A DNA stretch of 64,000 nucleotides from Kordiimonas laminariae (lineage in GTDB: Bacteria > Pseudomonadota > Alphaproteobacteria > Sphingomonadales > Kordiimonadaceae). Numbering within the stretch: position 1 is the first letter of the stretch; each line of letters opens with the position of its first letter. Below are positions 1-64,000 of the stretch, piece by piece. The position numbers and the translations under genes are program-made. The stretch lies in the NCBI RefSeq assembly GCF_023008165.1, contig NZ_JAKQZA010000005.1:186001-250000 (forward strand), given 5' to 3'. Under the pieces are notes generated by a model that was given only the letters and a program-made list of their open reading frames with translations, made no database searches and was not told where the DNA came from.

Positions 1-900
1 CTGCGCCAAACCAAGCAGCGGAAAGAAAACAAATGTCATAACCCGGGTAATAATACCGTACGCAGAGACAGTGGTCGTATAGGTATCGGAAGGCGTTCCC
101 TGAAGAGCAAACAAGATCACTGTAGAAACCAAAGCCATTCCCATAAAATTCAGGCTTTGCGGAATGCCTAGCCCTATTATTGCCTTCCAACCAACAACAA
201 GCTTATTTCCGAATAAAACCGCAGGACTAATTAGCTGTTCATCTTTCATTCGAAAGTAAAAAATAAGAAACAGAGCCAATATTTGAGCGGTAACCGTTCC
301 ATAAGCTGATCCAGCAACACCCCAATCCATCTCAACAATAAAGATATAGTTAAACCCTATATTCAAAAGCGATACGGCCAAGCTTCCACCAGCCATTAAG
401 CCTAAACGTCCTTCATTTCTGAGAGCATCAGAATTCACCGATAGAAAAAATAATATCGGCGTGAAATAGATATTAATCCCGAGATAAAGGTGTGCTTGTT
501 CTGCGATATGGCCATTCCCTGCAACAACAAGAGCAACAGCAAAGTCACCAAACAGGTAAAAACCAGCTATCAATACAAAACTGATAAAAACTGTCAGTCC
601 GTGAGCGGATGTAAAAACCTGTTCAGCCTCAGCTTTCTTACTGCCGCCTAGGCTTCTTGCCAGTAAACTGGCCATACCTGAAGATACAAGCACAGAAAGA
701 GCAATGATCATCATATAAGCTGGAAAAACGGCCGTCACCGCTGCAAGTGCATCTGCACCAACATACCACCCAAGAAACATAGCATCAGCAACGGCTACCA
801 AGCCGTTGAGTACCATTACGAATATAATGGGAATTGCCGTTTTGGCATAAAGAGTGCCCATTGGCCCTCTGGTAAAATCAACATTCAACGTTGAAGACAT
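1..900 (-). CDS. MATE family efflux transporter (partial, C-terminus outside window)
   Basis: The minus strand is open from an ATG at 898-900 to the left edge, giving about 300 N-terminal residues. The translation is strongly hydrophobic and has the MATE fold's look: a short polar N-terminus, then successive helices. The segment ADAMFLGWYVGADALAAV resembles the first-helix region of MATE Na+/H+-drug antiporters, and NIGFNYIFIVEMDWGVAGSA is typical of the fourth-to-fifth helix. MATE proteins sit in the inner membrane and export cationic drugs or metabolites; the substrate cannot be told from sequence. The rest of the gene lies beyond base 1, so the protein end is unseen. Family assignment is confident, substrate unknown. 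Confidence 0.85.
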   Translation of the reverse strand, partial: MSSTLNVDFTRGPMGTLYAKTAIPIIFVMVLNGLVAVADAMFLGWYVGADALAAVTAVFPAYMMIIALSVLVSSGMASLLARSLGGSKKAEAEQVFTSAHGLTVFISFVLIAGFYLFGDFAVALVVAGNGHIAEQAHLYLGINIYFTPILFFLSVNSDALRNEGRLGLMAGGSLAVSLLNIGFNYIFIVEMDWGVAGSAYGTVTAQILALFLIFYFRMKDEQLISPAVLFGNKLVVGWKAIIGLGIPQSLNFMGMALVSTVILFALQGTPSDTYTTTVSAYGIITRVMTFVFFPLLGLAQ

Positions 901-1080
901 ATTCTGTTCTCCTCACGCATCAAACGCCTCATCAGGATAGGGCCCGCGTTGCCATCCTTTGCGCGATGCAAAGAAGAAAACAAAATAAATCAAAGATAGA
1001 ACTTCACCGAAATATGCGGATGGCAGGTGTTCTATAACCAAGCCTTTAGCTAGGAAAGCCCCCGCTTTTTGTCAAGCAAT

Positions 1081-1113
1081 CAAATAAAAAAGCCCTGCAG
1101 AAATACAGGGCCT
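1081..1113 (-). terminator. Intrinsic terminator downstream of grpE
   Basis: Read on the minus strand, GGCCCTG (1112-1106) pairs with CAGGGC (1097-1092) around a short loop and is followed by a run of T (1091-1085). It lies about 30 bases past the grpE stop and ends the hrcA-grpE transcript. Confidence 0.75.
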
Positions 1114-1141
1114 TCTAAGCTTTGTTATTGGCTGAAGTGCC

Positions 1142-1747
1142 TTAGGCTTCAGTATCTACTTTAGGAGCACCACCTTTAGCAACACCCACCATTGCAGGAC
1201 GTAGGAGGCGATCTTTAATCACATAACCTGCTGCAACAACCTGCATTACAGAACCATTTGGATGATCTTCTGTTGGCACTTCGAACATAGCCTGGTGGAA
1301 TTTATGATCGAACTTCTCACCAACCTCTGGCTCAATTTTCTTGATGCCGTATTTTTCCATGGTGTTCAGAAGCTCACGCTCTGTCATCGCCACGCCTTCA
1401 ACGAAGGCTTTCATATCATCAGAAACTTCTTCCGGTTGGCTATCAAGCGCACGGCGCAGGTTATCGCCAACATTCAGCATATCACGAGCGAAGTTGGTTA
1501 CAGCGTAAGCACTGGCATCCTGCTTATCTTTATCAGCACGGCGGCGTACATTTTCTGTTTCCGCAGCGGAGCGCAGCAGGCGATCTTTAAGATCAGTTAC
1601 TTCAGCCTGAAGCTTGGCGATTTCTTCCGCGTCAGCACCATCGGCAAAATCAATCTTTTCATCATCTTCAACGATCTGCTCAGCAGCATCGATTTCTTCT
1701 TGGGTCAAGCCTTCGTCTGCAGCTTCTTGTTTTTGTTCGTCAGTCAT
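1142..1747 (-). CDS. grpE: Nucleotide exchange factor GrpE
   Basis: Cytoplasmic co-chaperone that releases ADP from DnaK. At 201 residues it has the family layout: an acidic, poorly conserved N-terminal stretch, a long coiled-coil from about residue 40 ([20 protein letters not shown], then [12 protein letters not shown]), and a C-terminal beta domain. The family signature is visible near residues 140-180 ([20 protein letters not shown] followed by [17 protein letters not shown]). It is downstream of hrcA on the same strand with a 20-base gap, so the two are probably one heat-shock operon ending at the terminator just beyond. Its partners DnaK and DnaJ are encoded about 26 kb away in this window. 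Confidence 0.97.
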
Positions 1748-1767
1748 CTCTAATACTCAGTTTAGCC

Positions 1768-2805
1768 TTACAAAAGGCGGCTTACCACTTGGGCGGTGTA
1801 ATCAACCATCGGGACAATGCGTGCATAATTCAGCCGTGTCGGACCAATGACCCCAATCACACCAACAATTTTATTTGCACCGTTCATATAGGGAGAAACA
1901 ACGACAGATGAACCCGAAAGGGAAAATAAATTATTCTCTGCCCCAATAAACAGGCGCACTCCGCCCCCGTCTTTGGCGAGTTCCATCAATTTGATCAAGT
2001 CTTTTTTACGCTCAAGCTCTTCAAAAAGGTGTTTTACCCGCTCCAGGTCATCCGCGGCCCCTACATTCTGAAGTAAATTGGATTGCCCGGATACAATAAG
2101 CGATGCCGGATGCTCTTCGCCACCAGCCCAAACAGCAAGCCCGCTTTCCACAATTCTGGATGTGAGCCCATCTAGTTCTGCCTGTCTGCTGGATAGCTCC
2201 AACTGGATGGCAGCTTTCATTTCTTCAAGGCTTTTCCCCACAAGGCGGCTATTCAAATAATTACCCGCCTGCACAAGCGCAGATGGCGGCAAGCCGATGG
2301 GGAGATCAATAATCCTGTTTTCAACCGCACCATCTTCTGAAACAAGCACAACAAGAGCTCGGTTTGGTGCGATAGAGACAAACTCAATATGCTTCACTGC
2401 AAGCTCTTGCTTTGGCACCATTACAAGGGATGCACACTGGGAAAGGCCAGATAAAGCCTTTGAAGCCTCACCAAGTACATCTTCAACAGAGCGGCCTTCC
2501 TGTGCACACTTACCTTTAATAGATTCTCGTTCGTCTTTCGTGAGGTTACCCACTTCCATCAAACCATCTACAAACAAACGGAGACCAAGGTCTGTGGGGA
2601 TACGGCCCGCTGAGGTATGCGGGGAAATAAGAAGCCCGGCTTCCTCCAGATCAGCCATGGTGTTTCTAATGGTTGCTGGCGAAACAGAAATACCCTCCGT
2701 GCGGCTAAGAGTCCGCGAACCAACCGGATCGCCGGTATCCAGATAGGTTTCAACTATCTGCCGGAAAATGGTAATTGACCGTTCATTAAAACTGGAAAGC
2801 GACAT
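1768..2805 (-). CDS. hrcA: Heat-inducible transcription repressor HrcA
   Basis: Winged-helix repressor of the CIRCE regulon, 345 residues with the ATG at 2803-2805. An in-frame TTG at 2829 would add eight residues, but homologues begin close to SLSSFNERS, so I prefer the ATG. The N-terminal DNA-binding domain shows the conserved GDPVGSRTLSR and SPATIRNTMADLEEAGLL motifs, followed by SPHTSAGRIPTD. The C-terminal half carries the usual GAF-like region ending VVGVIGPTRLNYARIVPMVD. It is first in the operon with grpE and diverges from rph. No CIRCE inverted repeat (TTAGCACTC-N9-GAGTGCTAA) was seen near hrcA, grpE or dnaK, which fits alphaproteobacteria where HrcA mostly controls groESL; groESL is not in this window. 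Confidence 0.96.
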   Translation of the reverse strand: MSLSSFNERSITIFRQIVETYLDTGDPVGSRTLSRTEGISVSPATIRNTMADLEEAGLLISPHTSAGRIPTDLGLRLFVDGLMEVGNLTKDERESIKGKCAQEGRSVEDVLGEASKALSGLSQCASLVMVPKQELAVKHIEFVSIAPNRALVVLVSEDGAVENRIIDLPIGLPPSALVQAGNYLNSRLVGKSLEEMKAAIQLELSSRQAELDGLTSRIVESGLAVWAGGEEHPASLIVSGQSNLLQNVGAADDLERVKHLFEELERKKDLIKLMELAKDGGGVRLFIGAENNLFSLSGSSVVVSPYMNGANKIVGVIGVIGPTRLNYARIVPMVDYTAQVVSRLL

Positions 2806-2853
2806 AGAAAACCAAACCAATCTCTGCAAGCATCAGAGGCCTATCCTAAAAAG

Positions 2854-2884
2854 CATATATAAGCGCGTCAATTAAGAGTTCCAG
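2854..2884 (-). promoter_or_regulatory. Possible RpoH (sigma-32) promoter for hrcA-grpE
   Basis: On the minus strand CTGG (2884-2881) is followed after 17 bases by CTTATATATG (2863-2854). The second element fits the alphaproteobacterial heat-shock -10 consensus CYTATNTNNG exactly; the first differs from CTTG at one base. It sits about 50 bases upstream of hrcA, a reasonable leader length. This is pattern matching only; the AT-rich -10 could also serve the housekeeping sigma factor. Confidence 0.4.
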
Positions 2885-2965
2885 CCCTTCTATCCTTTGA
2901 CGGGAAGCCCTTCTCACTGTAGAAGAAGCATCAATAAAAATTATCTCTTACTTGAAGGACAAGAC

Positions 2966-3688
2966 ATGCGACCAAGCGGACGTGCCGTTGATGAAATGCG
3001 CCAAATTGAAATGATCCCTGGATTTTCAAAACATGCGGAAGGCAGCTGCCTCGTAAAATTTGGTGATACGCATGTGCTGGTAACAGCAACCTTTGAAGAA
3101 AACACACCGCCATGGCTTAGAAACACTGGTAAAGGCTGGATCACAGCGGAATATGGCATGCTGCCACGCTCTACGCACAGCCGCATGAACCGTGAAGCAG
3201 CCAAAGGTAAACAAACAGGCCGGACACAGGAAATCCAACGTCTTATCGGCCGGGCAATGCGCGCGGTTGTTAACCTTGAAGATCTCGGTGAAAAACAGGT
3301 TCGCATTGACTGTGATGTAATTCAGGCCGACGGCGGTACACGCACAGCCTCTATCTCTGGCGCGTATGTTGCTCTCCACCAGTGTCTTACCTGGATGTAT
3401 AACGAAGGCCATATGGCAAAGATGCCGCTAATTGACAGCATTGCTGCTATTAGCTGCGGTATTTACCAAGGTACGCCAGTACTTGATCTGGATTATGATG
3501 AAGATAGCGCTGCAGAGACAGATGCTAATTTTGTTCTGACGGGTAAAGGCGGCATCGTGGAAATTCAGGGTACTGCAGAAGAAGAACCATTCAGTGAAGA
3601 AGAATTCCTCCGTCTCCTAAGGCTTGCGCGTATGGGCTGTGACACCATTGGTAAAGCTCAGCAAGAAGCGATTAAGGAATACACCTAA
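2966..3688 (+). CDS. rph: Ribonuclease PH
   Basis: Phosphate-dependent 3'-5' exoribonuclease that trims tRNA 3' ends. The ATG at 2966 is preceded by GAAGGAC and yields 240 residues, the normal family length; an upstream in-frame extension to 2897 has no homologous content. Conserved segments are [16 protein letters not shown] at the N-terminus, the basic [20 protein letters not shown] loop, the [15 protein letters not shown] region, and [20 protein letters not shown] around the phosphate and metal site. The TAA stop overlaps the next ATG by one base (TAATG), so rph and rdgB are translationally coupled. It diverges from hrcA. Confidence 0.98.
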
Positions 3689-4290
3689 TGGCCCGCAAGT
3701 TTGATGGTAACAAACTGATCATCGCCAGCCATAACAAAGGCAAAGTACGCGAAATTGGGGAGCTTCTGGCTCCCTTCGGTGTGGAAACTATTTCTGCGGG
3801 CGAACTGGATTTGCCAGAACCAGTAGAAGATGGCCTTACTTTTATTGCAAACGCTGAAATTAAGGCGTTGGCCGCAGCGACAGCGGCAGGCATCCCTGCT
3901 CTTGCAGACGATAGTGGCCTTGAAGTAGCAGCTCTCGGCGGTGAACCAGGTATTTACAGTGCTCGCTGGGCTGGACCATCAAAAGATTTCAACGTAGCAA
4001 TGGCTGCGGTAAATGAAAAAATGGGTGATACGAAAGACCGTACAGCAAATTTCACATGTGCCCTAACGCTTGCATGGCCTGATGGACACATGGAAAGCTT
4101 TGAAGGCAAAGTATTTGGTGAACTGACCTGGCCAATGCGCGGCGATAAAGGGTTTGGTTATGATCCAATATTTGTTCCAAATGGCCGTACAGAAACATTT
4201 GCGGAAATTGAGCCAACAGAAAAACACGCTATGAGCCACCGTGCAGATGCGTTCAAACAGTTAATCAATGCCTGCTTTGACACCAAATAA
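3688..4290 (+). CDS. rdgB: RdgB/HAM1 non-canonical purine NTP pyrophosphatase
   Basis: Hydrolyses dITP, XTP and ITP to monophosphates, which keeps deaminated purines out of DNA and RNA. The 200-residue protein has the family motifs: [10 protein letters not shown] near residue 14 (nucleotide-binding), [19 protein letters not shown], the catalytic [13 protein letters not shown] with its acidic pair, [13 protein letters not shown], and the C-terminal [10 protein letters not shown]. It overlaps rph at its start and runs 23 bases into hemW, giving a tight rph-rdgB-hemW unit. Confidence 0.97.
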
Positions 4291-5473
4291 CCTGCCTGCC
4301 CTTAAGGGTAGTGATTACAAAGGGCCAGCTGCCATTTATGTGCACTGGCCTTTTTGCCAAAAAAAATGCCCTTACTGTGATTTCAATAGCCACGTACGTG
4401 ATCATGTTTCACATGAAACATGGCGAAATGCCCTCGTGCAGGAAATTGAAACCATGGCGACAAAGTTTCCAAACCTTTCTGCCAAATCTATTTTCTTTGG
4501 TGGCGGCACACCAAGCCTGATGGAGCCAGAAACAGTATATGTTGTTATTGAAGCCATTCAAAAACACTGGGCGCCAAACCGAGGAATTGAAATAACGCTG
4601 GAAGCAAACCCTTCAAGTGTGGAGGCTTCAAGGTTTCAAGCTTACAAACAAGCTGGTGTAAACAGACTTTCTGTTGGTATTCAATCACTTAGAGATGATG
4701 CTTTAAAGTTTCTTGGCAGATTGCATAATGCTGGCGAAGCCCTGAAAGCTTTAGAAGTTGCACGAAACAACTTTGATAGAGTTAGCTTTGATTTAATCTA
4801 TGCCAGACCTCAGCAAAGCCTTACAGATTGGGAAACCGAACTTAAAGAAGCCTTGGCCTTTGATCCTACACACCTATCACTCTATCAGCTTACTATTGAA
4901 GAAGGCACGGCCTTCTACCACCAGTTCCACAGGGGTAAGTTTACCCTGCCTGATGAAGACGAAGCAGCAGAACTGTATGGTCTGACGCAGCAATTAACAG
5001 AGGCCAAAGGTCTACCCGCCTACGAAACATCCAACCACGCAGCTGCAGGCGAGGAATCCCAGCATAATCTTTGTTACTGGCAGGGGGGTTATTATGTAGG
5101 TATTGGCCCAGGTGCGCACGGCAGGCTTCCTGCGCAGGACCACGGTTCCGCATATGCGCACGCGCAAATCAAACGCCCTGAGGACTGGATGAAAGCTGTT
5201 GAAGCAAACGGCACAGGCCTCGAAACCCTAGAATATGTGGATGCCGAAGACAGAGCTGTGGAAGCATTGATGATGGGACTACGCCTAAGGGACGGTGTTG
5301 ATATAGCCGCTTGGGAACAAAGATTTGGTTATCCCGCAAACCAGATTATCAATAATACAGAACTATTGAACATGAAAACTGATGGTTTTATCACTGATAG
5401 AAGCGATAAACTGCAGTTATCAGCTAAAGGGCGACCTCTGTTAAATTACATACTGCAAAAGCTTGTAACCTGA
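4268..5473 (+). CDS. hemW: HemW-type radical SAM heme chaperone
   Basis: Member of the HemN-like radical SAM family; HemW proteins bind haem and deliver it to respiratory targets and are not true coproporphyrinogen oxidases. The [4Fe-4S] motif is CX3CX2C at residues 30, 34 and 37 (CQKKCPYC), within [30 protein letters not shown] and [19 protein letters not shown] follow. HemW, unlike HemN, has a cysteine-triplet with no extra N-terminal extension, as here. The start overlaps rdgB. The stop (5471-5473) directly abuts the convergent LpoA-like gene. Bases 4405-4420 within the gene form a near-parS sequence. Confidence 0.95.
4405..4420. promoter_or_regulatory. Degenerate parS-like site inside hemW
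   Basis: TGTTTCACATGAAACA differs from the perfect parS palindrome at a single central base (CACATG for CACGTG). It encodes VSHET in HemW. It lies about 7 kb from the main parS cluster and 16 kb from oriC. ParB binding here is uncertain because the changed base is in the core. Confidence 0.4.
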
Positions 5474-6838
5474 TTAGCGGCTGAGTGTGAAGCCAAAGCT
5501 AGGGAAAGCTTCAGGGGCAGGATCAATCACTTTAAACCCGCGCCGATTTACTTCAAGAACCGCAAGTGTGCGTTCAATCGTACCGTCAGGCAAAAAGCGG
5601 AACAGACCATCAACCCCCATAAAACCTGTTTCACTGGTTAATATATCAGCAGAAAAACGATCTTTTACTGAGTTTACATCCATATCTTCCCTGATCAGGA
5701 AAGAAACAAGCGACATAGCGTCATACGCGAGCGTAGCGATACGTGGTGGTACTTCACCGTAAGCTTCTTCAAAACGCGCCATAAAAGATAATGGTGCTTC
5801 CGGTTGAGGACCAGCAAACCAAGCACCTTGAAGAGGAGGTTCCCTAAGGAGGCTTTCATCGCTCCAAAGGCCTGTACCAAGAAGCTTAATTTTGTTTGGG
5901 TCTACCTCATAAAAAGGCAGGAGTGGTGCGAGATTTTTAAGAAGATCGCCACCTTCCGGCAGCAAGATAGCTTCATATTCTACATCTTCGAGAACTTCAC
6001 TTTTCTCAATATCGTCCGCGATTTCATCCGTAAGATCATCTCTAAGAGAGCGAAGAAAACGGATTTCATCACGGCGATTTTTCCGGCGCTCATCATAGCT
6101 TGCAATACGCTTTACTGGGTCTTCTAAAGCTTCCATATCAGGAGGATAGCTTTCAATGGCGAGGATATCAGCACCAGCTGAACTTACTGTTTCACCAAAA
6201 ATGGCCTGCACGCGGTTCCCATACCTGCCTTGGGGCACAAGTGCTGCATATTTCCGCATTCCGCTTTGGTACGCATAATTCAGCACACGCTTCACCTCAG
6301 TTTCAGGCATAAAGCCCATAATGAAACGGCCTTCTTTCGCCACACCACTATCATTTGAAAAACCAATGAGAGTGATACCGTGAGGTGCAAGCACATCCCC
6401 CGCAGCTTCAACATTACTGGCAAGAAGAGGTCCAATAACCACAGAAACGCCAGCTTCTATGGCCTGTTCCGCAACAATTTTAGTTTGTGCATAATCCGCC
6501 TGCGTATCAAACGGCAGAAGCTTTACACTTGGGTTATATGCATCAAACAGCGCCATCGTGGCTGCACGCAGAAGAGCTTTTCCTGTTTCCCCTTCGGAAC
6601 CAGAAAGCGGAAGCATGATACCAACAATAATATCTTCTTCTGCTTCAACTTGAAGCGTACCCACAGAAGTTTCATCAGGGAGGATGTTTTCCTGTGCTGT
6701 ATCAGAAGGCTGTTCTATATCAGGGACAGTTGTCCGCGTTACCGGAGCAGGCGTTTCACCTCCACAAGAGGCCAAAAACAAACCAAGTGTGATAACAATC
6801 ATCACTTTCAGCTTTGATTTTTGAATGCCTTCCAGCAT
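5474..6838 (-). CDS. LpoA-like lipoprotein (penicillin-binding protein activator, periplasmic-binding fold)
   Basis: A 454-residue lipoprotein with a type I periplasmic-binding-protein fold. The ATG at 6836-6838 has GAAGGGCAG just upstream and opens a lipoprotein signal whose lipobox is LASC (Cys25). The body begins VGIMLPLSGSEGETGKALLR, and VVIGPLLASNVEAAGDVLAP is typical of the Leu/Ile/Val-binding superfamily. Alphaproteobacteria often carry this gene between hemW and rsmI, where it is annotated as penicillin-binding protein activator by similarity to LpoA. It probably acts at the inner face of the outer membrane on a peptidoglycan synthase, but this is family inference. Divergent from rsmI; its stop abuts the hemW stop. 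Confidence 0.85.
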   Translation of the reverse strand: MLEGIQKSKLKVMIVITLGLFLASCGGETPAPVTRTTVPDIEQPSDTAQENILPDETSVGTLQVEAEEDIIVGIMLPLSGSEGETGKALLRAATMALFDAYNPSVKLLPFDTQADYAQTKIVAEQAIEAGVSVVIGPLLASNVEAAGDVLAPHGITLIGFSNDSGVAKEGRFIMGFMPETEVKRVLNYAYQSGMRKYAALVPQGRYGNRVQAIFGETVSSAGADILAIESYPPDMEALEDPVKRIASYDERRKNRRDEIRFLRSLRDDLTDEIADDIEKSEVLEDVEYEAILLPEGGDLLKNLAPLLPFYEVDPNKIKLLGTGLWSDESLLREPPLQGAWFAGPQPEAPLSFMARFEEAYGEVPPRIATLAYDAMSLVSFLIREDMDVNSVKDRFSADILTSETGFMGVDGLFRFLPDGTIERTLAVLEVNRRGFKVIDPAPEAFPSFGFTLSR

Positions 6839-6946
6839 AACTGCCCTTCTTAAACAATCGGTACCGCGTATGTGGAACCTACTCAAAATTTGTGTTGCTG
6901 TAAAATACTGCTACAGTTTTTTAAAGTATTAATTTGGATCAAAAAG

Positions 6947-7819
6947 ATGGCTGAAATCAGGTCAGGGCAAAAAATATCAGCTGGGCTTTATATTGTTGCT
7001 ACGCCTATTGGCAATTTAGGTGATGTAAGCAAACGAGCTAATGAGATTTTATCAGGGGTGAATTATATTGCTTGTGAAGATACCAGGGTTACAGCCAAGC
7101 TCCTGTCAGCCCTTCTTCTCAAGAAACCTCTTATTCAATATCATGAGCATAACGGCGAGATTCAGCGACCAAAAATCCTTGGCAAAATCGCAGAAGGCGC
7201 TTCTGTCGCTTTGGTTTCTGATGCAGGTACACCGCTAATTTCAGACCCAGGCTATAAACTTGTAGATGAAGCTCGCGAAGCGGGTCACCGGGTAACTGCA
7301 ATCCCGGGCCCCTGTGCTCTCGTTACTGCTCTTTCACTCGCAGGGCTACCAACCGACCGTTTTATGTTTATGGGGTTTCCGCCCAATAAAACCAAAGCCA
7401 GAACCGAATGGTTCGAGGCTGAGAAAAATACAAAAGCCAGCCTTATTTTTTATGAGAGCGCAAAACGCCTACCCGCATGCCTTGAAGATGCCGCTTCAGT
7501 TCTTGAAGGCCGGAAAGTGGCTGTTTGTCGCGAACTTACTAAGAAATTCGAAGAAGTTGTTAGAGGCAACTTAAATGATATAGCAGCTCACTACGCAGAA
7601 AGTGGCCCACCAAAGGGTGAAGTAGTAGTTATTCTAAGTGCACCAGATAAAGAAACAATCAAGCAAACTGGCAGCGTGGAAGCAGATACAGATAAACTGC
7701 TTGAAAAAGCCCTTACCTATATGCGGGTGAAAGATGCTGCCAGCTTCGTTTCTGATTTAACAGGCATAAAGAAGAAAGAACTGTATAATAGAGCCTTGGA
7801 GCTTTCGGGGAAAAACTAG
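6947..7819 (+). CDS. rsmI: 16S rRNA (cytidine(1402)-2'-O)-methyltransferase
   Basis: Methylates the 2'-O of C1402 in the 16S decoding centre. The ATG at 6947 gives 290 residues and starts a few codons before the conserved GLYIVATPIGNLGDVSKRA. Other tetrapyrrole-methylase-fold motifs are ACEDTRVTAKLL, VALVSDAGTPLISDPGYKLV and IPGPCALVTALSLAGLPTDRF, which form the SAM site. An in-frame extension upstream to 6872 has no family similarity. The gene begins the rsmI-yraN pair, with one base between stop and the next start. Confidence 0.96.
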   Translation: MAEIRSGQKISAGLYIVATPIGNLGDVSKRANEILSGVNYIACEDTRVTAKLLSALLLKKPLIQYHEHNGEIQRPKILGKIAEGASVALVSDAGTPLISDPGYKLVDEAREAGHRVTAIPGPCALVTALSLAGLPTDRFMFMGFPPNKTKARTEWFEAEKNTKASLIFYESAKRLPACLEDAASVLEGRKVAVCRELTKKFEEVVRGNLNDIAAHYAESGPPKGEVVVILSAPDKETIKQTGSVEADTDKLLEKALTYMRVKDAASFVSDLTGIKKKELYNRALELSGKN

Positions 7820-7820
7820 T

Positions 7821-8183
7821 TTGACGACAGAACGCCAAAAAAGCGAAGCCAGAGGCCGAAAGGCCGAAAAAATTGCAGCCAATTGGTTGCGCCTTAAAGG
7901 ATATACTATTCTTGAAGAACGGTTTCGCTCAAAGCGCGGAGAGATAGATATCATCTGCAAGCGCGGTTGTGAAATCCTGATTGTCGAGGTAAAAGCCCAC
8001 AAAACCCGTGAAAACAGCCTCTATGCAGTAACACCACGCCAACAGCAGCGAATAGTTCATGCCACTGAAGACTGGCTAAAAACCCAATCTTTTGAAAAAT
8101 ATTCACTTAGGTTTGATGTAATAGCCATTGCACCAAAGCGCCTTCCGGCCCATATCAAGGATGCGTGGCGGCCGGGCTTTTAA
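7821..8183 (+). CDS. YraN family protein (UPF0102, endonuclease-like fold)
   Basis: A 120-residue member of the YraN family, which usually follows rsmI. It starts with TTG one base after the rsmI stop, with a GGGG run about ten bases upstream. The Mrr/Holliday-resolvase-like core is visible: GRKAEKIAANWLRLKGYTIL, then RSKRGEIDIICKRGCEILIVEVK with the acidic and lysine residues (E-D-ExK) of the restriction-nuclease fold. The family function is not established. The C-terminal FDVIAIAPKRLP... is normal. Confidence 0.9.
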   Translation: MTTERQKSEARGRKAEKIAANWLRLKGYTILEERFRSKRGEIDIICKRGCEILIVEVKAHKTRENSLYAVTPRQQQRIVHATEDWLKTQSFEKYSLRFDVIAIAPKRLPAHIKDAWRPGF

Positions 8184-8240
8184 TGTTATCTGGCTAAACC
8201 TCAATAATTAAATATGTTTCCAGCAAGTAAGGATTAAATT

Positions 8241-9188
8241 ATGGCAACACAGCGCAAGGTCGCATTCCAGATGGACCCTATGGAAACTGTGAATATAAAT
8301 GGCGACAGTACCTTTGTTCTGATGCTGGAAGCACAGGCCCGTGGCTATGAACTTTGGCACTATCTTGCTGAAGACCTGAGCTACCGCGAAGGTGTGGTAT
8401 ATGCGAAAGCACGCCCTGTTACGGTGCGCCGTGAAGAAGGCAATCATTTCACTTTTGGCGAAGCTGCTTGCATTAAAATTGCGGATATGGACGTCGTTTG
8501 GATGCGCCAGGACCCACCATTTGATATGGCCTATATCACTGCCACCCACCTTCTTGAGCTTGTCGCTGATGAAACGCTGGTTGTAAATAACCCCGCTGAA
8601 GTAAGAAATGCGCCAGAGAAGCTTTTTGTAACTAAATTCATAGATTTAATGCCGCCTACCCTTATCACTCGCCGTGAAGACGAAGTTAAGAAATTCCGCG
8701 CTGATTTTGGTGAGATCATAGTAAAACCACTGTATGGAAATGGCGGTGCCGGTGTATTCCATCTGAAGGAAGGTGACAGCAACCTTGGTAGCCTAATGGA
8801 AATGTTCCTGGCTTCAAGCCGTGAACCTGTGATGGTACAGCAGTTCCTGCCTGATGTGGTTAAAGGCGATAAACGCATTATCCTTGTAGACGGCGAAGCC
8901 GTTGGTGCTATTAACCGTGTACCGGCAAAGGGTGAAATTCGTTCAAACCTTGTAGCTGGTGGTTCCGCTGAGAGATCAGGGCTTACAGAGCGCGAAGTGG
9001 AGATTTGCGAGCGCTTGAAGCCTGAGCTTAAGAGCCGCGGCCTTACCTTTGTAGGCATTGATGTGATCGGTGATTGGCTCACCGAGATTAATGTAACCTC
9101 CCCCACAGGCCTTCAGTCAGTAAACCAATTTGATGGTGTAAGCCTTGAGGCAGTAATTTGGGATGCTCTAGAAGAAAAACTGAATTAA
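8241..9188 (+). CDS. gshB: Glutathione synthase
   Basis: ATP-grasp enzyme joining gamma-glutamylcysteine and glycine. The 315-residue length is typical. The N-terminal QMDPMETVNINGDSTFVLML is the conserved substrate-binding start. ATP-grasp elements include VVNNPAEVRNAPEKLF, KPLYGNGGAGVFHLKEGD, MVQQFLPDVVKGDKRIILVD and the C-terminal FVGIDVIGDWLTEINVTSPT, with the metal-binding Glu and Asn. A start-proximal AAGGA precedes the ATG. It is followed by a strong bidirectional terminator shared with parB. Confidence 0.97.
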   Translation: MATQRKVAFQMDPMETVNINGDSTFVLMLEAQARGYELWHYLAEDLSYREGVVYAKARPVTVRREEGNHFTFGEAACIKIADMDVVWMRQDPPFDMAYITATHLLELVADETLVVNNPAEVRNAPEKLFVTKFIDLMPPTLITRREDEVKKFRADFGEIIVKPLYGNGGAGVFHLKEGDSNLGSLMEMFLASSREPVMVQQFLPDVVKGDKRIILVDGEAVGAINRVPAKGEIRSNLVAGGSAERSGLTEREVEICERLKPELKSRGLTFVGIDVIGDWLTEINVTSPTGLQSVNQFDGVSLEAVIWDALEEKLN

Positions 9189-9208
9189 CTACTTCATACA
9201 ATATCCAA

Positions 9209-9244
9209 TAAAAAAGGCTGTGAAATCGATCACAGCCTTTTTCT
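9209..9244. terminator. Bidirectional intrinsic terminator between gshB and parB
   Basis: A perfect 10-bp stem, AAAGGCTGTG (9213-9222) with CACAGCCTTT (9231-9240), encloses an 8-base loop. A-runs and T-runs on either side allow termination of gshB on the plus strand and parB on the minus strand. Confidence 0.85.
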
Positions 9245-9261
9245 TTAATATATTCAGATAC

Positions 9262-10185
9262 TTAGAATCCACAAACACCAAGCTTACTGCAAAGCTCATC
9301 AAGCTTTTCAAGGTCTTCATAAGCGATAACTACCTTGCCAGCCTCGCCTTCATGTTCGATAGATACTTTCATACCAACCGCCGCTGTAAGGTCTTTCTCG
9401 AGCGCGATAGTATCCGCATCTTTCTTCTTGGCTGAACCAGTACCACCTGGACGTGGTTGACGCTTCTGTTTGCCTTTGCTTTCGTTAGCTAAAGCTTCTG
9501 TCTGGCGTACGCTAAGCCCTTCTTTTACTACCCGTTTTGCCAGTTCAAGCGGATCGCTACTACCAATCAGTGTACGGGCATGCCCCATAGAGAGGTCACC
9601 GCGAGCCACCATCTGCTGTACTTCTTCAGGCAGTGTTAAGAGGCGAAGAAGGTTAGTTACATGACTGCGGCTTTTACCAACCACCTCTGCAACGGCTTCC
9701 TGCGTATGCTTGAATTCCTCCATCAGACGCTTGTAGCCAATAGCCTCTTCAATAGCAGTCAGATCCTGGCGTTGAATATTCTCTATGATAGCAATTTCAA
9801 GAACTTCGGTATCGCTCAGTTCCTTCACCACAACTGGTACTTCATGAATACCTGCACGCTGTGATGCACGCCAGCGCCGCTCACCTGCAACGATCTGGAA
9901 TTTCTCCGGGCCTAATTCACGAACAAGGATTGGCTGTAACAGCCCCTTTTCTTTAATTGAGGCAGAAAGCTCATTAAGTGCCTCTTCATCAAAATGCACA
10001 CGCGGCTGGGCAGCATTTCTTTCAAGGAATTCTATAGGCAGACGGCGGCGGCCACTTGGCGCGCCATCAGAACCTGTACCGTCCTGAATAGCAGTTTTTT
10101 CTGAAACTGTATTTAATGCTGGTCTATCATCTGCCAGAAGTGCTGAAAGCCCTCTTCCCAGCCCTTTACGAGCATTTTTTGCCAT
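9262..10185 (-). CDS. parB: Chromosome partitioning protein ParB
   Basis: CTP-dependent DNA clamp that loads at parS and spreads. The protein has 307 residues. After the basic N-terminus KNARKGLGRGLSALLAD comes the CTPase/ParB N-terminal domain (NAAQPRVHFDEEALNELS..., with the GERRWRASQRA box around residue 100). The helix-turn-helix parS reader follows (HTQEAVAEVVGKSRSHVTNL), and the C-terminal dimerisation helix ends LDELCSKLGVCGF. It follows parA on the same strand after about 37 bases. The parS sites lie 1.2-4 kb away in rsmG, mnmG-mnmE spacer and mnmE. Confidence 0.98.
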   Translation of the reverse strand: MAKNARKGLGRGLSALLADDRPALNTVSEKTAIQDGTGSDGAPSGRRRLPIEFLERNAAQPRVHFDEEALNELSASIKEKGLLQPILVRELGPEKFQIVAGERRWRASQRAGIHEVPVVVKELSDTEVLEIAIIENIQRQDLTAIEEAIGYKRLMEEFKHTQEAVAEVVGKSRSHVTNLLRLLTLPEEVQQMVARGDLSMGHARTLIGSSDPLELAKRVVKEGLSVRQTEALANESKGKQKRQPRPGGTGSAKKKDADTIALEKDLTAAVGMKVSIEHEGEAGKVVIAYEDLEKLDELCSKLGVCGF

Positions 10186-10222
10186 TATATAAACCCTAAC
10201 TAATTGTTTTTATTTAATTATT

Positions 10223-11017
10223 TTAAGCAGCTATTTTACTGCCACGCCCAAGTACTTCTCGTGCCAATTCAATATAAGCTCGGCTGCCTGTGCAGCGATG
10301 ATCATAAAGAATAGCTGGCTTACCGAAGCTCGGTGCCTCTGAAATTCTTACATTCCGCGGGATCACAGTTTGATAAACCTTATCGCCCAAATATGCACGA
10401 ACATCTTCTGCCACTTGTTCTGACAAATTATTCCGTTTGTCAAACATCGTGAGTACCACACCGTTAATTTCCAGCTCTGGGTTCAGGCTGGCTTTAACTT
10501 GCTCAATAGTTTTTAGAAGAAGACTAAGGCCCTCGAGAGCAAAAAACTCACACTGAAGCGGTACAAGCACACTATCCGCTGAAACCAAGGCATTAATGGT
10601 AAGAAGCGAGAGAGATGGTGGGCAATCTATGAGAATATAATCATATTCATCGTAAGCAGATGCCTTCTCAAACGCCTGTTTTAGGCGGAAATTACGCTGA
10701 GGAAGCTCTGCGAGTTCAAGGTCAGCACCAGAAAGATCAACGGTAGACGGTATAATAGAAAGTCCTGGTACTTCTGTTTCGAGAACAGCATCACCAAGCG
10801 GTGCGGCTCCAAGTACAACATCATACGAAGTAATTTCACGGGCTCCGCGATCGATACCAAAACCTGTGCTGGCATTTCCTTGAGGATCTAAATCCAGAAT
10901 AAGCACCCGCTTTTTCACTGCAGCCATAGCAGTAGCCAGATTAATCGTTGTTGTTGTTTTGCCAACCCCACCCTTTTGGTTAGCAACAGCAATAATATGA
11001 GCTTGCCCGTTAGACAT
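10223..11017 (-). CDS. parA: Chromosome partitioning ATPase ParA
   Basis: Walker-type ATPase whose nucleoid gradient pulls ParB-parS complexes apart. Over 264 residues the deviant Walker A motif is KGGVGKTTTTINLA near residue 16. The Walker B region contains DYILIDCPPSLSLLTINAL, and VLILDLDPQGNASTGFG is the switch region. It is in the conserved leftward block mnmE-mnmG-rsmG-parA-parB. The 48-base spacer from rsmG suggests cotranscription. Confidence 0.98.
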   Translation of the reverse strand: MSNGQAHIIAVANQKGGVGKTTTTINLATAMAAVKKRVLILDLDPQGNASTGFGIDRGAREITSYDVVLGAAPLGDAVLETEVPGLSIIPSTVDLSGADLELAELPQRNFRLKQAFEKASAYDEYDYILIDCPPSLSLLTINALVSADSVLVPLQCEFFALEGLSLLLKTIEQVKASLNPELEINGVVLTMFDKRNNLSEQVAEDVRAYLGDKVYQTVIPRNVRISEAPSFGKPAILYDHRCTGSRAYIELAREVLGRGSKIAA

Positions 11018-11065
11018 TCCAGAAAACTCCCCCGTTTTGCCAATAAAGGCAATTTTTACATACTG

Positions 11066-11689
11066 TTACAGCTGTTTTATGTTGCTTAGCCTTAAGATGA
11101 CCCCGCTCGGGTCCGATAGGCTATCAAAGCGGTTGATATCCATCTTCCAATAAGCTTGAGCTTCGGTCAATTCCTCTTCTGCAGTTTCTCCCTTCAGAAG
11201 CCACATTTCTACATTTTCTTTGAGGAAAGGTTTAGCCCAATTCATCAACTGAAGCACACGAGCGCATGCTCTGGAGGTAACAATATCAACGTCAAACGGC
11301 TCTAGTTCTTCGATACGAACGTTGTGAATCTGCGCGTTTGCGGATGTTTCACGTGAAACCTGACGCATAAAAATACACTTACGGCCGACTGATTCCACCA
11401 TATGAGCTTCGCCAACTCCCATGCTTGCAAGAACAAGTGCCGGGAAGCCGGCTCCTGAACCAATATCAAGCATTTTGATCTGCTTTTCACCGAATCGCTC
11501 TTTAAGAAGTGGTGCCATTTGTGCCGAATCGAGAAAATGGCGTCTCCAGATGTCATCGAGAGTACTGTTAGAGACTAAGTTCTTGGCCTTCTGCCATTTA
11601 ACTAATAGATCGCCATAGACCTTAATTTTATCCAGTGTTTCACGTGAAACATCTAAATCACGTTCAAGATCAGAAAAGCTGTAAGACAT
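11066..11689 (-). CDS. rsmG: 16S rRNA (guanine(527)-N7)-methyltransferase
   Basis: SAM-dependent methyltransferase for G527 in the 530 loop. I chose the ATG at 11687-11689 (207 residues), since the longer reading would overlap mnmG. Motifs include NLVSNSTLDDIWRRHFLDSA and the SAM-binding LDIGSGAGFPALVLA, then VTSRACARVLQLMNW. Two parS sites are embedded in the coding sequence, and in this frame each encodes the peptide VSRET (DVSRETLDK near the N-terminus and QVSRETSAN mid-protein). Alphaproteobacterial RsmG commonly has this N-terminal VSRET, so the parS there seems ancestral. Confidence 0.97.
   Translation of the reverse strand: MSYSFSDLERDLDVSRETLDKIKVYGDLLVKWQKAKNLVSNSTLDDIWRRHFLDSAQMAPLLKERFGEKQIKMLDIGSGAGFPALVLASMGVGEAHMVESVGRKCIFMRQVSRETSANAQIHNVRIEELEPFDVDIVTSRACARVLQLMNWAKPFLKENVEMWLLKGETAEEELTEAQAYWKMDINRFDSLSDPSGVILRLSNIKQL
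11345..11360. promoter_or_regulatory. parS site (one mismatch) within rsmG
   Basis: TGTTTCACGTGAAACC matches the parS 16-mer in 15 of 16 positions, with an intact CACGTG core. It lies in the middle of rsmG. Confidence 0.75.
11636..11651. promoter_or_regulatory. parS site (perfect) within rsmG
   Basis: TGTTTCACGTGAAACA, the full parS palindrome, falls in the 5' part of rsmG and encodes VSRET on the minus strand. It is about 9 kb from the predicted oriC. Confidence 0.9.
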
Positions 11690-11702
11690 AAATTTCTCTA
11701 TA

Positions 11703-13574
11703 TTACGCGGCAGAACGTTTTTTGATATGACCAAGAAGAAGAGTAAGTGCTGCTGGTGTAACCCCTGCTATACGAGCAGCTGCTCCAAGCGTTGCTGGAC
11801 GTGCTTCTTTAAACTTTTCCTGCATTTCATTGGAAAGTCCGGGAATATCAGCGAAATCCAGATCTTCAGGAATGACCTTTTCTTCATCTTTCCTGAAGGC
11901 AGCAATATCCTGTTCCTGACGCTCGAGGTAGCCCTGATACATCGCGTCTATTTCAAGCTGCTCTGAAATTTTAGTTTCAACAACGGAAAGTTCATCAGGC
12001 CAAATATCTTTCAGGCGTGCAAAATTAATTGTGCTAAAACCAAGCAACACCATTCCATCACGACGAACACCATCCTGCTTAATCTTCAAACCAGCCTTTT
12101 CTGCTTCATTCGGTGTAAGGCTTAAAGATTTCAGAATTTCTTTAGCTTCAGCAAGAGCTTGCTTCTTTTTATTAAAGGATTGCTTACGCTCTTCTTTTAC
12201 AAGGCCAACCTCTATCCCTTTATCTGTCAGACGCTGATCAGCATTATCAGCACGAAGAAGAAGGCGGTATTCAGCCCGCGATGTAAACATGCGGTAGGGT
12301 TCACGCGTTCCCTGAGTTACCAAATCATCAAGCATTACACCTATGTAAGCATCTGCCCGGTCCAACACAAAAGGTGTTTCTTCACCTATAGCTTTAAGAG
12401 CAGCGTTTGTGCCAGCCATCAATCCTTGTGCGCCGGCCTCTTCATAACCGGTGGTGCCGTTGATTTGACCAGCTAGATACAGCTGACCTGCACGGTGTGT
12501 TTCAAGTGTTACTTTAAGTTCGCGCGGATCAATAAAATCATATTCAATAGCGTAACCTGGCTGAATAATCTCTGCATTCTCTAAGCCAGGAATAGACGCT
12601 ATTAAATCCTTCTGTACTTCTTCAGGCAAACTAGTAGAAATACCATTAGGATACACCGTATGGTCATCCAGTCCTTCAGGCTCAAGGAATATCTGGTGGC
12701 TATCCTTATCTGCAAAGCGGACGATTTTATCTTCAATAGAAGGGCAATAGCGCGGTCCCTTACTATCAATTTTCCCACTATACATAGGTGCCCGATGCAG
12801 GTTATCGCGGATAATTTCGTGAGTACGAGCTGTGGTACGTGTTAGGTAACAACTAATCTGCGGCACTGTAACCTTCTCTGTAAGGAAAGAAAACGGCACA
12901 GGATCTTCATCACTTGGCTGCTCGATACACTGATCCCAATCAATCGTACGTCCATCAAGACGCGCAGGTGTTCCGGTTTTAAGGCGCCCAAGATCAAACC
13001 CTATATCCATAAGGGTATCAGAAAGTCCAAGAGCGGGAGCTTCACCCACCCTGCCCGCTGGTGTTGTTGTTTCACCAATATGAATAAGACCGCGCAGGAA
13101 AGTTCCTGTAGTAATTACAACAGCTTTTGCGGATAGCTTAGTGCCATCCATCAACACCACACCTTCGATAACAGGTTTATCACCATCTCGGTTTACAATC
13201 AGGTCCTCAACGCCGCCAGCAACCAGTGAAAGATTTTCATAGTCATTCAGAATTGCCTGCATGGCATTGCGGTAAAGCTTGCGGTCAGATTGTGCGCGGG
13301 GTCCCTGTACTGCTGGCCCTTTTTTACGGTTTAGAAGCCGGTACTGAATACCAGCGCTATCAGCAACAAGCCCCATCAGGCCATCAAGTGCATCAATCTC
13401 ACGTACTAGATGACCCTTACCCAAACCACCAATCGCGGGGTTACAAGACATCTCACCAATGGTCTCAAGCTTATGAGTAACCAGTGCAGTTTTAGCACCA
13501 ACACGCGCAGAAGCTGCTGCTGCTTCACAGCCAGCATGCCCACCACCCACAACAATTACATCAAAATCAGTCAT
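11703..13574 (-). CDS. mnmG: tRNA uridine-5-carboxymethylaminomethyl modification enzyme MnmG (GidA)
   Basis: FAD- and NADH-dependent partner of MnmE in forming cmnm5U at wobble position 34. The 623-residue protein starts with the Rossmann FAD motif [14 protein letters not shown]. Signatures [36 protein letters not shown] and [18 protein letters not shown] are present. The C-terminal domain ends [18 protein letters not shown]. It lies between rsmG and mnmE on the same strand. A parS site sits in the spacer to mnmE. Confidence 0.98.
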
Positions 13575-13687
13575 TCAATTCACCAATGGCAAAACATCAG
13601 GACGTGCATACAGCACACCAAAACAGGCGCTGGGTATAATAAGAAATAAGGGTTAAGTCAAAGCTAAGCTGCTATGTGCGCGGCGCA

Positions 13688-13703
13688 TGTTTCACGTGAA
13701 ACA
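13688..13703. promoter_or_regulatory. parS site (perfect) between mnmE and mnmG
   Basis: TGTTTCACGTGAAACA ends immediately next to the mnmE stop codon (13704-13706). It is the only perfect site in this cluster that is not in a coding region. Confidence 0.9.
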
Positions 13704-15053
13704 TCATTTTCCGATACAAAAATCAGAAAACACAACATCCAGCATATCTTCCACACCAACACGGCCAGTGATTTTACCGAGCGATCGAGCAGCCATTCGA
13801 ACATCCTCCGCGGCTAAAACAGGATCCAAGCCAGCATTATCCTCGAATCGGTAAAGATGATCTACGGTGTCCTCAAGCGCTTTTCTATGTCGTACTCGTG
13901 TAAGGGATGGTAGTTCGCGGGGAGCCATCGCTTCCCTTACAAAATCTTCTACAGTGGATAGAAGTTCATCCAAACCATCGTTATCTCTTACAGATGCGGT
14001 GATAGCTTTCATACCGCTTGGTACATCATCATGTTTCACGTGAAACATAGAAACACGATCTGTTTGCGTGATTACGAGAATTGCATCTCCATCAAGCCAC
14101 TTGGAAGCTGCCTCAGGGATAGTTGGCCACCCATCAGCACGAACAAGTACAAGGCGAAGATCAGCTTCCTCAGCTTTCTTTTCAGCGCGCCTTATACCTT
14201 CGCGTTCAATATCTCCCTCACCTTCCCGTAGGCCAGCTGTATCAATCAACCTTACAGGATAGCCACCCAGGTCAAGGTTCACTTCAATCACATCTCGAGT
14301 AGTGCCCTTCTCATCAGAAACGATAGCAACATCAGATTTAGAGAGCGCGTTCATCAAGGTAGATTTACCAGCATTTGGCTCGCCGAGGATAACAATGCGG
14401 AAGCCGTCACGGATTGCTTCCGCCCTTTTATTATCTTTCAGGTATCCCTCAATATCATCTCTAAGCGATGTAATATTAGGGAGTACGGCACCGGCCACAC
14501 CTTCAGGCAAATCTTCATCAGGGAAATCAATATCTGCTTCCAGATGGGCCAGGTGGCCAATCAACCTACCCCGCCAATCTTCGTAAAGATTTTTTAAAGC
14601 ACCATCCAACTGTCTTAGTGCTTGTTCTCGCTGTGCTGCTGTTTGCGCATGAATTAGATCATTGAGGCCTTCAGCTTCCGTAAGATCAAGTTTCTCATTT
14701 TCGAAGGCACGTTTAGAGAACTCACCGGGTTCCGCCATGCGGAGACCATCAATTTCAGTGAGAGCTTCAAGAACACCCGTGATCACAGAACGCCCACCAT
14801 GGAGGTGAAGCTCCACCACGTCCTCTCCTGTAAAACTGGCGGGTGCAGGGAAAGTGAGCACAAGAGATTTATCAAGCCTTACACCTGTTCTGTGATCTTT
14901 AAGCTCACGGAGAGCAGCCATACGAGGCTTTGGAAGATCTTTGCCCGAGAGTATCATAAGGGCTTCTAGCGCCTTTGGACCAGATAATCTGATAACAGCA
15001 ACGCCAGCTGTACCAGCACCAGAAGACAAGGCGAAAATCGTATCCATCATCAT
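13704..15053 (-). CDS. mnmE: tRNA uridine-5-carboxymethylaminomethyl GTPase MnmE (TrmE)
   Basis: GTPase partner of MnmG. The N-terminal tetrahydrofolate-binding domain starts DTIFALSSGAGTAGVAVIRL, then SFTGEDVVELHLHGG. The G domain has G1 GEPNAGKST, G2/G3 KGTTRD and LIDTAGLREGEG. The G4 position reads TQTD where NKxD or TKxD would be expected. The C-terminus ends with the catalytic CIGK. At 449 residues, length is normal. A perfect parS site lies just after G4 and encodes MFHVKH. Three ATG codons at the start make the exact first residue uncertain by up to two. Confidence 0.97.
   Translation of the reverse strand: MMMDTIFALSSGAGTAGVAVIRLSGPKALEALMILSGKDLPKPRMAALRELKDHRTGVRLDKSLVLTFPAPASFTGEDVVELHLHGGRSVITGVLEALTEIDGLRMAEPGEFSKRAFENEKLDLTEAEGLNDLIHAQTAAQREQALRQLDGALKNLYEDWRGRLIGHLAHLEADIDFPDEDLPEGVAGAVLPNITSLRDDIEGYLKDNKRAEAIRDGFRIVILGEPNAGKSTLMNALSKSDVAIVSDEKGTTRDVIEVNLDLGGYPVRLIDTAGLREGEGDIEREGIRRAEKKAEEADLRLVLVRADGWPTIPEAASKWLDGDAILVITQTDRVSMFHVKHDDVPSGMKAITASVRDNDGLDELLSTVEDFVREAMAPRELPSLTRVRHRKALEDTVDHLYRFEDNAGLDPVLAAEDVRMAARSLGKITGRVGVEDMLDVVFSDFCIGK
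14032..14047. promoter_or_regulatory. parS site (perfect) within mnmE
   Basis: TGTTTCACGTGAAACA inside the G-domain coding region, read as MFHVKH on the minus strand. It is about 6.5 kb from the predicted oriC, the nearest site to it. Confidence 0.9.
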
Positions 15054-15178
15054 AAGACTAAATGCTCTTCACTCAGTTTTTTATTGCAGCAAATCTTTGC
15101 GTTCATTAGCAAAAGAAAGCTATAGCCGCTATAGTGAAGTTAAGCGCATTCTTAATGCAAATTTTTCAGGGCCATCTT

Positions 15179-15679
15179 ATGTCACAAATTTCCATGCACA
15201 CCCCTATCATTGATATTACTATCACTGAGCTTGAAGGCAGTATTGTTGCACTTGATTGGGGATGGAGCCCATTTCAGGAAGAAAATCCTTCACCACTTCT
15301 ACTGGAAGCTAAACGACAACTTGACCTGTATTTTGATGGTGACCTCACGGAATTTAATCTGCCGCTCAACCCAATGGGTACCAAGCATCAGGAAAAGGTT
15401 TGGAAGGCTATGTGTGATATCCCATACGGGGATACCCGCACGTACGGTGATGTAGCTAAAGAGATTGGATCAGCAGCCCAAGCAGTTGGCAGCGCCTGTG
15501 GCCGTAATCCCATTCCTATCTTAATTCCCTGTCACCGTATTATGGCATCCGCAGGCCGTATGGGCGGATACTCGGGTGACGGTGGTCTTTATACCAAAAG
15601 AGCTCTCCTGGTACTTGAAGGTGCCTTAACTGTTGACGAAGGTAAAGCTCTTGAGGCCTCTGGCGCTCTAGATGGTTAG
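15179..15679 (+). CDS. ogt: Methylated-DNA--[protein]-cysteine S-methyltransferase
   Basis: Suicide repair protein that takes the alkyl group from O6-alkylguanine onto a cysteine. The ATG at 15179 gives 166 residues. The C-terminal domain contains KVWKAMCDIPYGDTRTYGDV, the helix-turn-helix AVGSACGRNPIPILIPCHRI with active-site PCHR, and AGRMGGYSGDGGLYTKRALL. The N-terminal domain is short and divergent, fitting Ogt rather than Ada. It is head-to-head with mnmE, and four bases separate it from the following hydrolase gene. Confidence 0.94.
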   Translation: MSQISMHTPIIDITITELEGSIVALDWGWSPFQEENPSPLLLEAKRQLDLYFDGDLTEFNLPLNPMGTKHQEKVWKAMCDIPYGDTRTYGDVAKEIGSAAQAVGSACGRNPIPILIPCHRIMASAGRMGGYSGDGGLYTKRALLVLEGALTVDEGKALEASGALDG

Positions 15680-15682
15680 GTT

Positions 15683-16381
15683 ATGAATTACCCCCTTTAT
15701 CTCATCCCCGGCACTATGTGTGATGGAAGGCTATGGCATAAGCTTACACCTTATCTGAGCACATATGAAATTCATCATGCAGTCTATGCAGGCCAAACCA
15801 GTATGGATGATATGTTGGCTGCTGTGGTAGAAAACAAACCTGAGAAAAGCCATCTTATAAGCTTCTCTCTTGGTGGCTATCTAGCTATGGAAGCAGCCCT
15901 TAAAAATCCTGATAATTTCGAGCGCATCATCATTATTGCGAGCTCACCTTACGGCTTATCTGATGATGAAAAACAGCTACGCAGAGTAAACGCAAAAATG
16001 CTTTCACGGATGACCTACAGAGGTATGTCCAGAAAACGCCTGAGCCAGTTTGTTTCTCCAAATAATATGACTGATAATTCAGTTACAAATACTATTCTAC
16101 AGATGGAAAAAGACCTTGGTCAGGATGAATTGATCAACCAGTTGATCGCCCCAATTGACCGCAGGAACCTGAAAGAAGATTTGATAACTATTGGAAAACC
16201 AATTCATTTCATTATGGCGGAAGAAGATGAACTAGTACCAATTGGTGCTATTGAAAAGCTTGCAGAAGCTTATGAACACATCCATCTCCACCGAATGGAA
16301 GGCTCAGGGCATATGATTCCGCTGGAAATACCAGAAAAACTAGCTGAAATTATAAATTATGTAATAAAATCAGATAGATAG
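15683..16381 (+). CDS. Alpha/beta hydrolase
   Basis: A 232-residue cytoplasmic hydrolase of the alpha/beta fold with a minimal cap. The N-terminal LYLIPGTMCDGRLWHKL carries the usual oxyanion-hole turn. The nucleophile elbow is SFSLGGY (Ser62), the acid probably the Asp in MAEEDELVP, and the base the His in GSGHMIPLE near the C-terminus. It lacks the features that would name a substrate. It begins four bases after ogt, which suggests cotranscription, and its last 25 bases overlap the convergent isochorismatase-like gene. Confidence 0.85.
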   Translation: MNYPLYLIPGTMCDGRLWHKLTPYLSTYEIHHAVYAGQTSMDDMLAAVVENKPEKSHLISFSLGGYLAMEAALKNPDNFERIIIIASSPYGLSDDEKQLRRVNAKMLSRMTYRGMSRKRLSQFVSPNNMTDNSVTNTILQMEKDLGQDELINQLIAPIDRRNLKEDLITIGKPIHFIMAEEDELVPIGAIEKLAEAYEHIHLHRMEGSGHMIPLEIPEKLAEIINYVIKSDR

Positions 16382-16881
16382 TTTATTTTTACATTCATTT
16401 CTTCAAATTTAGTGAGTATTTTTTCCTGAACACTGTCAGCGGACATACCGTTCATTGCAGTTGCCACCACCGCATCAGCCAAAACAGATATTTCATACCC
16501 ATTCTCTATAGCGGCCTCTACAGTTGCACGAACACAGTGCTGAGTATGAACTCCCATTATCACAAGCTTTGATATCTGCTCAGCCTTTAAAACCGCATCC
16601 AGTTCAGTTCCATAGAAAGCATTGCCTGTCGTTTTCTGAATTATGGTTTCCCCACCGGTAGGTTTCACTTCATCCTTGAAATTATGCAGCGGTTGCCCTG
16701 CCCGGTACGGGGAAGATGGATCAGATGAACAGTCCTGAATATGAAAAACAGGCCAATTTTCCGATCGCACCCAATCCAGCATTCTTTTCATTACCTCTTC
16801 AGCGTCAGGGTTATTTCTTTCACCCCACTTAGGGTGATCCATAGCTTTCTGAACATCAATAATGAGAAGAGCTGTTTTCAT
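16357..16881 (-). CDS. Isochorismatase-family cysteine hydrolase (copy A)
   Basis: A 174-residue cysteine hydrolase of the isochorismatase superfamily, which includes nicotinamidases and other amidohydrolases. The catalytic triad is present: Asp9 in LLIIDVQ, Lys83 in IIQKTTGNAF, and Cys116 in GVHTQHCVRAT. It starts inside the stop of the upstream paralogue (ATGA overlap at 16878-16881), so the two are cotranslated. The two proteins and even their first 20 or so codons are very similar, indicating a tandem duplication. The substrate is unknown. Confidence 0.85.
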   Translation of the reverse strand: MKTALLIIDVQKAMDHPKWGERNNPDAEEVMKRMLDWVRSENWPVFHIQDCSSDPSSPYRAGQPLHNFKDEVKPTGGETIIQKTTGNAFYGTELDAVLKAEQISKLVIMGVHTQHCVRATVEAAIENGYEISVLADAVVATAMNGMSADSVQEKILTKFEEMNVKINYLSDFIT

Positions 16882-17435
16882 CTATTTGATATCACCTCTG
16901 CCGAGGTACAGATAGAAGCATAATCTGCTCCAATATGAACAAGTGTAATATGGTGAACATCATCAGCAGACCATGAAGTCCCTCTGCAATCAGTTACCCC
17001 TGTTGCAGCAGTCGCATCTGAAATAACTGAAACGTGATACCCTAAAGACGCAGCCATTCTTGCAGTACAATCCACAGAATGTTGCGTTAACACACCTACA
17101 ACAGCCAAATGTTCAATAGAAAGAGACTTCAGGTATGTATCAAGCTCCGTTCCCACAAAGGCATTGTTGGTGGACTTTTCAATAATCTTTTCTCCAATTT
17201 CTGGGAAAACTTCTTCTTTAAAATCGTGAAGAGGCTGTCCTTCCCTATATGGTGAAGTAAGCTCTTTTGAAGAGTGTTTAATATGAACAACAGGCCATTT
17301 TTTATGCCGCCAATGAGATAAAAGTTCAGCTATTTTCCTTTCAGCATCAAGGTTATTGCGAATACCCCATTTAGGGTGATCAATTGCTTTTTGAACATCA
17401 ATAATGAGAAGAGCTGTTTTCACTGTAACTTCCAT
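16878..17435 (-). CDS. Isochorismatase-family protein lacking the catalytic cysteine (copy B)
   Basis: Paralogue of the downstream gene, 185 residues from ATG 17433-17435. An in-frame GTG at 17421-17423 with GGAAG seven bases upstream aligns exactly with the paralogue's first codon and may be the real start. Asp13 and Lys87 of the triad are kept, but the nucleophile position reads GVLTQHSVDCT, with Ser120 in place of Cys; a cysteine lies three residues later. The active site is therefore altered or inactive. Some family members, such as PhzD-type isochorismatases, work without the cysteine, so loss of function is not certain. Confidence 0.8.
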   Translation of the reverse strand: MEVTVKTALLIIDVQKAIDHPKWGIRNNLDAERKIAELLSHWRHKKWPVVHIKHSSKELTSPYREGQPLHDFKEEVFPEIGEKIIEKSTNNAFVGTELDTYLKSLSIEHLAVVGVLTQHSVDCTARMAASLGYHVSVISDATAATGVTDCRGTSWSADDVHHITLVHIGADYASICTSAEVISNR

Positions 17436-17439
17436 AACA

Positions 17440-17473
17440 AAAAAGGCCCACCACAGTATGGCAGGCCTTTCTG
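17440..17473 (-). terminator. Intrinsic terminator between rho and the isochorismatase pair
   Basis: On the minus strand AAAGGCC (17470-17464) pairs with GGCCTTT (17448-17442), extended by GCCA/TGGT inner pairs and followed by a run of T. It is 20 bases beyond the rho stop. Confidence 0.75.
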
Positions 17474-17493
17474 AAATTTCTAGCTACAAAAAT

Positions 17494-18804
17494 TTAGTTA
17501 TTCATCTGCGAGAAGAAATCTTCGTTGTTCTTTGAGTCTTTCAACTTCCCAAGTAGGAATTCCATTGCATCCACGGTACCCATCGGAGTGAGAATACGGC
17601 GTAGTACCCACATTTTTGAAAGTGTTGCAGGATCAACAAGCAACTCTTCTTTCCGTGTACCGGATTTAAGAATATCAATCGCAGGGAACACGCGCTTATC
17701 AGCAACCTTACGATCAAGGATGATTTCAGAGTTACCTGTACCTTTGAATTCCTCAAAGATAACCTCATCCATGCGGCTACCAGTTTCAATAAGGGCTGTT
17801 GCGATAATGGAAAGAGAACCACCCTCTTCGATATTACGCGCCGCACCAAAGAAACGTTTTGGTCGTTGGAGCGCATTTGCATCCACACCACCTGTTAGTA
17901 CCTTACCAGAAGATGGTACCACTGTGTTGTAAGCACGGGCCAGACGGGTGATACTATCAAGCAAAATCACAACATCCTTGCCGTGTTCCACAAGACGTTT
18001 GGCTTTCTCAATCACCATTTCAGAAACCTGAACATGGCGAGAAGCAGGTTCATCAAATGTGGAAGATACCACTTCACCAGCCACCGAGCGCTGCATGTCT
18101 GTTACTTCCTCAGGACGTTCGTCAATAAGAAGTACAATCACATAACATTCAGGGTGGTTTGTTGTAATGCTCTTCGCAATATTTTGCAGAAGAACTGTTT
18201 TACCTGTGCGTGGTGGTGCCACAATAAGAGCACGCTGGCCTTTACCAATTGGAGCCACAAGATCAATCACACGCGGTGATTTATCTTTCACAGTTGGATC
18301 ATCCGGGTCCAGCTTCAATTTTTCATCTGGGTAAAGTGGTGTCAGGTTATCAAAGTGAACCTTGTGGCGTGTCTTCTCTGGCTCTTCAAAATTAATCTGT
18401 GAAACTTTAAGAAGTGCAAAGTAACGCTCACCATCTTTTGGTGCACGGATCTGGCCTTCAACGGTATCCCCTGTCCGGAGGCCAAACCGGCGAATCTGGC
18501 TTGGGCTGACATAAATATCATCCGGCCCTGGTAGATAATTAGCCTCAGGGCTTCTAAGGAAACCAAAACCGTCTGAGAGTGTCTCAATAACACCGCCACC
18601 CATGATTTCTACATCATCTTCTGCAAGCTGCTTTAGGATAGCAAACATCATATCCTGTTTGCGCATGCTGCTGGCATTTTCAATACCTACTTCTTCTGCA
18701 AGCGCTAGAAGATCGGCTGGGGTCTTATTCTTGAGATCCTGTAAGTGCATGGGATCGTCCATATTATTATTTCTATTGTCCGGATTATTATTGGCTTGCG
18801 CCAC
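17494..18804 (-). CDS. rho: Transcription termination factor Rho
   Basis: Hexameric RNA-dependent helicase that ends untranslated transcripts. The 436-residue protein has the N-terminal Rho helix bundle ([20 protein letters not shown]). The cold-shock-like RNA-binding domain contains [20 protein letters not shown]. The RecA-like motor has Walker [18 protein letters not shown], then [14 protein letters not shown] and [14 protein letters not shown] (Q/R-loop region). The hemE-hemJ-rho order next to the origin is an alphaproteobacterial arrangement. Confidence 0.98.
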
Positions 18805-18861
18805 TTTAATTGGAAGCTAATGCCAACTTACTCAACACGGTTGTCGGCTTTGGTGGGATTC

Positions 18862-18894
18862 AAAAAACGCCTCCAGTAGATCACTGAAGGCGCA
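18862..18894 (-). terminator. Intrinsic terminator downstream of hemJ
   Basis: On the minus strand GCGCCTTCAGT pairs with ACTGGAGGCG with one internal mismatch, then a T-run (18867-18862). It lies about 45 bases past the hemJ stop and insulates hemJ from rho. Confidence 0.75.
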
Positions 18895-18936
18895 ATAAAA
18901 TTACCATGCACTCACTGAGTGTCAAGCTATTTAGAT

Positions 18937-19383
18937 TTAGAATGGTTTTGCCACAGCGAGGATAACAACCACAATAATGAAGATTGCAGGTACTTCATTT
19001 ATCTTGCGGTAGAAGCTTTCACTTTTATCTCGTTCGCCAGCTGCAATTTTCTTACGCCATTTGGAAAGAACACCATGAAAACCTGAAAGGATAAAGACAA
19101 GAAGCAGTTTTGCATGAAGCCAACCACCTGCATCAAAACCAATATTGAAGGCAAGTGTTAGTCCTAGAATCCAGGCAATGGTCATAGCAGGATTGATGAT
19201 AATCCGCATCAAACTTGCTTCACGCTCAATCCACTTACCATCTTCTTCGCTGCCAACTTCACACTGCATATGATAAGCAAAATACCGAGGCAGCATAAAC
19301 ATGCCCGCCATCCAGAAAATCACAAAAATGATATGGCCGGCTTTTACATAAAAATAAGCGTCACCTAGAAATCCCGGTTCCAT
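18937..19383 (-). CDS. hemJ: HemJ-type protoporphyrinogen IX oxidase
   Basis: Inner-membrane enzyme oxidising protoporphyrinogen IX in organisms without HemG or HemY. The 148-residue protein has four hydrophobic segments. The family pattern KAGHIIFVIFWMAGMFMLPR comes first, with the conserved His17, followed by REASLMRIIINPAMT and GGWLHAKLLLVFILSGFHG. The C-terminal INEVPAIFIIVVVILAVAKPF is typical. It follows hemE after 23 bases, so two haem-pathway steps are likely in one operon. HemW elsewhere in the window adds haem delivery. Confidence 0.93.
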   Translation of the reverse strand: MEPGFLGDAYFYVKAGHIIFVIFWMAGMFMLPRYFAYHMQCEVGSEEDGKWIEREASLMRIIINPAMTIAWILGLTLAFNIGFDAGGWLHAKLLLVFILSGFHGVLSKWRKKIAAGERDKSESFYRKINEVPAIFIIVVVILAVAKPF

Positions 19384-19406
19384 GGCTTTTCTCTCCCTCG
19401 GGTATT

Positions 19407-20438
19407 TTAGCGTCTGAAGTTCTTAATAGTTTCAGAAAGCAAGGCTACATTCTCTGGCGGTGTTTCAGGTACAAAACCATGACCAAGGTTAAAGATGTGC
19501 GCGCCGCCCTTCAGGCTTTCCATAATCCGGTTCGCTTCGCTCACCATCAAATCACCACCTGAAACCACTAGGTGCGGATCCATATTCCCTTGTACACAAA
19601 CCTTACTTTGAACCTCACTTGCAGCCCACTCAAGCGGTACACCTGTATCAAGGGATACAGCATCCACCCCTGTCTCCTCTACAAAACGTGCTAGAGCGGC
19701 GCCTGCAAGCCGTGGGAAGCCGATGATAGGTGTTTCGCTATGCTTCACCCTAACCTTCTCAACAATGGCTTTGGTGGGCTTTATAATCCATTCATCAAAC
19801 ATTGTTTCCGGGATCGCCGCTGCCCAGCTATCAAAAATTTGTACAGCATCAGCACCCGCTTCAATCTGACGGCACAGATATTCAGCTGTTGCATCCACCA
19901 GCATATCCAGGATGCGGCCAAATAGTTCAGGGTTACCGTATCCAAGCTGACGAGCAGCTGCATGGTCCTTACTACCTTGTCCCGCAATCATGTATGTTGC
20001 CACTGTCCAAGGTGCCCCGGCAAAACCAAGAAGCGTTACATTTTCAGGAAGCGCTGAAGAGAGATTTGAAACCGTCTTATAAACGTTCCCAACTTTATCG
20101 TGGAAGTTCGCCATCGATAGTTTTGAGAAAGCTTCTTCTGTTGCTACCGGATCAAGCTTTGGCCCAAACCCAGTCTCAAACCAAACCTGCTGACCTAATC
20201 CGTCTGGTACCACAAGTATATCTGCAAACAGAATTGCGCCGTCCATGCCGTAACGCCTGATAGGCTGCAAGGTTACTTCTGTCGCTTTATCGGGGCTATA
20301 GCAAAAATCCATGAAAGACGGACAGGTAGAACGTACCTCTCTGTATTCAGGCAAATATCTTCCTGCCTGACGCATGAACCAGAATGGAACTTTTTCACCG
20401 GGGTTACCCTTGAGAGTCTCTAGAAGAATTTTAGCCAT
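19407..20438 (-). CDS. hemE: Uroporphyrinogen decarboxylase
   Basis: Converts uroporphyrinogen III to coproporphyrinogen III. The 343-residue protein has KVPFWFMRQAGRYLPEYREV with the conserved Arg pair, DGAILFADILVVPDGLG with the catalytic Asp region, GFAGAPWTVATYMI and FNLGHGFVPETPPENV at the C-terminus. The gene points away from the predicted origin and marks its left border, exactly as hemE does in Caulobacter. Confidence 0.98.
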   Translation of the reverse strand: MAKILLETLKGNPGEKVPFWFMRQAGRYLPEYREVRSTCPSFMDFCYSPDKATEVTLQPIRRYGMDGAILFADILVVPDGLGQQVWFETGFGPKLDPVATEEAFSKLSMANFHDKVGNVYKTVSNLSSALPENVTLLGFAGAPWTVATYMIAGQGSKDHAAARQLGYGNPELFGRILDMLVDATAEYLCRQIEAGADAVQIFDSWAAAIPETMFDEWIIKPTKAIVEKVRVKHSETPIIGFPRLAGAALARFVEETGVDAVSLDTGVPLEWAASEVQSKVCVQGNMDPHLVVSGGDLMVSEANRIMESLKGGAHIFNLGHGFVPETPPENVALLSETIKNFRR

Positions 20439-20562
20439 AATGCTTTTACCTGACAGTTTTATACACGGGACGATCTATAGGGCGACCATACTAATACTTA
20501 AATATAAATATAATAGAATCTTGTAGTAGTAGTGAATCCCTGTGAATCATGGGGAAAACTAT

Positions 20563-20571
20563 TTATCCACA
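20563..20571 (+). promoter_or_regulatory. DnaA box (perfect)
   Basis: TTATCCACA, consensus 9-mer, left half of the predicted origin. The partly palindromic TTGTGCACAA (20575-20584) follows four bases later and may be a second, weaker DnaA site. Confidence 0.8.
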
Positions 20572-20831
20572 AGCTTGTGCACAAACAAGGGTTCTGCGGC
20601 ATTTTAACAGTGATTCTGTGAGTAAGACTCTGGACTGTGCAGAAAACCTCGCGATTCGAGACTTTGACTCTGTCTGTGGAAACTGGGGATAACCGAAAAA
20701 GACTCAGATTTGGCGACTCAGGTTATTAAACTTTGCACAGGCTTGGGATAAGATTCACTCCTGTGTGAACTCTCTCTATACAAATTGGGGGTAAGTGGCC
20801 TAATGTGCTTTTCAACATTTACACCAACAAG

Positions 20832-20840
20832 TTATCCACA
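20832..20840 (+). promoter_or_regulatory. DnaA box (perfect) next to ppsR start
   Basis: TTATCCACA two bases before a single-mismatch box TTATTCCCA at 20843-20851. The second box overlaps the first base of the ppsR ATG, so DnaA bound here would probably cover the ppsR ribosome-binding and promoter region. Confidence 0.8.
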
Positions 20841-20850
20841 GGTTATTCCC

Positions 20851-21750
20851 ATGAGTCCTCCACTGCCCGGTTTTCAGGAATCTGAGTCAAGCAATGAAGT
20901 TCAATTTCATCTGCATCTGGTCTCTGACTCTACAGGTGAAACTCTTGAGGCAATCGTATCAGCAGCTCTTGTTCAGTTCGAAGGAGTGAATGTTCACAAA
21001 CATTATTGGCCACTTGTGCGTTCGGCAATGCAAATGTCTCGTTTGATGGAAGATATATGTGAGCAGCCAGGCCTTGTTATGTATACGTTGGTAAATACAG
21101 AAATCAGACAAGTCCTTGAACAGTCTTGTATGGAAAAAAACATTCCAGTGCTTTCGATCCTTGATCCGGTGATTAATCTACTCGGTTCATATTTCGGGCA
21201 ACAAGCTTCTCATAAACCAGGGCGTCAACATACGATGGATGCTCACTATTTTCAGCGAATTGATGCCCTTCATTTTACTATGGCACATGATGATGGCCAA
21301 TTAGTAGAAGATGTAAATGAAGCAGATATTATATTGGTAGGTGTATCCCGTTCATCGAAAACACCAACCAGTATCTATCTGGCTAATAAGGGTTATAAAA
21401 CATTGAATGTTCCGTTTGTGCCCAATTGCCCGATGCCGATGGAACTCGATAACCTCAAAGATAAATTCGTGCTTGGATTAACGACAAGTCCAGAACGCCT
21501 TGTTCAAATCCGGACTAATCGTTTGCGCTCTATCAATGAAGATGAAGAAGCGGATTATACAGACCGGGATCAAATTCAGGATGAAATCAAAGAGTGTCGC
21601 CGTTACTGCACAAAACGTGGCTGGCAAACCATTGATGTAACCCGGCGGTCTATTGAAGAAACAGCAGCTGCAATCCTGAACCGTTATTATCAGTGGTTAG
21701 AGAAAAACGGAAAAACACACGCACATGAATTACCGTCTGATCTTAGGTAA
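20851..21750 (+). CDS. ppsR: Pyruvate, phosphate/water dikinase regulatory kinase-phosphatase (PpsR/DUF299, RP001-type)
   Basis: Bifunctional serine/threonine kinase and phosphorylase that uses ADP to inactivate, and phosphate to reactivate, PEP synthase or PPDK. The domain begins FHLHLVSDSTGETLEAIVSA. The P-loop is GVSRSSKTPTSIYLA near residue 175, followed by NVPFVPNCPMP. I set the start at ATG 20851 (299 residues); an in-frame TTG at 20785 would put 22 unrelated residues and a DnaA box into the gene. It marks the right border of oriC and heads the ppsR-maf-aroE-coaE-dnaQ run. Confidence 0.93.
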   Translation: MSPPLPGFQESESSNEVQFHLHLVSDSTGETLEAIVSAALVQFEGVNVHKHYWPLVRSAMQMSRLMEDICEQPGLVMYTLVNTEIRQVLEQSCMEKNIPVLSILDPVINLLGSYFGQQASHKPGRQHTMDAHYFQRIDALHFTMAHDDGQLVEDVNEADIILVGVSRSSKTPTSIYLANKGYKTLNVPFVPNCPMPMELDNLKDKFVLGLTTSPERLVQIRTNRLRSINEDEEADYTDRDQIQDEIKECRRYCTKRGWQTIDVTRRSIEETAAAILNRYYQWLEKNGKTHAHELPSDLR

Positions 21751-21752
21751 GT

Positions 21753-22352
21753 ATGATGACTGAATTTATTTTAGCTTCAGGCAGTAAAACGCGGGCGAAA
21801 ATGCTGAAAGATGCTGGCGTGAATTATACCGTTCAAACGGCATCTGTTGATGAAGATACTCTCAAAGAAGCGCTGGTTGCTGATGGTGCAGCCCCTCGCC
21901 ATATCGCTGATGCTCTAGCAGAAATGAAAGCACGGGCAGTTTCTTTCATGCATCCACAAGCGCTGGTTTTAGGGGCTGATCAGATTTTGGTCAAAGACGA
22001 TAAAATATTCTCGAAAGCTTCAAACCAGCAAGAAGCAGAAGCCACATTAAAAGAACTATCAGGCGGTGAACACAGGCTTATCTCAGCAGCGGTTATTTGC
22101 CAGAATGGGCAAGCGATTTGGCGCTCAGTTGATCAGGTGAAAATGGATGTAAGGCCATTATCTGATACCTTCATTAAACAATATTTAGATACACTGGGTG
22201 ATGATGCTTATTGGTCTGTCGGTTGTTATCAGCTCGAAGGTATAGGCGCACAGCTCTTTAACCGGGTGGATGGTGATTATTTCACCGTGCTTGGTATGCC
22301 TCTCCTACCTGTTCTTGATTTTCTGCGCCGCTATAATTTGTTGCCGCTCTAA
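21753..22352 (+). CDS. maf: Maf-family nucleotide pyrophosphatase
   Basis: Hydrolyses non-canonical or modified nucleoside triphosphates (dTTP/UTP-type or m7GTP-type in the family). The N-terminus EFILASGSKTRAKMLKDAGV is a version of the usual LASxSPRR motif, with SKTR in place of SPRR. VLGADQILVKDDKIFSK holds the catalytic acidic residue, and ISAAVICQNG follows. The C-terminal YQLEGIGAQLFNRVDGDYFTV is typical. It begins two bases after ppsR. The 199-residue length is normal. Which nucleotide it prefers cannot be decided by eye. Confidence 0.92.
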   Translation: MMTEFILASGSKTRAKMLKDAGVNYTVQTASVDEDTLKEALVADGAAPRHIADALAEMKARAVSFMHPQALVLGADQILVKDDKIFSKASNQQEAEATLKELSGGEHRLISAAVICQNGQAIWRSVDQVKMDVRPLSDTFIKQYLDTLGDDAYWSVGCYQLEGIGAQLFNRVDGDYFTVLGMPLLPVLDFLRRYNLLPL

Positions 22353-22364
22353 AGAGTATTTCCC

Positions 22365-23192
22365 ATGAAAAAAGCCGCTGTTATCGGATATCCAATTGCT
22401 CAGTCTCTTTCGCCCGTTATTCATAACCACTGGTTTGAACAAAACGGAATTGAAGGTAATTATGAAGCGATTGAAGTGGTTCCTGAAGAATTGGGTATGG
22501 CTGTAGAACGCCTTAAAACAGAAGGATATTCGGGTTTTAATGTAACGGTGCCCCATAAAACAGATATCATCAAATATCTGGATAAAGTAGCTCCACTTGC
22601 CCGTCAGATGGGTGCTGTGAATACGGTGAAAATAGCGGAAGATGGTACATTAAGCGGGTTTAATACGGACGGTATTGGTCTTGTAAAACATTTGAAAGAT
22701 ATTGTGCCTGAATATCCAAAAGACAAACCTGCTCTGATTATTGGTGCTGGTGGTGCAGCTCGCGCAGCGGCACTTGGGCTCGTGAATGAAAACCTGCCTA
22801 TGGTGATGATCACTAACCGGACACGAGGAAAAGCCGAAGCAATCGCGGGTGATGTTGGTCGTGGCCGTATGACGGTGGTGGACTGGAAAACCCGCGCACA
22901 AGCGGTGGCCGCAGCGGGTCTTATTGTGAATACCACGGTGCTCGGGATGGCAGGTCAGCCTGCTCTTGAGTTAAGCCTTGATCATGCAGCCAGTGATACC
23001 GTGGTGTATGATATTGTTTATAAGCCGCTTGAAACTGAATTACTGAAAGATGCAGGGGAACGTGGCTTGAAAACTGTTGATGGGCTAGGAATGCTTGTGC
23101 ACCAAGGAGCAGCAGCCTTTAAAATCTGGTTCGGCGTAGAGGTAGGATTTGATGCTGACCTCCGCAAAACTTTGGAGGCAAAAATCACATGA
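22365..23192 (+). CDS. aroE: Shikimate dehydrogenase (NADP+)
   Basis: Fourth step of the shikimate pathway. The 275-residue protein has the substrate site [17 protein letters not shown] and [17 protein letters not shown] with the catalytic Lys. The NADP-binding [13 protein letters not shown] is followed by [11 protein letters not shown] and the C-terminal [18 protein letters not shown]. Stop and coaE start overlap as ATGA (23189-23192). An exported chorismate mutase, acting later in the aromatic pathway, is also encoded in this window but in another cell compartment. Confidence 0.97.
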
Positions 23193-23779
23193 TTATTGTG
23201 GGTTTAACCGGCTCCATCGGTATGGGAAAATCAGAAACTGCCAAAATGTTTGTAGCTGAAGGGGTGCCCGTATTTGATGCTGATGCGGCAGTTCATAGGC
23301 TTCAGAAGAAAGGCGGTAAGGCTTTACCCTTAATCGAAAAAGCTTTCCCTGGTTCTGTTGCGGGTGGTGAGCTTGACCGTGCCAGCCTTGGAGCGCAGGT
23401 GTTTGCTGATCCGGCGAAGAAAAAAGTCCTTGAGAATATCATGCACCCTATGGTGGGCGATGAACGCATTGCTTTTTTTGAAGCGGCAGAAAAAGCAAAC
23501 GCTGATATTGTGGTTCTTGATGTACCCCTTCTTTTTGAAACGGGTGGTGACAAAGGTTGTCACTATAGTGTGGTAGTGTCTGCTCCTGCTGAAGTTCAGC
23601 GTGAACGGGTACTTGCGCGTTCCGGTATGACTGCAGAAAAATTTGAAGATATTCTTAAACGCCAGATGCCAGATGCTGACAAACGCGCGAAGGCAGACTA
23701 TATCGTTGATACAGATAAAGGGCTTGAGCATGCAAAAGCCCGTGTGAGAGAAATACTCACTACTATAAGGAACAGATAA
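23189..23779 (+). CDS. coaE: Dephospho-CoA kinase
   Basis: Last step of coenzyme A synthesis. P-loop [18 protein letters not shown] is at the N-terminus. [28 protein letters not shown] and [12 protein letters not shown] are the CoA-binding and lid motifs. The C-terminal [20 protein letters not shown] is standard. At 196 residues it is full length. Translationally coupled to aroE by a 4-base overlap, with dnaQ four bases beyond. Confidence 0.97.
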
Positions 23780-23783
23780 AACT

Positions 23784-24449
23784 ATGCGTGAGCTTATTTT
23801 CGATACAGAGACCACAGGCTTTGATCCACTTTCAGGTGACAGGCTTATTGAGATTGGTCTTGTTGAGATGGTTGATAAAAAGCTCACCGGTAATAATCTG
23901 CACCAATATGTAAATCCTGAACGCGAAGTGCCAGAAAGTGCCGTGAAAATTCACGGTCTGACAACTGAGTTTCTCAGTGATAAACCCGTATTCACTGAAG
24001 TGATGGATGAATTTCTTGAGTATGTCGGTGATGATAGTGTGCTCGTGGCGCACAATGCCGAGTTTGATATGAAATTTATCAACTGGGAACTTGAGAACGC
24101 TAGCCGCCCTATCATTCACAAAAAGCGTTTCATTGATACACTAGCCATTGCCCGGACCAAATTTCCGGGTTCACCAAACAGCCTTGATGCGCTTTGTAAG
24201 CGTTTTGCCATCAACAATACCCACCGTACCCTTCACGGTGCGCTTCTTGATGCTGAAATTCTGGCAGAAGTTTATATTGAGCTGGAAGGTGGCCGCCAAA
24301 GCGGGATGGACTTATCTGTTGCTAAATCATCCCGCGCTGTAATCCAGAAAAAAAAGCGTGAAAAGCGTACTTTCCCTGTGAGCGAAGAGGATTTGACAGC
24401 GCATGCTGAGTTTATTAAATCTTTAAAAGATCCAATCTGGAATAGTTAG
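23784..24449 (+). CDS. dnaQ: DNA polymerase III epsilon subunit (3'-5' proofreading exonuclease)
   Basis: DEDDh exonuclease of the replicative polymerase. ExoI motif is REIILFDTETTGFD-like (ELIFDTETTGFDPLSGDRLI). ExoII is LVAHNAEFDMKFIN, and ExoIII HRTLHGALLDAEILAEVYIEL carries the catalytic His and Asp. The 221-residue C-terminus is short and probably includes the clamp/alpha-binding tail. HolA, the delta subunit, is also encoded in the window. Confidence 0.96.
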   Translation: MRELIFDTETTGFDPLSGDRLIEIGLVEMVDKKLTGNNLHQYVNPEREVPESAVKIHGLTTEFLSDKPVFTEVMDEFLEYVGDDSVLVAHNAEFDMKFINWELENASRPIIHKKRFIDTLAIARTKFPGSPNSLDALCKRFAINNTHRTLHGALLDAEILAEVYIELEGGRQSGMDLSVAKSSRAVIQKKKREKRTFPVSEEDLTAHAEFIKSLKDPIWNS

Positions 24450-24555
24450 AAACGCAGCAGGTATCTCCCCCTTTTCCTTGCTGTCTATAATCACTGCAGT
24501 TCATGTGGTGGGGAATTTTGGCGTTCTTAATGGCGTCAGTAATGGGGAGAAAATC

Positions 24556-26100
24556 ATGATTAAGCATGATGTAATAGCGCAGGATTATATCGCCTATCAC
24601 GCTGATACCAAACCAAACAAATTGGCAACCATGGATATGGCGAGCGGCCGCCAGTTCACCTATTCTGAAATGAATGTCAGGGTTGGTCAGCTCGCGACCT
24701 ATCTGAAATCCAGAGGGATTTCCAAAGGTGACCGTGTTGCTTTTTTGGCCCTGAATTCTACCGATATTCTAGATATCCTATTTGCCGCTTGGCGTATTGG
24801 TGCCAGCGCCTTGGCCCTGAATTTCCGGCTTACAGCCAGTGAGCTTGAATATATCGTGAATGATGCGGGGCCTGATCTACTTTTCTACGATCATATGTTT
24901 GCTGATGTGGTGGAAGAACTGAAGCCGCTTGTGAATATTAACCACTATGTGGGGATGGACGGCCTTGGTGGTGTTGAGACTGATTTAGAAAAAGCGATTG
25001 CATCTTCTGAACCTCTCCTTACTCGAGAATATCAAACTCTCGATGAAGAATGCATGCTTATGTATTCTTCCGGCACTACCGGGAAACCCAAAGGGGTGAT
25101 TATCACCCACGGTATGATCTTCTATTCTGCTATTAACCTGCTGCAGCGGGCACAGAATACGGCGGAATCTGTCTGGCTTACTGTTATGCCGCTCTTCCAT
25201 ATTGGAGGGTTGAATATTTCCTCGCTCCCTGCCCTTTGGATTGGTGGAACAACATTGGTAATGCGGATGTTTACATCTGATGCTGTGCTTGATGCCATTG
25301 ATAGTTCGGACCTTGGTATAACCCACACTATTCTCGTGCCTGCCATGCTTAATGACATGCGGTTTAACTCAAAGGCAGAAACCACTGATTTCTCTCGCAT
25401 GGTAGTATCAATCGCAGGCGGTGCCAGTGTGCCGGGGGAGCTTGTAAAATGGTGGTACAGTAAGGGCTTTGTTATCTGTGATGGTTACGGCATGACAGAA
25501 TCTGCAGCTTCAAACTGTGTTGCTGAGCCATCAGATGTCCCTGAATTTATTGGTACGTCTGGCAAGGGATTATTTCTTACAGAAATGTGCCTGAAGGACC
25601 CGGATGGTAACGATGTGAAGCAAGGTGAAGTGGGCGAAATCTGGATGCGTGGCCCTACCATCACTCCTGGCTACTGGAACAATGAAGAAGCCAATAAAAA
25701 CTCCTTTGTGGATGGTTGGTTCAAATCAGGTGATATTGCATGCCAAGATGAAGGTGGACGGTATATCATCGAAGATCGCTCTAAAGATATGTATATCTCT
25801 GGCGGGGAAAATGTATATCCAGCAGAGGTGGAAAGTGTGCTTTTCGGCCTCGAGGCTATTGCAGATGTAGCGGTTATTGGTGTGCAGTCAGACCGCTGGG
25901 GCGAAACTGGTTGTGCGGTTGTTGTGCTCAAAGACGGCATGAGCTTAGATATTGATGAAGTTCATGCTTACTGTGAAGGTAAGTTGGGTAAATTTAAGTT
26001 CCCCAATCACCTTACTTTTATGGAAGAGCTACCTCGTACCACAACGGGTAAAGTGAAAAAGTTTGAGCTTAGGGAAACGATACCTACTCTAATTCCATAA
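24556..26100 (+). CDS. Acyl-CoA synthetase / AMP-dependent ligase
   Basis: ANL-superfamily adenylating enzyme of 514 residues. The ATG at 24556 follows GGGGAGA; an upstream in-frame extension to 24478 lacks family content. The P-loop motif is MYSSGTTGKPKGVIITHG. GYGMTESAASN (A5) and the FKSGDIACQDEGGRYIIEDR hinge region with SGGENVYPAEVE follow. The C-terminal lysine is in RTTTGKVKKFELRE. These fit long- or medium-chain fatty-acyl-CoA ligases, but benzoate or feruloyl types are not excluded. It stands alone between dnaQ and the lepB pair. Confidence 0.85.
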   Translation: MIKHDVIAQDYIAYHADTKPNKLATMDMASGRQFTYSEMNVRVGQLATYLKSRGISKGDRVAFLALNSTDILDILFAAWRIGASALALNFRLTASELEYIVNDAGPDLLFYDHMFADVVEELKPLVNINHYVGMDGLGGVETDLEKAIASSEPLLTREYQTLDEECMLMYSSGTTGKPKGVIITHGMIFYSAINLLQRAQNTAESVWLTVMPLFHIGGLNISSLPALWIGGTTLVMRMFTSDAVLDAIDSSDLGITHTILVPAMLNDMRFNSKAETTDFSRMVVSIAGGASVPGELVKWWYSKGFVICDGYGMTESAASNCVAEPSDVPEFIGTSGKGLFLTEMCLKDPDGNDVKQGEVGEIWMRGPTITPGYWNNEEANKNSFVDGWFKSGDIACQDEGGRYIIEDRSKDMYISGGENVYPAEVESVLFGLEAIADVAVIGVQSDRWGETGCAVVVLKDGMSLDIDEVHAYCEGKLGKFKFPNHLTFMEELPRTTTGKVKKFELRETIPTLIP

Positions 26101-26154
26101 AAAGTAGGTGATTTTTATGGATAGGTAGCGGTTTATCACCGCTACCAAAGATAT

Positions 26155-26940
26155 CTAATGGATAATATTGAAGAAGCGACCGTATGGGATGAAACCTAGG
26201 CAACCCACATCTTTACCCTGATCACAGTCATAAAGGCTGAAAGTGGTTATATCAGCTTCGCCAACAATGAATTTCTGGTGGATTGGCCCCATATTTGAAA
26301 TGTTGCGGCTGTCCGAGCTGCCATCCCGGTTATCACCCATCATGAAATAATGGTCTTGAGGCACAACAAAAACTGGGGTGTTATCATAAGGACCCCTGTC
26401 AGTTGCTTCATAAATACGGTGCTTTACGCCGTCAGGCAGAATTTCTTCATACTCTTTTACCCTTTTGTCGCTACCCTGATAGTTGGTATAGTTCACGTCA
26501 CGGATAAAGGTACGTTGTACCATCTTTCCATTAATATAGAGACGGCCTTCCCGCATTTGGATACGATCACCTGGCAGGCCAATGACACGTTTGATGAAAT
26601 CATCCCCACCACGGTGAGGAAGTGTGAAAACAACAACATCACCACGTTCTGGATTTCCTGAAAACACCTTATCTTCTGAGATAAAATCAGGGTCAAAATA
26701 ATAGCTGTAGCGGTTATAACCGTAAGTAAATTTTGAGACGAAAATCCGGTCACCTACCTCAAGAGTTGGTTCCATACTACCGGACGGGATATGGAAAGCA
26801 CCCCATGCGAAGGTGGTGAAAATAAGGTAAAAAGCAACGATTGAAACAATATCTTTAAGAAGAGCTACTAGCTCATTCTTTTTGGGTTTATCTTCTACTG
26901 CTTCTTTTTCTTCTTTTATTTCAACCGGTTTATCGGTCAT
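26155..26940 (-). CDS. lepB: Signal peptidase I (copy 1)
   Basis: Inner-membrane serine protease removing signal peptides. From the ATG at 26938-26940 (upstream GAGGACGG) it has 261 residues. A cytoplasmic Lys/Glu-rich tail precedes one transmembrane helix (about 28-48). The catalytic serine is in IPSGSMEPTLEVGDRIFVSK (Ser55), and the catalytic lysine in DDFIKRVIGLPGDRI (Lys117). The GDNRDGSSDSR box E is present. It lies just downstream of a second, very similar lepB, separated by about 166 bases. Confidence 0.95.
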   Translation of the reverse strand: MTDKPVEIKEEKEAVEDKPKKNELVALLKDIVSIVAFYLIFTTFAWGAFHIPSGSMEPTLEVGDRIFVSKFTYGYNRYSYYFDPDFISEDKVFSGNPERGDVVVFTLPHRGGDDFIKRVIGLPGDRIQMREGRLYINGKMVQRTFIRDVNYTNYQGSDKRVKEYEEILPDGVKHRIYEATDRGPYDNTPVFVVPQDHYFMMGDNRDGSSDSRNISNMGPIHQKFIVGEADITTFSLYDCDQGKDVGCLGFIPYGRFFNIIH

Positions 26941-27106
26941 CTGCCGTCCTCTATTTTCATTCCGCACTTTATTATTCAGTGCATCTTTGTTGGCGAGTGT
27001 ACTGTGGGCGGCAGTATTTGCAATCGCGCATTCATTAAAAACAGAAAACTCCCTGTGAGTGTACTGCAGCTAATGATGATGAACTGTAAGAGTTGGGCTC
27101 AGACTA

Positions 27107-27880
27107 TCAGCGGATAATATTGAAAAAACGTCCATAAGGAATAAAGCCAAGACAACCCACATCTTTACCTTGATCACAATCATAAAGACTGAAAGTGGTG
27201 ATATCTGCCTCGCCTACGATAAATTTCGAATGCACAGGCCCCATGCCTGAAATATTGCGGCTGTCAGAGCTGCCATCCCGGTTATCACCCATCATAAAAT
27301 AATGGTCCTGAGGTACGACAAACACAGGTGTGTTGTCATAGTGGCCGCGGTCTGTTGCTTCGTAAATTCGGTGTTTCACGCCGCCTGGCAGAGTTTCTTC
27401 ATATTCTTTTACGCGGCGGTCATTCCCCTGATAATTGGTATAGTTCACATCGCGGATAAATGTGCGGTCTATCATCTCACCGTTGATATAAAGGCGGCCT
27501 TCCCGCATTTGGATGCGGTCACTGGGCATGCCAATTACCCGTTTGATGATATGATCATCACTACGGTGCGGTTGAACGAATACGACTATATCACCACGAT
27601 CAGGGCTGCTGGCAAACAGACGGTTCTCAGAAATGAAATCCGGGTCCATTGGGAAACTGTAGCGGTTATAACCGTAAGCAAACTTTGAAACAAAGATACG
27701 GTCACCAACTTCAAGAGTTGGTTCCATACTGCCTGACGGGATATGGAAAGCACCCCATGCAAAAGTGGTAAAAATGAAATAGAAAGCAACGATTGAAACG
27801 ATATCTTTAAAAAGAGATCCGGCTTCATTCTTCTTTTCAGGGGCATTTTTTTCTGCCGCTTGAGATACGGTTTCTGTCAT
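27107..27880 (-). CDS. lepB: Signal peptidase I (copy 2)
   Basis: Tandem paralogue of the next gene downstream: 257 residues, with the same order of elements and most of the sequence identical from the membrane helix on. Catalytic Ser51 is in IPSGSMEPTLEVGDRIFVSK, Lys113 in DHIIKRVIGMPSDRI. The GDNRDGSSDSRNIS box is intact. Differences are scattered (for example the NRYSFPMDP versus NRYSYYFDP stretch and the N-terminal tail), so the two are diverged, active-looking enzymes and not an assembly repeat. Whether they differ in substrate cannot be told. Confidence 0.94.
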   Translation of the reverse strand: MTETVSQAAEKNAPEKKNEAGSLFKDIVSIVAFYFIFTTFAWGAFHIPSGSMEPTLEVGDRIFVSKFAYGYNRYSFPMDPDFISENRLFASSPDRGDIVVFVQPHRSDDHIIKRVIGMPSDRIQMREGRLYINGEMIDRTFIRDVNYTNYQGNDRRVKEYEETLPGGVKHRIYEATDRGHYDNTPVFVVPQDHYFMMGDNRDGSSDSRNISGMGPVHSKFIVGEADITTFSLYDCDQGKDVGCLGFIPYGRFFNIIR

Positions 27881-28028
27881 TTTTTCCTCAACTGCTGAAG
27901 CTGGTAAAGCCAGCTATATATCGTTCTTTATGAGGATCACTAAGTTTCAATTTCATGAAATTCAAGCTTTCCGTGGTTTTTTAGTCTCGAATAATTCAAA
28001 AAACTTACATTTTTTATTGGCCTTGAGG

Positions 28029-28060
28029 CTTGCGGGGCGCTCAGGCCAACCCTATATAGG
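28029..28060 (+). promoter_or_regulatory. RpoH (sigma-32) promoter for dnaK
   Basis: CTTG (28029-28032), an 18-base spacer, then CCTATATAGG (28051-28060), an exact match to the alphaproteobacterial heat-shock consensus CTTG-N17/18-CYTATNTNNG. It stands about 125 bases before the dnaK start. A possible housekeeping promoter, TTGAAC (28081-28086), N17, AATAAT (28104-28109), lies between them and overlaps a 12-bp palindrome ATTGTTAACAAT (28095-28106). No CIRCE element was found in the 307-base lepB-dnaK spacer. Confidence 0.7.
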
Positions 28061-28187
28061 CTTCGAAAGAGGTTGTTCCTTTGAACACACTTCTATTGTT
28101 AACAATAATCTAACTAAGCCCTAGAGGCTGCATTCTGGTGCTCCATGAGGCCATTCAGCAGTCGGCTATAACGGGATGAGGTATAAA

Positions 28188-30119
28188 ATGGGTAAAGTAA
28201 TTGGTATCGATCTGGGTACAACAAACTCCTGTGTATCCATTATGGACGGGTCTAAGCCAAAAGTAGTTGAAAACTCTGAAGGTGCACGTACTACACCTTC
28301 TATCGTTGGTTTTACAGATGAAGGCGAGCGCCTCGTTGGTCAGGCAGCTAAACGTCAGGCTGTAACAAATCCGGGTGATACACTCTTCGCTATTAAGCGT
28401 CTTATTGGTCGCACTTTTGATGACCCAACAACGCAAAAAGATAAGGGCATGGTTCCTTATGAGATCGTTAAAGCTGATAACGGTGATGCGTGGGTAGAAG
28501 CAAAAGGAGATCAGTTCTCTCCAAGTCAGGTTTCTGCAATGATCCTTCAGAAGATGAAGGAAACAGCAGAGAGCTACCTTGGTGAAGATGTAGATCAGGC
28601 TGTTATTACAGTTCCTGCTTACTTCAACGATGCTCAGCGTCAGGCAACAAAAGACGCTGGTAAAATCGCTGGCCTTGAAGTTCTCCGTATTATCAACGAG
28701 CCAACAGCAGCTGCGCTTGCTTATGGCCTTGAGAAAGAAGACGGTCACACAATCGCTGTATTTGACCTTGGTGGTGGTACATTCGATGTATCCATCCTTG
28801 AAATCGGTGATGGTGTATTCGAAGTAAAATCCACAAATGGTGATACGTTCCTCGGTGGTGAAGATTTCGACATGCGTCTTGTTGAATATCTGGCAGATGA
28901 ATTCCAGAAGGAAAACACTGTTGATCTTCGCAACGACAAAATGGCACTTCAGCGTCTGAAAGAAGCTGCAGAGAAAGCGAAGATTGAGCTTTCTTCTTCT
29001 TCTCAGACAGAAGTGAATCTGCCGTTTATCACAGCTGACGCTTCTGGTCCGAAACACCTTCAGCTTAAGCTGACACGTGCGAAGCTTGAAAGCCTTGTTG
29101 CTGATCTTGTTCAGCGTACACTTGAGCCTTGTAAGAAAGCGCTTAAGGATGCTGGTATTTCAGCAGGCGAGATTAACGATGTTGTTCTCGTTGGCGGTCA
29201 GACACGCATGCCTAAAATTCAGGAAGTGGTTAAAGAGTTCTTTGGCCGTGAGCCACACAAAGGTGTGAACCCTGATGAAGTTGTGGCAATGGGTGCTGCT
29301 ATTCAGGCTGGTGTACTTCAGGGCGATGTGAAAGACGTTCTTCTTCTTGATGTAACACCGCTTTCCCTTGGTATTGAAACACTTGGTGGTGTGTTCACTC
29401 GTTTGATCGACCGTAACACAACAATTCCAACCAAGAAGTCTCAGGTGTTCTCAACAGCTGAAGATAACCAGGGTGCTGTAACTATCCGCGTATTCCAGGG
29501 TGAGCGCGAGATGGCTGCAGATAACAAAATGCTTGGTCAGTTCGATCTTGTTGGTATTCCACCAGCACCGCGCGGTGTGCCACAGATTGAAGTTGGTTTT
29601 GATATTGATGCCAACGGTATCGTGAATGTATCCGCGAAAGATAAAGGTACAGGTAAAGAACAGCAGATCCGTATTCAGGCATCTGGTGGTCTATCTGATG
29701 CTGATATCGATGCGATGGTGAAAGACGCAGAAGCAAATGCTGATGCGGATAAAGCCCGCAAGGAAGCTGTAGAGGCGAAAAACCAGGGTGAAGCAATGAT
29801 TCACTCGGTTGAGAAAAACCTTGCTGAACACGGCGATAAAATTGGCGAAGAAGATAAAAAAGGCATCGAAGCTGCAATTGCTGAACTAAGAACAGCACTT
29901 GAAGGTGATGACCTTGAAGACATCAAAGCTAAAACTGAAGCACTTACACAGGCTTCAATGAAGCTTGGTGAAGAAATCTACAAAGCTAGCCAGGCAGACG
30001 CTGAAGGTGCGACAGACGCACAACAGGCTGATGCTGCTGCCAAAGCTGCGGAAGCAGACGAAGGTGATGATGTTGTAGACGTTGACTTCGAAGAAGTTGA
30101 CGAAAACGACAAGAAATAA
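28188..30119 (+). CDS. dnaK: Molecular chaperone DnaK (Hsp70)
   Basis: ATP-driven chaperone of 643 residues. The nucleotide-binding domain starts [20 protein letters not shown], with [29 protein letters not shown] and [14 protein letters not shown]. The interdomain linker [16 protein letters not shown] near residue 390 leads to the substrate domain. The lid ends with the acidic EEVDENDKK tail. The ATG at 28188 is used because TGAGG lies just before it; an earlier ATG at 28176 is itself part of that sequence. Followed by a hairpin and then dnaJ; RpoH-type promoter upstream. Confidence 0.99.
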
Positions 30120-30147
30120 GGCAGCTGCCTAACGTCAAACATATAGG

Positions 30148-30184
30148 GAGCTGCCTCCAATACAGGGGGCAGCTCTTTATTTTG
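30148..30184 (+). terminator. Terminator/attenuator between dnaK and dnaJ
   Basis: GAGCTGCC (30148-30155) pairs perfectly with GGCAGCTC (30168-30175) around a 12-base loop, then TTTATTTT. Placed between dnaK and dnaJ, it probably lowers dnaJ expression by partial termination. Confidence 0.65.
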
Positions 30185-30213
30185 ACTGGATGTGAAAGCT
30201 AAAGGGTAGCTTG

Positions 30214-31359
30214 ATGTCAAAACAAGATTATTACGAGCTTTTAGGTGTTTCAAAAGACGCTGACGAGAACACGCTTAAGAAAGCGTTCCGTAAAGCAGCG
30301 ATGAAATACCATCCGGATAAAAACCCGGGTGATGCGGAAGCAGAGAAAAAATTCAAAGAGATGGGCGAAGCCTACGACGTACTCAAAGACCCTGAAAAAC
30401 GGGCTGCGTACGACCGTTACGGCCATGCTGCTTTTGAAAATGGTATGGGCGGTGGCGGCCAGGGTGGCCACGGCGGTGCTGGTTTTGATTTCTCTGATGT
30501 ATTTGAAGAATTTTTTGGTGATTTCATGGGCGGTGGTGGCCGCAGGCAGCGTGGTGGACGTGGTGGCCCGGCGCGCGGCAATGATATGCGCTTCAACATG
30601 GAAATCAGCCTTGAAGACGCTTTTAACGGCAAAACAGATAAAATCACCGTACCAACATCTGTTGCCTGTGATCCATGTGGTGGTTCTGGTGCTGAGCCAG
30701 GTTCAAGCCCAGAGGTATGTGGTACTTGTGGTGGGCACGGTAAAGTGCGTGCGAACCAGGGCTTCTTTATGGTGGAGCGTGCTTGTCATACCTGTCAGGG
30801 TACTGGCCGTGTTATCAAGAACCCGTGTAAATCATGTCGCGGTGCGGGCCGGGTAAATAAGGAAAAAACCCTTCAGGTGAAAATCCCTAAAGGAGTTGAA
30901 GAGGGCACACGTATTCGCCTTGCAGGTGAGGGTGAAGCAGGCCAGCGCGGTGCGCCGGCGGGTGATCTCTATATCTTCCTTTCCATCAAGCCACATCCAA
31001 TTTTCAAGCGTGATGGTGATTTGCTCTTCTGTCAGGTACCAATTCCGATGTCTACAGCAACGCTTGGTGGGCAGATTGAAGTACCAACGATTGAAGGTAA
31101 ACGTGCTCGGATCAAAATTCCTGAAGGCACACAATCGGGCCGTCAGTTCCGCTTGCGGGGCAAAGGTATGCCTGAGTTAAACGGTGGCTATGTTGGTGAT
31201 ATGATCATCGAAACCAGCGTTGAGACACCAGTGAACCTTACTAAGCGCCAGCGTGAGTTGCTGGAAGAGTTTGCCGCAGAAGGTGGAGATAATGTTTCAC
31301 CACGTTCTGAAGGTTTCTTCTCAAAAGTTAAGGATTTCTGGGAAGACCTGACCGAATAG
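30214..31359 (+). CDS. dnaJ: Co-chaperone DnaJ (Hsp40)
   Basis: Stimulates DnaK ATPase and delivers substrates. The J domain (residues 1-70) has [10 protein letters not shown] with the HPD triad. A Gly/Phe-rich region follows. The zinc domain has all four CxxCxGxG repeats: [24 protein letters not shown] and CKSCRGAG. The C-terminal substrate domains end with [14 protein letters not shown]. At 381 residues it is a full-length class A protein. It follows dnaK by 94 bases; the ATG at 30214 has AAAGGG upstream. Confidence 0.98.
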
Positions 31360-31383
31360 ATTTCGGCACGTTTATAGAGATAA

Positions 31384-31417
31384 TAAAAGCGTCAGCTTAT
31401 CGGCTGGCGCTTTTTTC
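31384..31417. terminator. Intrinsic terminator downstream of dnaJ
   Basis: AAAGCG-T-CAGC pairs with GCTG-G-CGCTTT around TTATCG, followed by a T-run at 31411-31416. The convergent arsR-type gene ends inside the stem (its TAA is at 31399-31397), so its last codons are part of the terminator. Confidence 0.8.
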
Positions 31418-31705
31418 ATATCCCATACAGCATTCTTCCTGCAAAAAACTGATAAGCCCTTCTAAATGCTCAAAGTTTGGTAGGCAGAAGATTGTGCGGC
31501 TTTTCTTGTTTTGAGTGATTAATCCTACCTTTACCATACGGCTCAGATGATGGGAAAGGGTAGAGCTTGGGATTTCCAGTGCCTTTTGAATATCGCCTAC
31601 AGGGGCACCCTCATGGCCAGCTTTTACGAGAAAGCGGAAGATTGAAAGTCGGTGCATATTGCCAAGTTCAGCGAGGCTCGCCGCTACATTACTGTCATCC
31701 ATCAT
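31397..31705 (-). CDS. ArsR/SmtB-family metalloregulator
   Basis: A 102-residue winged-helix repressor. The recognition region is VGDIQKALEIPSSTLSHHLS (about residues 36-55), followed by the wing LITQNKKSRTIFCLPN. Cys92-Cys93 near the C-terminus (EECCMGYEK), plus Cys74, resemble the consecutive-cysteine As(III) site of Acidithiobacillus-type ArsR proteins. It lacks the classic ELCVCDL motif. Divergent from a DUF318/ArsP-type permease, with repeated operators between them, so it most likely represses that permease and itself until arsenite or another soft metal binds. Confidence 0.85.
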   Translation of the reverse strand: MMDDSNVAASLAELGNMHRLSIFRFLVKAGHEGAPVGDIQKALEIPSSTLSHHLSRMVKVGLITQNKKSRTIFCLPNFEHLEGLISFLQEECCMGYEKSASR

Positions 31706-31721
31706 TGTGATCTACTCGATA

Positions 31722-31745
31722 ATATTTCGAAGTTTATGGAAATAT
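31722..31745. promoter_or_regulatory. Candidate ArsR operator 1
   Basis: Inverted repeat ATATTTC (31722-31728), N10, GAAATAT (31739-31745), immediately upstream of the arsR-type start. It shares its half-sites with the second operator on the other side of the permease promoter. Confidence 0.55.
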
Positions 31746-31747
31746 AA

Positions 31748-31775
31748 TTGACATGGCTCTTGAAATCAATATAGC
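31748..31775 (+). promoter_or_regulatory. Probable sigma-70 promoter for the ArsP-like permease
   Basis: TTGACA (31748-31753), 16-base spacer, TATAGC (31770-31775). It sits between the two inverted repeats and about 40 bases before the permease ATG. Confidence 0.55.
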
Positions 31776-31789
31776 TGATTATTATTTCG

Positions 31790-31805
31790 ATATTTCTAGA
31801 AATAT
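31790..31805. promoter_or_regulatory. Candidate ArsR operator 2
   Basis: ATATTTCTAGAAATAT, a perfect 16-bp palindrome 15 bases downstream of the -10 element and ending 11 bases before the permease ATG. A repressor here would block transcription and early elongation. Confidence 0.6.
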
Positions 31806-31816
31806 AGGATTATAAA

Positions 31817-32719
31817 ATGTCCCAACAAATGTATGACGTATTGGATATGTTTTTGTTTCTGGCCGTGGAACTATCAATTTTGTTTCTCGGTATCAGTATG
31901 TTTGTGGGTGTTTTACAGAGGCATATTCCATCTGAACGCATTGAAACCCTTTTAAGCGGTCATAGCAGGTGTGGTTATTTCATTGCGGCAGGCCTCGGTG
32001 CTATCACACCCTTCTGTAGCTGTTCGACTATCCCCATGCTCAAAGGTTTGATCCGTGCCAAGGCTGGTTTTGGGCCTATGATGGTGTTCCTTTTTGCTTC
32101 TCCGCTTCTTAATCCGGTTATTGTTGTACTGCTTGCAGCAACTTTTGGCGCGTCTCTCACGCTCACCTATGTGCTTGCGGCGCTTCTTGTGTCTCTATTT
32201 GCTGGTTGGCTTCTGGAAGCCTTGAATTTCAACCGCTTTATTCGCCCAGTAGAAGCAGAGGAAAAAACGGCATGTGGAGCACTGAGTTGTGGTGATGCGG
32301 TAAAGACCAAAGGCAAGTATGAAGGTGTTTGGAAAGATGCCTGGAAGGATTTTGTTGGGGCTTTGCCGTATCTTTTAACAGGTATTGCGATAGGTAGTGT
32401 GATTTATGGGTATATGCCAACAGAGCTTGTAAGCAAGTATGCCAGTGCTGATAATCCGCTCGCTATTCCGGTTGCCGCTGTTATTGGCGTACCGCTTTAT
32501 ATTCGGGCGGAAGCTGTGATCCCTCTTGCTGGTGCGCTACTTTCAAAAGGGGTAGGGGCTGGCACCATTCTGTCACTTATTATCGGGAGTGCTGGTGCAA
32601 GTTTGACTGAACTCATTCTTCTCAGGTCGCTTTTCACCTACAAGCTGCTGATTGCTTTTGTAACAGTGATCTTTTCTATGGCAATAATTGCAGGTTATGC
32701 GGCTTTTCTATTCTTTTGA
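31817..32719 (+). CDS. ArsP/DUF318-family permease (metalloid or metal efflux)
   Basis: A 300-residue inner-membrane protein with about eight to ten helices. The hallmark is ITPFCSCSTIPMLKGLI near residue 70, with a CxC pair, followed by FASPLLNPVIVVLL, both conserved in DUF318 permeases. A cysteine-bearing loop (TACGALSCGD, around residue 153) and a second half with ALPYLLTGIAIGSVI and PLYIRAEAVIPLAGALL complete the repeat. Family members include ArsP, which exports trivalent organoarsenicals, and Cu/Zn exporters. The divergent ArsR regulator with a CC pair favours arsenicals, but the substrate is inference. Confidence 0.8.
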   Translation: MSQQMYDVLDMFLFLAVELSILFLGISMFVGVLQRHIPSERIETLLSGHSRCGYFIAAGLGAITPFCSCSTIPMLKGLIRAKAGFGPMMVFLFASPLLNPVIVVLLAATFGASLTLTYVLAALLVSLFAGWLLEALNFNRFIRPVEAEEKTACGALSCGDAVKTKGKYEGVWKDAWKDFVGALPYLLTGIAIGSVIYGYMPTELVSKYASADNPLAIPVAAVIGVPLYIRAEAVIPLAGALLSKGVGAGTILSLIIGSAGASLTELILLRSLFTYKLLIAFVTVIFSMAIIAGYAAFLFF

Positions 32720-32730
32720 AAGTAAAAGAA

Positions 32731-32755
32731 AAGGCGCCTTGGGGCGCCTTCCTTT
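32731..32755. terminator. Bidirectional terminator between permease and TetR genes
   Basis: AAGGCGCC (32731-32738) pairs with GGCGCCTT (32743-32750) around a 4-base loop. Pyrimidine-rich tails lie on both sides. It serves both convergent genes. Confidence 0.75.
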
Positions 32756-33347
32756 AACTACTGATATAGCGAAGTACCATGATCTCAAGCTCATCAACCA
32801 GTTTCTGAGCGTCTTCCTCAGTTTCCTGTTCAATAGCAATATCAATAATCATGGATATCACCGTGGTGCAAAGCTTGAGGATAGTATCATACCTGTCTGC
32901 AGGGAAATTAATACCTGTCGCGCTAAAGGCGAGCTGCATTAATTCTGTTACATCGCTTTCTTCGCTTGGCGTTACATCATAAAAACCAAGTTTAGCGTTC
33001 GCCCACCGGGTAAGCGCCCGGTAGGATGGGTGATTCCAGGCTTGTTTCCAGAAAGTTTGCAGTAGTGAATTTACGATTTCTGCAAGATCAGCATCAGAAG
33101 ATAGGTCTTTTACTGTATCTTCAATAACAAGACGAACATCATTGAAGGCTTGTGTGTAGAGGGTGCTGAGGATTTCTTCTTTATCTTCGAAATATTGGTA
33201 AACGGAACCAACAGGAATACCAGCTTTTTTTGAAATAGCCGTAGTGGTAACGCCTTCAACACCGTGAAGAAGAAGCAGGTCCTGTGTTACCTGCAAAATA
33301 GTTTGTACCCGTGCTTTAGCACGCGCCTGCTTTGGTAATTTTTTCAT
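32754..33347 (-). CDS. TetR-family transcriptional regulator
   Basis: A 197-residue TetR protein. The N-terminal helix-turn-helix reads VTTTAISKKAGIPVGSVYQYFEDKEEIL (recognition helix in residues 40-55). The C-terminal ligand domain (from about 70) is less conserved, with an acidic tail region ATEQETEEDAQ-like. It diverges from the beta-helix gene, with two short palindromes in the shared 190-base spacer, so it probably controls that locus and itself. The inducer is unknown. Confidence 0.88.
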   Translation of the reverse strand: MKKLPKQARAKARVQTILQVTQDLLLLHGVEGVTTTAISKKAGIPVGSVYQYFEDKEEILSTLYTQAFNDVRLVIEDTVKDLSSDADLAEIVNSLLQTFWKQAWNHPSYRALTRWANAKLGFYDVTPSEESDVTELMQLAFSATGINFPADRYDTILKLCTTVISMIIDIAIEQETEEDAQKLVDELEIMVLRYISS

Positions 33348-33431
33348 ATTTACACCAGCTGTACGCTGTCTCCCCCCTTACTGCAAACCATGAAGTGCCA
33401 TAAGGGCCGTCTGATTGCAAATAAAGAAAAG

Positions 33432-33467
33432 TGAAATTGTTTCATATTTTATTGACACTACAGGTGT
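33432..33467. promoter_or_regulatory. Candidate TetR operators in the tetR/beta-helix spacer
   Basis: Two short inverted repeats: TGAAATTGTTTCA (33432-33444) and ACACTACAGGTGT (33455-33467). The latter overlaps a -35-like TTGACA at 33452-33457, but no good -10 sits at the usual distance. The spacer (33348-33537) has no other recognisable feature. Confidence 0.4.
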
Positions 33468-33537
33468 TTTTATGCACCTTAATATAGGCGGAATGGAACG
33501 TGCTGGAAGTTGGGGCTTCCGGACAAGGGGAAGAATA

Positions 33538-34782
33538 ATGAACAAACTATTTAAGGTAGCGGCTGCCAGTATGCTTCTTATGGCAACAAGCCCTTATGCC
33601 TATGCTCAAGAGACAATTCAAATTGAAGCGGGTGAAAATATTCAGGAAAGCTTGCAGGAAGCGCTTATTCTCGCGGAGCCTGGTTCAACAATAGAACTGC
33701 CCGCGGGTAAATTCAGCTTCACTGGTGCTCTATCACTTGATGTACCAAATATTACGCTGCGCGGTGCAGGTATGGATAAAACTATCCTTTCCTTTGCGGG
33801 GCAAAAAACAGGTTCTGAGGGTTTGTTGATCACCTCAGATAATGTCTGGATTGAAGGGCTGGCGATTGAAGATACCCCGGGTGATGGCATTAAAGCCAAG
33901 GGCGTGGACACAATTTCCTTTATCAATGTGCGGGTTGAGTGGACAGGGGGCCCAAAGGCTGAAAACGGATCTTATGGCCTTTATCCAGTCGAATCAAAAA
34001 ATGTCCTTATCGATGGCAATGTAGTGATCGGCGCATCTGATGCCGGCATTTATGTAGGGCAAAGCCAGAATATCATCGTTCGTAACAGCCGGGCGGAATA
34101 TAATGTGGCGGGTATTGAAATTGAAAACTGCTATTTCGCTGATGTGTACGATAATGTAGCCACCCACAATACCGGCGGTATCTTGATTTTTGATATGCCA
34201 AACCTGCCGCAAAAAGGTGGGCACTCTATTCGCGTTTACAACAATAAAGCAGTGAATAACGATACGGCTAATTTTGCGCCTCCCGGTAATATTGTTGGCA
34301 CAGTACCAATGGGTACAGGCATTATGGTTATGTCGAACCGAGATGTTGAAGTGTTTGGTAATGAAATGGCTGAAAATGCATCGGTGAATATGCTGATTGC
34401 CGCTTATCCGCGTGAATATAATGATCCTGAATTTAATCCGTTGCCGCGTAATATTTACGTGCATGACAACACATACGGTCGCGGTGGTTGGGCACCGGAT
34501 GGTGTGGCGAAGGAAATGATTGAGCCGAAAACGGGCCTTCCAATCCCAGACATTGTTTGGGACGGTGCTGTTGGTGGTGTTTGGGCTGCCTTCTTTGGCC
34601 CGGATGATGAAGATGCTATCCATATCAAGGAAAAAGAAGGAACCACCTTCGCTAACCTTGATTTTGTCTACGATATGATTGTGCCGTGGAATGCTGGTAT
34701 TGACCGGGATATTGAAGATTATAATGGTTCAATCCCACCTCGAGATCCTGTTGTGTTGCCGCAAGATAAGGCAGGGAAGTAA
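33538..34782 (+). CDS. Secreted parallel beta-helix protein (TIGR03805-type)
   Basis: A 414-residue exported protein of unknown function. The ATG at 33538 follows AAGGGGAAG and opens a Sec signal peptide ending YAYAQ near residue 22. The mature part begins IQIEAGENIQESLQEALILA, then GSTIELPAGKFSFTGALSL, the typical N-cap of right-handed beta-helices. Repeating rungs such as ISFINVRVEWTGG, NVLIDGNVVIGASDAGIYVG and NIIVRNSRAEYNVAGIEIEN follow. The C-terminal 110 residues (YPREYNDPEFNPLPRN onward) are family-specific. It pairs with the diheme cytochrome gene two bases downstream, as TIGR03805 and TIGR03806 proteins usually do. Confidence 0.85.
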   Translation: MNKLFKVAAASMLLMATSPYAYAQETIQIEAGENIQESLQEALILAEPGSTIELPAGKFSFTGALSLDVPNITLRGAGMDKTILSFAGQKTGSEGLLITSDNVWIEGLAIEDTPGDGIKAKGVDTISFINVRVEWTGGPKAENGSYGLYPVESKNVLIDGNVVIGASDAGIYVGQSQNIIVRNSRAEYNVAGIEIENCYFADVYDNVATHNTGGILIFDMPNLPQKGGHSIRVYNNKAVNNDTANFAPPGNIVGTVPMGTGIMVMSNRDVEVFGNEMAENASVNMLIAAYPREYNDPEFNPLPRNIYVHDNTYGRGGWAPDGVAKEMIEPKTGLPIPDIVWDGAVGGVWAAFFGPDDEDAIHIKEKEGTTFANLDFVYDMIVPWNAGIDRDIEDYNGSIPPRDPVVLPQDKAGK

Positions 34783-34784
34783 AC

Positions 34785-35843
34785 ATGGTGGTTGCTGTGC
34801 GCTTTTTTGTTTTCCTGAGTATGATTGCTGCCTTCTTTGCAGAGCAAGCAGGGGCAGAGGTTAATGATGCAGCGCTGATGAAAAAGCGCCCGGCAAAATT
34901 GCTTTCTGATTATAGGTTATTTTCTGATGTCTCGGCTCATACGCCTGCCGATGGTGTGTTGCCTTACGGTATGAAAATGCCACTGTTTACAGATTATGCC
35001 CATAAATACCGTTTCGTTTATATACCTGAAGGTATGTCAGCCACATATTCAGAACATGAAGTGATGGAATTCCCTGTTGGAACCACGCTTATTAAAACCT
35101 TTGCGTATCCAGCGGATTTCAGAAAACCAGATGAAAATATTCGGCGTATTGAAACCCGGCTTTTGATCCGTCAGGAAACAGGTTGGAATGCGTGGGCTTA
35201 TGTCTGGAATGAGGATCAGAGCGATGCTGTTCTCAAAGTAGCGGGTAAAACACTGCCGGTAAGCTGGGTTGATGAAACAGGTGAAAGCCGCTTTATTGAT
35301 TATGTTGTGCCAAACAAAAACCAGTGTAAGGGCTGTCATACCCTTGGGCGAGAATTCACCCCTATTGGCCCCAAAGCCAGATATCTGAACTTTAGTTATG
35401 AATATCATGACGAAAAGAAAAACCAGATCACAAAATGGGTTGAAACTGGTAAGCTTAGTGGTGCACCAACACCAGATAAAGCGCCTACAGTTCCAGAGTT
35501 TGATGATTTAACGGCAAGCCTGGACCGCCGCGCCAGAGCTTATCTGGATATCAACTGTGCCCATTGTCACCGAAGTGAAGGCCCAGCATCTACATCAGGT
35601 TTGTTTTTAACTTACGGAGAAACAAATAAAGTTACGTGGGGGTATAAAAAAACGCCCGTTGCTGCAGGCAGAGGATCAGGCGGATTTTCTGTTGATATCG
35701 AACCCGGGCAGCCAGAAAAATCGATTTTACTGTACCGGGTAAACTCTGTGGATCCTGGCGTAATGATGCCAGAGGTTGGCAGAACGACAATCCACACTGA
35801 GGGGGTGGACTTACTTAAAGAATGGATCAAGAAGCTTGAATAA
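34785..35843 (+). CDS. SO2930/HNE_0200-type diheme c-type cytochrome (TIGR03806)
   Basis: A 352-residue exported protein with a signal peptide (cleavage probably after AGA, residues 22-24). The N-terminal half is a beta-rich domain (SDYRLFSDVSAHTPADGVLP, PLFTDYAHKYRFVYIPEG) without a known activity. Two c-type haem motifs follow: CKGCH (residues 181-185) and CAHCH (258-262). A late Met (VMMPEVGR) may be the axial ligand. TIGR03806 proteins are found beside, or fused to, the TIGR03805 beta-helix protein, as here with a 2-base gap. They would act in the periplasm, perhaps passing electrons from a substrate bound by the beta-helix partner; this role is inference. Confidence 0.83.
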   Translation: MVVAVRFFVFLSMIAAFFAEQAGAEVNDAALMKKRPAKLLSDYRLFSDVSAHTPADGVLPYGMKMPLFTDYAHKYRFVYIPEGMSATYSEHEVMEFPVGTTLIKTFAYPADFRKPDENIRRIETRLLIRQETGWNAWAYVWNEDQSDAVLKVAGKTLPVSWVDETGESRFIDYVVPNKNQCKGCHTLGREFTPIGPKARYLNFSYEYHDEKKNQITKWVETGKLSGAPTPDKAPTVPEFDDLTASLDRRARAYLDINCAHCHRSEGPASTSGLFLTYGETNKVTWGYKKTPVAAGRGSGGFSVDIEPGQPEKSILLYRVNSVDPGVMMPEVGRTTIHTEGVDLLKEWIKKLE

Positions 35844-35875
35844 AAGGACGATGTAAAAGTTTAAAAGGTTGCTGC

Positions 35876-35912
35876 AAGCTCGCCTCAAAAATGGGGCGGG
35901 CTATGATTGTTT
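35876..35912 (+). terminator. Weak terminator-like hairpin before the TonB receptor
   Basis: AGCTCGCC (35877-35884) pairs with GGCGGGCT (35895-35902) with one wobble pair, then ATGATTGTTTTTGG. The T-tract is displaced, so it may be a partial terminator that lets some transcripts continue into the receptor gene. Confidence 0.4.
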
Positions 35913-35976
35913 TTGGGGAAGAAAGCAAATTAGTAGCAAAGATTACTACCGGGAAGAAATATCATAGGAGGGGGTT

Positions 35977-38685
35977 ATGAGTTTAAACCGTGCTGTATTA
36001 TTAGCCGGAGTGAGCGTATCCGTTTTAGCTGGAGCTGTAGGGGCTCTGGCACAGGATACAAGTGATGGTGGGGCCTTGCAGCTTGAAGAAATTACGGTAA
36101 CTGCGCAAAAAAGGGCGCAGAACCAGCAGGATGTCCCTATTTCTATTAATGCGTTTTCTGCGAACTTTCTGCAGACAATTGCTGCGGAAAACCTAACAGA
36201 TATCAGTACTTACACACCGGGCCTTGAAATCTCAGGGGTTACCCAGCCAAATTTCAGAATTCGCGGTGTTGAAACCAGTGATTTTGGTGTGGGGACAGAC
36301 CCTGCAGTAGGTATTTTCATTGATGGTGTTTATGCGTCGCGTTCTGGGGCCGGGGTTATTTTCTTTAGTGATATTGAACGGATTGAGGTTCTTAAAGGGC
36401 CGCAAGGTACACTGTTTGGCCGGAACACAGCGGCCGGGGCTGTTTCCATCATTACCCGGAAACCAGATCTTGAAGAGTTTAGCGCGCGCGTAAGAGCCAG
36501 ATACGGCAAATATGATAAAAAGCTGATAGACGGGATGATTAATATCCCGTTCTCAGAAACTGTTGCTCTCAGGGCAAACCTGCTTGTGAACAAGCAGAAT
36601 GGGTATGAGGATGATGCCCTTACAGGGGAAGATTACGGCAGGCAGGATAATGTGACAGGCCGCGTACAGCTTCGCTGGGAGCCAAGCGAGAGAACGGCCT
36701 TCAATCTTGCTTATGAATTTGATCATACTGATCAGGATGAAGAACGACCAATTGTTGGCGTTGCAAACGGCCAGTATAGAACAGCGCCAGATGCTTCTGA
36801 ATTAAATGATCTTCCGGGGCATGTAGATTTCCTCCATGCAGTGCTTGGTGCACCGCAGGGCCTAACGCGTGCGCAGTTTGGGGCACTGCCGATCAATACG
36901 GTTACAGATATTCCTCTTGCAGCTTTTTATGCAAATTTTGCTGCGGCCGGTTACGTGCCGCCATCAGGAAACCCTGATTGGACTTTTTTCCGGTCCGGCA
37001 ACAGTGTGGGCGGTGCTGACCCGTTCGGGCCGTTATCATCCGATATTGCCAATGGGGAAGAACGCCGGAACTTGGACGGTATTACCCTTACTGTTACACA
37101 TGAGCTTGATTGGGCGACATTCACGTCAATTTCTGCCTATAAAGCCTTTAACACCAATAATTTGCAGGATGAAGATGGTACCGCGGATGTAAACTTTTAT
37201 TTCGATACAGATAATGTTGAAAGCAACAAGCATTTCTATCAGGAACTGCGTCTGAACGGGGTAACAGACAGGCTTACATGGACGGCAGGTGCCAGTTATT
37301 ATTGGGAGAATGCCAAACAGCGCTCCGAAACACATGCCACGCTCGATTCAATCGATACGCTTCTCTATAATGTTGGGGCTACACCGGGTATTCTGGCGCA
37401 GTCCTTTAATCCAGCGGACGGGATCAACGCCTGTGAAAGTATCTTCCTTGATAGTTTCAGTGGTTTTATCAGCTTTAACAACCTGCCGCTTAACTGTGTG
37501 GACCCTAGCCTGCCGGCCTTATCACTTGAGGCGATTTCCAATTTAGCGCTTACATCGCTTAGCGGGCGGCTTTGGGAAGAAACCATGTTTGGTGAAGGTA
37601 CGTTTAATGCCTTTGCAGCGTTTGCAGATGTAACCTATGCGGTGACAGACCGATTGAATATTAACGCAGGCCTTCGCTACACCCACGATAAGAAGTCATG
37701 GGAATGGTTCAATGATACTCGGACGATTGAAGGCAGAGAAAGGCTTGAAATACCGGGCATTGGCAACCTTGCAGATATCATGCAGGGCATCCTTGCGAAT
37801 GTTACAGGCGGTAGTGGTGATTTTGTCTTTGATGTTGGGGGCCTTGAAGGCATAGCGTTTGAGCGCAAAGACAGTTGGAATAATTTTAGTCCGAGGATCG
37901 CTGTGGATTATAAAATTACTGATGATGCGCTTATTTATGCATCCTGGGCGCGGGGGTATAAGGCTGGTGGTTTCAATACTGTGCAGATCAACAGTTTCTT
38001 CGATAATGAAACTGTGTGGAACATTGAAACCGGCTTTAAATCCCAGTGGTTTGAAGACAGCCTCCGGTTCAATATGTCCTTCTGGAAATATAAATATAAT
38101 GATCGTCAGTCGATCAGACTTCTTGAGGTGGATAGCAGCAGCGTGCCGCAGTATCTCACGCAAACAGAAGACATTTCCGGTAAAGGTATTGATCTAGAGC
38201 TTCTATGGGCGCCAACCGGGAACCTGCGTTTCTTTGCTAATGGCGGCTATCAGGATATTACCTGTTCGGAAAACTGTGGCCGTTCCGCGGTGGGAGACCC
38301 AACGGGTGAACCTAAATACCGGATAAGCTTTGGTGGTGATTATATCTATCCACTGGGGGATAGTGGTTCGCTTAATTTCCATGCTGATCATAGCTACACA
38401 AGTGCACGCCGCGAAAATGGCGAATGCCGGGCAGAAAACACATGTGGTATCGTATCCGTTGGTAATGTGATCTGGGAAACAGGGCTTGCCCAGCATTTCA
38501 CCAATGTTCGTGTGGGATGGACCAATGCGGATGAAGATATCAGCTTCTCTTTCTTTGCGCGTAATATCTTCAATAACCGCTATGCGGGCGGTGCGGGCGG
38601 CTTAACCCGTGATACCTTTGGTACGCCTGTATCAAGGCTTACAGAACCAACCACATGGGGCTTTGATCTGATTTTCAATTTCTAG
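35977..38685 (+). CDS. TonB-dependent outer-membrane receptor
   Basis: A 902-residue receptor preceded by a very strong ribosome-binding site, AGGAGGGGG (35967-35974). A signal peptide ends AGAVGALAQ. The TonB box region is LEEITVTAQKR, followed by the plug domain (VPISINAFSANFLQ..., RGVETSDFGVGTDPAVGIFI and RIEVLKGPQGTLFGRNTAAG). The rest is a 22-strand barrel finishing WGFDLIFNF with a terminal Phe. It resembles receptors of the iron-siderophore or sugar/lipid uptake classes in Sphingomonas-like bacteria, but the ligand is unknown. Position after the beta-helix and cytochrome genes suggests a shared substrate. Confidence 0.93.
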   Translation: MSLNRAVLLAGVSVSVLAGAVGALAQDTSDGGALQLEEITVTAQKRAQNQQDVPISINAFSANFLQTIAAENLTDISTYTPGLEISGVTQPNFRIRGVETSDFGVGTDPAVGIFIDGVYASRSGAGVIFFSDIERIEVLKGPQGTLFGRNTAAGAVSIITRKPDLEEFSARVRARYGKYDKKLIDGMINIPFSETVALRANLLVNKQNGYEDDALTGEDYGRQDNVTGRVQLRWEPSERTAFNLAYEFDHTDQDEERPIVGVANGQYRTAPDASELNDLPGHVDFLHAVLGAPQGLTRAQFGALPINTVTDIPLAAFYANFAAAGYVPPSGNPDWTFFRSGNSVGGADPFGPLSSDIANGEERRNLDGITLTVTHELDWATFTSISAYKAFNTNNLQDEDGTADVNFYFDTDNVESNKHFYQELRLNGVTDRLTWTAGASYYWENAKQRSETHATLDSIDTLLYNVGATPGILAQSFNPADGINACESIFLDSFSGFISFNNLPLNCVDPSLPALSLEAISNLALTSLSGRLWEETMFGEGTFNAFAAFADVTYAVTDRLNINAGLRYTHDKKSWEWFNDTRTIEGRERLEIPGIGNLADIMQGILANVTGGSGDFVFDVGGLEGIAFERKDSWNNFSPRIAVDYKITDDALIYASWARGYKAGGFNTVQINSFFDNETVWNIETGFKSQWFEDSLRFNMSFWKYKYNDRQSIRLLEVDSSSVPQYLTQTEDISGKGIDLELLWAPTGNLRFFANGGYQDITCSENCGRSAVGDPTGEPKYRISFGGDYIYPLGDSGSLNFHADHSYTSARRENGECRAENTCGIVSVGNVIWETGLAQHFTNVRVGWTNADEDISFSFFARNIFNNRYAGGAGGLTRDTFGTPVSRLTEPTTWGFDLIFNF

Positions 38686-38713
38686 GCTAAAGCACTCCAT
38701 TAGAAAAATTGAT

Positions 38714-38745
38714 GAGGCTGGTTCTTCGCCAGCCTTTTCTTTTGG
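38714..38745 (+). terminator. Intrinsic terminator after the TonB receptor gene
   Basis: GGCTGG (38716-38721) pairs with CCAGCC (38729-38734) around TTCTTCG, followed by TTTTCTTTT. Confidence 0.75.
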
Positions 38746-38792
38746 GCAAATGTCATGGTAGGCAGAAGGCAGACAGAATAAAGGGATGCATC

Positions 38793-39569
38793 ATGCTGAA
38801 AGTTGGAATCATTGGTGGTTTGGGCCGAATGGGACAGGCGATTGCCGCTGTGCTTATTGGAAACAAAGAGGCAGAAATAACTGCAGTTTCTGAAATGGCG
38901 AGCCATAGCAAAATAGGCGCTGAAGTATATGGTGTTACCCTATCAGATGATACGGCTAGCGTGTTTGCATCCTCTGATGTTGTGATTGATTTCACGCCGC
39001 CAGGCAACACTGCAAAGCACGCTAAAATGGCAGCAGATGCCGGTGTTGCTTTTGTGGTTGGAACGACAGGCCTTACAGAAGAAGACTATGCGGCTCTTGA
39101 TGCGGCAGGCGAAAAAGCGGTGATTATTCAGGCCGGGAACTATTCTTTAGGGGTGAACCTGCTTATGGGGCTAACCCGTCAGGCTGCAGCAAAACTGGGC
39201 ACTGATTGGGATATCGAAGTGGTGGAAATGCACCATAAGCACAAAGTAGATGCGCCTTCAGGTACAGCGCTTATGCTGGGGGAAGCGGCAGCAGAGGGGC
39301 GCGGCAAGCCACTTTCTAATTTGCGCGCTGATGTACGTGACGGCATGACAGGCGAGCGTGAAGAAGGCTCAATCGGGTTCGCGGCTCTTCGTGGTGGTTC
39401 TGTGATTGGTGAGCATGATGTTATTTTCGCAAGTGGGAGCGAACGTATTACTCTCTCTCACAAAGCAGAAAACAGAACTCTCTTTGCTGATGGTGCCGTG
39501 CGAGCAGCCCTTTGGACAAAAGGCCAAAACTATGGCAGATATTCCATGATGGATGTTCTGGGGCTTTAG
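38793..39569 (+). CDS. dapB: 4-hydroxy-tetrahydrodipicolinate reductase
   Basis: Lysine and diaminopimelate pathway enzyme. From the ATG at 38793 (AAGGGATGC upstream) it has 258 residues. NAD(P)-binding KVGIIGGLGRMGQAIAAVL is at the N-terminus, VVIDFTPPGNTAKHAKMA and FVVGTTGLTEEDYAAL follow, and the catalytic motif EVVEMHHKHKVDAPSGTAL holds the conserved His and Lys. An upstream in-frame extension to 38709 overlaps the terminator. A DUF350 membrane-protein gene begins ten bases later. Confidence 0.97.
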   Translation: MLKVGIIGGLGRMGQAIAAVLIGNKEAEITAVSEMASHSKIGAEVYGVTLSDDTASVFASSDVVIDFTPPGNTAKHAKMAADAGVAFVVGTTGLTEEDYAALDAAGEKAVIIQAGNYSLGVNLLMGLTRQAAAKLGTDWDIEVVEMHHKHKVDAPSGTALMLGEAAAEGRGKPLSNLRADVRDGMTGEREEGSIGFAALRGGSVIGEHDVIFASGSERITLSHKAENRTLFADGAVRAALWTKGQNYGRYSMMDVLGL

Positions 39570-39579
39570 GGGGAAGAAA

Positions 39580-39993
39580 ATGGAACTCGCACTTAATTCA
39601 CTGCTGGACGGCCTGCCGTTTTTTTTGATCCATTCCGGTACAACGCTTTTGATGCTGATTATGGGTATGTTTATCTATACTCGTATTACCAATCATGATG
39701 AGATTTCCTTGATCAAAGAAGGGAATATTGCAGCAGCGCTTTCTTTTTCAGGGGCGACAATCGGCCTTGCACTGCCGCTGGCTTTCTCACTCGCAGCTTC
39801 TGTTTCCCTTTGGGATATTGTCTTCTGGGGGATTATTGCGCTTATCCTCCAACTTGTTGCGTTTCGTATCGTAGATATGTTTGTGAAAGATCTTTCAAAG
39901 CGAATTGAAGCAGGTGAACTGGGTGCGGCGATCTGTCTTATTAGTGTGAAGCTCTCTACAGCGTTTATCAATTCAGCGGCTATCAGTGGTTAA
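39580..39993 (+). CDS. DUF350 family inner-membrane protein
   Basis: A 137-residue protein with three to four membrane helices. It has the internal repeat character of the YjfL/DUF350 family (IKEGNIAAALSFSGATIGLAL and IEAGELGAAICLISVKLSTA are the paired NxAAA/GxAA motifs). The ATG at 39580 follows GGGGGAAG; an ORF start at 39553 would overlap dapB. DUF350 proteins have no firm function. A membrane-anchored trypsin-like protease gene follows after 12 bases, so the two are likely cotranscribed. Confidence 0.85.
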   Translation: MELALNSLLDGLPFFLIHSGTTLLMLIMGMFIYTRITNHDEISLIKEGNIAAALSFSGATIGLALPLAFSLAASVSLWDIVFWGIIALILQLVAFRIVDMFVKDLSKRIEAGELGAAICLISVKLSTAFINSAAISG

Positions 39994-40005
39994 AGATCAA
40001 TACCC

Positions 40006-40863
40006 ATGCGGCGTAAGTTTGAATTAGCGATCTATTTCGTTGTTATTGTCTTCTTTATTTTCCGTTATGCGGGAAGTGAAGGGGATATTGAACGCCGCCC
40101 TGAGTTTGACCCTAAGCCAGTTATAGAGCCTCGGCCGGATTATGGTTCCAAGCCGGTGGTAAACCTCCCGCTTCCAACAGATGTGGCGAGCGCAGTGCGG
40201 GTTGAGCTTGAAGAAAAAACAACGAACGGCGTTGGTACCGCGTTTGCGGTGGACGGAAACGGTACCTATGTAACGGCCCGACATGTGGTGGACGGCTGTG
40301 CAGAGGTGTTTTTCATTGATGAAAAAAACAGGCTTTATCCCGTAAAATCAGCATTTAGCCTGAAAACCAGAGATTTCGCGATTATTAAAGCTGTGAAGGG
40401 CCCAGCAGTTCATTTTGATCTCACAGATAGTGTACCAAAACGCGGGCAGGAAGGCTTTATGATGGGCTATCCGCAAGGGAAACCCGCAGATGTACGGGCA
40501 GAGGTTATCGGCACTACTGTAATGCGCTCATCAGGGCGTTATCGTATGCGGGAGCCTGTTGTAGCCTGGGTTGAACGCGACAGGCGTCCGGGCTTTAGTG
40601 GTTCGCTCGGCGGTATTTCTGGCGGCCCGGTTTTCAATGAAGATGGTGTCGTGATCGGTACTGTTGTGGCAGGTTCTCCGCGTAGGGGCCGTGTTTATAC
40701 GACCAACCCTCATGTTTTTGAAGAAACAGATCTGCTTGATGAAAGCCACAGAGGCAGGATTGCCAAGTTTGAAGAAGGTATATCATATTCAAACTATGAT
40801 CTTATTGGCCGAAGGCTTCGGGCAGGAAGGCTTATTTCTCAGGTATATTGCCGGGCTGGTTAG
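40006..40863 (+). CDS. Membrane-anchored trypsin-like serine protease
   Basis: A 285-residue protein with an uncleaved N-terminal helix (residues 6-20) and an acidic-proline linker, so the protease domain would face the periplasm. The chymotrypsin-fold triad is His93 (YVTARHVVDG), Asp123 (KTRDFAIIKA) and Ser205 (GISGGPVFNEDG). It has no PDZ domain, unlike DegP/DegS. The C-terminal 60 residues (TTNPHVFEETDLLDES...) are unfamiliar. It shares its last 32 bases with the convergent DUF2244 gene. Its partner and targets are unknown. Confidence 0.8.
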   Translation: MRRKFELAIYFVVIVFFIFRYAGSEGDIERRPEFDPKPVIEPRPDYGSKPVVNLPLPTDVASAVRVELEEKTTNGVGTAFAVDGNGTYVTARHVVDGCAEVFFIDEKNRLYPVKSAFSLKTRDFAIIKAVKGPAVHFDLTDSVPKRGQEGFMMGYPQGKPADVRAEVIGTTVMRSSGRYRMREPVVAWVERDRRPGFSGSLGGISGGPVFNEDGVVIGTVVAGSPRRGRVYTTNPHVFEETDLLDESHRGRIAKFEEGISYSNYDLIGRRLRAGRLISQVYCRAG

Positions 40864-41341
40864 GGCTGCGGTTTTTCCAAATGTATAGCTCTGTCTCCAG
40901 CTTTTCTTTCAGCTTTCGTTTTTCACCCGGTAACAGGAAACTGCCGATCACCACAGTTTGCTGATGTAAGCTGAGGCTAAGCTCATTTCTGTAGCGGTCA
41001 ATTTTCCTGATATTCACTTTGGTCCAGTAGGGTTCAAACTGCCAGCTTTCCATCTTCCCGTTTGCTGCGTAGCGCTCAACAATCAGGGAAGCTTCTGTCA
41101 GTTTTATCACTTCTCTTACGCGGGCACGGCGGTAATTCAGGTAGAAAGCAAACCATAAGGCCAGAAGGTCAAGCACCAGAAAAATCACAACAGGCCAGGC
41201 GCCAACGATATAGAACCGGATACTGCCGAGAATACATAAAACCATCAATATCCTGAGCAATATGGAAAAATGCTCAGGCTTTAAAGATCGGTGCGGATAA
41301 AGCACCAGATCAAGTTGGGTATCTGTACCTAATGCGCTCAC
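40832..41341 (-). CDS. DUF2244 domain-containing inner-membrane protein
   Basis: A 169-residue protein with a start at GTG 41339-41341, preceded by AAGGGAAG at a good distance; a longer ORF from 41449 would overlap the monooxygenase gene. DUF2244 is common in alphaproteobacteria. The LDLVLYPHRSLKPEHFSIL motif is at the N-terminus, two close membrane helices follow (about 30-75), then a cytoplasmic basic region ending in GEKRKLKEKLETEL. Function is unknown; family members often sit near respiratory genes. Confidence 0.82.
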   Translation of the reverse strand: MSALGTDTQLDLVLYPHRSLKPEHFSILLRILMVLCILGSIRFYIVGAWPVVIFLVLDLLALWFAFYLNYRRARVREVIKLTEASLIVERYAANGKMESWQFEPYWTKVNIRKIDRYRNELSLSLHQQTVVIGSFLLPGEKRKLKEKLETELYIWKNRSPNQPGNIPEK

Positions 41342-41390
41342 AATTGCTTCCCTTGACAGCCCATTATACGAGCACGGGGTAGCGTTTGGA

Positions 41391-42617
41391 TTAAAGCGCT
41401 TTTTCGCCTCGTAGCAGTTTTGGTAGATCACCCACTGTACCACGGGCATGCGACATGAAGAAATTCTTCAGCGGTACCACTTTATCAACGGCTGCCATAC
41501 CAAGGTCTCTCGCGAGCATCAGTGGTTCAATATCGTTAGAGAACAGGCGGTTGAAGATATCTGTGATGGCATAGATAGAGGCATTATCTGTGGTGCGCCA
41601 CTGTGCGTAGCGGTCGAGCACCTGCGTAGAGCCAATATCAAGGCCAACTTTACGCGCATCCACGAGCACTTCAATAAGGGCTGCCACATCCTTAAGGCCC
41701 AGATTAAGCCCTTGGCCAGATATCGGGTGGATACCGTGGGCAGCATCACCAAGAAGCGCTAGTCGTTCGGCCACATAATCATGCGCATACTGAAGAGAAA
41801 TAGGATAAGCCCAGCGGCCACCAATAATTTTTACGTCACCAAGGAAATCACCAACCCGGCGCTGTACTTCTGATTGGAAGGCGCGGTCTGAAAGGCCCAT
41901 GATTGTTTCTGTCAGGTGGCTTTTCTCTGTCCATACAAGAGAAGAACGGTTGCCGGTAAGCGGCAGGATCGCGAACGGACCAGAAGGTAGGAACCGTTCG
42001 TGCGCAATACCGCAGTGGCCAAATTCATGCTCGATAGAACATACAATACCGTGCTGCTTGTAATCGATCTTGGATGTTGGAATGCCAGCATGCGCGCGCA
42101 CCATACTGCCGCGACCATCAATCCCGAGCAGCAGTTTTGATGTGATTACACGGCCATCTTCCAGAGTGACTGTGGCAGATGCTTTATCCCGTTTTATATC
42201 AGCCACTTTTGTTGGCGCCAGAAAGGTAAGGTTATCAAGCTCTTTCATACGCTCAAAAAGGGCGATTTGGGTATGGCGGTTTTCAACCAGATGACCAAGA
42301 GGGCCATCGCCTAGTGTTTCATTATCAAAATGCAGATGCAGAAGGGACGGTCCGTCAGATACTCTGATCTCAAGGATTGGCTGTGCATACGGCTCCATAT
42401 ACTGCCAAACGCTAATAGCTTCAAAAAGCTGGCAGGAAGCAAAAGCAAGCGCGCTTGAACGGCCATCATAAGAAACATCCGTAAGGGCTTCTTGGGCTGC
42501 TCTGTCAACAACGGTTACATCAAAGCCGTGATCAGCCAAGCCGATCGCTGCCGTAAGGCCAGCCAAACCGCCGCCAATGATGGTGATGTCACTTGTAAGT
42601 TCTGTTGCTTCAGCCAT
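41391..42617 (-). CDS. UbiH/UbiF/VisC-family FAD-dependent monooxygenase
   Basis: Likely ubiquinone ring hydroxylase, 408 residues. The N-terminal Rossmann motif is ITIIGGGLAGLTAAIGLADHG. The mid-protein motif is LLLGIDGRGSMVRAHAGIP (DG motif), and the second FAD motif is LALLGDAAHGIHPISGQGLNLG. These are the diagnostic three for the UbiH family. Which ring position it hydroxylates (C1, C5 or C6) cannot be read from sequence; alphaproteobacteria often use a broad-specificity UbiL. Divergent from ftsK and followed by DUF2244. Confidence 0.9.
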   Translation of the reverse strand: MAEATELTSDITIIGGGLAGLTAAIGLADHGFDVTVVDRAAQEALTDVSYDGRSSALAFASCQLFEAISVWQYMEPYAQPILEIRVSDGPSLLHLHFDNETLGDGPLGHLVENRHTQIALFERMKELDNLTFLAPTKVADIKRDKASATVTLEDGRVITSKLLLGIDGRGSMVRAHAGIPTSKIDYKQHGIVCSIEHEFGHCGIAHERFLPSGPFAILPLTGNRSSLVWTEKSHLTETIMGLSDRAFQSEVQRRVGDFLGDVKIIGGRWAYPISLQYAHDYVAERLALLGDAAHGIHPISGQGLNLGLKDVAALIEVLVDARKVGLDIGSTQVLDRYAQWRTTDNASIYAITDIFNRLFSNDIEPLMLARDLGMAAVDKVVPLKNFFMSHARGTVGDLPKLLRGEKAL

Positions 42618-42817
42618 TCTATTGTCACCTGAAAAATATCATCTGTTTGGTCTAAGCCTATTCCCTCTGGCTGTCCAGAGGCAGGTTGCCGCAGAGAGCG
42701 ATTATAGCAGAAAAAGCCCGCCACTTTATCGCCGCTCTTGTCCCCTAGCATGTTTACGCACTAAAGTACTGATTGGATAAACAAAACATTCTTCACTCGG
42801 GGAAGGGAGCATCACTG

Positions 42818-45289
42818 GTGGCAGCACGGAAAAAGCCAGCGGCAGGCGCTGCGGCAAAAGCGAAAAAGGCACCGAAAAAAGCGGTAGTGGTCAAAAAGGA
42901 CAAAGCACCTTTATTGCCCCCAGCCTTTATGCTGTTTCTAAAAAGTAGCAGTTGGCGGCTGTTTGGTGCGGCGCTGTTCCTCATTGGAGTGGCGATTGTT
43001 TTGTCGCTAGCGACCTATAATCCAAGTGATCCAAGCATTAATAATCAGACATCAGCAGAAATTACTAACCTCCTTGGAAGTGTTGGGGCCAATATCGCTG
43101 ATGTGTTGATGCAAACGCTGGCACTTATCAGCTATATGCTTGTCCTGCCATTCCTTGTATGGGGTATCAAGGTGATGCGCCTTCGTTGGCTCCCTATGTT
43201 CGCCCTGAACATTGCGATGGTGCCGATTGCGCTTGTTTTATTCGCAATTGCAGCAAGCCCTGTGGCGCCTGATCCCTCATTTACTATTCAAACAGGGTAT
43301 GGTGGTTCACTTGGGCAGCAGTTCTATCAGCTTCTGAATGAAATGTTTGATGGCGTCATAGTGATCCCCGTGTGGGTCTATGGTGTCGTTTTCACTATTA
43401 TCGGGTTGCCGGTTTATGCCTTCTCGCTAGGGCTTAACAAAGCCGAATGGGCAGCTGTTGGGCGGACTATTAAAAATACCAGCGTTTGGATTGGCTCCAA
43501 TATCTGGGCAGGCTTGCGCGCTATTGGCCGGGGACTGGCACTTACGGCACGTGTGATGTTCCGTAATAGTGATACTGCTGAAGATACATACGAAGAATAT
43601 GAACGGATAGAGCCTGCAGCCACGCGCACAGAACGTAAGAAACGTGAAAAAGAGGTAGTAACACCAAAAGCCGAGAAGCGGGTGAAAGCACCAGCTGAGC
43701 CGAAGCGAGGCAGGCGAGAAGCCCGTGAAGCACAGGTAACCCTTGATTTCGGTGATACCGGTGATTTTATGCTCCCTGCTCTTGATCTACTTGCACCTTC
43801 ACCACCACCTGAGAAACTGAACCGTATGAGCGCTGATGCGCTTGAGCAAAATGCTCGTATGCTTGAAGGTGTATTGGAAGACTTTGGTGTTCAGGGTGAA
43901 ATTCAGGATGTGCGCCCAGGCCCTGTGGTAACGCTTTATGAGCTTGAGCCAGCACGCGGTGTGAAATCTGCCCGAGTGATTGGTCTCGCAGACGATATTG
44001 CCCGCTCTATGAGCGCTATTTCCGCTCGTGTGGCGGTGGTACCGGGCCGTAATGCCATTGGTATCGAGCTTCCTAATGCGGACAGGCAGACAGTGTTCCT
44101 CAGGGAACTACTAGCTTCTAAGGATTATGAGGCGACTAAAGCCCGTCTTCCTGTGGTGCTAGGTAAAGATATTGGCGGTGCGCCTGTAGTGGCAGATCTT
44201 GTTTCCATGCCTCACTTGCTTGTTGCGGGTACAACAGGTTCCGGTAAATCGGTTGGTATCAACACCATGATCCTGTCGCTTCTTTACCGTCACAGCCCTG
44301 AAACGCTCCGTTTCATCATGGTTGACCCGAAAATGCTGGAACTTTCCGTTTATGATGGTATCCCGCATCTATTGACCCCAGTAGTGACAGAACCGAAGAA
44401 AGCAGTTGTTGCGCTTAAATGGGCGGTACGCGAAATGGAAGAACGCTACCGCAATATGTCCAAGCTTGGTGTGCGGAACTTGGCAGCGTTTAACAAGCGT
44501 ATTCAGGAAGCCAAAGAAAATGGTGAAGTACTGGCGCGTGAGGTACAAACAGGTTTTGATAAAGAAACTGGCCAACCAATTATGGAAAGCCAGGAGTTTG
44601 ATTTCGAGCCACTACCGTTCATTGTAATCGTGATTGATGAGATGGCTGATCTCATGCTTGTGGCTGGTAAGGATGTGGAAGCTACCGTGCAGCGCCTTGC
44701 CCAGATGGCTCGTGCCGCCGGTATTCACGTTGTGATGGCAACCCAGCGCCCAAGTGTGGACGTAATCACCGGTACCATTAAGGCCAATTTCCCAACCCGG
44801 ATCAGTTTCCAGGTTACTTCGAAGATCGATAGCCGAACTATCCTTGGTGAACAGGGGGCTGAACAGCTTCTTGGAATGGGGGATATGCTCTTTATGGCAG
44901 GCGGCGGCCGTATCCAGCGTGTGCATGGTGCCTTTGTTTCCGACAGTGAAGTAGAAGATATTGTAAATCACCTGAAGAAGCAGGGCGCGCCTGAATATCT
45001 GGATAGCGTGACAGAAGAACCTGAAGAAGGCTTTGACAGTCCGTTCATCCCAGGTCCAGCTCAGTCAGACGAAGATAAAGCCAACAGCCTTTATGATCAG
45101 GCCGTGAATATTGTACTTAGGGACCGTAGGGCCTCAACAAGTTATATTCAGCGCCGCCTGAAAATTGGCTATAATAAAGCCGCAACGCTTATTGAAGAAA
45201 TGGAAGAACAAGGTGTTATCAGTGCACCAAACCATAAGGGGCAGAGAGAAATTCTTGTGCCTGAGCGTGAAGAAGAATTTGGCGGCTAA
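42818..45289 (+). CDS. ftsK: DNA translocase FtsK
   Basis: Septum-linked DNA pump that aligns dif sites. I set the start at GTG 42818, eight bases after AAGGGAG, giving 823 residues; a TTG at 42773 adds 15 residues without support. A Lys/Ala-rich cytoplasmic start precedes four helices (about 35-230). A basic linker with KRVKAPAEPKRGRREAREAQ follows. The motor has LLVAGTTGSGKSVGINTMIL (Walker A) and IVIVIDEMADLM (Walker B), then FPTRISFQVTSKIDSRTIL. The C-terminal winged-helix gamma domain is TSYIQRRLKIGYNKAATLIE. lolA follows 28 bases later. Confidence 0.97.
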   Translation: MAARKKPAAGAAAKAKKAPKKAVVVKKDKAPLLPPAFMLFLKSSSWRLFGAALFLIGVAIVLSLATYNPSDPSINNQTSAEITNLLGSVGANIADVLMQTLALISYMLVLPFLVWGIKVMRLRWLPMFALNIAMVPIALVLFAIAASPVAPDPSFTIQTGYGGSLGQQFYQLLNEMFDGVIVIPVWVYGVVFTIIGLPVYAFSLGLNKAEWAAVGRTIKNTSVWIGSNIWAGLRAIGRGLALTARVMFRNSDTAEDTYEEYERIEPAATRTERKKREKEVVTPKAEKRVKAPAEPKRGRREAREAQVTLDFGDTGDFMLPALDLLAPSPPPEKLNRMSADALEQNARMLEGVLEDFGVQGEIQDVRPGPVVTLYELEPARGVKSARVIGLADDIARSMSAISARVAVVPGRNAIGIELPNADRQTVFLRELLASKDYEATKARLPVVLGKDIGGAPVVADLVSMPHLLVAGTTGSGKSVGINTMILSLLYRHSPETLRFIMVDPKMLELSVYDGIPHLLTPVVTEPKKAVVALKWAVREMEERYRNMSKLGVRNLAAFNKRIQEAKENGEVLAREVQTGFDKETGQPIMESQEFDFEPLPFIVIVIDEMADLMLVAGKDVEATVQRLAQMARAAGIHVVMATQRPSVDVITGTIKANFPTRISFQVTSKIDSRTILGEQGAEQLLGMGDMLFMAGGGRIQRVHGAFVSDSEVEDIVNHLKKQGAPEYLDSVTEEPEEGFDSPFIPGPAQSDEDKANSLYDQAVNIVLRDRRASTSYIQRRLKIGYNKAATLIEEMEEQGVISAPNHKGQREILVPEREEEFGG

Positions 45290-45317
45290 AAAGAAGAACG
45301 ACACGAAGGATAAGCTA

Positions 45318-45992
45318 ATGCTGAAAGCATTGATGTTTGGAGTTATTGCACTGTCTGCTGTGCCCGCCACGGCGCAGGACAACAGCTTGCCGCCACTTAA
45401 GGAAGAAACGGTGGTGGAAGCCCCGACCCTTAAGGCGCTTAAGCTTGTGCAAACCTTTATGGATGAGGTGAAGAGCCTGAAAGCGCATTTTGTACAAATG
45501 GCACCGGGGGGTAACCGTTCAGAAGGTACGCTTTATATGGCGCGGCCCGGTAAAGTACGTTTTGACTATGATGGTGATATCCCGTTTCTTGTAGTAGCGG
45601 ATGGTAAAACCGTAAATTTCATTGATTATGAGATCGGGCAAGTAACCAAATGGCCCGTGAAAGATACACCGCTTAGAGCCCTTCTTGGGGACTCTACTGA
45701 TCTTGCCTCTATCAATGCTCATATTGAATATGAACCATCTGGTATTGAAGGTCTTGTGGCACTTACGGCCCAAGACCCTGATAAGCCGGAGATAGGGCGT
45801 ATCACCGTATATTTTGAAGAAGCTGATGTGCCGGGTGGCCTGAAACTTCTTAGTTGGGGTGTGGTGGATGCTCAAGGCCAACTCACCACTGTTGAGCTAT
45901 CAAAGCAGGAAGCTAATCTACCGATCGCTGATAAGCGCTGGAGTTTTGATGATCCTCGCGGCGTAAACAAACGTCGTAGAAATCGTAGATAG
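45318..45992 (+). CDS. lolA: Outer-membrane lipoprotein carrier protein LolA
   Basis: Periplasmic chaperone moving lipoproteins to the outer membrane. The ATG at 45318 follows GAAGGATAAG; the open frame continues upstream but inside ftsK. A signal peptide ends AVPATAQ. The mature domain has KSLKAHFVQMAPGGNRSEGT, LYMARPGKVRFDYDGDIPFL and VVADGKTVNFIDYEIGQV, the conserved LolA barrel motifs. A basic C-terminus, RGVNKRRRNRR, is unusual. Order ftsK-lolA is common in alphaproteobacteria. 224 residues. Confidence 0.94.
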   Translation: MLKALMFGVIALSAVPATAQDNSLPPLKEETVVEAPTLKALKLVQTFMDEVKSLKAHFVQMAPGGNRSEGTLYMARPGKVRFDYDGDIPFLVVADGKTVNFIDYEIGQVTKWPVKDTPLRALLGDSTDLASINAHIEYEPSGIEGLVALTAQDPDKPEIGRITVYFEEADVPGGLKLLSWGVVDAQGQLTTVELSKQEANLPIADKRWSFDDPRGVNKRRRNRR

Positions 45993-46000
45993 GGTGTGTT

Positions 46001-46537
46001 CTAGAGAGAACAGTGTTCAGAGCTTTTGGGTAAAACGCCTTGGGCTGCAATAACCCAAGCCAATTTTATCTCGGTGCTTACGCGCAGTTTTTCCGCGGCA
46101 TTTTGAAGTTGTTTACAGCTAATGTCGCTGTCTTTTAGAGCAATTAGAAATTCCTGAGTGATAACATCAATTTGTGGGCGGATATCTTTGCCGAGATCAG
46201 GGGCGGTTTCAAACTTGATGTTATTCTCAGCCCATCCTTTTATATAGGATGTTTGCAGTTGTTTAGCGGCTGTAATTTGAGCCTTCAGAGCTCGGCTTGC
46301 TCGTTCCTGAGGAATACCCACAGTCTTTGCTTTTTCCATAATGCGTTTGAAAATAATGGCTTCCCGTTTCTTATCTTCAACAGGCAGTTTATTAACATAT
46401 TTATACTGCGCGACGGCTTTCATTAAATTCAAGCGCTTGGATATTATGTCCGGCATTACTTCGCCGGAAGCAGAGGCATGAGCAGTAGCGGCAACCACTA
46501 GAATACCAAGGAATGCTGTAACCTTTTTAAGAAACAT
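46001..46537 (-). CDS. Exported chorismate mutase (AroQ-gamma type)
   Basis: A 178-residue protein with a signal peptide (cleavage near AHAS, residues 19-22). The mature part matches the secreted AroQ-gamma chorismate mutases. ISKRLNLMKAVAQYKYVNKL is the first catalytic helix with its Arg and Lys, PVEDKKREAII follows, and QERASRALKAQITAAKQLQT precedes SYIKGW. Two cysteines (in DISCKQLQ and SEHCSL) could form the family's stabilising disulfide. It would make prephenate in the periplasm, where no other aromatic enzyme is known here. Its role is unclear. Confidence 0.75.
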   Translation of the reverse strand: MFLKKVTAFLGILVVAATAHASASGEVMPDIISKRLNLMKAVAQYKYVNKLPVEDKKREAIIFKRIMEKAKTVGIPQERASRALKAQITAAKQLQTSYIKGWAENNIKFETAPDLGKDIRPQIDVITQEFLIALKDSDISCKQLQNAAEKLRVSTEIKLAWVIAAQGVLPKSSEHCSL

Positions 46538-46688
46538 AATTTATCCAGTCGTTATAGAAATAGAATTGAATTTCCTGTTGGGAAAATCATATGAGCAACA
46601 AGAATGATTTATAGAAATTATTCTACAATAAAATACAAATTAGGTTACAAACAACAGATATAGTCTGACCGATATATAGGATTGTTCA

Positions 46689-47276
46689 TTGCAAGATATT
46701 GATAGCGACATTGACGAGTTATTTGAAGATTTCCCAAGTCTGAAATCTGTCGCCCCTTTCATTGAAGTAGCCCAGAATGTGCGCTGGTTCAGAAGCGTTG
46801 GTGATCCGCCAAGCGATTATTCCCGCCAGATTGCTCGTGATTATGCAGATTTACTCGGTTTTCCGGAAGCTGATCCTGTGTTTCTGCCAGAATGGGAAGA
46901 TGCAGCGGCTGCCGCTGAAAACCCAGAGCTTAACAGCATGGCATGGGAAGCAGAAGAACAACTCCGCGCTTCTCTAACCACCGATGTGCTTGATGTGATT
47001 GATGAAAACGTACTTGAGATGGTGATGGCTCATGTTGCAAAATCTATCTCAACAGTGATTGAGGAAAGCGCACGGGAAGCGGCAGAATATCTGCGCATTG
47101 ATGATGAAGAGTTTGTGCAGGCAATCTCTGGTGCTGCGGCACAGGCCTGTTATCAGGCAGCGCTTGTAAGTATGGCAAACCCGGAGGATGATCATCCGTT
47201 TGTGAAGCGCTTCCAGTTGTTTGAACAGGGTCACTGGCCTATTACTATCATTGGAAGCAGTTTCCTGATTTTCTAA
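46689..47276 (+). CDS. Conserved acidic protein of unknown function
   Basis: I do not recognise this 195-residue protein. It begins with TTG (46689) seven bases after AGGA. It is markedly acidic at the N-terminus (DIDSDIDELFEDFPSLKS) and has no signal peptide or membrane helix. A mid-region coil rich in Ala and Glu (EWEDAAAAAENPELNSMAWE) and a helical stretch with VIDENVLEMVMAHVAKSIST follow. The C-terminus RFQLFEQGHWPITIIG may be a separate motif. It ends 22 bases before xthA, suggesting cotranscription with DNA repair, but no domain supports a repair role. Confidence 0.65.
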   Translation: MQDIDSDIDELFEDFPSLKSVAPFIEVAQNVRWFRSVGDPPSDYSRQIARDYADLLGFPEADPVFLPEWEDAAAAAENPELNSMAWEAEEQLRASLTTDVLDVIDENVLEMVMAHVAKSISTVIEESAREAAEYLRIDDEEFVQAISGAAAQACYQAALVSMANPEDDHPFVKRFQLFEQGHWPITIIGSSFLIF

Positions 47277-47298
47277 TTTTCAAGCGAAGAGATTTTTT

Positions 47299-48081
47299 AT
47301 GCGGCTCATTACATGGAACATTAACTCGGTTCGCGCACGTCTTGATATCGTGAAGCAGCTTATTGAAGAATATCAGCCAGATGTTCTTTGCCTGCAGGAA
47401 ACCAAGGTGCAGGACCATATGTTCCCTGAAAAATTCTTCGCGGAAAATGGTATGCCACATCTGGCAATCCACGGCCAGAAAAGCCACCACGGCGTGGCGA
47501 TTGCAGCCAAAGGCGAGTTCGCTGATAGTTTCAAGATTGATTGGTGCGAAAAAGGCGATGCCCGCCATGTGGCGATCAAACTGAATGAAGGCCCGACCGT
47601 ACATAATTTCTATGTGCCCGCAGGTGGTGATGAGCCAAACCCTGAAGTGAATGATAAATTCGCCCACAAGCTTGAGTTTCTGGAGGAAATGACAGAGTGG
47701 TCAGCACAGCTTGAAGAGCCAAGTATTCTGGTGGGTGATCTTAATATCGCACCTCTTGAAGAAGATGTATGGGACCATAAAAAGCTGCTTAAGGTGGTGT
47801 CGCACACACCTGTTGAGGTGGAAGCTATGCTGAAGCTGATGGAAGCCCATAGTTGGCATGATGTGATGCGTGAGTTCGTACCAGAAAACGAGAAACTCTA
47901 TAGCTGGTGGTCATACCGCGCGAGGGATTGGTCAAAAGCAGATAAAGGCCGCAGGCTTGATCATGTCTGGACCAGCCCAAGCCTTAAGGGCAAAGCCGTG
48001 AAGATGGAAGTACTCAGAAATGCACGTGGCTGGGAAAAACCATCAGACCATGCACCAGTGCTTGTGGATTTTGAATTATAG
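47299..48081 (+). CDS. xthA: Exodeoxyribonuclease III (AP endonuclease)
   Basis: Base-excision repair nuclease, 260 residues. N-terminal RLITWNINSVRARLDIVKQL and PDVLCLQETKVQD supply the first metal ligands (Asn and Glu). HHGVAIAAKG and LVGDLNIAPLEEDVWD (catalytic Asp-Asn pair) follow. The C-terminal RLDHVWTSPSLKG and PSDHAPVLVDF contain the catalytic Asp and His. A small membrane-protein gene follows six bases later. Confidence 0.97.
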   Translation: MRLITWNINSVRARLDIVKQLIEEYQPDVLCLQETKVQDHMFPEKFFAENGMPHLAIHGQKSHHGVAIAAKGEFADSFKIDWCEKGDARHVAIKLNEGPTVHNFYVPAGGDEPNPEVNDKFAHKLEFLEEMTEWSAQLEEPSILVGDLNIAPLEEDVWDHKKLLKVVSHTPVEVEAMLKLMEAHSWHDVMREFVPENEKLYSWWSYRARDWSKADKGRRLDHVWTSPSLKGKAVKMEVLRNARGWEKPSDHAPVLVDFEL

Positions 48082-48087
48082 AAGCGT

Positions 48088-48414
48088 ATGAAGATAAGGA
48101 AAATACTAGCTAAAACACTGGCGGTTTTTGCCGCCTATTTGGCTATTATTGTTTCTTATATTTCGCTACTGGTGCTGGATGACCCAACTTTCGAACAAGT
48201 CTGGAATGTTACCTACAGGGTTGGATTTCCCGTTAGTTTGATGAGTTCTCTACCCTATATGCTGGTAGATATACTTATGCACCGATTTTTAAGGAAAGAT
48301 TGGGTAAAGGCCTTTACAGGCACGTTTTCCTTTAGTGCAATCCTGCTTGTAGTTTCGTTCTTTATGGGTGGTTATATCTATTTCAATGTGCTGGATATCT
48401 CAGGCCTGATTTAA
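48088..48414 (+). CDS. Small three-helix membrane protein, unknown function
   Basis: A 108-residue protein with hydrophobic segments at about residues 8-29, 45-62 and 78-104, separated by short polar loops (LDDPTFEQVWNVTYRVG and HRFLRKDWVKAF). I do not recognise a family. It starts six bases after xthA and ends just before a terminator, so it is likely the last gene of that unit. Confidence 0.6.
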   Translation: MKIRKILAKTLAVFAAYLAIIVSYISLLVLDDPTFEQVWNVTYRVGFPVSLMSSLPYMLVDILMHRFLRKDWVKAFTGTFSFSAILLVVSFFMGGYIYFNVLDISGLI

Positions 48415-48429
48415 CAGTTTGAGAATACA

Positions 48430-48458
48430 AAAAAGGGCGCTGAAAGCGCCCTCTTCTT
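48430..48458. terminator. Bidirectional terminator between small membrane-protein and response-regulator genes
   Basis: GGGCGC (48435-48440) pairs with GCGCCC (48446-48451) around TGAAA. The minus-strand side has the better T-run, so it mainly serves the response-regulator gene, which ends at 48477. Confidence 0.75.
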
Positions 48459-48476
48459 TAAAACTCTTAAACCTGC

Positions 48477-49172
48477 TTAGTGCGCGAGGCCTTGCAGGCT
48501 ATAGCCACCTGGTTCTGTAACCAAAAGGCGTGCCATACCTGGCTCGCTTTCAATCTTCTGGCGTAGGCGGTAAACGTGCGTTTCAAGTGTGTGTGTTGTC
48601 ACACCGGAATTATAACCCCATACCTCAGCAAGAAGCTCTTCACGGGCAACAGCATTGCCGCCAGCGCGGTATAGGTATTTAAGAATAGATGTTTCTTTTT
48701 CGGTCAGGCGTACTTTTTTGCCAGATGCTTTTTCTTCAAGCATTTTACCAGAAGGACGGAACTGGTAAGGGCCAATATCGAAGGTTGCGTCTTCGCTTTG
48801 CTCATATTGGCGGAAGTGAGCACGGATACGCGCCATCAATACAGTGATGTTGAACGGCTTGGTGATATAGTCGTTTGCACCAGCATCAAGACCAAGCACT
48901 GTATCTGCATCAGATACGTTACCCGTAAGCATCAGGATCGGTACAGAAACGCCGTTTTTGCGAATACGCTTACAAAGCTCACGGCCATCCATATCAGGCA
49001 GGCCAACATCAAGAAGCATCATGTCCACTTGATTGTCTTTAAGGAACTCAAGTGCATCAGCGGCACAACCATGTTGCTCAACAGCAAACTCCTCATAAAG
49101 AGCAAGCTGATCAGCCAAACCCTCACGTAAATCTACGTCATCATCAACAAGGAGAAGTTTTCTTACCGCCAT
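48477..49172 (-). CDS. OmpR/PhoB-family response regulator
   Basis: A 231-residue two-domain regulator. The receiver starts RKLLLVDDDVDLREGL, with the phosphoacceptor Asp55 in MLLDVGLPDMDG, MLTGN (switch Thr) and DYITKPFN (conserved Lys). The C-terminal winged helix has LTEKETSILKYLYRAGGNAV and TTHTLETHVYRLRQKIES. No histidine kinase gene lies nearby, so it is an orphan here. It is a single-gene transcript with its own terminator. The specific regulon cannot be named. Confidence 0.9.
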   Translation of the reverse strand: MAVRKLLLVDDDVDLREGLADQLALYEEFAVEQHGCAADALEFLKDNQVDMMLLDVGLPDMDGRELCKRIRKNGVSVPILMLTGNVSDADTVLGLDAGANDYITKPFNITVLMARIRAHFRQYEQSEDATFDIGPYQFRPSGKMLEEKASGKKVRLTEKETSILKYLYRAGGNAVAREELLAEVWGYNSGVTTHTLETHVYRLRQKIESEPGMARLLVTEPGGYSLQGLAH

Positions 49173-49391
49173 TCGTCTATCCTTCAGTTAAATTCTATTA
49201 TTCTTCATTATAATAGCATGAAGCTCTATTAGTTTTAAATACTCTGGCCTATATAGGCGTTGAATCTAGAAAGTGATATCAACTCCGCTCACATTTGTTT
49301 GAACGGCAAGTTATTACTATATAGTTACGACGTAACATAAAAATGTAAATGCCCTACTGACAATTGAAAAAAATAGCCTATATGTGGGCAC

Positions 49392-50486
49392 ATGAAGACC
49401 TTAGACCATACCCTGTTGAGATTAGAACGTGCAGCTGATGATTTGCGGCGCGGTATCCCTGTTGTCGTAAAAGATGGTGCTCGCGCGCTGTTGGTTTTTC
49501 CTGCGGAAATGGCGAACACGCCAGCTCTTAAGAATTTCGATGATTTGGTATCCGGTAGTTTTGTTATGCTAACAAACAATCGGGCGCTTTCTCTCAAAGT
49601 GGCTGGTAAAGGTTGGGCTGTGGTACGGGTTGCACGTCCAGCCTGGATGACAGCCGAGGATATGACAGCCCTTGCGGACCCTACTCTTGATCTATCCACA
49701 CCGCTGAAAGGCCCGTACAAGCGCCTCGAGCATCCTGACGAAGCGATTGATAAAGCCGCTATTAAAATGGTGAAGTGGGCTCACTTGCTACCAGCCGTTA
49801 TTGCTGCTGAAATTGAAGATGCGGCTGCATTTGCTGAACAGCATGGTTTTTATACTGTGGAAGCGGATGATGTATTGAAGGTGGATTACACACAGGCAAG
49901 CGCCCTTACCCAAGTTGCCTCCGCGCGTGTGCCGCTTGAAGGAGCGGAGAACACAAGGCTTGTTTCCTTCCGTCCTATTGCAGGAGGCATTGAACATATT
50001 GCTATTTTGGTGGGTGAGCCATCCCCATCCGAGCCCGTATTGATGCGTATCCACAGTGAATGTTTCACTGGTGATTTGCTTGCGTCCCTTAAATGCGATT
50101 GTGGTGAGCAGCTTAAAGGCGCCATTAAGGCTATCGCAGAAGCAGGGGGCGGCATTGTGCTTTACCTAGCGCAGGAAGGCCGTGGTATTGGCTTGATCTC
50201 TAAGTTAAAGGCATATGCCCTTCAGGATCAGGGATATGATACGGTGGATGCCAACACCCGCCTAGGCTTTGATGTGGATGAACGTATTTTCGCACCCGCC
50301 GCAGAAATGCTCAAGGCGCTTGGCTTCGAAAGCGTAAGGTTGATGACCAACAACCCCAATAAGGTTGAAGGGCTGGAAAGTTACGGTGTGAAGGTTGCGG
50401 AGCGTGTGGAGCATAAGTTCCCACCAAACCCACATAACGTAAGATATCTTGCCGTTAAGAAGGACCGCACAGGGCATCTTCTTTAA
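49392..50486 (+). CDS. ribA: GTP cyclohydrolase II with degenerate RibB-like N-terminal domain
   Basis: First step of riboflavin synthesis. Residues from about 170 form the cyclohydrolase: LMRIHSECFTGDLLASLKCD contains the zinc cysteines, then LYLAQEGRGIGLISKLKAYA, and TVDANTRLGFDVDER follow. The N-terminal 150 residues (AADDLRRGIPVVVKDGAR...) look like a shortened and altered dihydroxybutanone-phosphate synthase domain without its catalytic motif, a form common in alphaproteobacteria. The stop overlaps the L,D-transpeptidase start (TAATG). No FMN riboswitch was seen upstream. Confidence 0.93.
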   Translation: MKTLDHTLLRLERAADDLRRGIPVVVKDGARALLVFPAEMANTPALKNFDDLVSGSFVMLTNNRALSLKVAGKGWAVVRVARPAWMTAEDMTALADPTLDLSTPLKGPYKRLEHPDEAIDKAAIKMVKWAHLLPAVIAAEIEDAAAFAEQHGFYTVEADDVLKVDYTQASALTQVASARVPLEGAENTRLVSFRPIAGGIEHIAILVGEPSPSEPVLMRIHSECFTGDLLASLKCDCGEQLKGAIKAIAEAGGGIVLYLAQEGRGIGLISKLKAYALQDQGYDTVDANTRLGFDVDERIFAPAAEMLKALGFESVRLMTNNPNKVEGLESYGVKVAERVEHKFPPNPHNVRYLAVKKDRTGHLL

Positions 50487-51004
50487 TGATTTGGCAGGTT
50501 ACAGCATTAGAGCAGGATAGCAGGCAGGGCATGTTGGAAGGCCCTCTTGTTTCTGCCAAATGTGCGTTAGGGAGATCTGGGATTATCCCTGAAGACAGCA
50601 AAGAAGAAGGGGATGGTATGTCGCCTGTTGGCACATATCCGTTCCGCCGTGTTTTTTTCCGCCCCGATAAAATCGAAGAACCCATCACGCTTCTTAATGT
50701 GCAGCCGCTTTCTGCTGACCTTGGTTGGTGTGATGACCCGGAAGATAAAGCTTACAACAAACTGGTACGTCTGCCTTATGGCCCCAGCCATGAAAAGCTG
50801 TGGCGGGATGATGATGTTTACGATGTGATTGTTGAATTGGGCCACAATGATGCACCGCCTGTAGCTGGGAAGGGCAGTGCTATTTTTATGCATATTGCTC
50901 GTGAGGGTTATACACCGACAGAAGGCTGTATAGCGCTGAAACTTGAAGATATGCTTGCGTTTCTCAGGCTGGTTAAGCCTGAGGACCAGATCAAAATTGG
51001 CTGA
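50486..51004 (+). CDS. L,D-transpeptidase (YkuD)-family protein without signal peptide
   Basis: A 172-residue YkuD-fold protein. The catalytic motif is clear: FMHIAREGYTPTEGCIALKL, with the His and the Cys (about position 154) at the right spacing. GMSPVGTYPFRRVFFR and LGHNDAPPVAGKGSAIF are typical upstream elements. It lacks a signal peptide and starts at MIWQVTALEQ, so export is unexplained; such variants occur beside ribA in alphaproteobacteria. It may crosslink or modify peptidoglycan, or act on another peptide. Overlaps ribA by one base and abuts the convergent yggS stop. Confidence 0.82.
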   Translation: MIWQVTALEQDSRQGMLEGPLVSAKCALGRSGIIPEDSKEEGDGMSPVGTYPFRRVFFRPDKIEEPITLLNVQPLSADLGWCDDPEDKAYNKLVRLPYGPSHEKLWRDDDVYDVIVELGHNDAPPVAGKGSAIFMHIAREGYTPTEGCIALKLEDMLAFLRLVKPEDQIKIG

Positions 51005-51697
51005 TTAAGCCCGGGAAGAATAATCCCGTTCTCCGAAAATACTGGTACCTACACGAATATCTGTTGCACCCATGCTGGCGGCTAGTGCGTAATCCTTGCT
51101 CATGCCCATTGATAGCTTTGCAATGCCGTGTTGGCGGCCAAGCTTTCTAAGAAGGGCGAAATGAAGGGATGGGTCATCGCCAACGGGCGGAATACACATC
51201 AGGCCTCTAATCTCAAGACCAAGGGTTTTGCATTCAGCAAGTAAGGCTTCTAGATCTTCCACCATACAGCCGCCTTTTTGCTCTTCTTTGCCGGTGTTTA
51301 CTTGAACATAAATTGGTAGCTGGCGGTTTTGTTTTTCCATTTCGCTCGCTAAAGCACGGGCAAGCTTGATGCGGTCAACGGTCTGGATTTCATCAAACAG
51401 TGCTACAGCATTTGCAGCTTTGTTTGTCTGTAGGCTGCCGATCAGGTGAAGTTCAATACCCTCGTAGTTCGGCTTTAACTCGCCCCAGCGTTCTTCAGCT
51501 TCCTGTACACGGTTCTCTCCGAAGATACGTTGGCCAGCTTCAAGAGCCGCTATAATACGTTCTTGTGGTTGAATTTTAGAGACGGCAATAAGGCGCGGGT
51601 TTGGGTTTGGCATATCAGCATGTTTGCACATTGCTTCAACTTCATCCTTGATGGTTTCAATGTTTGCGGCAATTTGCTCTTTGAGTTTAGTGCTCAT
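51005..51697 (-). CDS. YggS-family pyridoxal phosphate homeostasis protein
   Basis: A 230-residue PLP-binding protein with a single TIM-barrel domain. PLP lysine is in RLIAVSKIQP (about residue 41). GENRVQEAEERWGEL and ELHLIGSLQTNKAANAV are family motifs, and the C-terminal LSMGMSKDYALAASMGATDI and RVGTSIFG bind phosphate. It buffers free PLP in the cytoplasm. It converges on the L,D-transpeptidase gene with no intervening base, and diverges from the ThiE-like gene. Confidence 0.94.
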   Translation of the reverse strand: MSTKLKEQIAANIETIKDEVEAMCKHADMPNPNPRLIAVSKIQPQERIIAALEAGQRIFGENRVQEAEERWGELKPNYEGIELHLIGSLQTNKAANAVALFDEIQTVDRIKLARALASEMEKQNRQLPIYVQVNTGKEEQKGGCMVEDLEALLAECKTLGLEIRGLMCIPPVGDDPSLHFALLRKLGRQHGIAKLSMGMSKDYALAASMGATDIRVGTSIFGERDYSSRA

Positions 51698-51759
51698 TTT
51701 ATTGTCCTTAGCCGTGAAAGCGCATTTTCGTGGCTCATGGTATGTGCTAGGGAAAGAGT

Positions 51760-52362
51760 ATGGTCAAGTCACTCCTTCATAAAAGATCAATCTGCAGCGC
51801 ACTTGCTTTAGGCAGGAAGGCTGGTGTGCCCAATCTTATTTTTATGACTGATAGTGAACGTGTGCCGGATATTGTTAGTGCCTGTTCAAGGCTTCCAGCT
51901 GGCAGTATTATTATATGCAGGGATTATCACCATGTTGATCGCCGTGGTTTTGCGGCGGAACTCAGAGCTATTACCCGTGAAAACAATCAGTTTTTAATGG
52001 TGGCAGGGGATATAGAGCTGGCGCATTATGTGGGGGCGGATGGTTATCATATGCCTGAATACCAGTTGAAAAAACCACCAAATCTGGCTGGTTTTGGTCT
52101 TGTAAGTGCTGCATGTCATACACGAAAGAGCTTGAAGAAAGCGGAAAGACTTGCGGTGGATTTTGCCTTGGTGTCGCCGGTGTTTCCAACAGCCAGCCAT
52201 CCGGGTGCAAGACATCTTGGTGTTCACAGGTTGAAGCGCATCATTGAAGGTGTAAAGGTGCCCGTTGTTGCCCTCGGTGGTGTAAATAAACATACAGTGG
52301 GTGCGCTTAAAGGATTACCACTAATTGGTATTGCTGCAATTGATGCTTTTTCGGCAGAATAG
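51760..52362 (+). CDS. ThiE/TenI-like thiamine phosphate synthase-family protein
   Basis: A 200-residue (beta/alpha)8 protein. PNLIFMTDSERVPD and GSIIICRDYHHVDR resemble the first strands of ThiE. GADGYHMPEYQ is in the position of the GADGVHLGQ motif but altered. SPVFPTASHPGARHLG and VVALGGVNKHTVGALKGLPL match the phosphate-binding loop end. The altered GADGVHLGQ position makes a TenI-type or degenerate role possible, since true ThiE keeps it. Neighbours give no thiamine context. Confidence 0.75.
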   Translation: MVKSLLHKRSICSALALGRKAGVPNLIFMTDSERVPDIVSACSRLPAGSIIICRDYHHVDRRGFAAELRAITRENNQFLMVAGDIELAHYVGADGYHMPEYQLKKPPNLAGFGLVSAACHTRKSLKKAERLAVDFALVSPVFPTASHPGARHLGVHRLKRIIEGVKVPVVALGGVNKHTVGALKGLPLIGIAAIDAFSAE

Positions 52363-52365
52363 CTA

Positions 52366-53241
52366 TTAGAATTTCAGGCGACCACCAAGGAAGATAGCCT
52401 GCGCACTATCAGCCTGCTCTGAATTAACCAGCCAGTGCTCACCATAATCATAGTAACGCACACCACCGGTAAGGCCTAATGTATCTGTAAGGCGATAGCT
52501 TGCACCAAGTTCAACCGAAATCACGTTACGAGCTTCGTTTTCAAGGCCGTTCAGGTCTGCACCTTCCGTATACTCACTAAGAGAAAGGCGCGCGCCAAAA
52601 GCATCGTCCTGGTAGGAAAGGCCTACATCAAAACCAATAGCGTCATTTGTAAACAGATTGGTATGGCGCGTTACTGACGCATCAACACCAAAACCTGAAT
52701 ACCCAAGTGCAACACCAAAGTTTTCTTCGCGGTTTGCAATGCTGCTGTCAGCAAAGGCAGTAAGTGACTGAACACCGTCCAGAGAAAGTTTGAAGCTGCT
52801 TTGAACTTCAATATTCAGACCGCTTTTTGCCTCACCATCTTTTGCGCCAAGCGTCAGGCCGATACGGCTACTACGATCAACCAGTTCTTCGCCAAATTCA
52901 TTATCCAGTGAACCGGTCGGAGACAAAAGCGAAGAAAAAGACGGGCGTAATTCATAATCCTGCTTCTTCCATTTATGGCTAGAGCGCGAATCGCTCAGTT
53001 TAAATGGGGAGCTTTCTTGCCCGCTTTTATCCCTTAAACTTAACTGAAGTTCTTTAAGAGTTCTGGGTGCAGATGGTGATTTTACACTGTGAGTGTTAAG
53101 TGCTTGCTGCACAACATAGGACGCAAGATTAGGCTCGAAATCCGCAGATTGCGCAGAAATATCAGCATCGGCGGCAAAAGCTGTTGCCGTTGATGTCATT
53201 GCTGCAAGAGCAACGAAGCTATATTTTACTACGCGTTTCAT
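52366..53241 (-). CDS. Exported outer-membrane beta-barrel protein, unknown function
   Basis: A 291-residue protein with a signal peptide (ending AFAAD, about residue 24). A Ser/Lys-rich region follows, then from about residue 115 alternating polar and hydrophobic strands (SSRIGLTLGAKDG, FGVALGYSGFGVDASV, VISVELGASYRLTDTLGLTG). It ends FLGGRLKF with the terminal Phe typical for Bam-assembled barrels. The first 90 residues could be a periplasmic plug or linker. I cannot name the family; porin-like is a cautious label. Confidence 0.7.
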   Translation of the reverse strand: MKRVVKYSFVALAAMTSTATAFAADADISAQSADFEPNLASYVVQQALNTHSVKSPSAPRTLKELQLSLRDKSGQESSPFKLSDSRSSHKWKKQDYELRPSFSSLLSPTGSLDNEFGEELVDRSSRIGLTLGAKDGEAKSGLNIEVQSSFKLSLDGVQSLTAFADSSIANREENFGVALGYSGFGVDASVTRHTNLFTNDAIGFDVGLSYQDDAFGARLSLSEYTEGADLNGLENEARNVISVELGASYRLTDTLGLTGGVRYYDYGEHWLVNSEQADSAQAIFLGGRLKF

Positions 53242-53488
53242 ACTTTGGAAGATTCCAAAAAAAGATTACAAATTCCTTACATGGTATGGGCTTATACCCC
53301 TATTTTGCAATAGGTTGAGGCAAAAATGCGGTGAGTTGTTGCTCCCTTGCCACTATTTGAACGCATTTCTGGCTAGTAACTGGAGCAATGGGTCGTTATA
53401 AACCGCATAAGGCTCTTTCTGGAATCAGTAAGTTTGCGGTATAAACAGCCGGAAAAGCACATAAAAAACGAATCTACGGGGTTTAAGT

Positions 53489-53923
53489 ATGTATAAATTT
53501 GCCCGTTCGCTGATGATAGTTTCAATGACTGTAGCGCTTGGTGCCTGCAGCATATTCGGCGGCAATAAAAGCGGATCAGATGCGGGGCCAAAGGTCACGG
53601 CGATTGGTGTGAACGGTTATCTATGGCAGGCAACACTCGATACGCTTTCCTTTATGCCGTTTGATCAGCTCCAGCCTTCTGCTGGCGTTATTCTAACTGG
53701 ATGGCATTCAACACCGGAAGCGCCAAATGAGCGTGTTAAATTGACAATTCGTTTCCTTAGTCTGGACTTGCGTTCTGATGGTCTTAAGGTTTCTGTAATT
53801 CGTCAGGAAAAGCAGAACGGCGAATGGATCAATGTACCAGTACAGGCGGGAACTGCGTTGAGAGTTGAAGAAGCAATCCTTACTGCTGCTCGCCAAATGA
53901 GAATTGAAAACACTGAAAACTAG
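53489..53923 (+). CDS. DUF3576 family lipoprotein
   Basis: A 144-residue lipoprotein. The lipobox is LGAC (Cys20). The body IGVNGYLWQATLDTLSFMPF and GVILTGWHSTPEAPNERVKL followed by LRSDGLKVSVIRQ are the conserved DUF3576 sequence. The family is alphaproteobacterial and of unknown function, frequently just upstream of leuS, as here. Probably an envelope lipoprotein linked to the following leuS-lptE-holA run only by position. Confidence 0.88.
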   Translation: MYKFARSLMIVSMTVALGACSIFGGNKSGSDAGPKVTAIGVNGYLWQATLDTLSFMPFDQLQPSAGVILTGWHSTPEAPNERVKLTIRFLSLDLRSDGLKVSVIRQEKQNGEWINVPVQAGTALRVEEAILTAARQMRIENTEN

Positions 53924-54031
53924 GTTCAGTGCTTTAAAAAATGAATATGTGTTTGGCCGGGCTATTAGCGCGGCCGTTTCCGATTAAGGCCCCCGTTTTC
54001 CGGAGCCGTTACAAGGTTAAGAGAAAATACC

Positions 54032-56596
54032 ATGTCGCGCTATAACGCAAAGGCAACTGAAGCCAAGTGGCAAAAGGTTTGGGCAGACGCCAAAACTTTC
54101 AAAACAGATACAAATTCTGACAAGCAAAAATATTATGTGCTTGAAATGTTCCCATACCCATCTGGACGTATCCATATGGGCCATGTGCGGAACTATACCC
54201 TTGGCGATGTTGTTGCGCGTTACCGTCGTGCTAATGGTTTTGAAGTGCTGCACCCAATGGGTTGGGATGCGTTTGGTATGCCGGCTGAAAATGCTGCGAT
54301 GGAGCGCAAGGTACACCCAGCTGACTGGACATACGATAATATCGCCAACATGCGCGATCAGCTTAAGCAGGTAGGCTTTGCGATTGACTGGGACCGTGAG
54401 TTTGCCACGTGTGATGCTGAATATTACGGTAAAGAGCAGCAGCTGTTCATTGATTTCTTTAAGAATGATCTTGTTTACCGCAAGGAAAGCTGGGTGAACT
54501 GGGACCCGGTTGATAACACAGTGCTTGCGAACGAGCAGGTGATTGACGGTAAAGGCTGGCGTTCTGGTGCGGATGTAGAGCGCCGCAAGCTTTCCCAGTG
54601 GTTCCTGAAAATTACAGACTTTGCTGATGATCTCTTGGATGGTCTTAAGACACTGGACCGTTGGCCAGATAAGGTACGTCTGATGCAGGAGAACTGGATT
54701 GGTCGTTCTGAAGGTTTGAAATTTGATTTCACTGTTGATGAAACAGGCGAGAAGCTTCCAGTTTATACAACACGCCCTGATACGATCTTTGGCGCTAGTT
54801 TCTGTGCGATTTCTGCTGATCACCCGCTTGCGCTTAAGCTTGCAGAAGATAATGCAGAAATGGCTGCTTTCATGGAAGAGTGCCGCGCGGGCGGAACCAC
54901 AGAGGAAGCGATCGAGAAAGCGGAGAAGAAAGGCTTTAACACAGGCCTTCATGTGCAGCATCCGTTTGACCCTGAATGGAAACTGCCAATCTATATCGCA
55001 AACTTTGTTCTGATGGATTACGGTACAGGCGCGATTTTCGCTTGCCCTGCTGGCGATCAACGTGATCTTGATTTTGCACGCAAGTATGATTTGCCAGTAA
55101 TTCCTGTTGTACTTCCTGAAGGGGAAGAAGAAGCAGGCTTCACTATCGGTGATGAGGCCTACACAGGTCCAGGCAAGATGATTAACAGCCGCTTTATGGA
55201 CGGTATGGCGCATACTGACGCTAAGGCAGCGATGATTGACCGCGCCGAAAGCGAAGGCTGGGGTGAGCGTACAGTGAACTTCCGCTTGCGTGACTGGGGT
55301 GTTTCCCGCCAGCGCTATTGGGGTACCCCAATCCCGTTCGTACACTGTGACGATTGTGGTGTGGTGCCAGTAAATTCGGAAGACCTACCGGTTAAACTGC
55401 CGGAAGATGTTTCTTTTGAAAAGCCAGGTAATCCGCTTGAACACCATCCAACATGGAAGCACACTAAATGTCCGTCATGCGGCAAGGACGCAGTGCGTGA
55501 AACCGATACCATGGATACCTTTATGGATAGTTCGTGGTATTTCCTTCGTTTCGTAACACCAGACGCGGAAGCACCGTTTGAAGCAGGTGCGGTGAATGAA
55601 TGGTTGCCTGTAAACCAATATATTGGTGGTGTTGAGCACGCTATTCTCCACCTTCTTTATGCTCGTTTCTTCACTCGCGCCCTTAATCATGTAGGCCGCA
55701 CGGATATTAAAGAACCGTTCGAAGGCTTATTCACGCAAGGCATGGTGAACCACGCTACATATAAAGATACAAACGGTGATTGGGTTTTCCCTGAACTTGT
55801 TCGTAACCGTGAAGACGGCACTCTCTTCCGTTCTGATAATGGCCTTGAAGTAACTGAAGGCCGCATTGAGAAAATGTCCAAATCCAAGAAAAATGTGGTG
55901 GACCCGGACGATATCATTGATCAGTACGGTGCGGATACGGCCCGTTGGTTTGTGCTTTCGGATAGCCCTCCAGAGCGTGATCTTCTTTGGACAGAATCTG
56001 GTATTGAAGGCGCGTGGCGCTTTACCCAGCGTGTTCACCGCATGGTGCTCGAAACTGCGAAAGATTTGCCTGCTGCAGGCACAGCTGTTCCAACTGATCT
56101 ATCTGATAGTGCGCTTCAAATGCGTAAGGCAGTGCATAAAACGATCAAAGGTATTACTTCTGATATCGAGAACCTGCATTTCAACAAAGCAGTGGCGCGT
56201 ATTTATGAATATGCAAATGCTGTTAGCGCGAAATCAGAAGGTGCTGGTAGCGCTGAGGTGAAACGTGAAGCACTAGAGACGCTTATCCTTCTTATCAGCC
56301 CGATGATGCCGCATTTGGCGGAAGAAATGTGGAAAGAGCTAGGCCACGATAGCCTTGTATCTGAAGCAAATTGGCCAAAAGCCATTGAAGAATTCACCGT
56401 GGATAACACAGTGAAAATGGCGGTTCAGGTGAACGGTAAGGTGCGCGATACTATCGAAGTAGCGAAAGATATGCCAAAGGATGAAGTTGAAGCTGTTGCG
56501 CTTGCAAGCGAGAAGGTGAAAAACTTCATCGATGATAAAACAATCCGTAAAGTGATTGTGGTACCGGGCCGTATCGTTAACATCGTTGCTAACTAA
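54032..56596 (+). CDS. leuS: Leucine--tRNA ligase
   Basis: Class I aminoacyl-tRNA synthetase of 854 residues. The HIGH motif is in [16 protein letters not shown]. The editing domain (about 220-420) contains [20 protein letters not shown]. The KMSKS motif is [20 protein letters not shown] zinc-like CPSCGKD occurs mid-protein. Length and motif order are typical. lptE follows ten bases later. Confidence 0.99.
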
Positions 56597-56605
56597 GGAA
56601 AAAAC

Positions 56606-57094
56606 ATGATGCGTTTGATTGCTGTATTTTCGCTCTTCCTGCTCACGGCTTGTGGGTTCAAGCCGCTTTATGAGGTAGGCGGTTCGAGTGCAGCGCTTCA
56701 GGCGCAGTTTTCTCAGATAGAGGTTGCGCCTATCCCTGATCGTCTTGGTCAAGTTATGCGTAACCGTTTGTTGGACAGGCTTAATTCATCGGGTAACAAA
56801 TACCGTTTGGAAGTGGTACTTGAACAGTCTTCTGAGCAATATGGAACTCGGCCGGATACTGCAAAAACGCAAGAACAGCTTACTATGTTTGCGAACGTGA
56901 AGCTCATTTCCTTCGAAGGGGCTGAGCCTAAAGTAGTGATTGAAGAGCGTATGCGTGCCCGCACTTCTTTTGATGTTGTTCAGTCTGATTTTGCAGCGGT
57001 GGCACAACGGGAAGATAGCGCTGAGCGCTTGGCGCTTGAGATGGCAGAGCGTATTCAGCGCCGTTTGGCTCTTTATTTTTCTCAGGCAAACTAG
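56606..57094 (+). CDS. lptE: LPS-assembly lipoprotein LptE
   Basis: Outer-membrane lipoprotein that plugs LptD. The lipobox is LTAC (Cys16), followed by GFKPLYEVGG, the family's start. The 162-residue length and the IAPIPDRLGQVMRNRLLDRL-like core agree with alphaproteobacterial LptE. It is between leuS and holA in the conserved leuS-lptE-holA order, which supports the call. Confidence 0.92.
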   Translation: MMRLIAVFSLFLLTACGFKPLYEVGGSSAALQAQFSQIEVAPIPDRLGQVMRNRLLDRLNSSGNKYRLEVVLEQSSEQYGTRPDTAKTQEQLTMFANVKLISFEGAEPKVVIEERMRARTSFDVVQSDFAAVAQREDSAERLALEMAERIQRRLALYFSQAN

Positions 57095-57106
57095 GGGCGA
57101 ACGCCG

Positions 57107-58126
57107 GTGAAGGTTAAACCAGCCGAGATACCATCTATCCTGAAGTCACTGTCACCAAACATACGGGCGGTGCTTGTTTTTGGGCGTGATGAAGGTTTGG
57201 CGCGGGAACGGGCTGATACCATTAGTAAGCAGATTGCCCCCGATCTCTCTGACCCGTTTCAAGTTGCGAAACCAAGCACAGCTGAAATTAAAGAAACTCC
57301 GTCACTTCTCCTAGATGAAGTATCGGCCATTTCCATGATGGGGGGCCGCAGGCTTGTGCGTGTGGATGGTGCAGGCAATGAAACCACACCAGCTGCCAAA
57401 CTGGTGCTTGAAAGTGAGATGGGTGATGGCCTTCTCGTCATGACTGGCGGTGACCTGAAAGGTACATCAAGCCTCAGGAAATTGCTGGAAGGGGCAAAAA
57501 ATGGTCTTGCGATCCCTTGCTATGAGGATAGCACGCAGGATTTGATGGGGCTTATCCATACCATGCTGTCAGAAGTGGGGCTTGGTGCTACGCAGGATGC
57601 AGTTTCTTATCTCGTGGAAAATCTGGGTAGTGACCGTATGGTTTCCCGTGGAGAAATTGAAAAACTGATTATCTACAAAGGCACAGGCACAGGGCAGGTA
57701 ACACTTGCAGACGCGGAAGCCTGTGTGGGGGATACAGCTGCCCTTGGTATTAACCAGATTGCTGAGGCCGTAACTGGTGGTGATCTGGTGCGGCTTGAGA
57801 AGCTTATGGAACGTGCCCGTACATCAGGTGAAAATGCCATTGCCATTCTGCGGACACTGCAAAACCGGGTGATGCGCCTGCATTTAGCCCGCGGTTTTAT
57901 GGATCAGGGCATGTCAGTTGGTGAGGCAGTTGGTAAGTTGCGCCCGCCAGTGTTTTTCTCTGAAAAGCCAAGATTTCAGCAGGAGCTTTCCCGCTGGCCC
58001 ACCAAGAAGCTTGAGCGCGCGCTTGAAATCCTGATGGAAGCAGAGCTTGACTGCAAGACAACAGGTAATCCAGCAGATGTGATTTGTGCCCGAGCGCTTC
58101 TTAGTATTGCTAAAGCGGCACGTTAA
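57107..58126 (+). CDS. holA: DNA polymerase III delta subunit
   Basis: Clamp-loader wrench subunit that opens the beta ring. The 339-residue protein starts with a short N-terminal region and AVLVFGRDEGLARERADTIS, the AAA-like strand. A middle domain with ISMMGGRRLVRVDGAGNETT and a C-terminal collar (QIAEAVTGGDLVRLEKLMER) follow, as usual. The start has GGGGCGAACG-like bases and ATG is replaced by GTG. Next gene begins 14 bases later. Confidence 0.93.
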   Translation: MKVKPAEIPSILKSLSPNIRAVLVFGRDEGLARERADTISKQIAPDLSDPFQVAKPSTAEIKETPSLLLDEVSAISMMGGRRLVRVDGAGNETTPAAKLVLESEMGDGLLVMTGGDLKGTSSLRKLLEGAKNGLAIPCYEDSTQDLMGLIHTMLSEVGLGATQDAVSYLVENLGSDRMVSRGEIEKLIIYKGTGTGQVTLADAEACVGDTAALGINQIAEAVTGGDLVRLEKLMERARTSGENAIAILRTLQNRVMRLHLARGFMDQGMSVGEAVGKLRPPVFFSEKPRFQQELSRWPTKKLERALEILMEAELDCKTTGNPADVICARALLSIAKAAR

Positions 58127-58139
58127 GTAAGGATATTTC

Positions 58140-58703
58140 ATGACCATCACATTCATTGGCGATAGCTTCACTCTTGGTGTTGGCGACAGCGAAGATAAAG
58201 GCTGGGTTGGCCGCGTGTGTGAGGAAGCTGGTGTTTCTTATAAGAATGCGGGCGTGCAGGGTGATACCAGCGATGATATCACCGAGCGCTGGAAAGAGGC
58301 TGCAGTAGGTGCTGATAAGCTGGTGTTTTGTTTTGGTGCTAATGACTGTCTTCTTAATGAACACCGCCGTGTGCGGGTGGGCAAAGTTGAGCGGCTGAAG
58401 AATGCTAAAGCTATTATGATGGCAGCGTCCCGTATGGCGCCTACGCTTTTTATCAGCCCGTTCCCAATTGCTGAAAATGAAATTGCTACCAAATGCATTG
58501 CAGACACCGCGCGGCAGCTAAGCGTGGTAGCGAAGATGAATAAAGTGCCTTATGTAAACATCTTTGAAGCGATGAAAGGTGCTAAGGCTTGGCATAGTGA
58601 AGCACTAGCTGGTGATGGTGCTCATCCGGGTACGGGTGGGTATGCAGAAGCGGCAAAGCTCATCACTGAGCATTCGGTGTGGCAGGATTTCCTGAAGGTT
58701 TAG
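58140..58703 (+). CDS. GDSL-type SGNH esterase/lipase
   Basis: A 187-residue SGNH hydrolase. The first block is FIGDSFTLGVGD (Ser nucleophile), the block III VFCFGANDCLLN (Asn), and the block V GDGAHPGTGGYAE (Asp and His). It lacks a signal peptide, so it is probably cytoplasmic. Substrate unknown. It overlaps the convergent TetR gene by four bases at their stops and follows holA by 14 bases. Confidence 0.85.
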   Translation: MTITFIGDSFTLGVGDSEDKGWVGRVCEEAGVSYKNAGVQGDTSDDITERWKEAAVGADKLVFCFGANDCLLNEHRRVRVGKVERLKNAKAIMMAASRMAPTLFISPFPIAENEIATKCIADTARQLSVVAKMNKVPYVNIFEAMKGAKAWHSEALAGDGAHPGTGGYAEAAKLITEHSVWQDFLKV

Positions 58704-59338
58704 TCTTCAAGGATCAGGTAACCGTAGCCAAACAGAGCGACTTCCCGACAAAACTCCTCTTTTGATAGATCATTACTGAAAGCCGCAAGCTGGCCTTCGA
58801 ACATGCAGCGTTCAATAAAGATGTTGTTGAGGAAATAGGCGAGCATTTTTGCTGTTCGTTTCAAATCAGGCCGTTTTACTTCTTCCCTGTAAAGGTTCAG
58901 TACAGTTTCCATACTGGCGAGGGTCATTGCTTCAAAACGTGCTGCGCTTTCGCTTACGAGCGATAGGTGTTGTCTGCCGTGAAGGGCTACAGCGCGCATA
59001 ATATGGCGCTGGTCTGTTAATTGGTCCCATGCAACGAGGGCAATTTGTTCCAGTGCGCCTTTTAGCGTTACACCATCAAGGTTCGGGCGTGCTTCAGGGG
59101 AGGCTGACCATTCTTCAATGCGCGCGATATAAAGATCAAACAGTACCTGAATAAAACCCTGTTTTTTATCGAATCGGCGATAGATTGAGGCAGCGGAAAC
59201 CCCAGCTTCTTTTGCGATCTCCGCTGTTGTGATGTCAGCAAAATCTTTTTCCTTAAGTAATTTTTCAAGCGCATTCAAAAGCTTATCACGAGTTAGCCGA
59301 GAACGGGTTTGATGGGTTTTGCGAACACCTTGACTCAT
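58700..59338 (-). CDS. TetR-family transcriptional regulator
   Basis: A 212-residue TetR protein. The DNA-binding part is ITTAEIAKEAGVSAASIYRR (about residues 38-57). The C-terminal domain is unrelated to the other TetR in this window. It diverges from the broken CPBP protease gene, with a 23-bp imperfect palindrome of TGTAAA/TTTACA half-sites between them. It may regulate that gene, though the gene is now disrupted. Confidence 0.87.
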   Translation of the reverse strand: MSQGVRKTHQTRSRLTRDKLLNALEKLLKEKDFADITTAEIAKEAGVSAASIYRRFDKKQGFIQVLFDLYIARIEEWSASPEARPNLDGVTLKGALEQIALVAWDQLTDQRHIMRAVALHGRQHLSLVSESAARFEAMTLASMETVLNLYREEVKRPDLKRTAKMLAYFLNNIFIERCMFEGQLAAFSNDLSKEEFCREVALFGYGYLILED

Positions 59339-59355
59339 TGATAGAAATCCATATA

Positions 59356-59378
59356 TGTAAAAGTAAATTACATTTACA
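59356..59378. promoter_or_regulatory. Candidate TetR operator in the tetR/CPBP spacer
   Basis: An imperfect 23-bp palindrome with TGTAAA (59356-59361) and TTTACA (59373-59378) as outer arms and GTAA/TTAC as inner arms. Located just upstream of the TetR start and 73 bases before the CPBP gene. Confidence 0.45.
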
Positions 59379-59450
59379 TTATAAAGTGAAATATGAATAA
59401 AAACAACACTTTATTATGAGTAACAGGCATCAAAAAGAAAGGCCCGGGTT

Positions 59451-60161
59451 ATGACAGCACTCATTCTTCTCGTACTATTGGTTACCGCAGTGGGTATTCC
59501 TCTTATCAGTTTGTGGCTTGATAGGCGGTTTGAACGAAATCTGGAGGCGGGTAACGCTGATGCGCGCTTAATGTCCTATAAGGATGTGATGATTTTTCTT
59601 TGGAGTATGACTGCGATCGTTCTTGCTGGCCTGTTTGTGTCTAATATCCCGTTCGCTGCTATAGGTTTGCACTTTTCCTTTAGTCAATCTGTGCTGATAG
59701 GCCTTGGTGTCACGGTTATACTGCTTGTGGTGATGGTTATGCAGCATCTACATCTCTTGAAATCACCGGAGGCAATGGCTGATGTCGAGGCCACTTTTAC
59801 TGGCAGCGAGGGTATCCGCAGGTTTATGCCGAGGAATGAAACTGAATATAACCGTTTTAATCTGGTTTCTATCACGGCAGGGATTACGGAAGAGATTATC
59901 TTCAGGGGGTATATTATCTGGGCGCTAAGCCTTGTGATGCCTATTTGGGTTGCTGCGGTACTATCGCTGGTGTCTTTTGTGGCAGCGCATGCTTATTAGG
60001 GTATATCCAAGGCATTGATGGGTGTTGTGCTAACAGGGGCAGCCTTAACCCTTATAACAATTCTGTCGGGCTCACTTTTACCTGCGATTATCTTGCATAT
60101 CGCTGTGGACCTGAACAGTAATCTTATCTGCAGGCTCGTAAATAACAAAGCCAGCGCTTAA
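59451..60161 (+). pseudogene. CPBP-family intramembrane metalloprotease interrupted by an in-frame amber codon
   Basis: The frame from ATG 59451 encodes 182 residues, then TAG at 59997-59999, and reads on in the same frame with no other stop to TAA at 60159-60161 (236 codons in total). The upstream part carries the EExxxR motif (GITEEIIFRGYI) and FxxxH motif (FVAAHAY). The part past the TAG has the third motif, HIAVDLNSN, and the final helix. In relatives AHAY is followed by Gln-Gly, and TAG differs from CAG by one C-to-T change. So a single nonsense mutation, or a readthrough site, explains the break. Without the third motif the shorter product should be inactive. Confidence 0.8.
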
Positions 60162-60176
60162 TCTCACAGGCTTAAA

Positions 60177-60216
60177 AAAGAACCAGCCTCAAAGACTTGC
60201 GTCTCTGAGGCTGGTA
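60177..60216 (-). terminator. Intrinsic terminator downstream of secB
   Basis: ACCAGCCTCA (60182-60191) pairs with TGAGGCTGGT (60206-60215), extended inward by AGAC/GTCT, and on the minus strand it is followed by TTCTTTTTT. One of the strongest stems in the window. Confidence 0.85.
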
Positions 60217-60244
60217 CATTTCGGAAAGTTTGTGCGCTACAATC

Positions 60245-60799
60245 TTAGTTAAGATTGATTGGCGCAGGTTCTTCGCCGCCTTCCGCAGCTGGGGCCGCGT
60301 CAGCGTTTTGCGCTTCCTGTGCAAGTTGTGCACGGTAAAGAGCTTCGAAGTTGATTGGCTCGAGAAGCAGTGGCGGGAAACCACCGTCACGAGTAGCATC
60401 TGCAATAATGCGACGAGCAAATGGGAACATCAGTGTAGGAGCCTGGATAAGCAGGAATGGCTTAGCGTGCTCTTCAGGGATGTTGCGCATACCGAACATA
60501 GAACCGTAAGAAAGCTCTACAACGAATGCTACATGCTCTTCGCCTGTTTCTGTTTTGTGTGTAGCTTTAGCAGTGATCTTTAGATCTACTTCAAAAACTT
60601 CTTCGTTAACTTGGCGAACACCAACGTTAACATTTACATCAATTGCTGGCTTTGTAGTCGCAGCAGCTTGAAGGCTTGCTGGAGCATTTGGATTTTCAAA
60701 AGAAAGATCGCGAATATATTGTGCCAGAACACCTGCTTGTGGTGCTGTATCAGCCGCGCCACCTACTGGTGTTTGTTCGTTTTTATGTTCTTCAGCCAT
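60245..60799 (-). CDS. secB: Protein-export chaperone SecB
   Basis: Tetrameric cytoplasmic chaperone that keeps preproteins unfolded for SecA. The core begins LAQYIRDLSFENPNAPASLQ, and FEVDLKITAKATHKTETGEE, AFVVELSYGSMFGMRNIPEE and LMFPFARRIIADATRDGGFP follow. The 184-residue protein has a longer, Ala/Glu-rich C-terminal tail. A stable G-loop hairpin lies in the leader at 60819-60845, about 18 bases before the ATG. Confidence 0.97.
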   Translation of the reverse strand: MAEEHKNEQTPVGGAADTAPQAGVLAQYIRDLSFENPNAPASLQAAATTKPAIDVNVNVGVRQVNEEVFEVDLKITAKATHKTETGEEHVAFVVELSYGSMFGMRNIPEEHAKPFLLIQAPTLMFPFARRIIADATRDGGFPPLLLEPINFEALYRAQLAQEAQNADAAPAAEGGEEPAPINLN

Positions 60800-60818
60800 T
60801 GTAATAACTCTTAATGTT

Positions 60819-60845
60819 TTTTGTCTCCCGCCCCCCGAGACAAAA
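60819..60845 (-). promoter_or_regulatory. Stem-loop in the secB leader
   Basis: On the plus strand TTTTGTCTC (60819-60827) pairs with GAGACAAAA (60837-60845), a perfect 9-bp stem with loop CCGCCCCCC. In the secB mRNA the loop is G-rich (GGGGGGCGG). No T-run follows in the secB direction, so a plain terminator is less likely. It may be an RNA control element or a terminator of fxsA readthrough. Confidence 0.4.
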
Positions 60846-60927
60846 CGGACAGGCGTATCTGGGGAAAACGGCTAGCATGGTTTTAGGCCTCGAACAACAT
60901 GGAAATGCGCCAAAGGCCTAGGATTCT

Positions 60928-61425
60928 CTATTTTTTATCTGGATTTTTATCAAAATCATGCTGAGTGATGATCTGAACGTGGCTATCTTCTTTCTCGCTC
61001 TGTTCTTCCCAGTATTCACCATCAACAACTGTGTTGTCTCTGCGGGTGTGTGATGTATGTGTGCTTGAGCGAACTACCACGTGCGCGAGCCCCGCTTTCC
61101 CAAGTAGTAGGCGCAGTGGTGGGATAAGAAGTAAGGCACCTAGTGTATCCGTTACAAAACCCGGGATGAGCAGAAACAAGCCTGCAATGAGCAGGAAGAA
61201 ACCGTGGATCAGGTTTTCACCAACCGGCTTACCTTCCCGTGAAGCAGATTGCATGTTTGCAAACACCTGCATACCCTGGAACCGAACAATAGAAAGGCCT
61301 ACTGCCGCAGTTAAAAGGCAGAGAAGAACAGTAGAGAAAGCGCCGATTTCGCCACCTACATCAATGAGCACACTCAGCTCTATTACCGGGATACTGATAA
61401 CAAAAAGTAATATGATTAACGCCAT
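60928..61425 (-). CDS. fxsA: FxsA-family inner-membrane protein
   Basis: A 165-residue membrane protein related to E. coli FxsA (suppressor of F exclusion of T7). The start is ATG 61423-61425, giving MALIILLFVISIPVIELSVL; a longer ORF extends upstream but overlaps timA. Features are VGGEIGAFSTVLLCLLTAAV, then RFQGMQVFANMQSASREGKP and GFFLLIAGLFLLIPGFVTDT, with a hydrophilic C-terminal tail. Function is not defined. Divergent from the timA-like gene. Confidence 0.9.
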   Translation of the reverse strand: MALIILLFVISIPVIELSVLIDVGGEIGAFSTVLLCLLTAAVGLSIVRFQGMQVFANMQSASREGKPVGENLIHGFFLLIAGLFLLIPGFVTDTLGALLLIPPLRLLLGKAGLAHVVVRSSTHTSHTRRDNTVVDGEYWEEQSEKEDSHVQIITQHDFDKNPDKK

Positions 61426-61537
61426 TTCTTGTTCTTTCGTTCGATTCCTCTTATTTATAAAGGATGAATCTGGTCCAGGTTCAATAGGCAGCGTATGTAA
61501 ATATACAAAAATCGAATGAAAGAGTGCGTGTAAAGCT

Positions 61538-62185
61538 ATGATGGATATAATTCTGCTTGCAATGGTTGCGGCCTTCATATTGTTGAGATTGCGTTCCAAG
61601 CTGGGTGAACATTCTGAACAGGATCGTTTTCCGCCTCCGGCTGCGAACGGTGGCTCTATGGGACAGCAAAATAGCACCTATGATGCTGAACCAGTGCAAA
61701 ATGAGAACACCGTTGTTGATCTAGAAGGTGATCCTGCTCTTCGTCATACATTTATGGATATTCGCCGTCAGGATAGTAGTTTTGATGTGAACCAGTTCCT
61801 TGATGGTGCGCAACAAGCTTATGGTATGATCCTTGAAGCTTTTTGGGCCGGGGACCGTGAAACACTAAGGAATTTCCTTGATGATTCCGTTTATGGGCAG
61901 TTTGAAGCAGCGATTACATCTCGTGAAGCGGGTGAACTAACCCTTGAGAACCGCATTGTTGATATTGATAGTACTAAGGTCGTGGCTGCTGAACTTGCTA
62001 ACAAAGTGGCGGAACTTACCGTTCAATTTAAATCTGAAATTGTAGCTGTTACCCGTGATAAAGACGGTAATGTTATTGAAGGCGATGTAAGCGACGTTGT
62101 TGAAATGAATGATAGCTGGACCTTTTCTCGCAACGTGAAATCGCGAGACCCTCGCTGGACACTGGTCGCTACACGCGCAGGGTAG
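61538..62185 (+). CDS. Tim44/TimA-family adaptor protein
   Basis: A 215-residue protein with one N-terminal helix (residues 4-18), then a flexible stretch, and the Tim44 C-terminal domain from about residue 75. FDVNQFLDGAQQAYGMILEA is followed by FWAGDRETLRNFLDDSVYGQ, typical of the family. The family is related to the mitochondrial Tim44; bacterial function is unclear. Either of the first two Met codons may be the start. mltA follows three bases later. Confidence 0.88.
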   Translation: MMDIILLAMVAAFILLRLRSKLGEHSEQDRFPPPAANGGSMGQQNSTYDAEPVQNENTVVDLEGDPALRHTFMDIRRQDSSFDVNQFLDGAQQAYGMILEAFWAGDRETLRNFLDDSVYGQFEAAITSREAGELTLENRIVDIDSTKVVAAELANKVAELTVQFKSEIVAVTRDKDGNVIEGDVSDVVEMNDSWTFSRNVKSRDPRWTLVATRAG

Positions 62186-62188
62186 ATC

Positions 62189-63391
62189 ATGCGGACGCTA
62201 AACCTATTTATTTTGATTCTTGTCATTCTAGCGCTGCCCCTGTTGGCGGCGCTTTTTATGCTTGAAAGAAAGCCAGAGGGCCTCAATTTCAGCCGCGCGG
62301 CCTTTGCTGATCTCCCCGGATGGCAGAATGATGCGCTGATGGAGGCATTACCTGCACTTCTGAAAAGCTGTGAGAAAATCAAGATTATTCCAGTAGGTCG
62401 CCGTATGCCGGGGGCGTCTATTGGTGGTACTTATGGTGATTGGCGAGAGGCGTGTAATGCAGTTGAAACAGTTACCGACAGAGCTTCGCTTGAACAGGTG
62501 TTAACCACACATTTTACGCCGCTTTCTGTTTCCGCAGGCAGCAACCCTGATGGGGTGTTCACGGGCTACTATGAAGCCCTTTTGAAAGGCAGTCTTCAGG
62601 AAACAGAGCGCTTTAATGTACCGCTTTATAGTCGACCACCTGAGCTGGTTATGGTGGATCTTGGTAAATTCCGCCCCAGTCTTAAAGGCCAGCGTATCGC
62701 AGGGTCTGTTAAGAATGGCAGGCTTGAGCCTTATTCCAGTCGGAAAAATATTGAAGAAGGTGCGCTTGGTGATCGTGGGCTTGAAATCCTGTGGGTGGAT
62801 AGTGCGGTGGATGCCTATTTTCTTCATGTGCAGGGTTCTGGTCGTGTATTAATGCCAGACGGCAGCTTTTACGGTATTGGGTATGCTGCGCAAAACGGTC
62901 ATGCGAACCGGCTTATTGGTCGCCGCCTTATAGAAATGGGTGCAATTGCCCGTAAGGATATGTCTGGTCAGGCGATCAGGCAGTGGCTCGCAGACAACTC
63001 TGATCAAATGATGGATGTTTTGAAAACCGATCCATCTTTTGTGTTTTTCCGCCCACTAAAGAATGGTGATGGACCTTATGGTTCAGCAAATGTTGTGTTA
63101 ACGCCGGGCCGGTCACTGGCTGTAGACCGCAAACATCTGCCGCTTCATGCGCCTGTGTGGCTATCCGCTTCACACCCTGATCCAACTGATCCCACTGTTG
63201 CAGAGGTGCCGCTCAACCGACTTATGGTGGCGCAGGATACAGGCGGTGCTATCAGTGGTGAAATCCGCGGTGATGTTTTCTGGGGATTTGGTGATGATGC
63301 AGAAGAAATCGCAGGTCGTATGGCAAATCGTGGGCGCTACTGGTTACTGCTTCCTAACAAACTTGCAGATAAACTGCTGGAGCAGGATTGA
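62189..63391 (+). CDS. mltA: Membrane-bound lytic murein transglycosylase A
   Basis: Cleaves peptidoglycan glycan strands with 1,6-anhydromuropeptide formation. The 400-residue protein has an N-terminal membrane helix without lipobox (LNLFILILVILALPLLAAL). The MltA domain has FTGYYEALLKGSLQETERFN and VDAYFLHVQGSGRVLMPDGS. The C-terminal 3D domain is RLMVAQDTGGAISGEIRGDV with its three aspartates. The stop overlaps the Smr gene start (TGATG). Confidence 0.95.
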   Translation: MRTLNLFILILVILALPLLAALFMLERKPEGLNFSRAAFADLPGWQNDALMEALPALLKSCEKIKIIPVGRRMPGASIGGTYGDWREACNAVETVTDRASLEQVLTTHFTPLSVSAGSNPDGVFTGYYEALLKGSLQETERFNVPLYSRPPELVMVDLGKFRPSLKGQRIAGSVKNGRLEPYSSRKNIEEGALGDRGLEILWVDSAVDAYFLHVQGSGRVLMPDGSFYGIGYAAQNGHANRLIGRRLIEMGAIARKDMSGQAIRQWLADNSDQMMDVLKTDPSFVFFRPLKNGDGPYGSANVVLTPGRSLAVDRKHLPLHAPVWLSASHPDPTDPTVAEVPLNRLMVAQDTGGAISGEIRGDVFWGFGDDAEEIAGRMANRGRYWLLLPNKLADKLLEQD

Positions 63392-63993
63392 TGCCGCCAA
63401 TGGGCGACAAGAAAAAGAAGAATCCGCTTTCTGAGCAGGACAAAGCCTTGTGGGAGCAGGTTGCTAAAACCATAACGCCCCTTAAGGAACGTCCGAATGC
63501 GCCTGAAATGAAACCAAGAACCATGGTACGGCGCAAGGAAGATGCAGCCCCTATTCCTGATGAATGGCGGCGCCACAATGCCCCGGTACCAAACAACTTT
63601 GTCGAAAAACGCACTCAGCGAAAGATTGCGACAGGCAACAAAGATGTTGATCGTTCTATTGATCTCCACGGCTTGAATAAAGAACAGGCCTATGGTGTGC
63701 TCCGTTCTGCAATTGAGGGCGGTATCAGGCGCGGCGATAAAGTGCTTCTTGTGGTAACGGGCAAGGGCGGTAAACGGTTTGCCCAGCTTGCACCGGATAC
63801 ACCCACAGCATACCGAACGCGAGACGATTTCGACCAGCATGGTGGTATCTTAAAGCAAGTAGTTCCGGAATGGCTTCGAGGTCATGAAATGCGGCCATTT
63901 GTTGAAAGCTTTGGGCCTGCTGCAAAGCATCATGGTGGCGATGGTGCTCTCTATGTGTTGCTTCGTAAACGGTTTGCGCGGAAGAAGACATGA
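63391..63993 (+). CDS. Smr/MutS2-domain protein
   Basis: A 200-residue protein with a Smr endonuclease-like domain in the C-terminal half. DRSIDLHGLNKEQAYGVL is the conserved LDLHG motif, and KVLLVVTGKGGKRF supplies the TGKG motif. HGGDGALYVLLRKR ends the domain. The N-terminal 80 residues are basic and unstructured. Overlap with mltA at TGATG indicates coupling. Bacterial Smr proteins act on DNA junctions or RNA; this one's target is not known. Confidence 0.92.
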   Translation: MPPMGDKKKKNPLSEQDKALWEQVAKTITPLKERPNAPEMKPRTMVRRKEDAAPIPDEWRRHNAPVPNNFVEKRTQRKIATGNKDVDRSIDLHGLNKEQAYGVLRSAIEGGIRRGDKVLLVVTGKGGKRFAQLAPDTPTAYRTRDDFDQHGGILKQVVPEWLRGHEMRPFVESFGPAAKHHGGDGALYVLLRKRFARKKT

Positions 63994-64000
63994 CTCCGTT
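63990..64000 (+). CDS. Possible start of the next gene (Xre-type regulator, cut by window end)
   Basis: ATG at 63990 overlaps the Smr stop (ATGA) and opens MTP plus the first two bases of a further codon. In many alphaproteobacteria the gene after Smr is an Xre-type regulator that begins MTPF, so this may be its start. Only 11 bases are visible, so the call rests on context. Confidence 0.3.

Follow-up and report, generated by a model that had tools for sequence, protein, structure and literature searches.

In the Dam/SeqA system of Escherichia coli, the adenine-methylation palindromes of a solitary methylase are clustered at oriC and upstream of dnaA. PMC5145175 gives 11 GATC sites for the origin and six for the promoter region of dnaA. 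In our own count, used as a yardstick, the 11 fall within 232 bp of oriC (the near flanks have 13.4 per kb) and 6 within 300 bp upstream of dnaA. The oriC sites are reported not to be phased by integral helical turns (PMC5145175). In Caulobacter crescentus, Cori has a DnaA box and GANTC, the target of CcrM, and the cell has both CcrM and GcrA. Caulobacter origins are described as having "several" GANTC (PMC3973325), and Cori has five CtrA sites (PMC2217572). A Caulobacter model already assumes full methylation of the origin as a precondition for initiation (PMC2217572); such a requirement is not a new idea. GANTC-rich replication loci linked to CcrM are also described for repABC, for example ori2 of A. 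tumefaciens (PMC11514494, PMC6090056).

The locus considered here lies in a 64,000-nucleotide stretch of the Kordiimonas laminariae genome (the window). As in E. coli, methylation palindromes are clustered both at the origin and upstream of dnaA, and the methylase is solitary. However, the palindrome is GANTC, the methylase is of the CcrM type, SeqA was not found and GATC is not enriched. With Cori the locus shares CcrM, GcrA, a DnaA box and GANTC in the origin, but its GANTC sites number 14 and it has no CtrA-box-like sequence. Unlike the RepC-dependent repABC loci, where the putative ori2 has three GANTC, it is a DnaA-type chromosome origin flanked by hemE and ppsR. A literature search, which stopped short of comparative work on Caulobacter origins and is no proof of absence, found no array as large as this reported for any alphaproteobacterial origin of the DnaA type. 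A search for work on CcrM in Kordiimonas likewise gave nothing.

The origin between hemE and ppsR and its GANTC sites

The origin is bordered on the left by hemE (19407-20438, minus strand; an ORF for uroporphyrinogen decarboxylase, PF01208, E 2.4e-112) and on the right by the divergent ppsR (20851-21750, plus strand; a kinase/pyrophosphorylase, PF03618, E 4e-96; the start codon at 20851 is our choice). The 412-bp spacer between them (20439-20850) is assigned as chromosomal oriC from GC skew, two exact DnaA boxes and a like layout in same-genus relatives. The skew changes from -0.10 in 16001-20000 to +0.09 in 20001-24000, and its cumulative minimum, computed over the 64-kb window only, falls in the 18001-22000 bin. 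The sequence-only reading had placed a GANTC array over oriC, and the spacer, the skew switch and the DnaA boxes agree with that placement. Elsewhere in the window, two adjacent similar ORFs (26155-27880) resemble signal peptidase I (lepB; named by eye).

From left to right, the predicted core of the origin consists of an A+T-rich stretch that is a candidate unwinding element (20490-20518; 75% A+T in 20479-20518), the putative trio-like repeats TAGTAGTAG (20524-20532, plus strand), a weak DnaA-box-like sequence TGTGAATCA (20541-20549, minus strand, two mismatches) that contains GANTC site 20544, and an exact DnaA box, TTATCCACA (20563-20571, plus strand). The repeats resemble DnaA-trios (the motif 3'-GAT-5', reading outward from the DnaA box), and similar trinucleotide runs occur at the same place in relatives. 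The order of the elements resembles the box-spacer-trio layout of PMC8287927, from which the definition of the trio is also taken. GANTC site 20534 lies between the TAG repeats and the weak box, and sites 20516, 20534 and 20544 surround the predicted core. A second exact copy of TTATCCACA is found at 20832-20840 (plus strand), and there are 15 DnaA-box-like sequences with up to two mismatches when both exact boxes are included. The exact boxes have counterparts in the genus: of its 17 other readable origins, 16 have one 118-158 bp from hemE and 15 have one 386-453 bp from it. The CtrA box has the motif TTAA-N7-TTAA; no such sequence, allowing one mismatch, is present in the 500 bp adjoining hemE. 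There is a single GATC site, at 20472, in 20300-21100.

A recount of the window gives 14 GANTC sites within 20516-20930, at 20516, 20534, 20544, 20612, 20626, 20653, 20666, 20701, 20715, 20752, 20853, 20878, 20884 and 20926, the last four being in the first codons of ppsR. The sequence-only reading had counted 13 in these 415 bases; all 13 positions were right, and 20878 had been overlooked. It had also seen no GANTC in 21001-21350, and our count there is indeed zero. The nearest site upstream of the array is at 20414, and 15 of the 54 sites in the whole window lie within 20414-20926. For the background, the window was combined with 26 stretches of 20 kb from elsewhere in the 3.65-Mb genome; this sample of 584 kb, about 16% of the total, has 560 GANTC. 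Without the 14 sites of the array, the background is 0.94 per kb overall and 1.82 per kb outside ORFs of at least 100 aa. The sequence-only reading had proposed a genome-wide count per kb; on this sample, the array is about 36-fold above the rest of the sampled genome. The expected number per 415 bp is 0.39 at the overall rate and 0.75 at the rate outside ORFs, lower than the roughly 1.6 that had been assumed for random sequence, and the Poisson probabilities of at least 14 sites are 1e-17 and 1e-13, respectively.

The enrichment is specific to this pentamer. In 2000 dinucleotide-preserving shuffles of 20441-20935, GANTC occurred 2.1 times on average and eight times at most. Among the 16 palindromes of the form xyNyx, only GANTC is strongly enriched; TANTA, with six copies, was reached in a fraction of 0.0155 of the shuffles, and for the remaining 14 palindromes the fraction was at least 0.17. 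The window outside oriC has 40 GANTC against 203 expected from dinucleotides, a depletion of about five-fold, and depletion of GANTC has been described for bearers of CcrM (PMC3973325). All four bases are found at the N position of the array's sites, and the flanks have in common only a preference for A/T at the neighboring base (22 of 28). A search for a longer shared motif yielded nothing beyond that preference. With all four N bases in use and flanks that share so little, selection has most likely acted on GANTC itself as a CcrM target; the pattern is more in keeping with the site of a methylase than with a longer binding site of some protein.

The arrangement of the sites was examined for order of other kinds. 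The 14 sites show no clear helical phasing (R of 0.13 at 10.5 bp; the best of five periods gave 0.45 at 10.0 bp, p about 0.06). They do not hug the DnaA boxes, the mean gap being 5.8 against 4.5 for random placement (11 sites, 20516-20853). The extended GcrA-type motif YGAKTCK fits four of the 14, with about 3.5 expected by chance (our own reckoning, for equal bases and both strands). GcrA has also a stricter form of the motif, YGAKTCG, which fits two of the 14. The extended form is named in PMC8725594, where GcrA motifs can vary between species.

Two further clusters of at least five GANTC per 415 bp were found in the genome sample, one in the dnaA promoter region, described below, and the other at the start of contig C20 (L074 203-512), where two of six GANTC are inside a 295-aa ORF.

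The sites in the genus and in the class

The genus is represented by 19 genomes, in 18 of which the origin could be read (hemE was not found in G010, which is therefore absent from the comparison), and merging the near-identical sister G013 with the genome of the window, G000, leaves 17 units. A site was called shared when another species has a GANTC within three alignment columns. The count for the window depends on the stretch: 14 in the 600 bp next to hemE, 14 in the aligned 500 bp and 10 up to the first aligned residue of ppsR. In the lineage of G000 and G013, eight of the 14 sites are private, whereas the 16 other same-genus origins have one to four sites (mean 2.8), with no or one private site each. 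No other palindrome has more than three private copies in the window lineage. The private sites are 20534, 20612, 20626, 20666, 20701 and 20715, within 20534-20756, and 20878 and 20884 in ppsR. Sites 20516, 20544, 20853 and 20926 are common to 3, 5, 8 and 15 other species, respectively, and 20653 and 20752 each have a counterpart in a single other species.

For most of its length the spacer can be aligned colinearly with those of the relatives (17 loci), and the gain of sites therefore looks like the result of substitution rather than insertion. Judged from these alignments, the array is young and was gained on one branch. G013 has the same 14 sites, but its 861-bp stretch is 97% identical to that of G000, and the two differ by two substitutions in the 495-bp region, neither inside a site; being so similar, the sister says little on site maintenance. 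The sequence-only reading had held that failure of the clustering to be conserved in close relatives would count against it, and among the 17 other same-genus genomes only G013 has the array. The array is missing from 16 of the 17 other same-genus species, so its function, if any, is not required in the genus.

In the class, 289 genomes were searched, with a ppsR match in 202 and a ccrM match (E <=0.001) in 241. From the 202, 89 genomes were read, as 29 best-match loci and 60 hand-picked among the matches listed. Further loci came from the best 80 of 594 places and from the genus, family and order set (50), for a total of 219. The usable loci numbered 149; the other 70, many from Rhodobacterales, had no hemE-ppsR pair or were outside the length or position limits. 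The 149 spacers include near-duplicates (L003 and L004; likely also L093 with G005 and L119 with G056), and the stretch ends at about residue 18 of ppsR for most class members and at the start codon for the window. Nineteen extra loci were kept outside the 149; 18 of them have the hemE-ppsR pair, and G277, G304 and G293 repeat genomes already included.

The 149 spacers have 379 GANTC in 67.6 kb, or 5.6 per kb, against 1.6 per kb in their mostly coding flanks. Bearers of CcrM generally have more GANTC in their intergenic DNA (PMC3973325, PMC8725594), which may account for part of the difference. The densest spacers are those of the window lineage (10 sites in the strict 413-bp spacer), followed by G205 (9 in 380 bp) and several with six or seven. 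Relative to a dinucleotide model, the class-wide excess of GANTC is modest, 1.3-1.6 fold. In the 47 spacers of the genus, family and order, the excess of AGNCT (1.49) is greater than that of GANTC (1.41). Seven hand-sorted spacers belong to genomes that lack a clear ccrM match (the matches of G151 and G313 being middling); in these there are 17 GANTC against 13.1 expected, and GANTC ranks fifth among the palindromes; the 75 other class spacers have 216 against 142.1. One locus with no ccrM among the matches listed (L176, G193) has five sites.

Conservation is stronger evidence than this excess. In 12 other groups, GANTC was kept in 122 of 196 comparisons (62%), against 21% expected from identity, which makes it the best conserved of the 16 palindromes, the next being TGNCA at 48%. 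Three small groups among the 12 (g65, g104 and g137, 11 comparisons) showed zero conservation of GANTC. The comparisons are directed pairs, so that larger groups weigh more, and the stretch includes the first ppsR codons. In the genus of the window, 19% of 608 GANTC comparisons were kept against 8% expected; for other palindromes the values are 10% and 9%. Similar arrays are found in another genus or genera of the class: G205, G285 and the MAG Baikal-deep-G52 (L195, L372 and L149) have 9, 7 and 6 GANTC in the hemE-ppsR spacer, several of them at matching positions. These arrays have fewer sites, but unlike that of the window lineage they are kept between diverged species; the spacers of G205 and G285 are 66% identical, and five sites are aligned (by eye).

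CcrM, candidate readers and the promoter clusters

The sequence-only reading had proposed to look for ccrM, and a full-length gene is present, with a PF01555 N6_N4 methylase domain and a RAMA domain; an rnhB-like gene (named by eye) adjoins it. A second DNA-methylase-like gene, at L002 472-1815, is a partial match to PF01555. GcrA is also present in the genome. About 240 bp upstream of the gcrA match, three GANTC lie within about 31 bp (L293 1922-1952). A search for SeqA (PF03925) gave no match in the genome of the window, and among 14 control genomes it gave a match in E. coli only.

The dnaA promoter cluster (L079 16592-16782) is flanked by an rpsT-like ORF (named by eye) and by dnaA (by Pfam), after which comes a dnaN-like ORF (by eye). 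The parallel to E. coli, where sites are clustered at both oriC and the dnaA promoter, holds here for GANTC and not for GATC. Upstream of dnaA, GANTC is found at a recognizable conserved place in 21 of 27 loci, including all 16 of the genus; it was not found in the other six, all outside the genus. In the alignment of 16 species, the 75 bp that end at the conserved site have five GANTC in G000 and G013 and two to four in the 14 other same-genus loci. Five GANTC occur in 74 bp at L079 16713-16786 (G000:C21:416713-416786), and one of the five is kept in all 16 same-genus loci that were read.

The region upstream of ccrM has four to nine GANTC in every one of 30 loci (L315-L344), the window genome's own copy being at L001 2372-2456, and the spacing 13/15/11 is identical in 21 of the 30. 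Caulobacter ccrM has two such upstream sites, according to a review (PMC10073500). The cluster possibly serves autoregulation of ccrM through its methylation state. As the dnaA and ccrM clusters are found across relatives, they are older than the array at oriC.

A proposed link between methylation state and origin readiness

The enrichment of GANTC at this origin is real, specific and recent, and the sequence makes a role plausible. We propose, with about an even chance of being right, that the methylation state set by CcrM is a switch on the readiness of this DnaA-type origin. The array would be fully methylated before initiation, and passage of the fork would turn all 14 sites hemimethylated in the two sister origins. 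CcrM, acting late in the cycle as it does in studied relatives (PMC3973325, PMC11514494), would then restore full methylation. If readiness to fire differs between the fully methylated and hemimethylated states, the array would amount to a sharply thresholded license, given once per cycle. The promoters of dnaA and ccrM, with GANTC clusters of their own, would change state in the same circuit. The state may be read by a hemimethylation-binding protein, by GcrA or by DnaA itself. We infer the methylation of the sites, the timing of CcrM, the effect of the state on firing and the identity of the reader.

Published Caulobacter data speak against a link between CcrM and the origin as a general rule. 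C. crescentus cells that lack ccrM keep a normal DNA content profile, and the deletion leaves initiation undisturbed (PMC3973325), which counts against our explanation; mutation of a putative site in the Caulobacter dnaA promoter gave no significant change in promoter activity (PMC3885167). The sequence-only reading, in which GANTC hemimethylation and CcrM license the origin, is therefore borne out in part: the place at oriC, the presence of ccrM, the specificity for GANTC and the GANTC-dense dnaA promoter agree with it, whereas the lack of conservation in close relatives, the lack of a SeqA match, the lack of clear phasing and the normal ccrM-less Caulobacter do not.

Three ways of reading the state are sharper versions of the methylation switch and share its probability. 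With DnaA as the reader, no separate protein is needed: m6A in or near the unwinding core and between DnaA boxes would directly alter DnaA binding or melting. Sites 20516, 20534 and 20544 are well placed for this, since they surround the TAG repeats in a span of 33 bp and one of them is inside a DnaA-box-like sequence, but site-to-box distances are not below random, and 20516 and 20544, being common to three and five array-free relatives, do not explain the array. We consider this version rather doubtful. Sequestration of the SeqA type, in which a dedicated protein would bind clusters of hemimethylated GANTC at both oriC and the promoter of dnaA and keep DnaA away from them until CcrM had acted, would fit the high density of GANTC at both places, as of GATC in E. 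coli, and an array size near E. coli's 11 sites. It is nevertheless unlikely: the search for readers, which covered SeqA and GcrA, did not find the SeqA family in the genome, the spacing is not clearly phased, and close relatives without the oriC array keep the promoter sites. Were such a binder to block re-initiation at oriC and the dnaA promoter, it would be a second, independent invention of the SeqA type, with alphaproteobacterial origin arrays rising and falling between genera, and we hold this to be similarly improbable. The array could instead concentrate GcrA, together with sigma-70 polymerase, at the origin, with an effect by way of transcription or as a sink for GcrA. GcrA is present in the genome, and in Caulobacter it prefers promoters with methylated GANTC (PMC8116508), which favors such docking, but the scarcity of sites that fit the extended and stricter motifs, hardly above the chance number for the former, makes it very unlikely.

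The sites might also have nothing to do with methylation as a signal, if they are targets of some other protein or products of drift or of local mutation bias, with methylation playing no part. Gain on one branch, with only a near-identical sister available, means that maintenance cannot be judged, and this leaves room for such a reading. Arguing the other way, GANTC was privately gained eight times in this lineage and no other palindrome more than three times, the genome avoids GANTC elsewhere, and all four N bases are used; we regard this reading as distinctly unlikely.

Action of CcrM on an alphaproteobacterial chromosome origin has been proposed, modeled and, for Caulobacter, answered in the negative. 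With GANTC conserved above chance in the spacers of other groups, it would seem unsafe to extend the Caulobacter answer to the whole class. The genus offers a natural comparison with and without the array on a shared origin layout, one species pair with it against 16 species without. The many GANTC at this origin are a hint that methylation may help to set the timing of chromosome copying.
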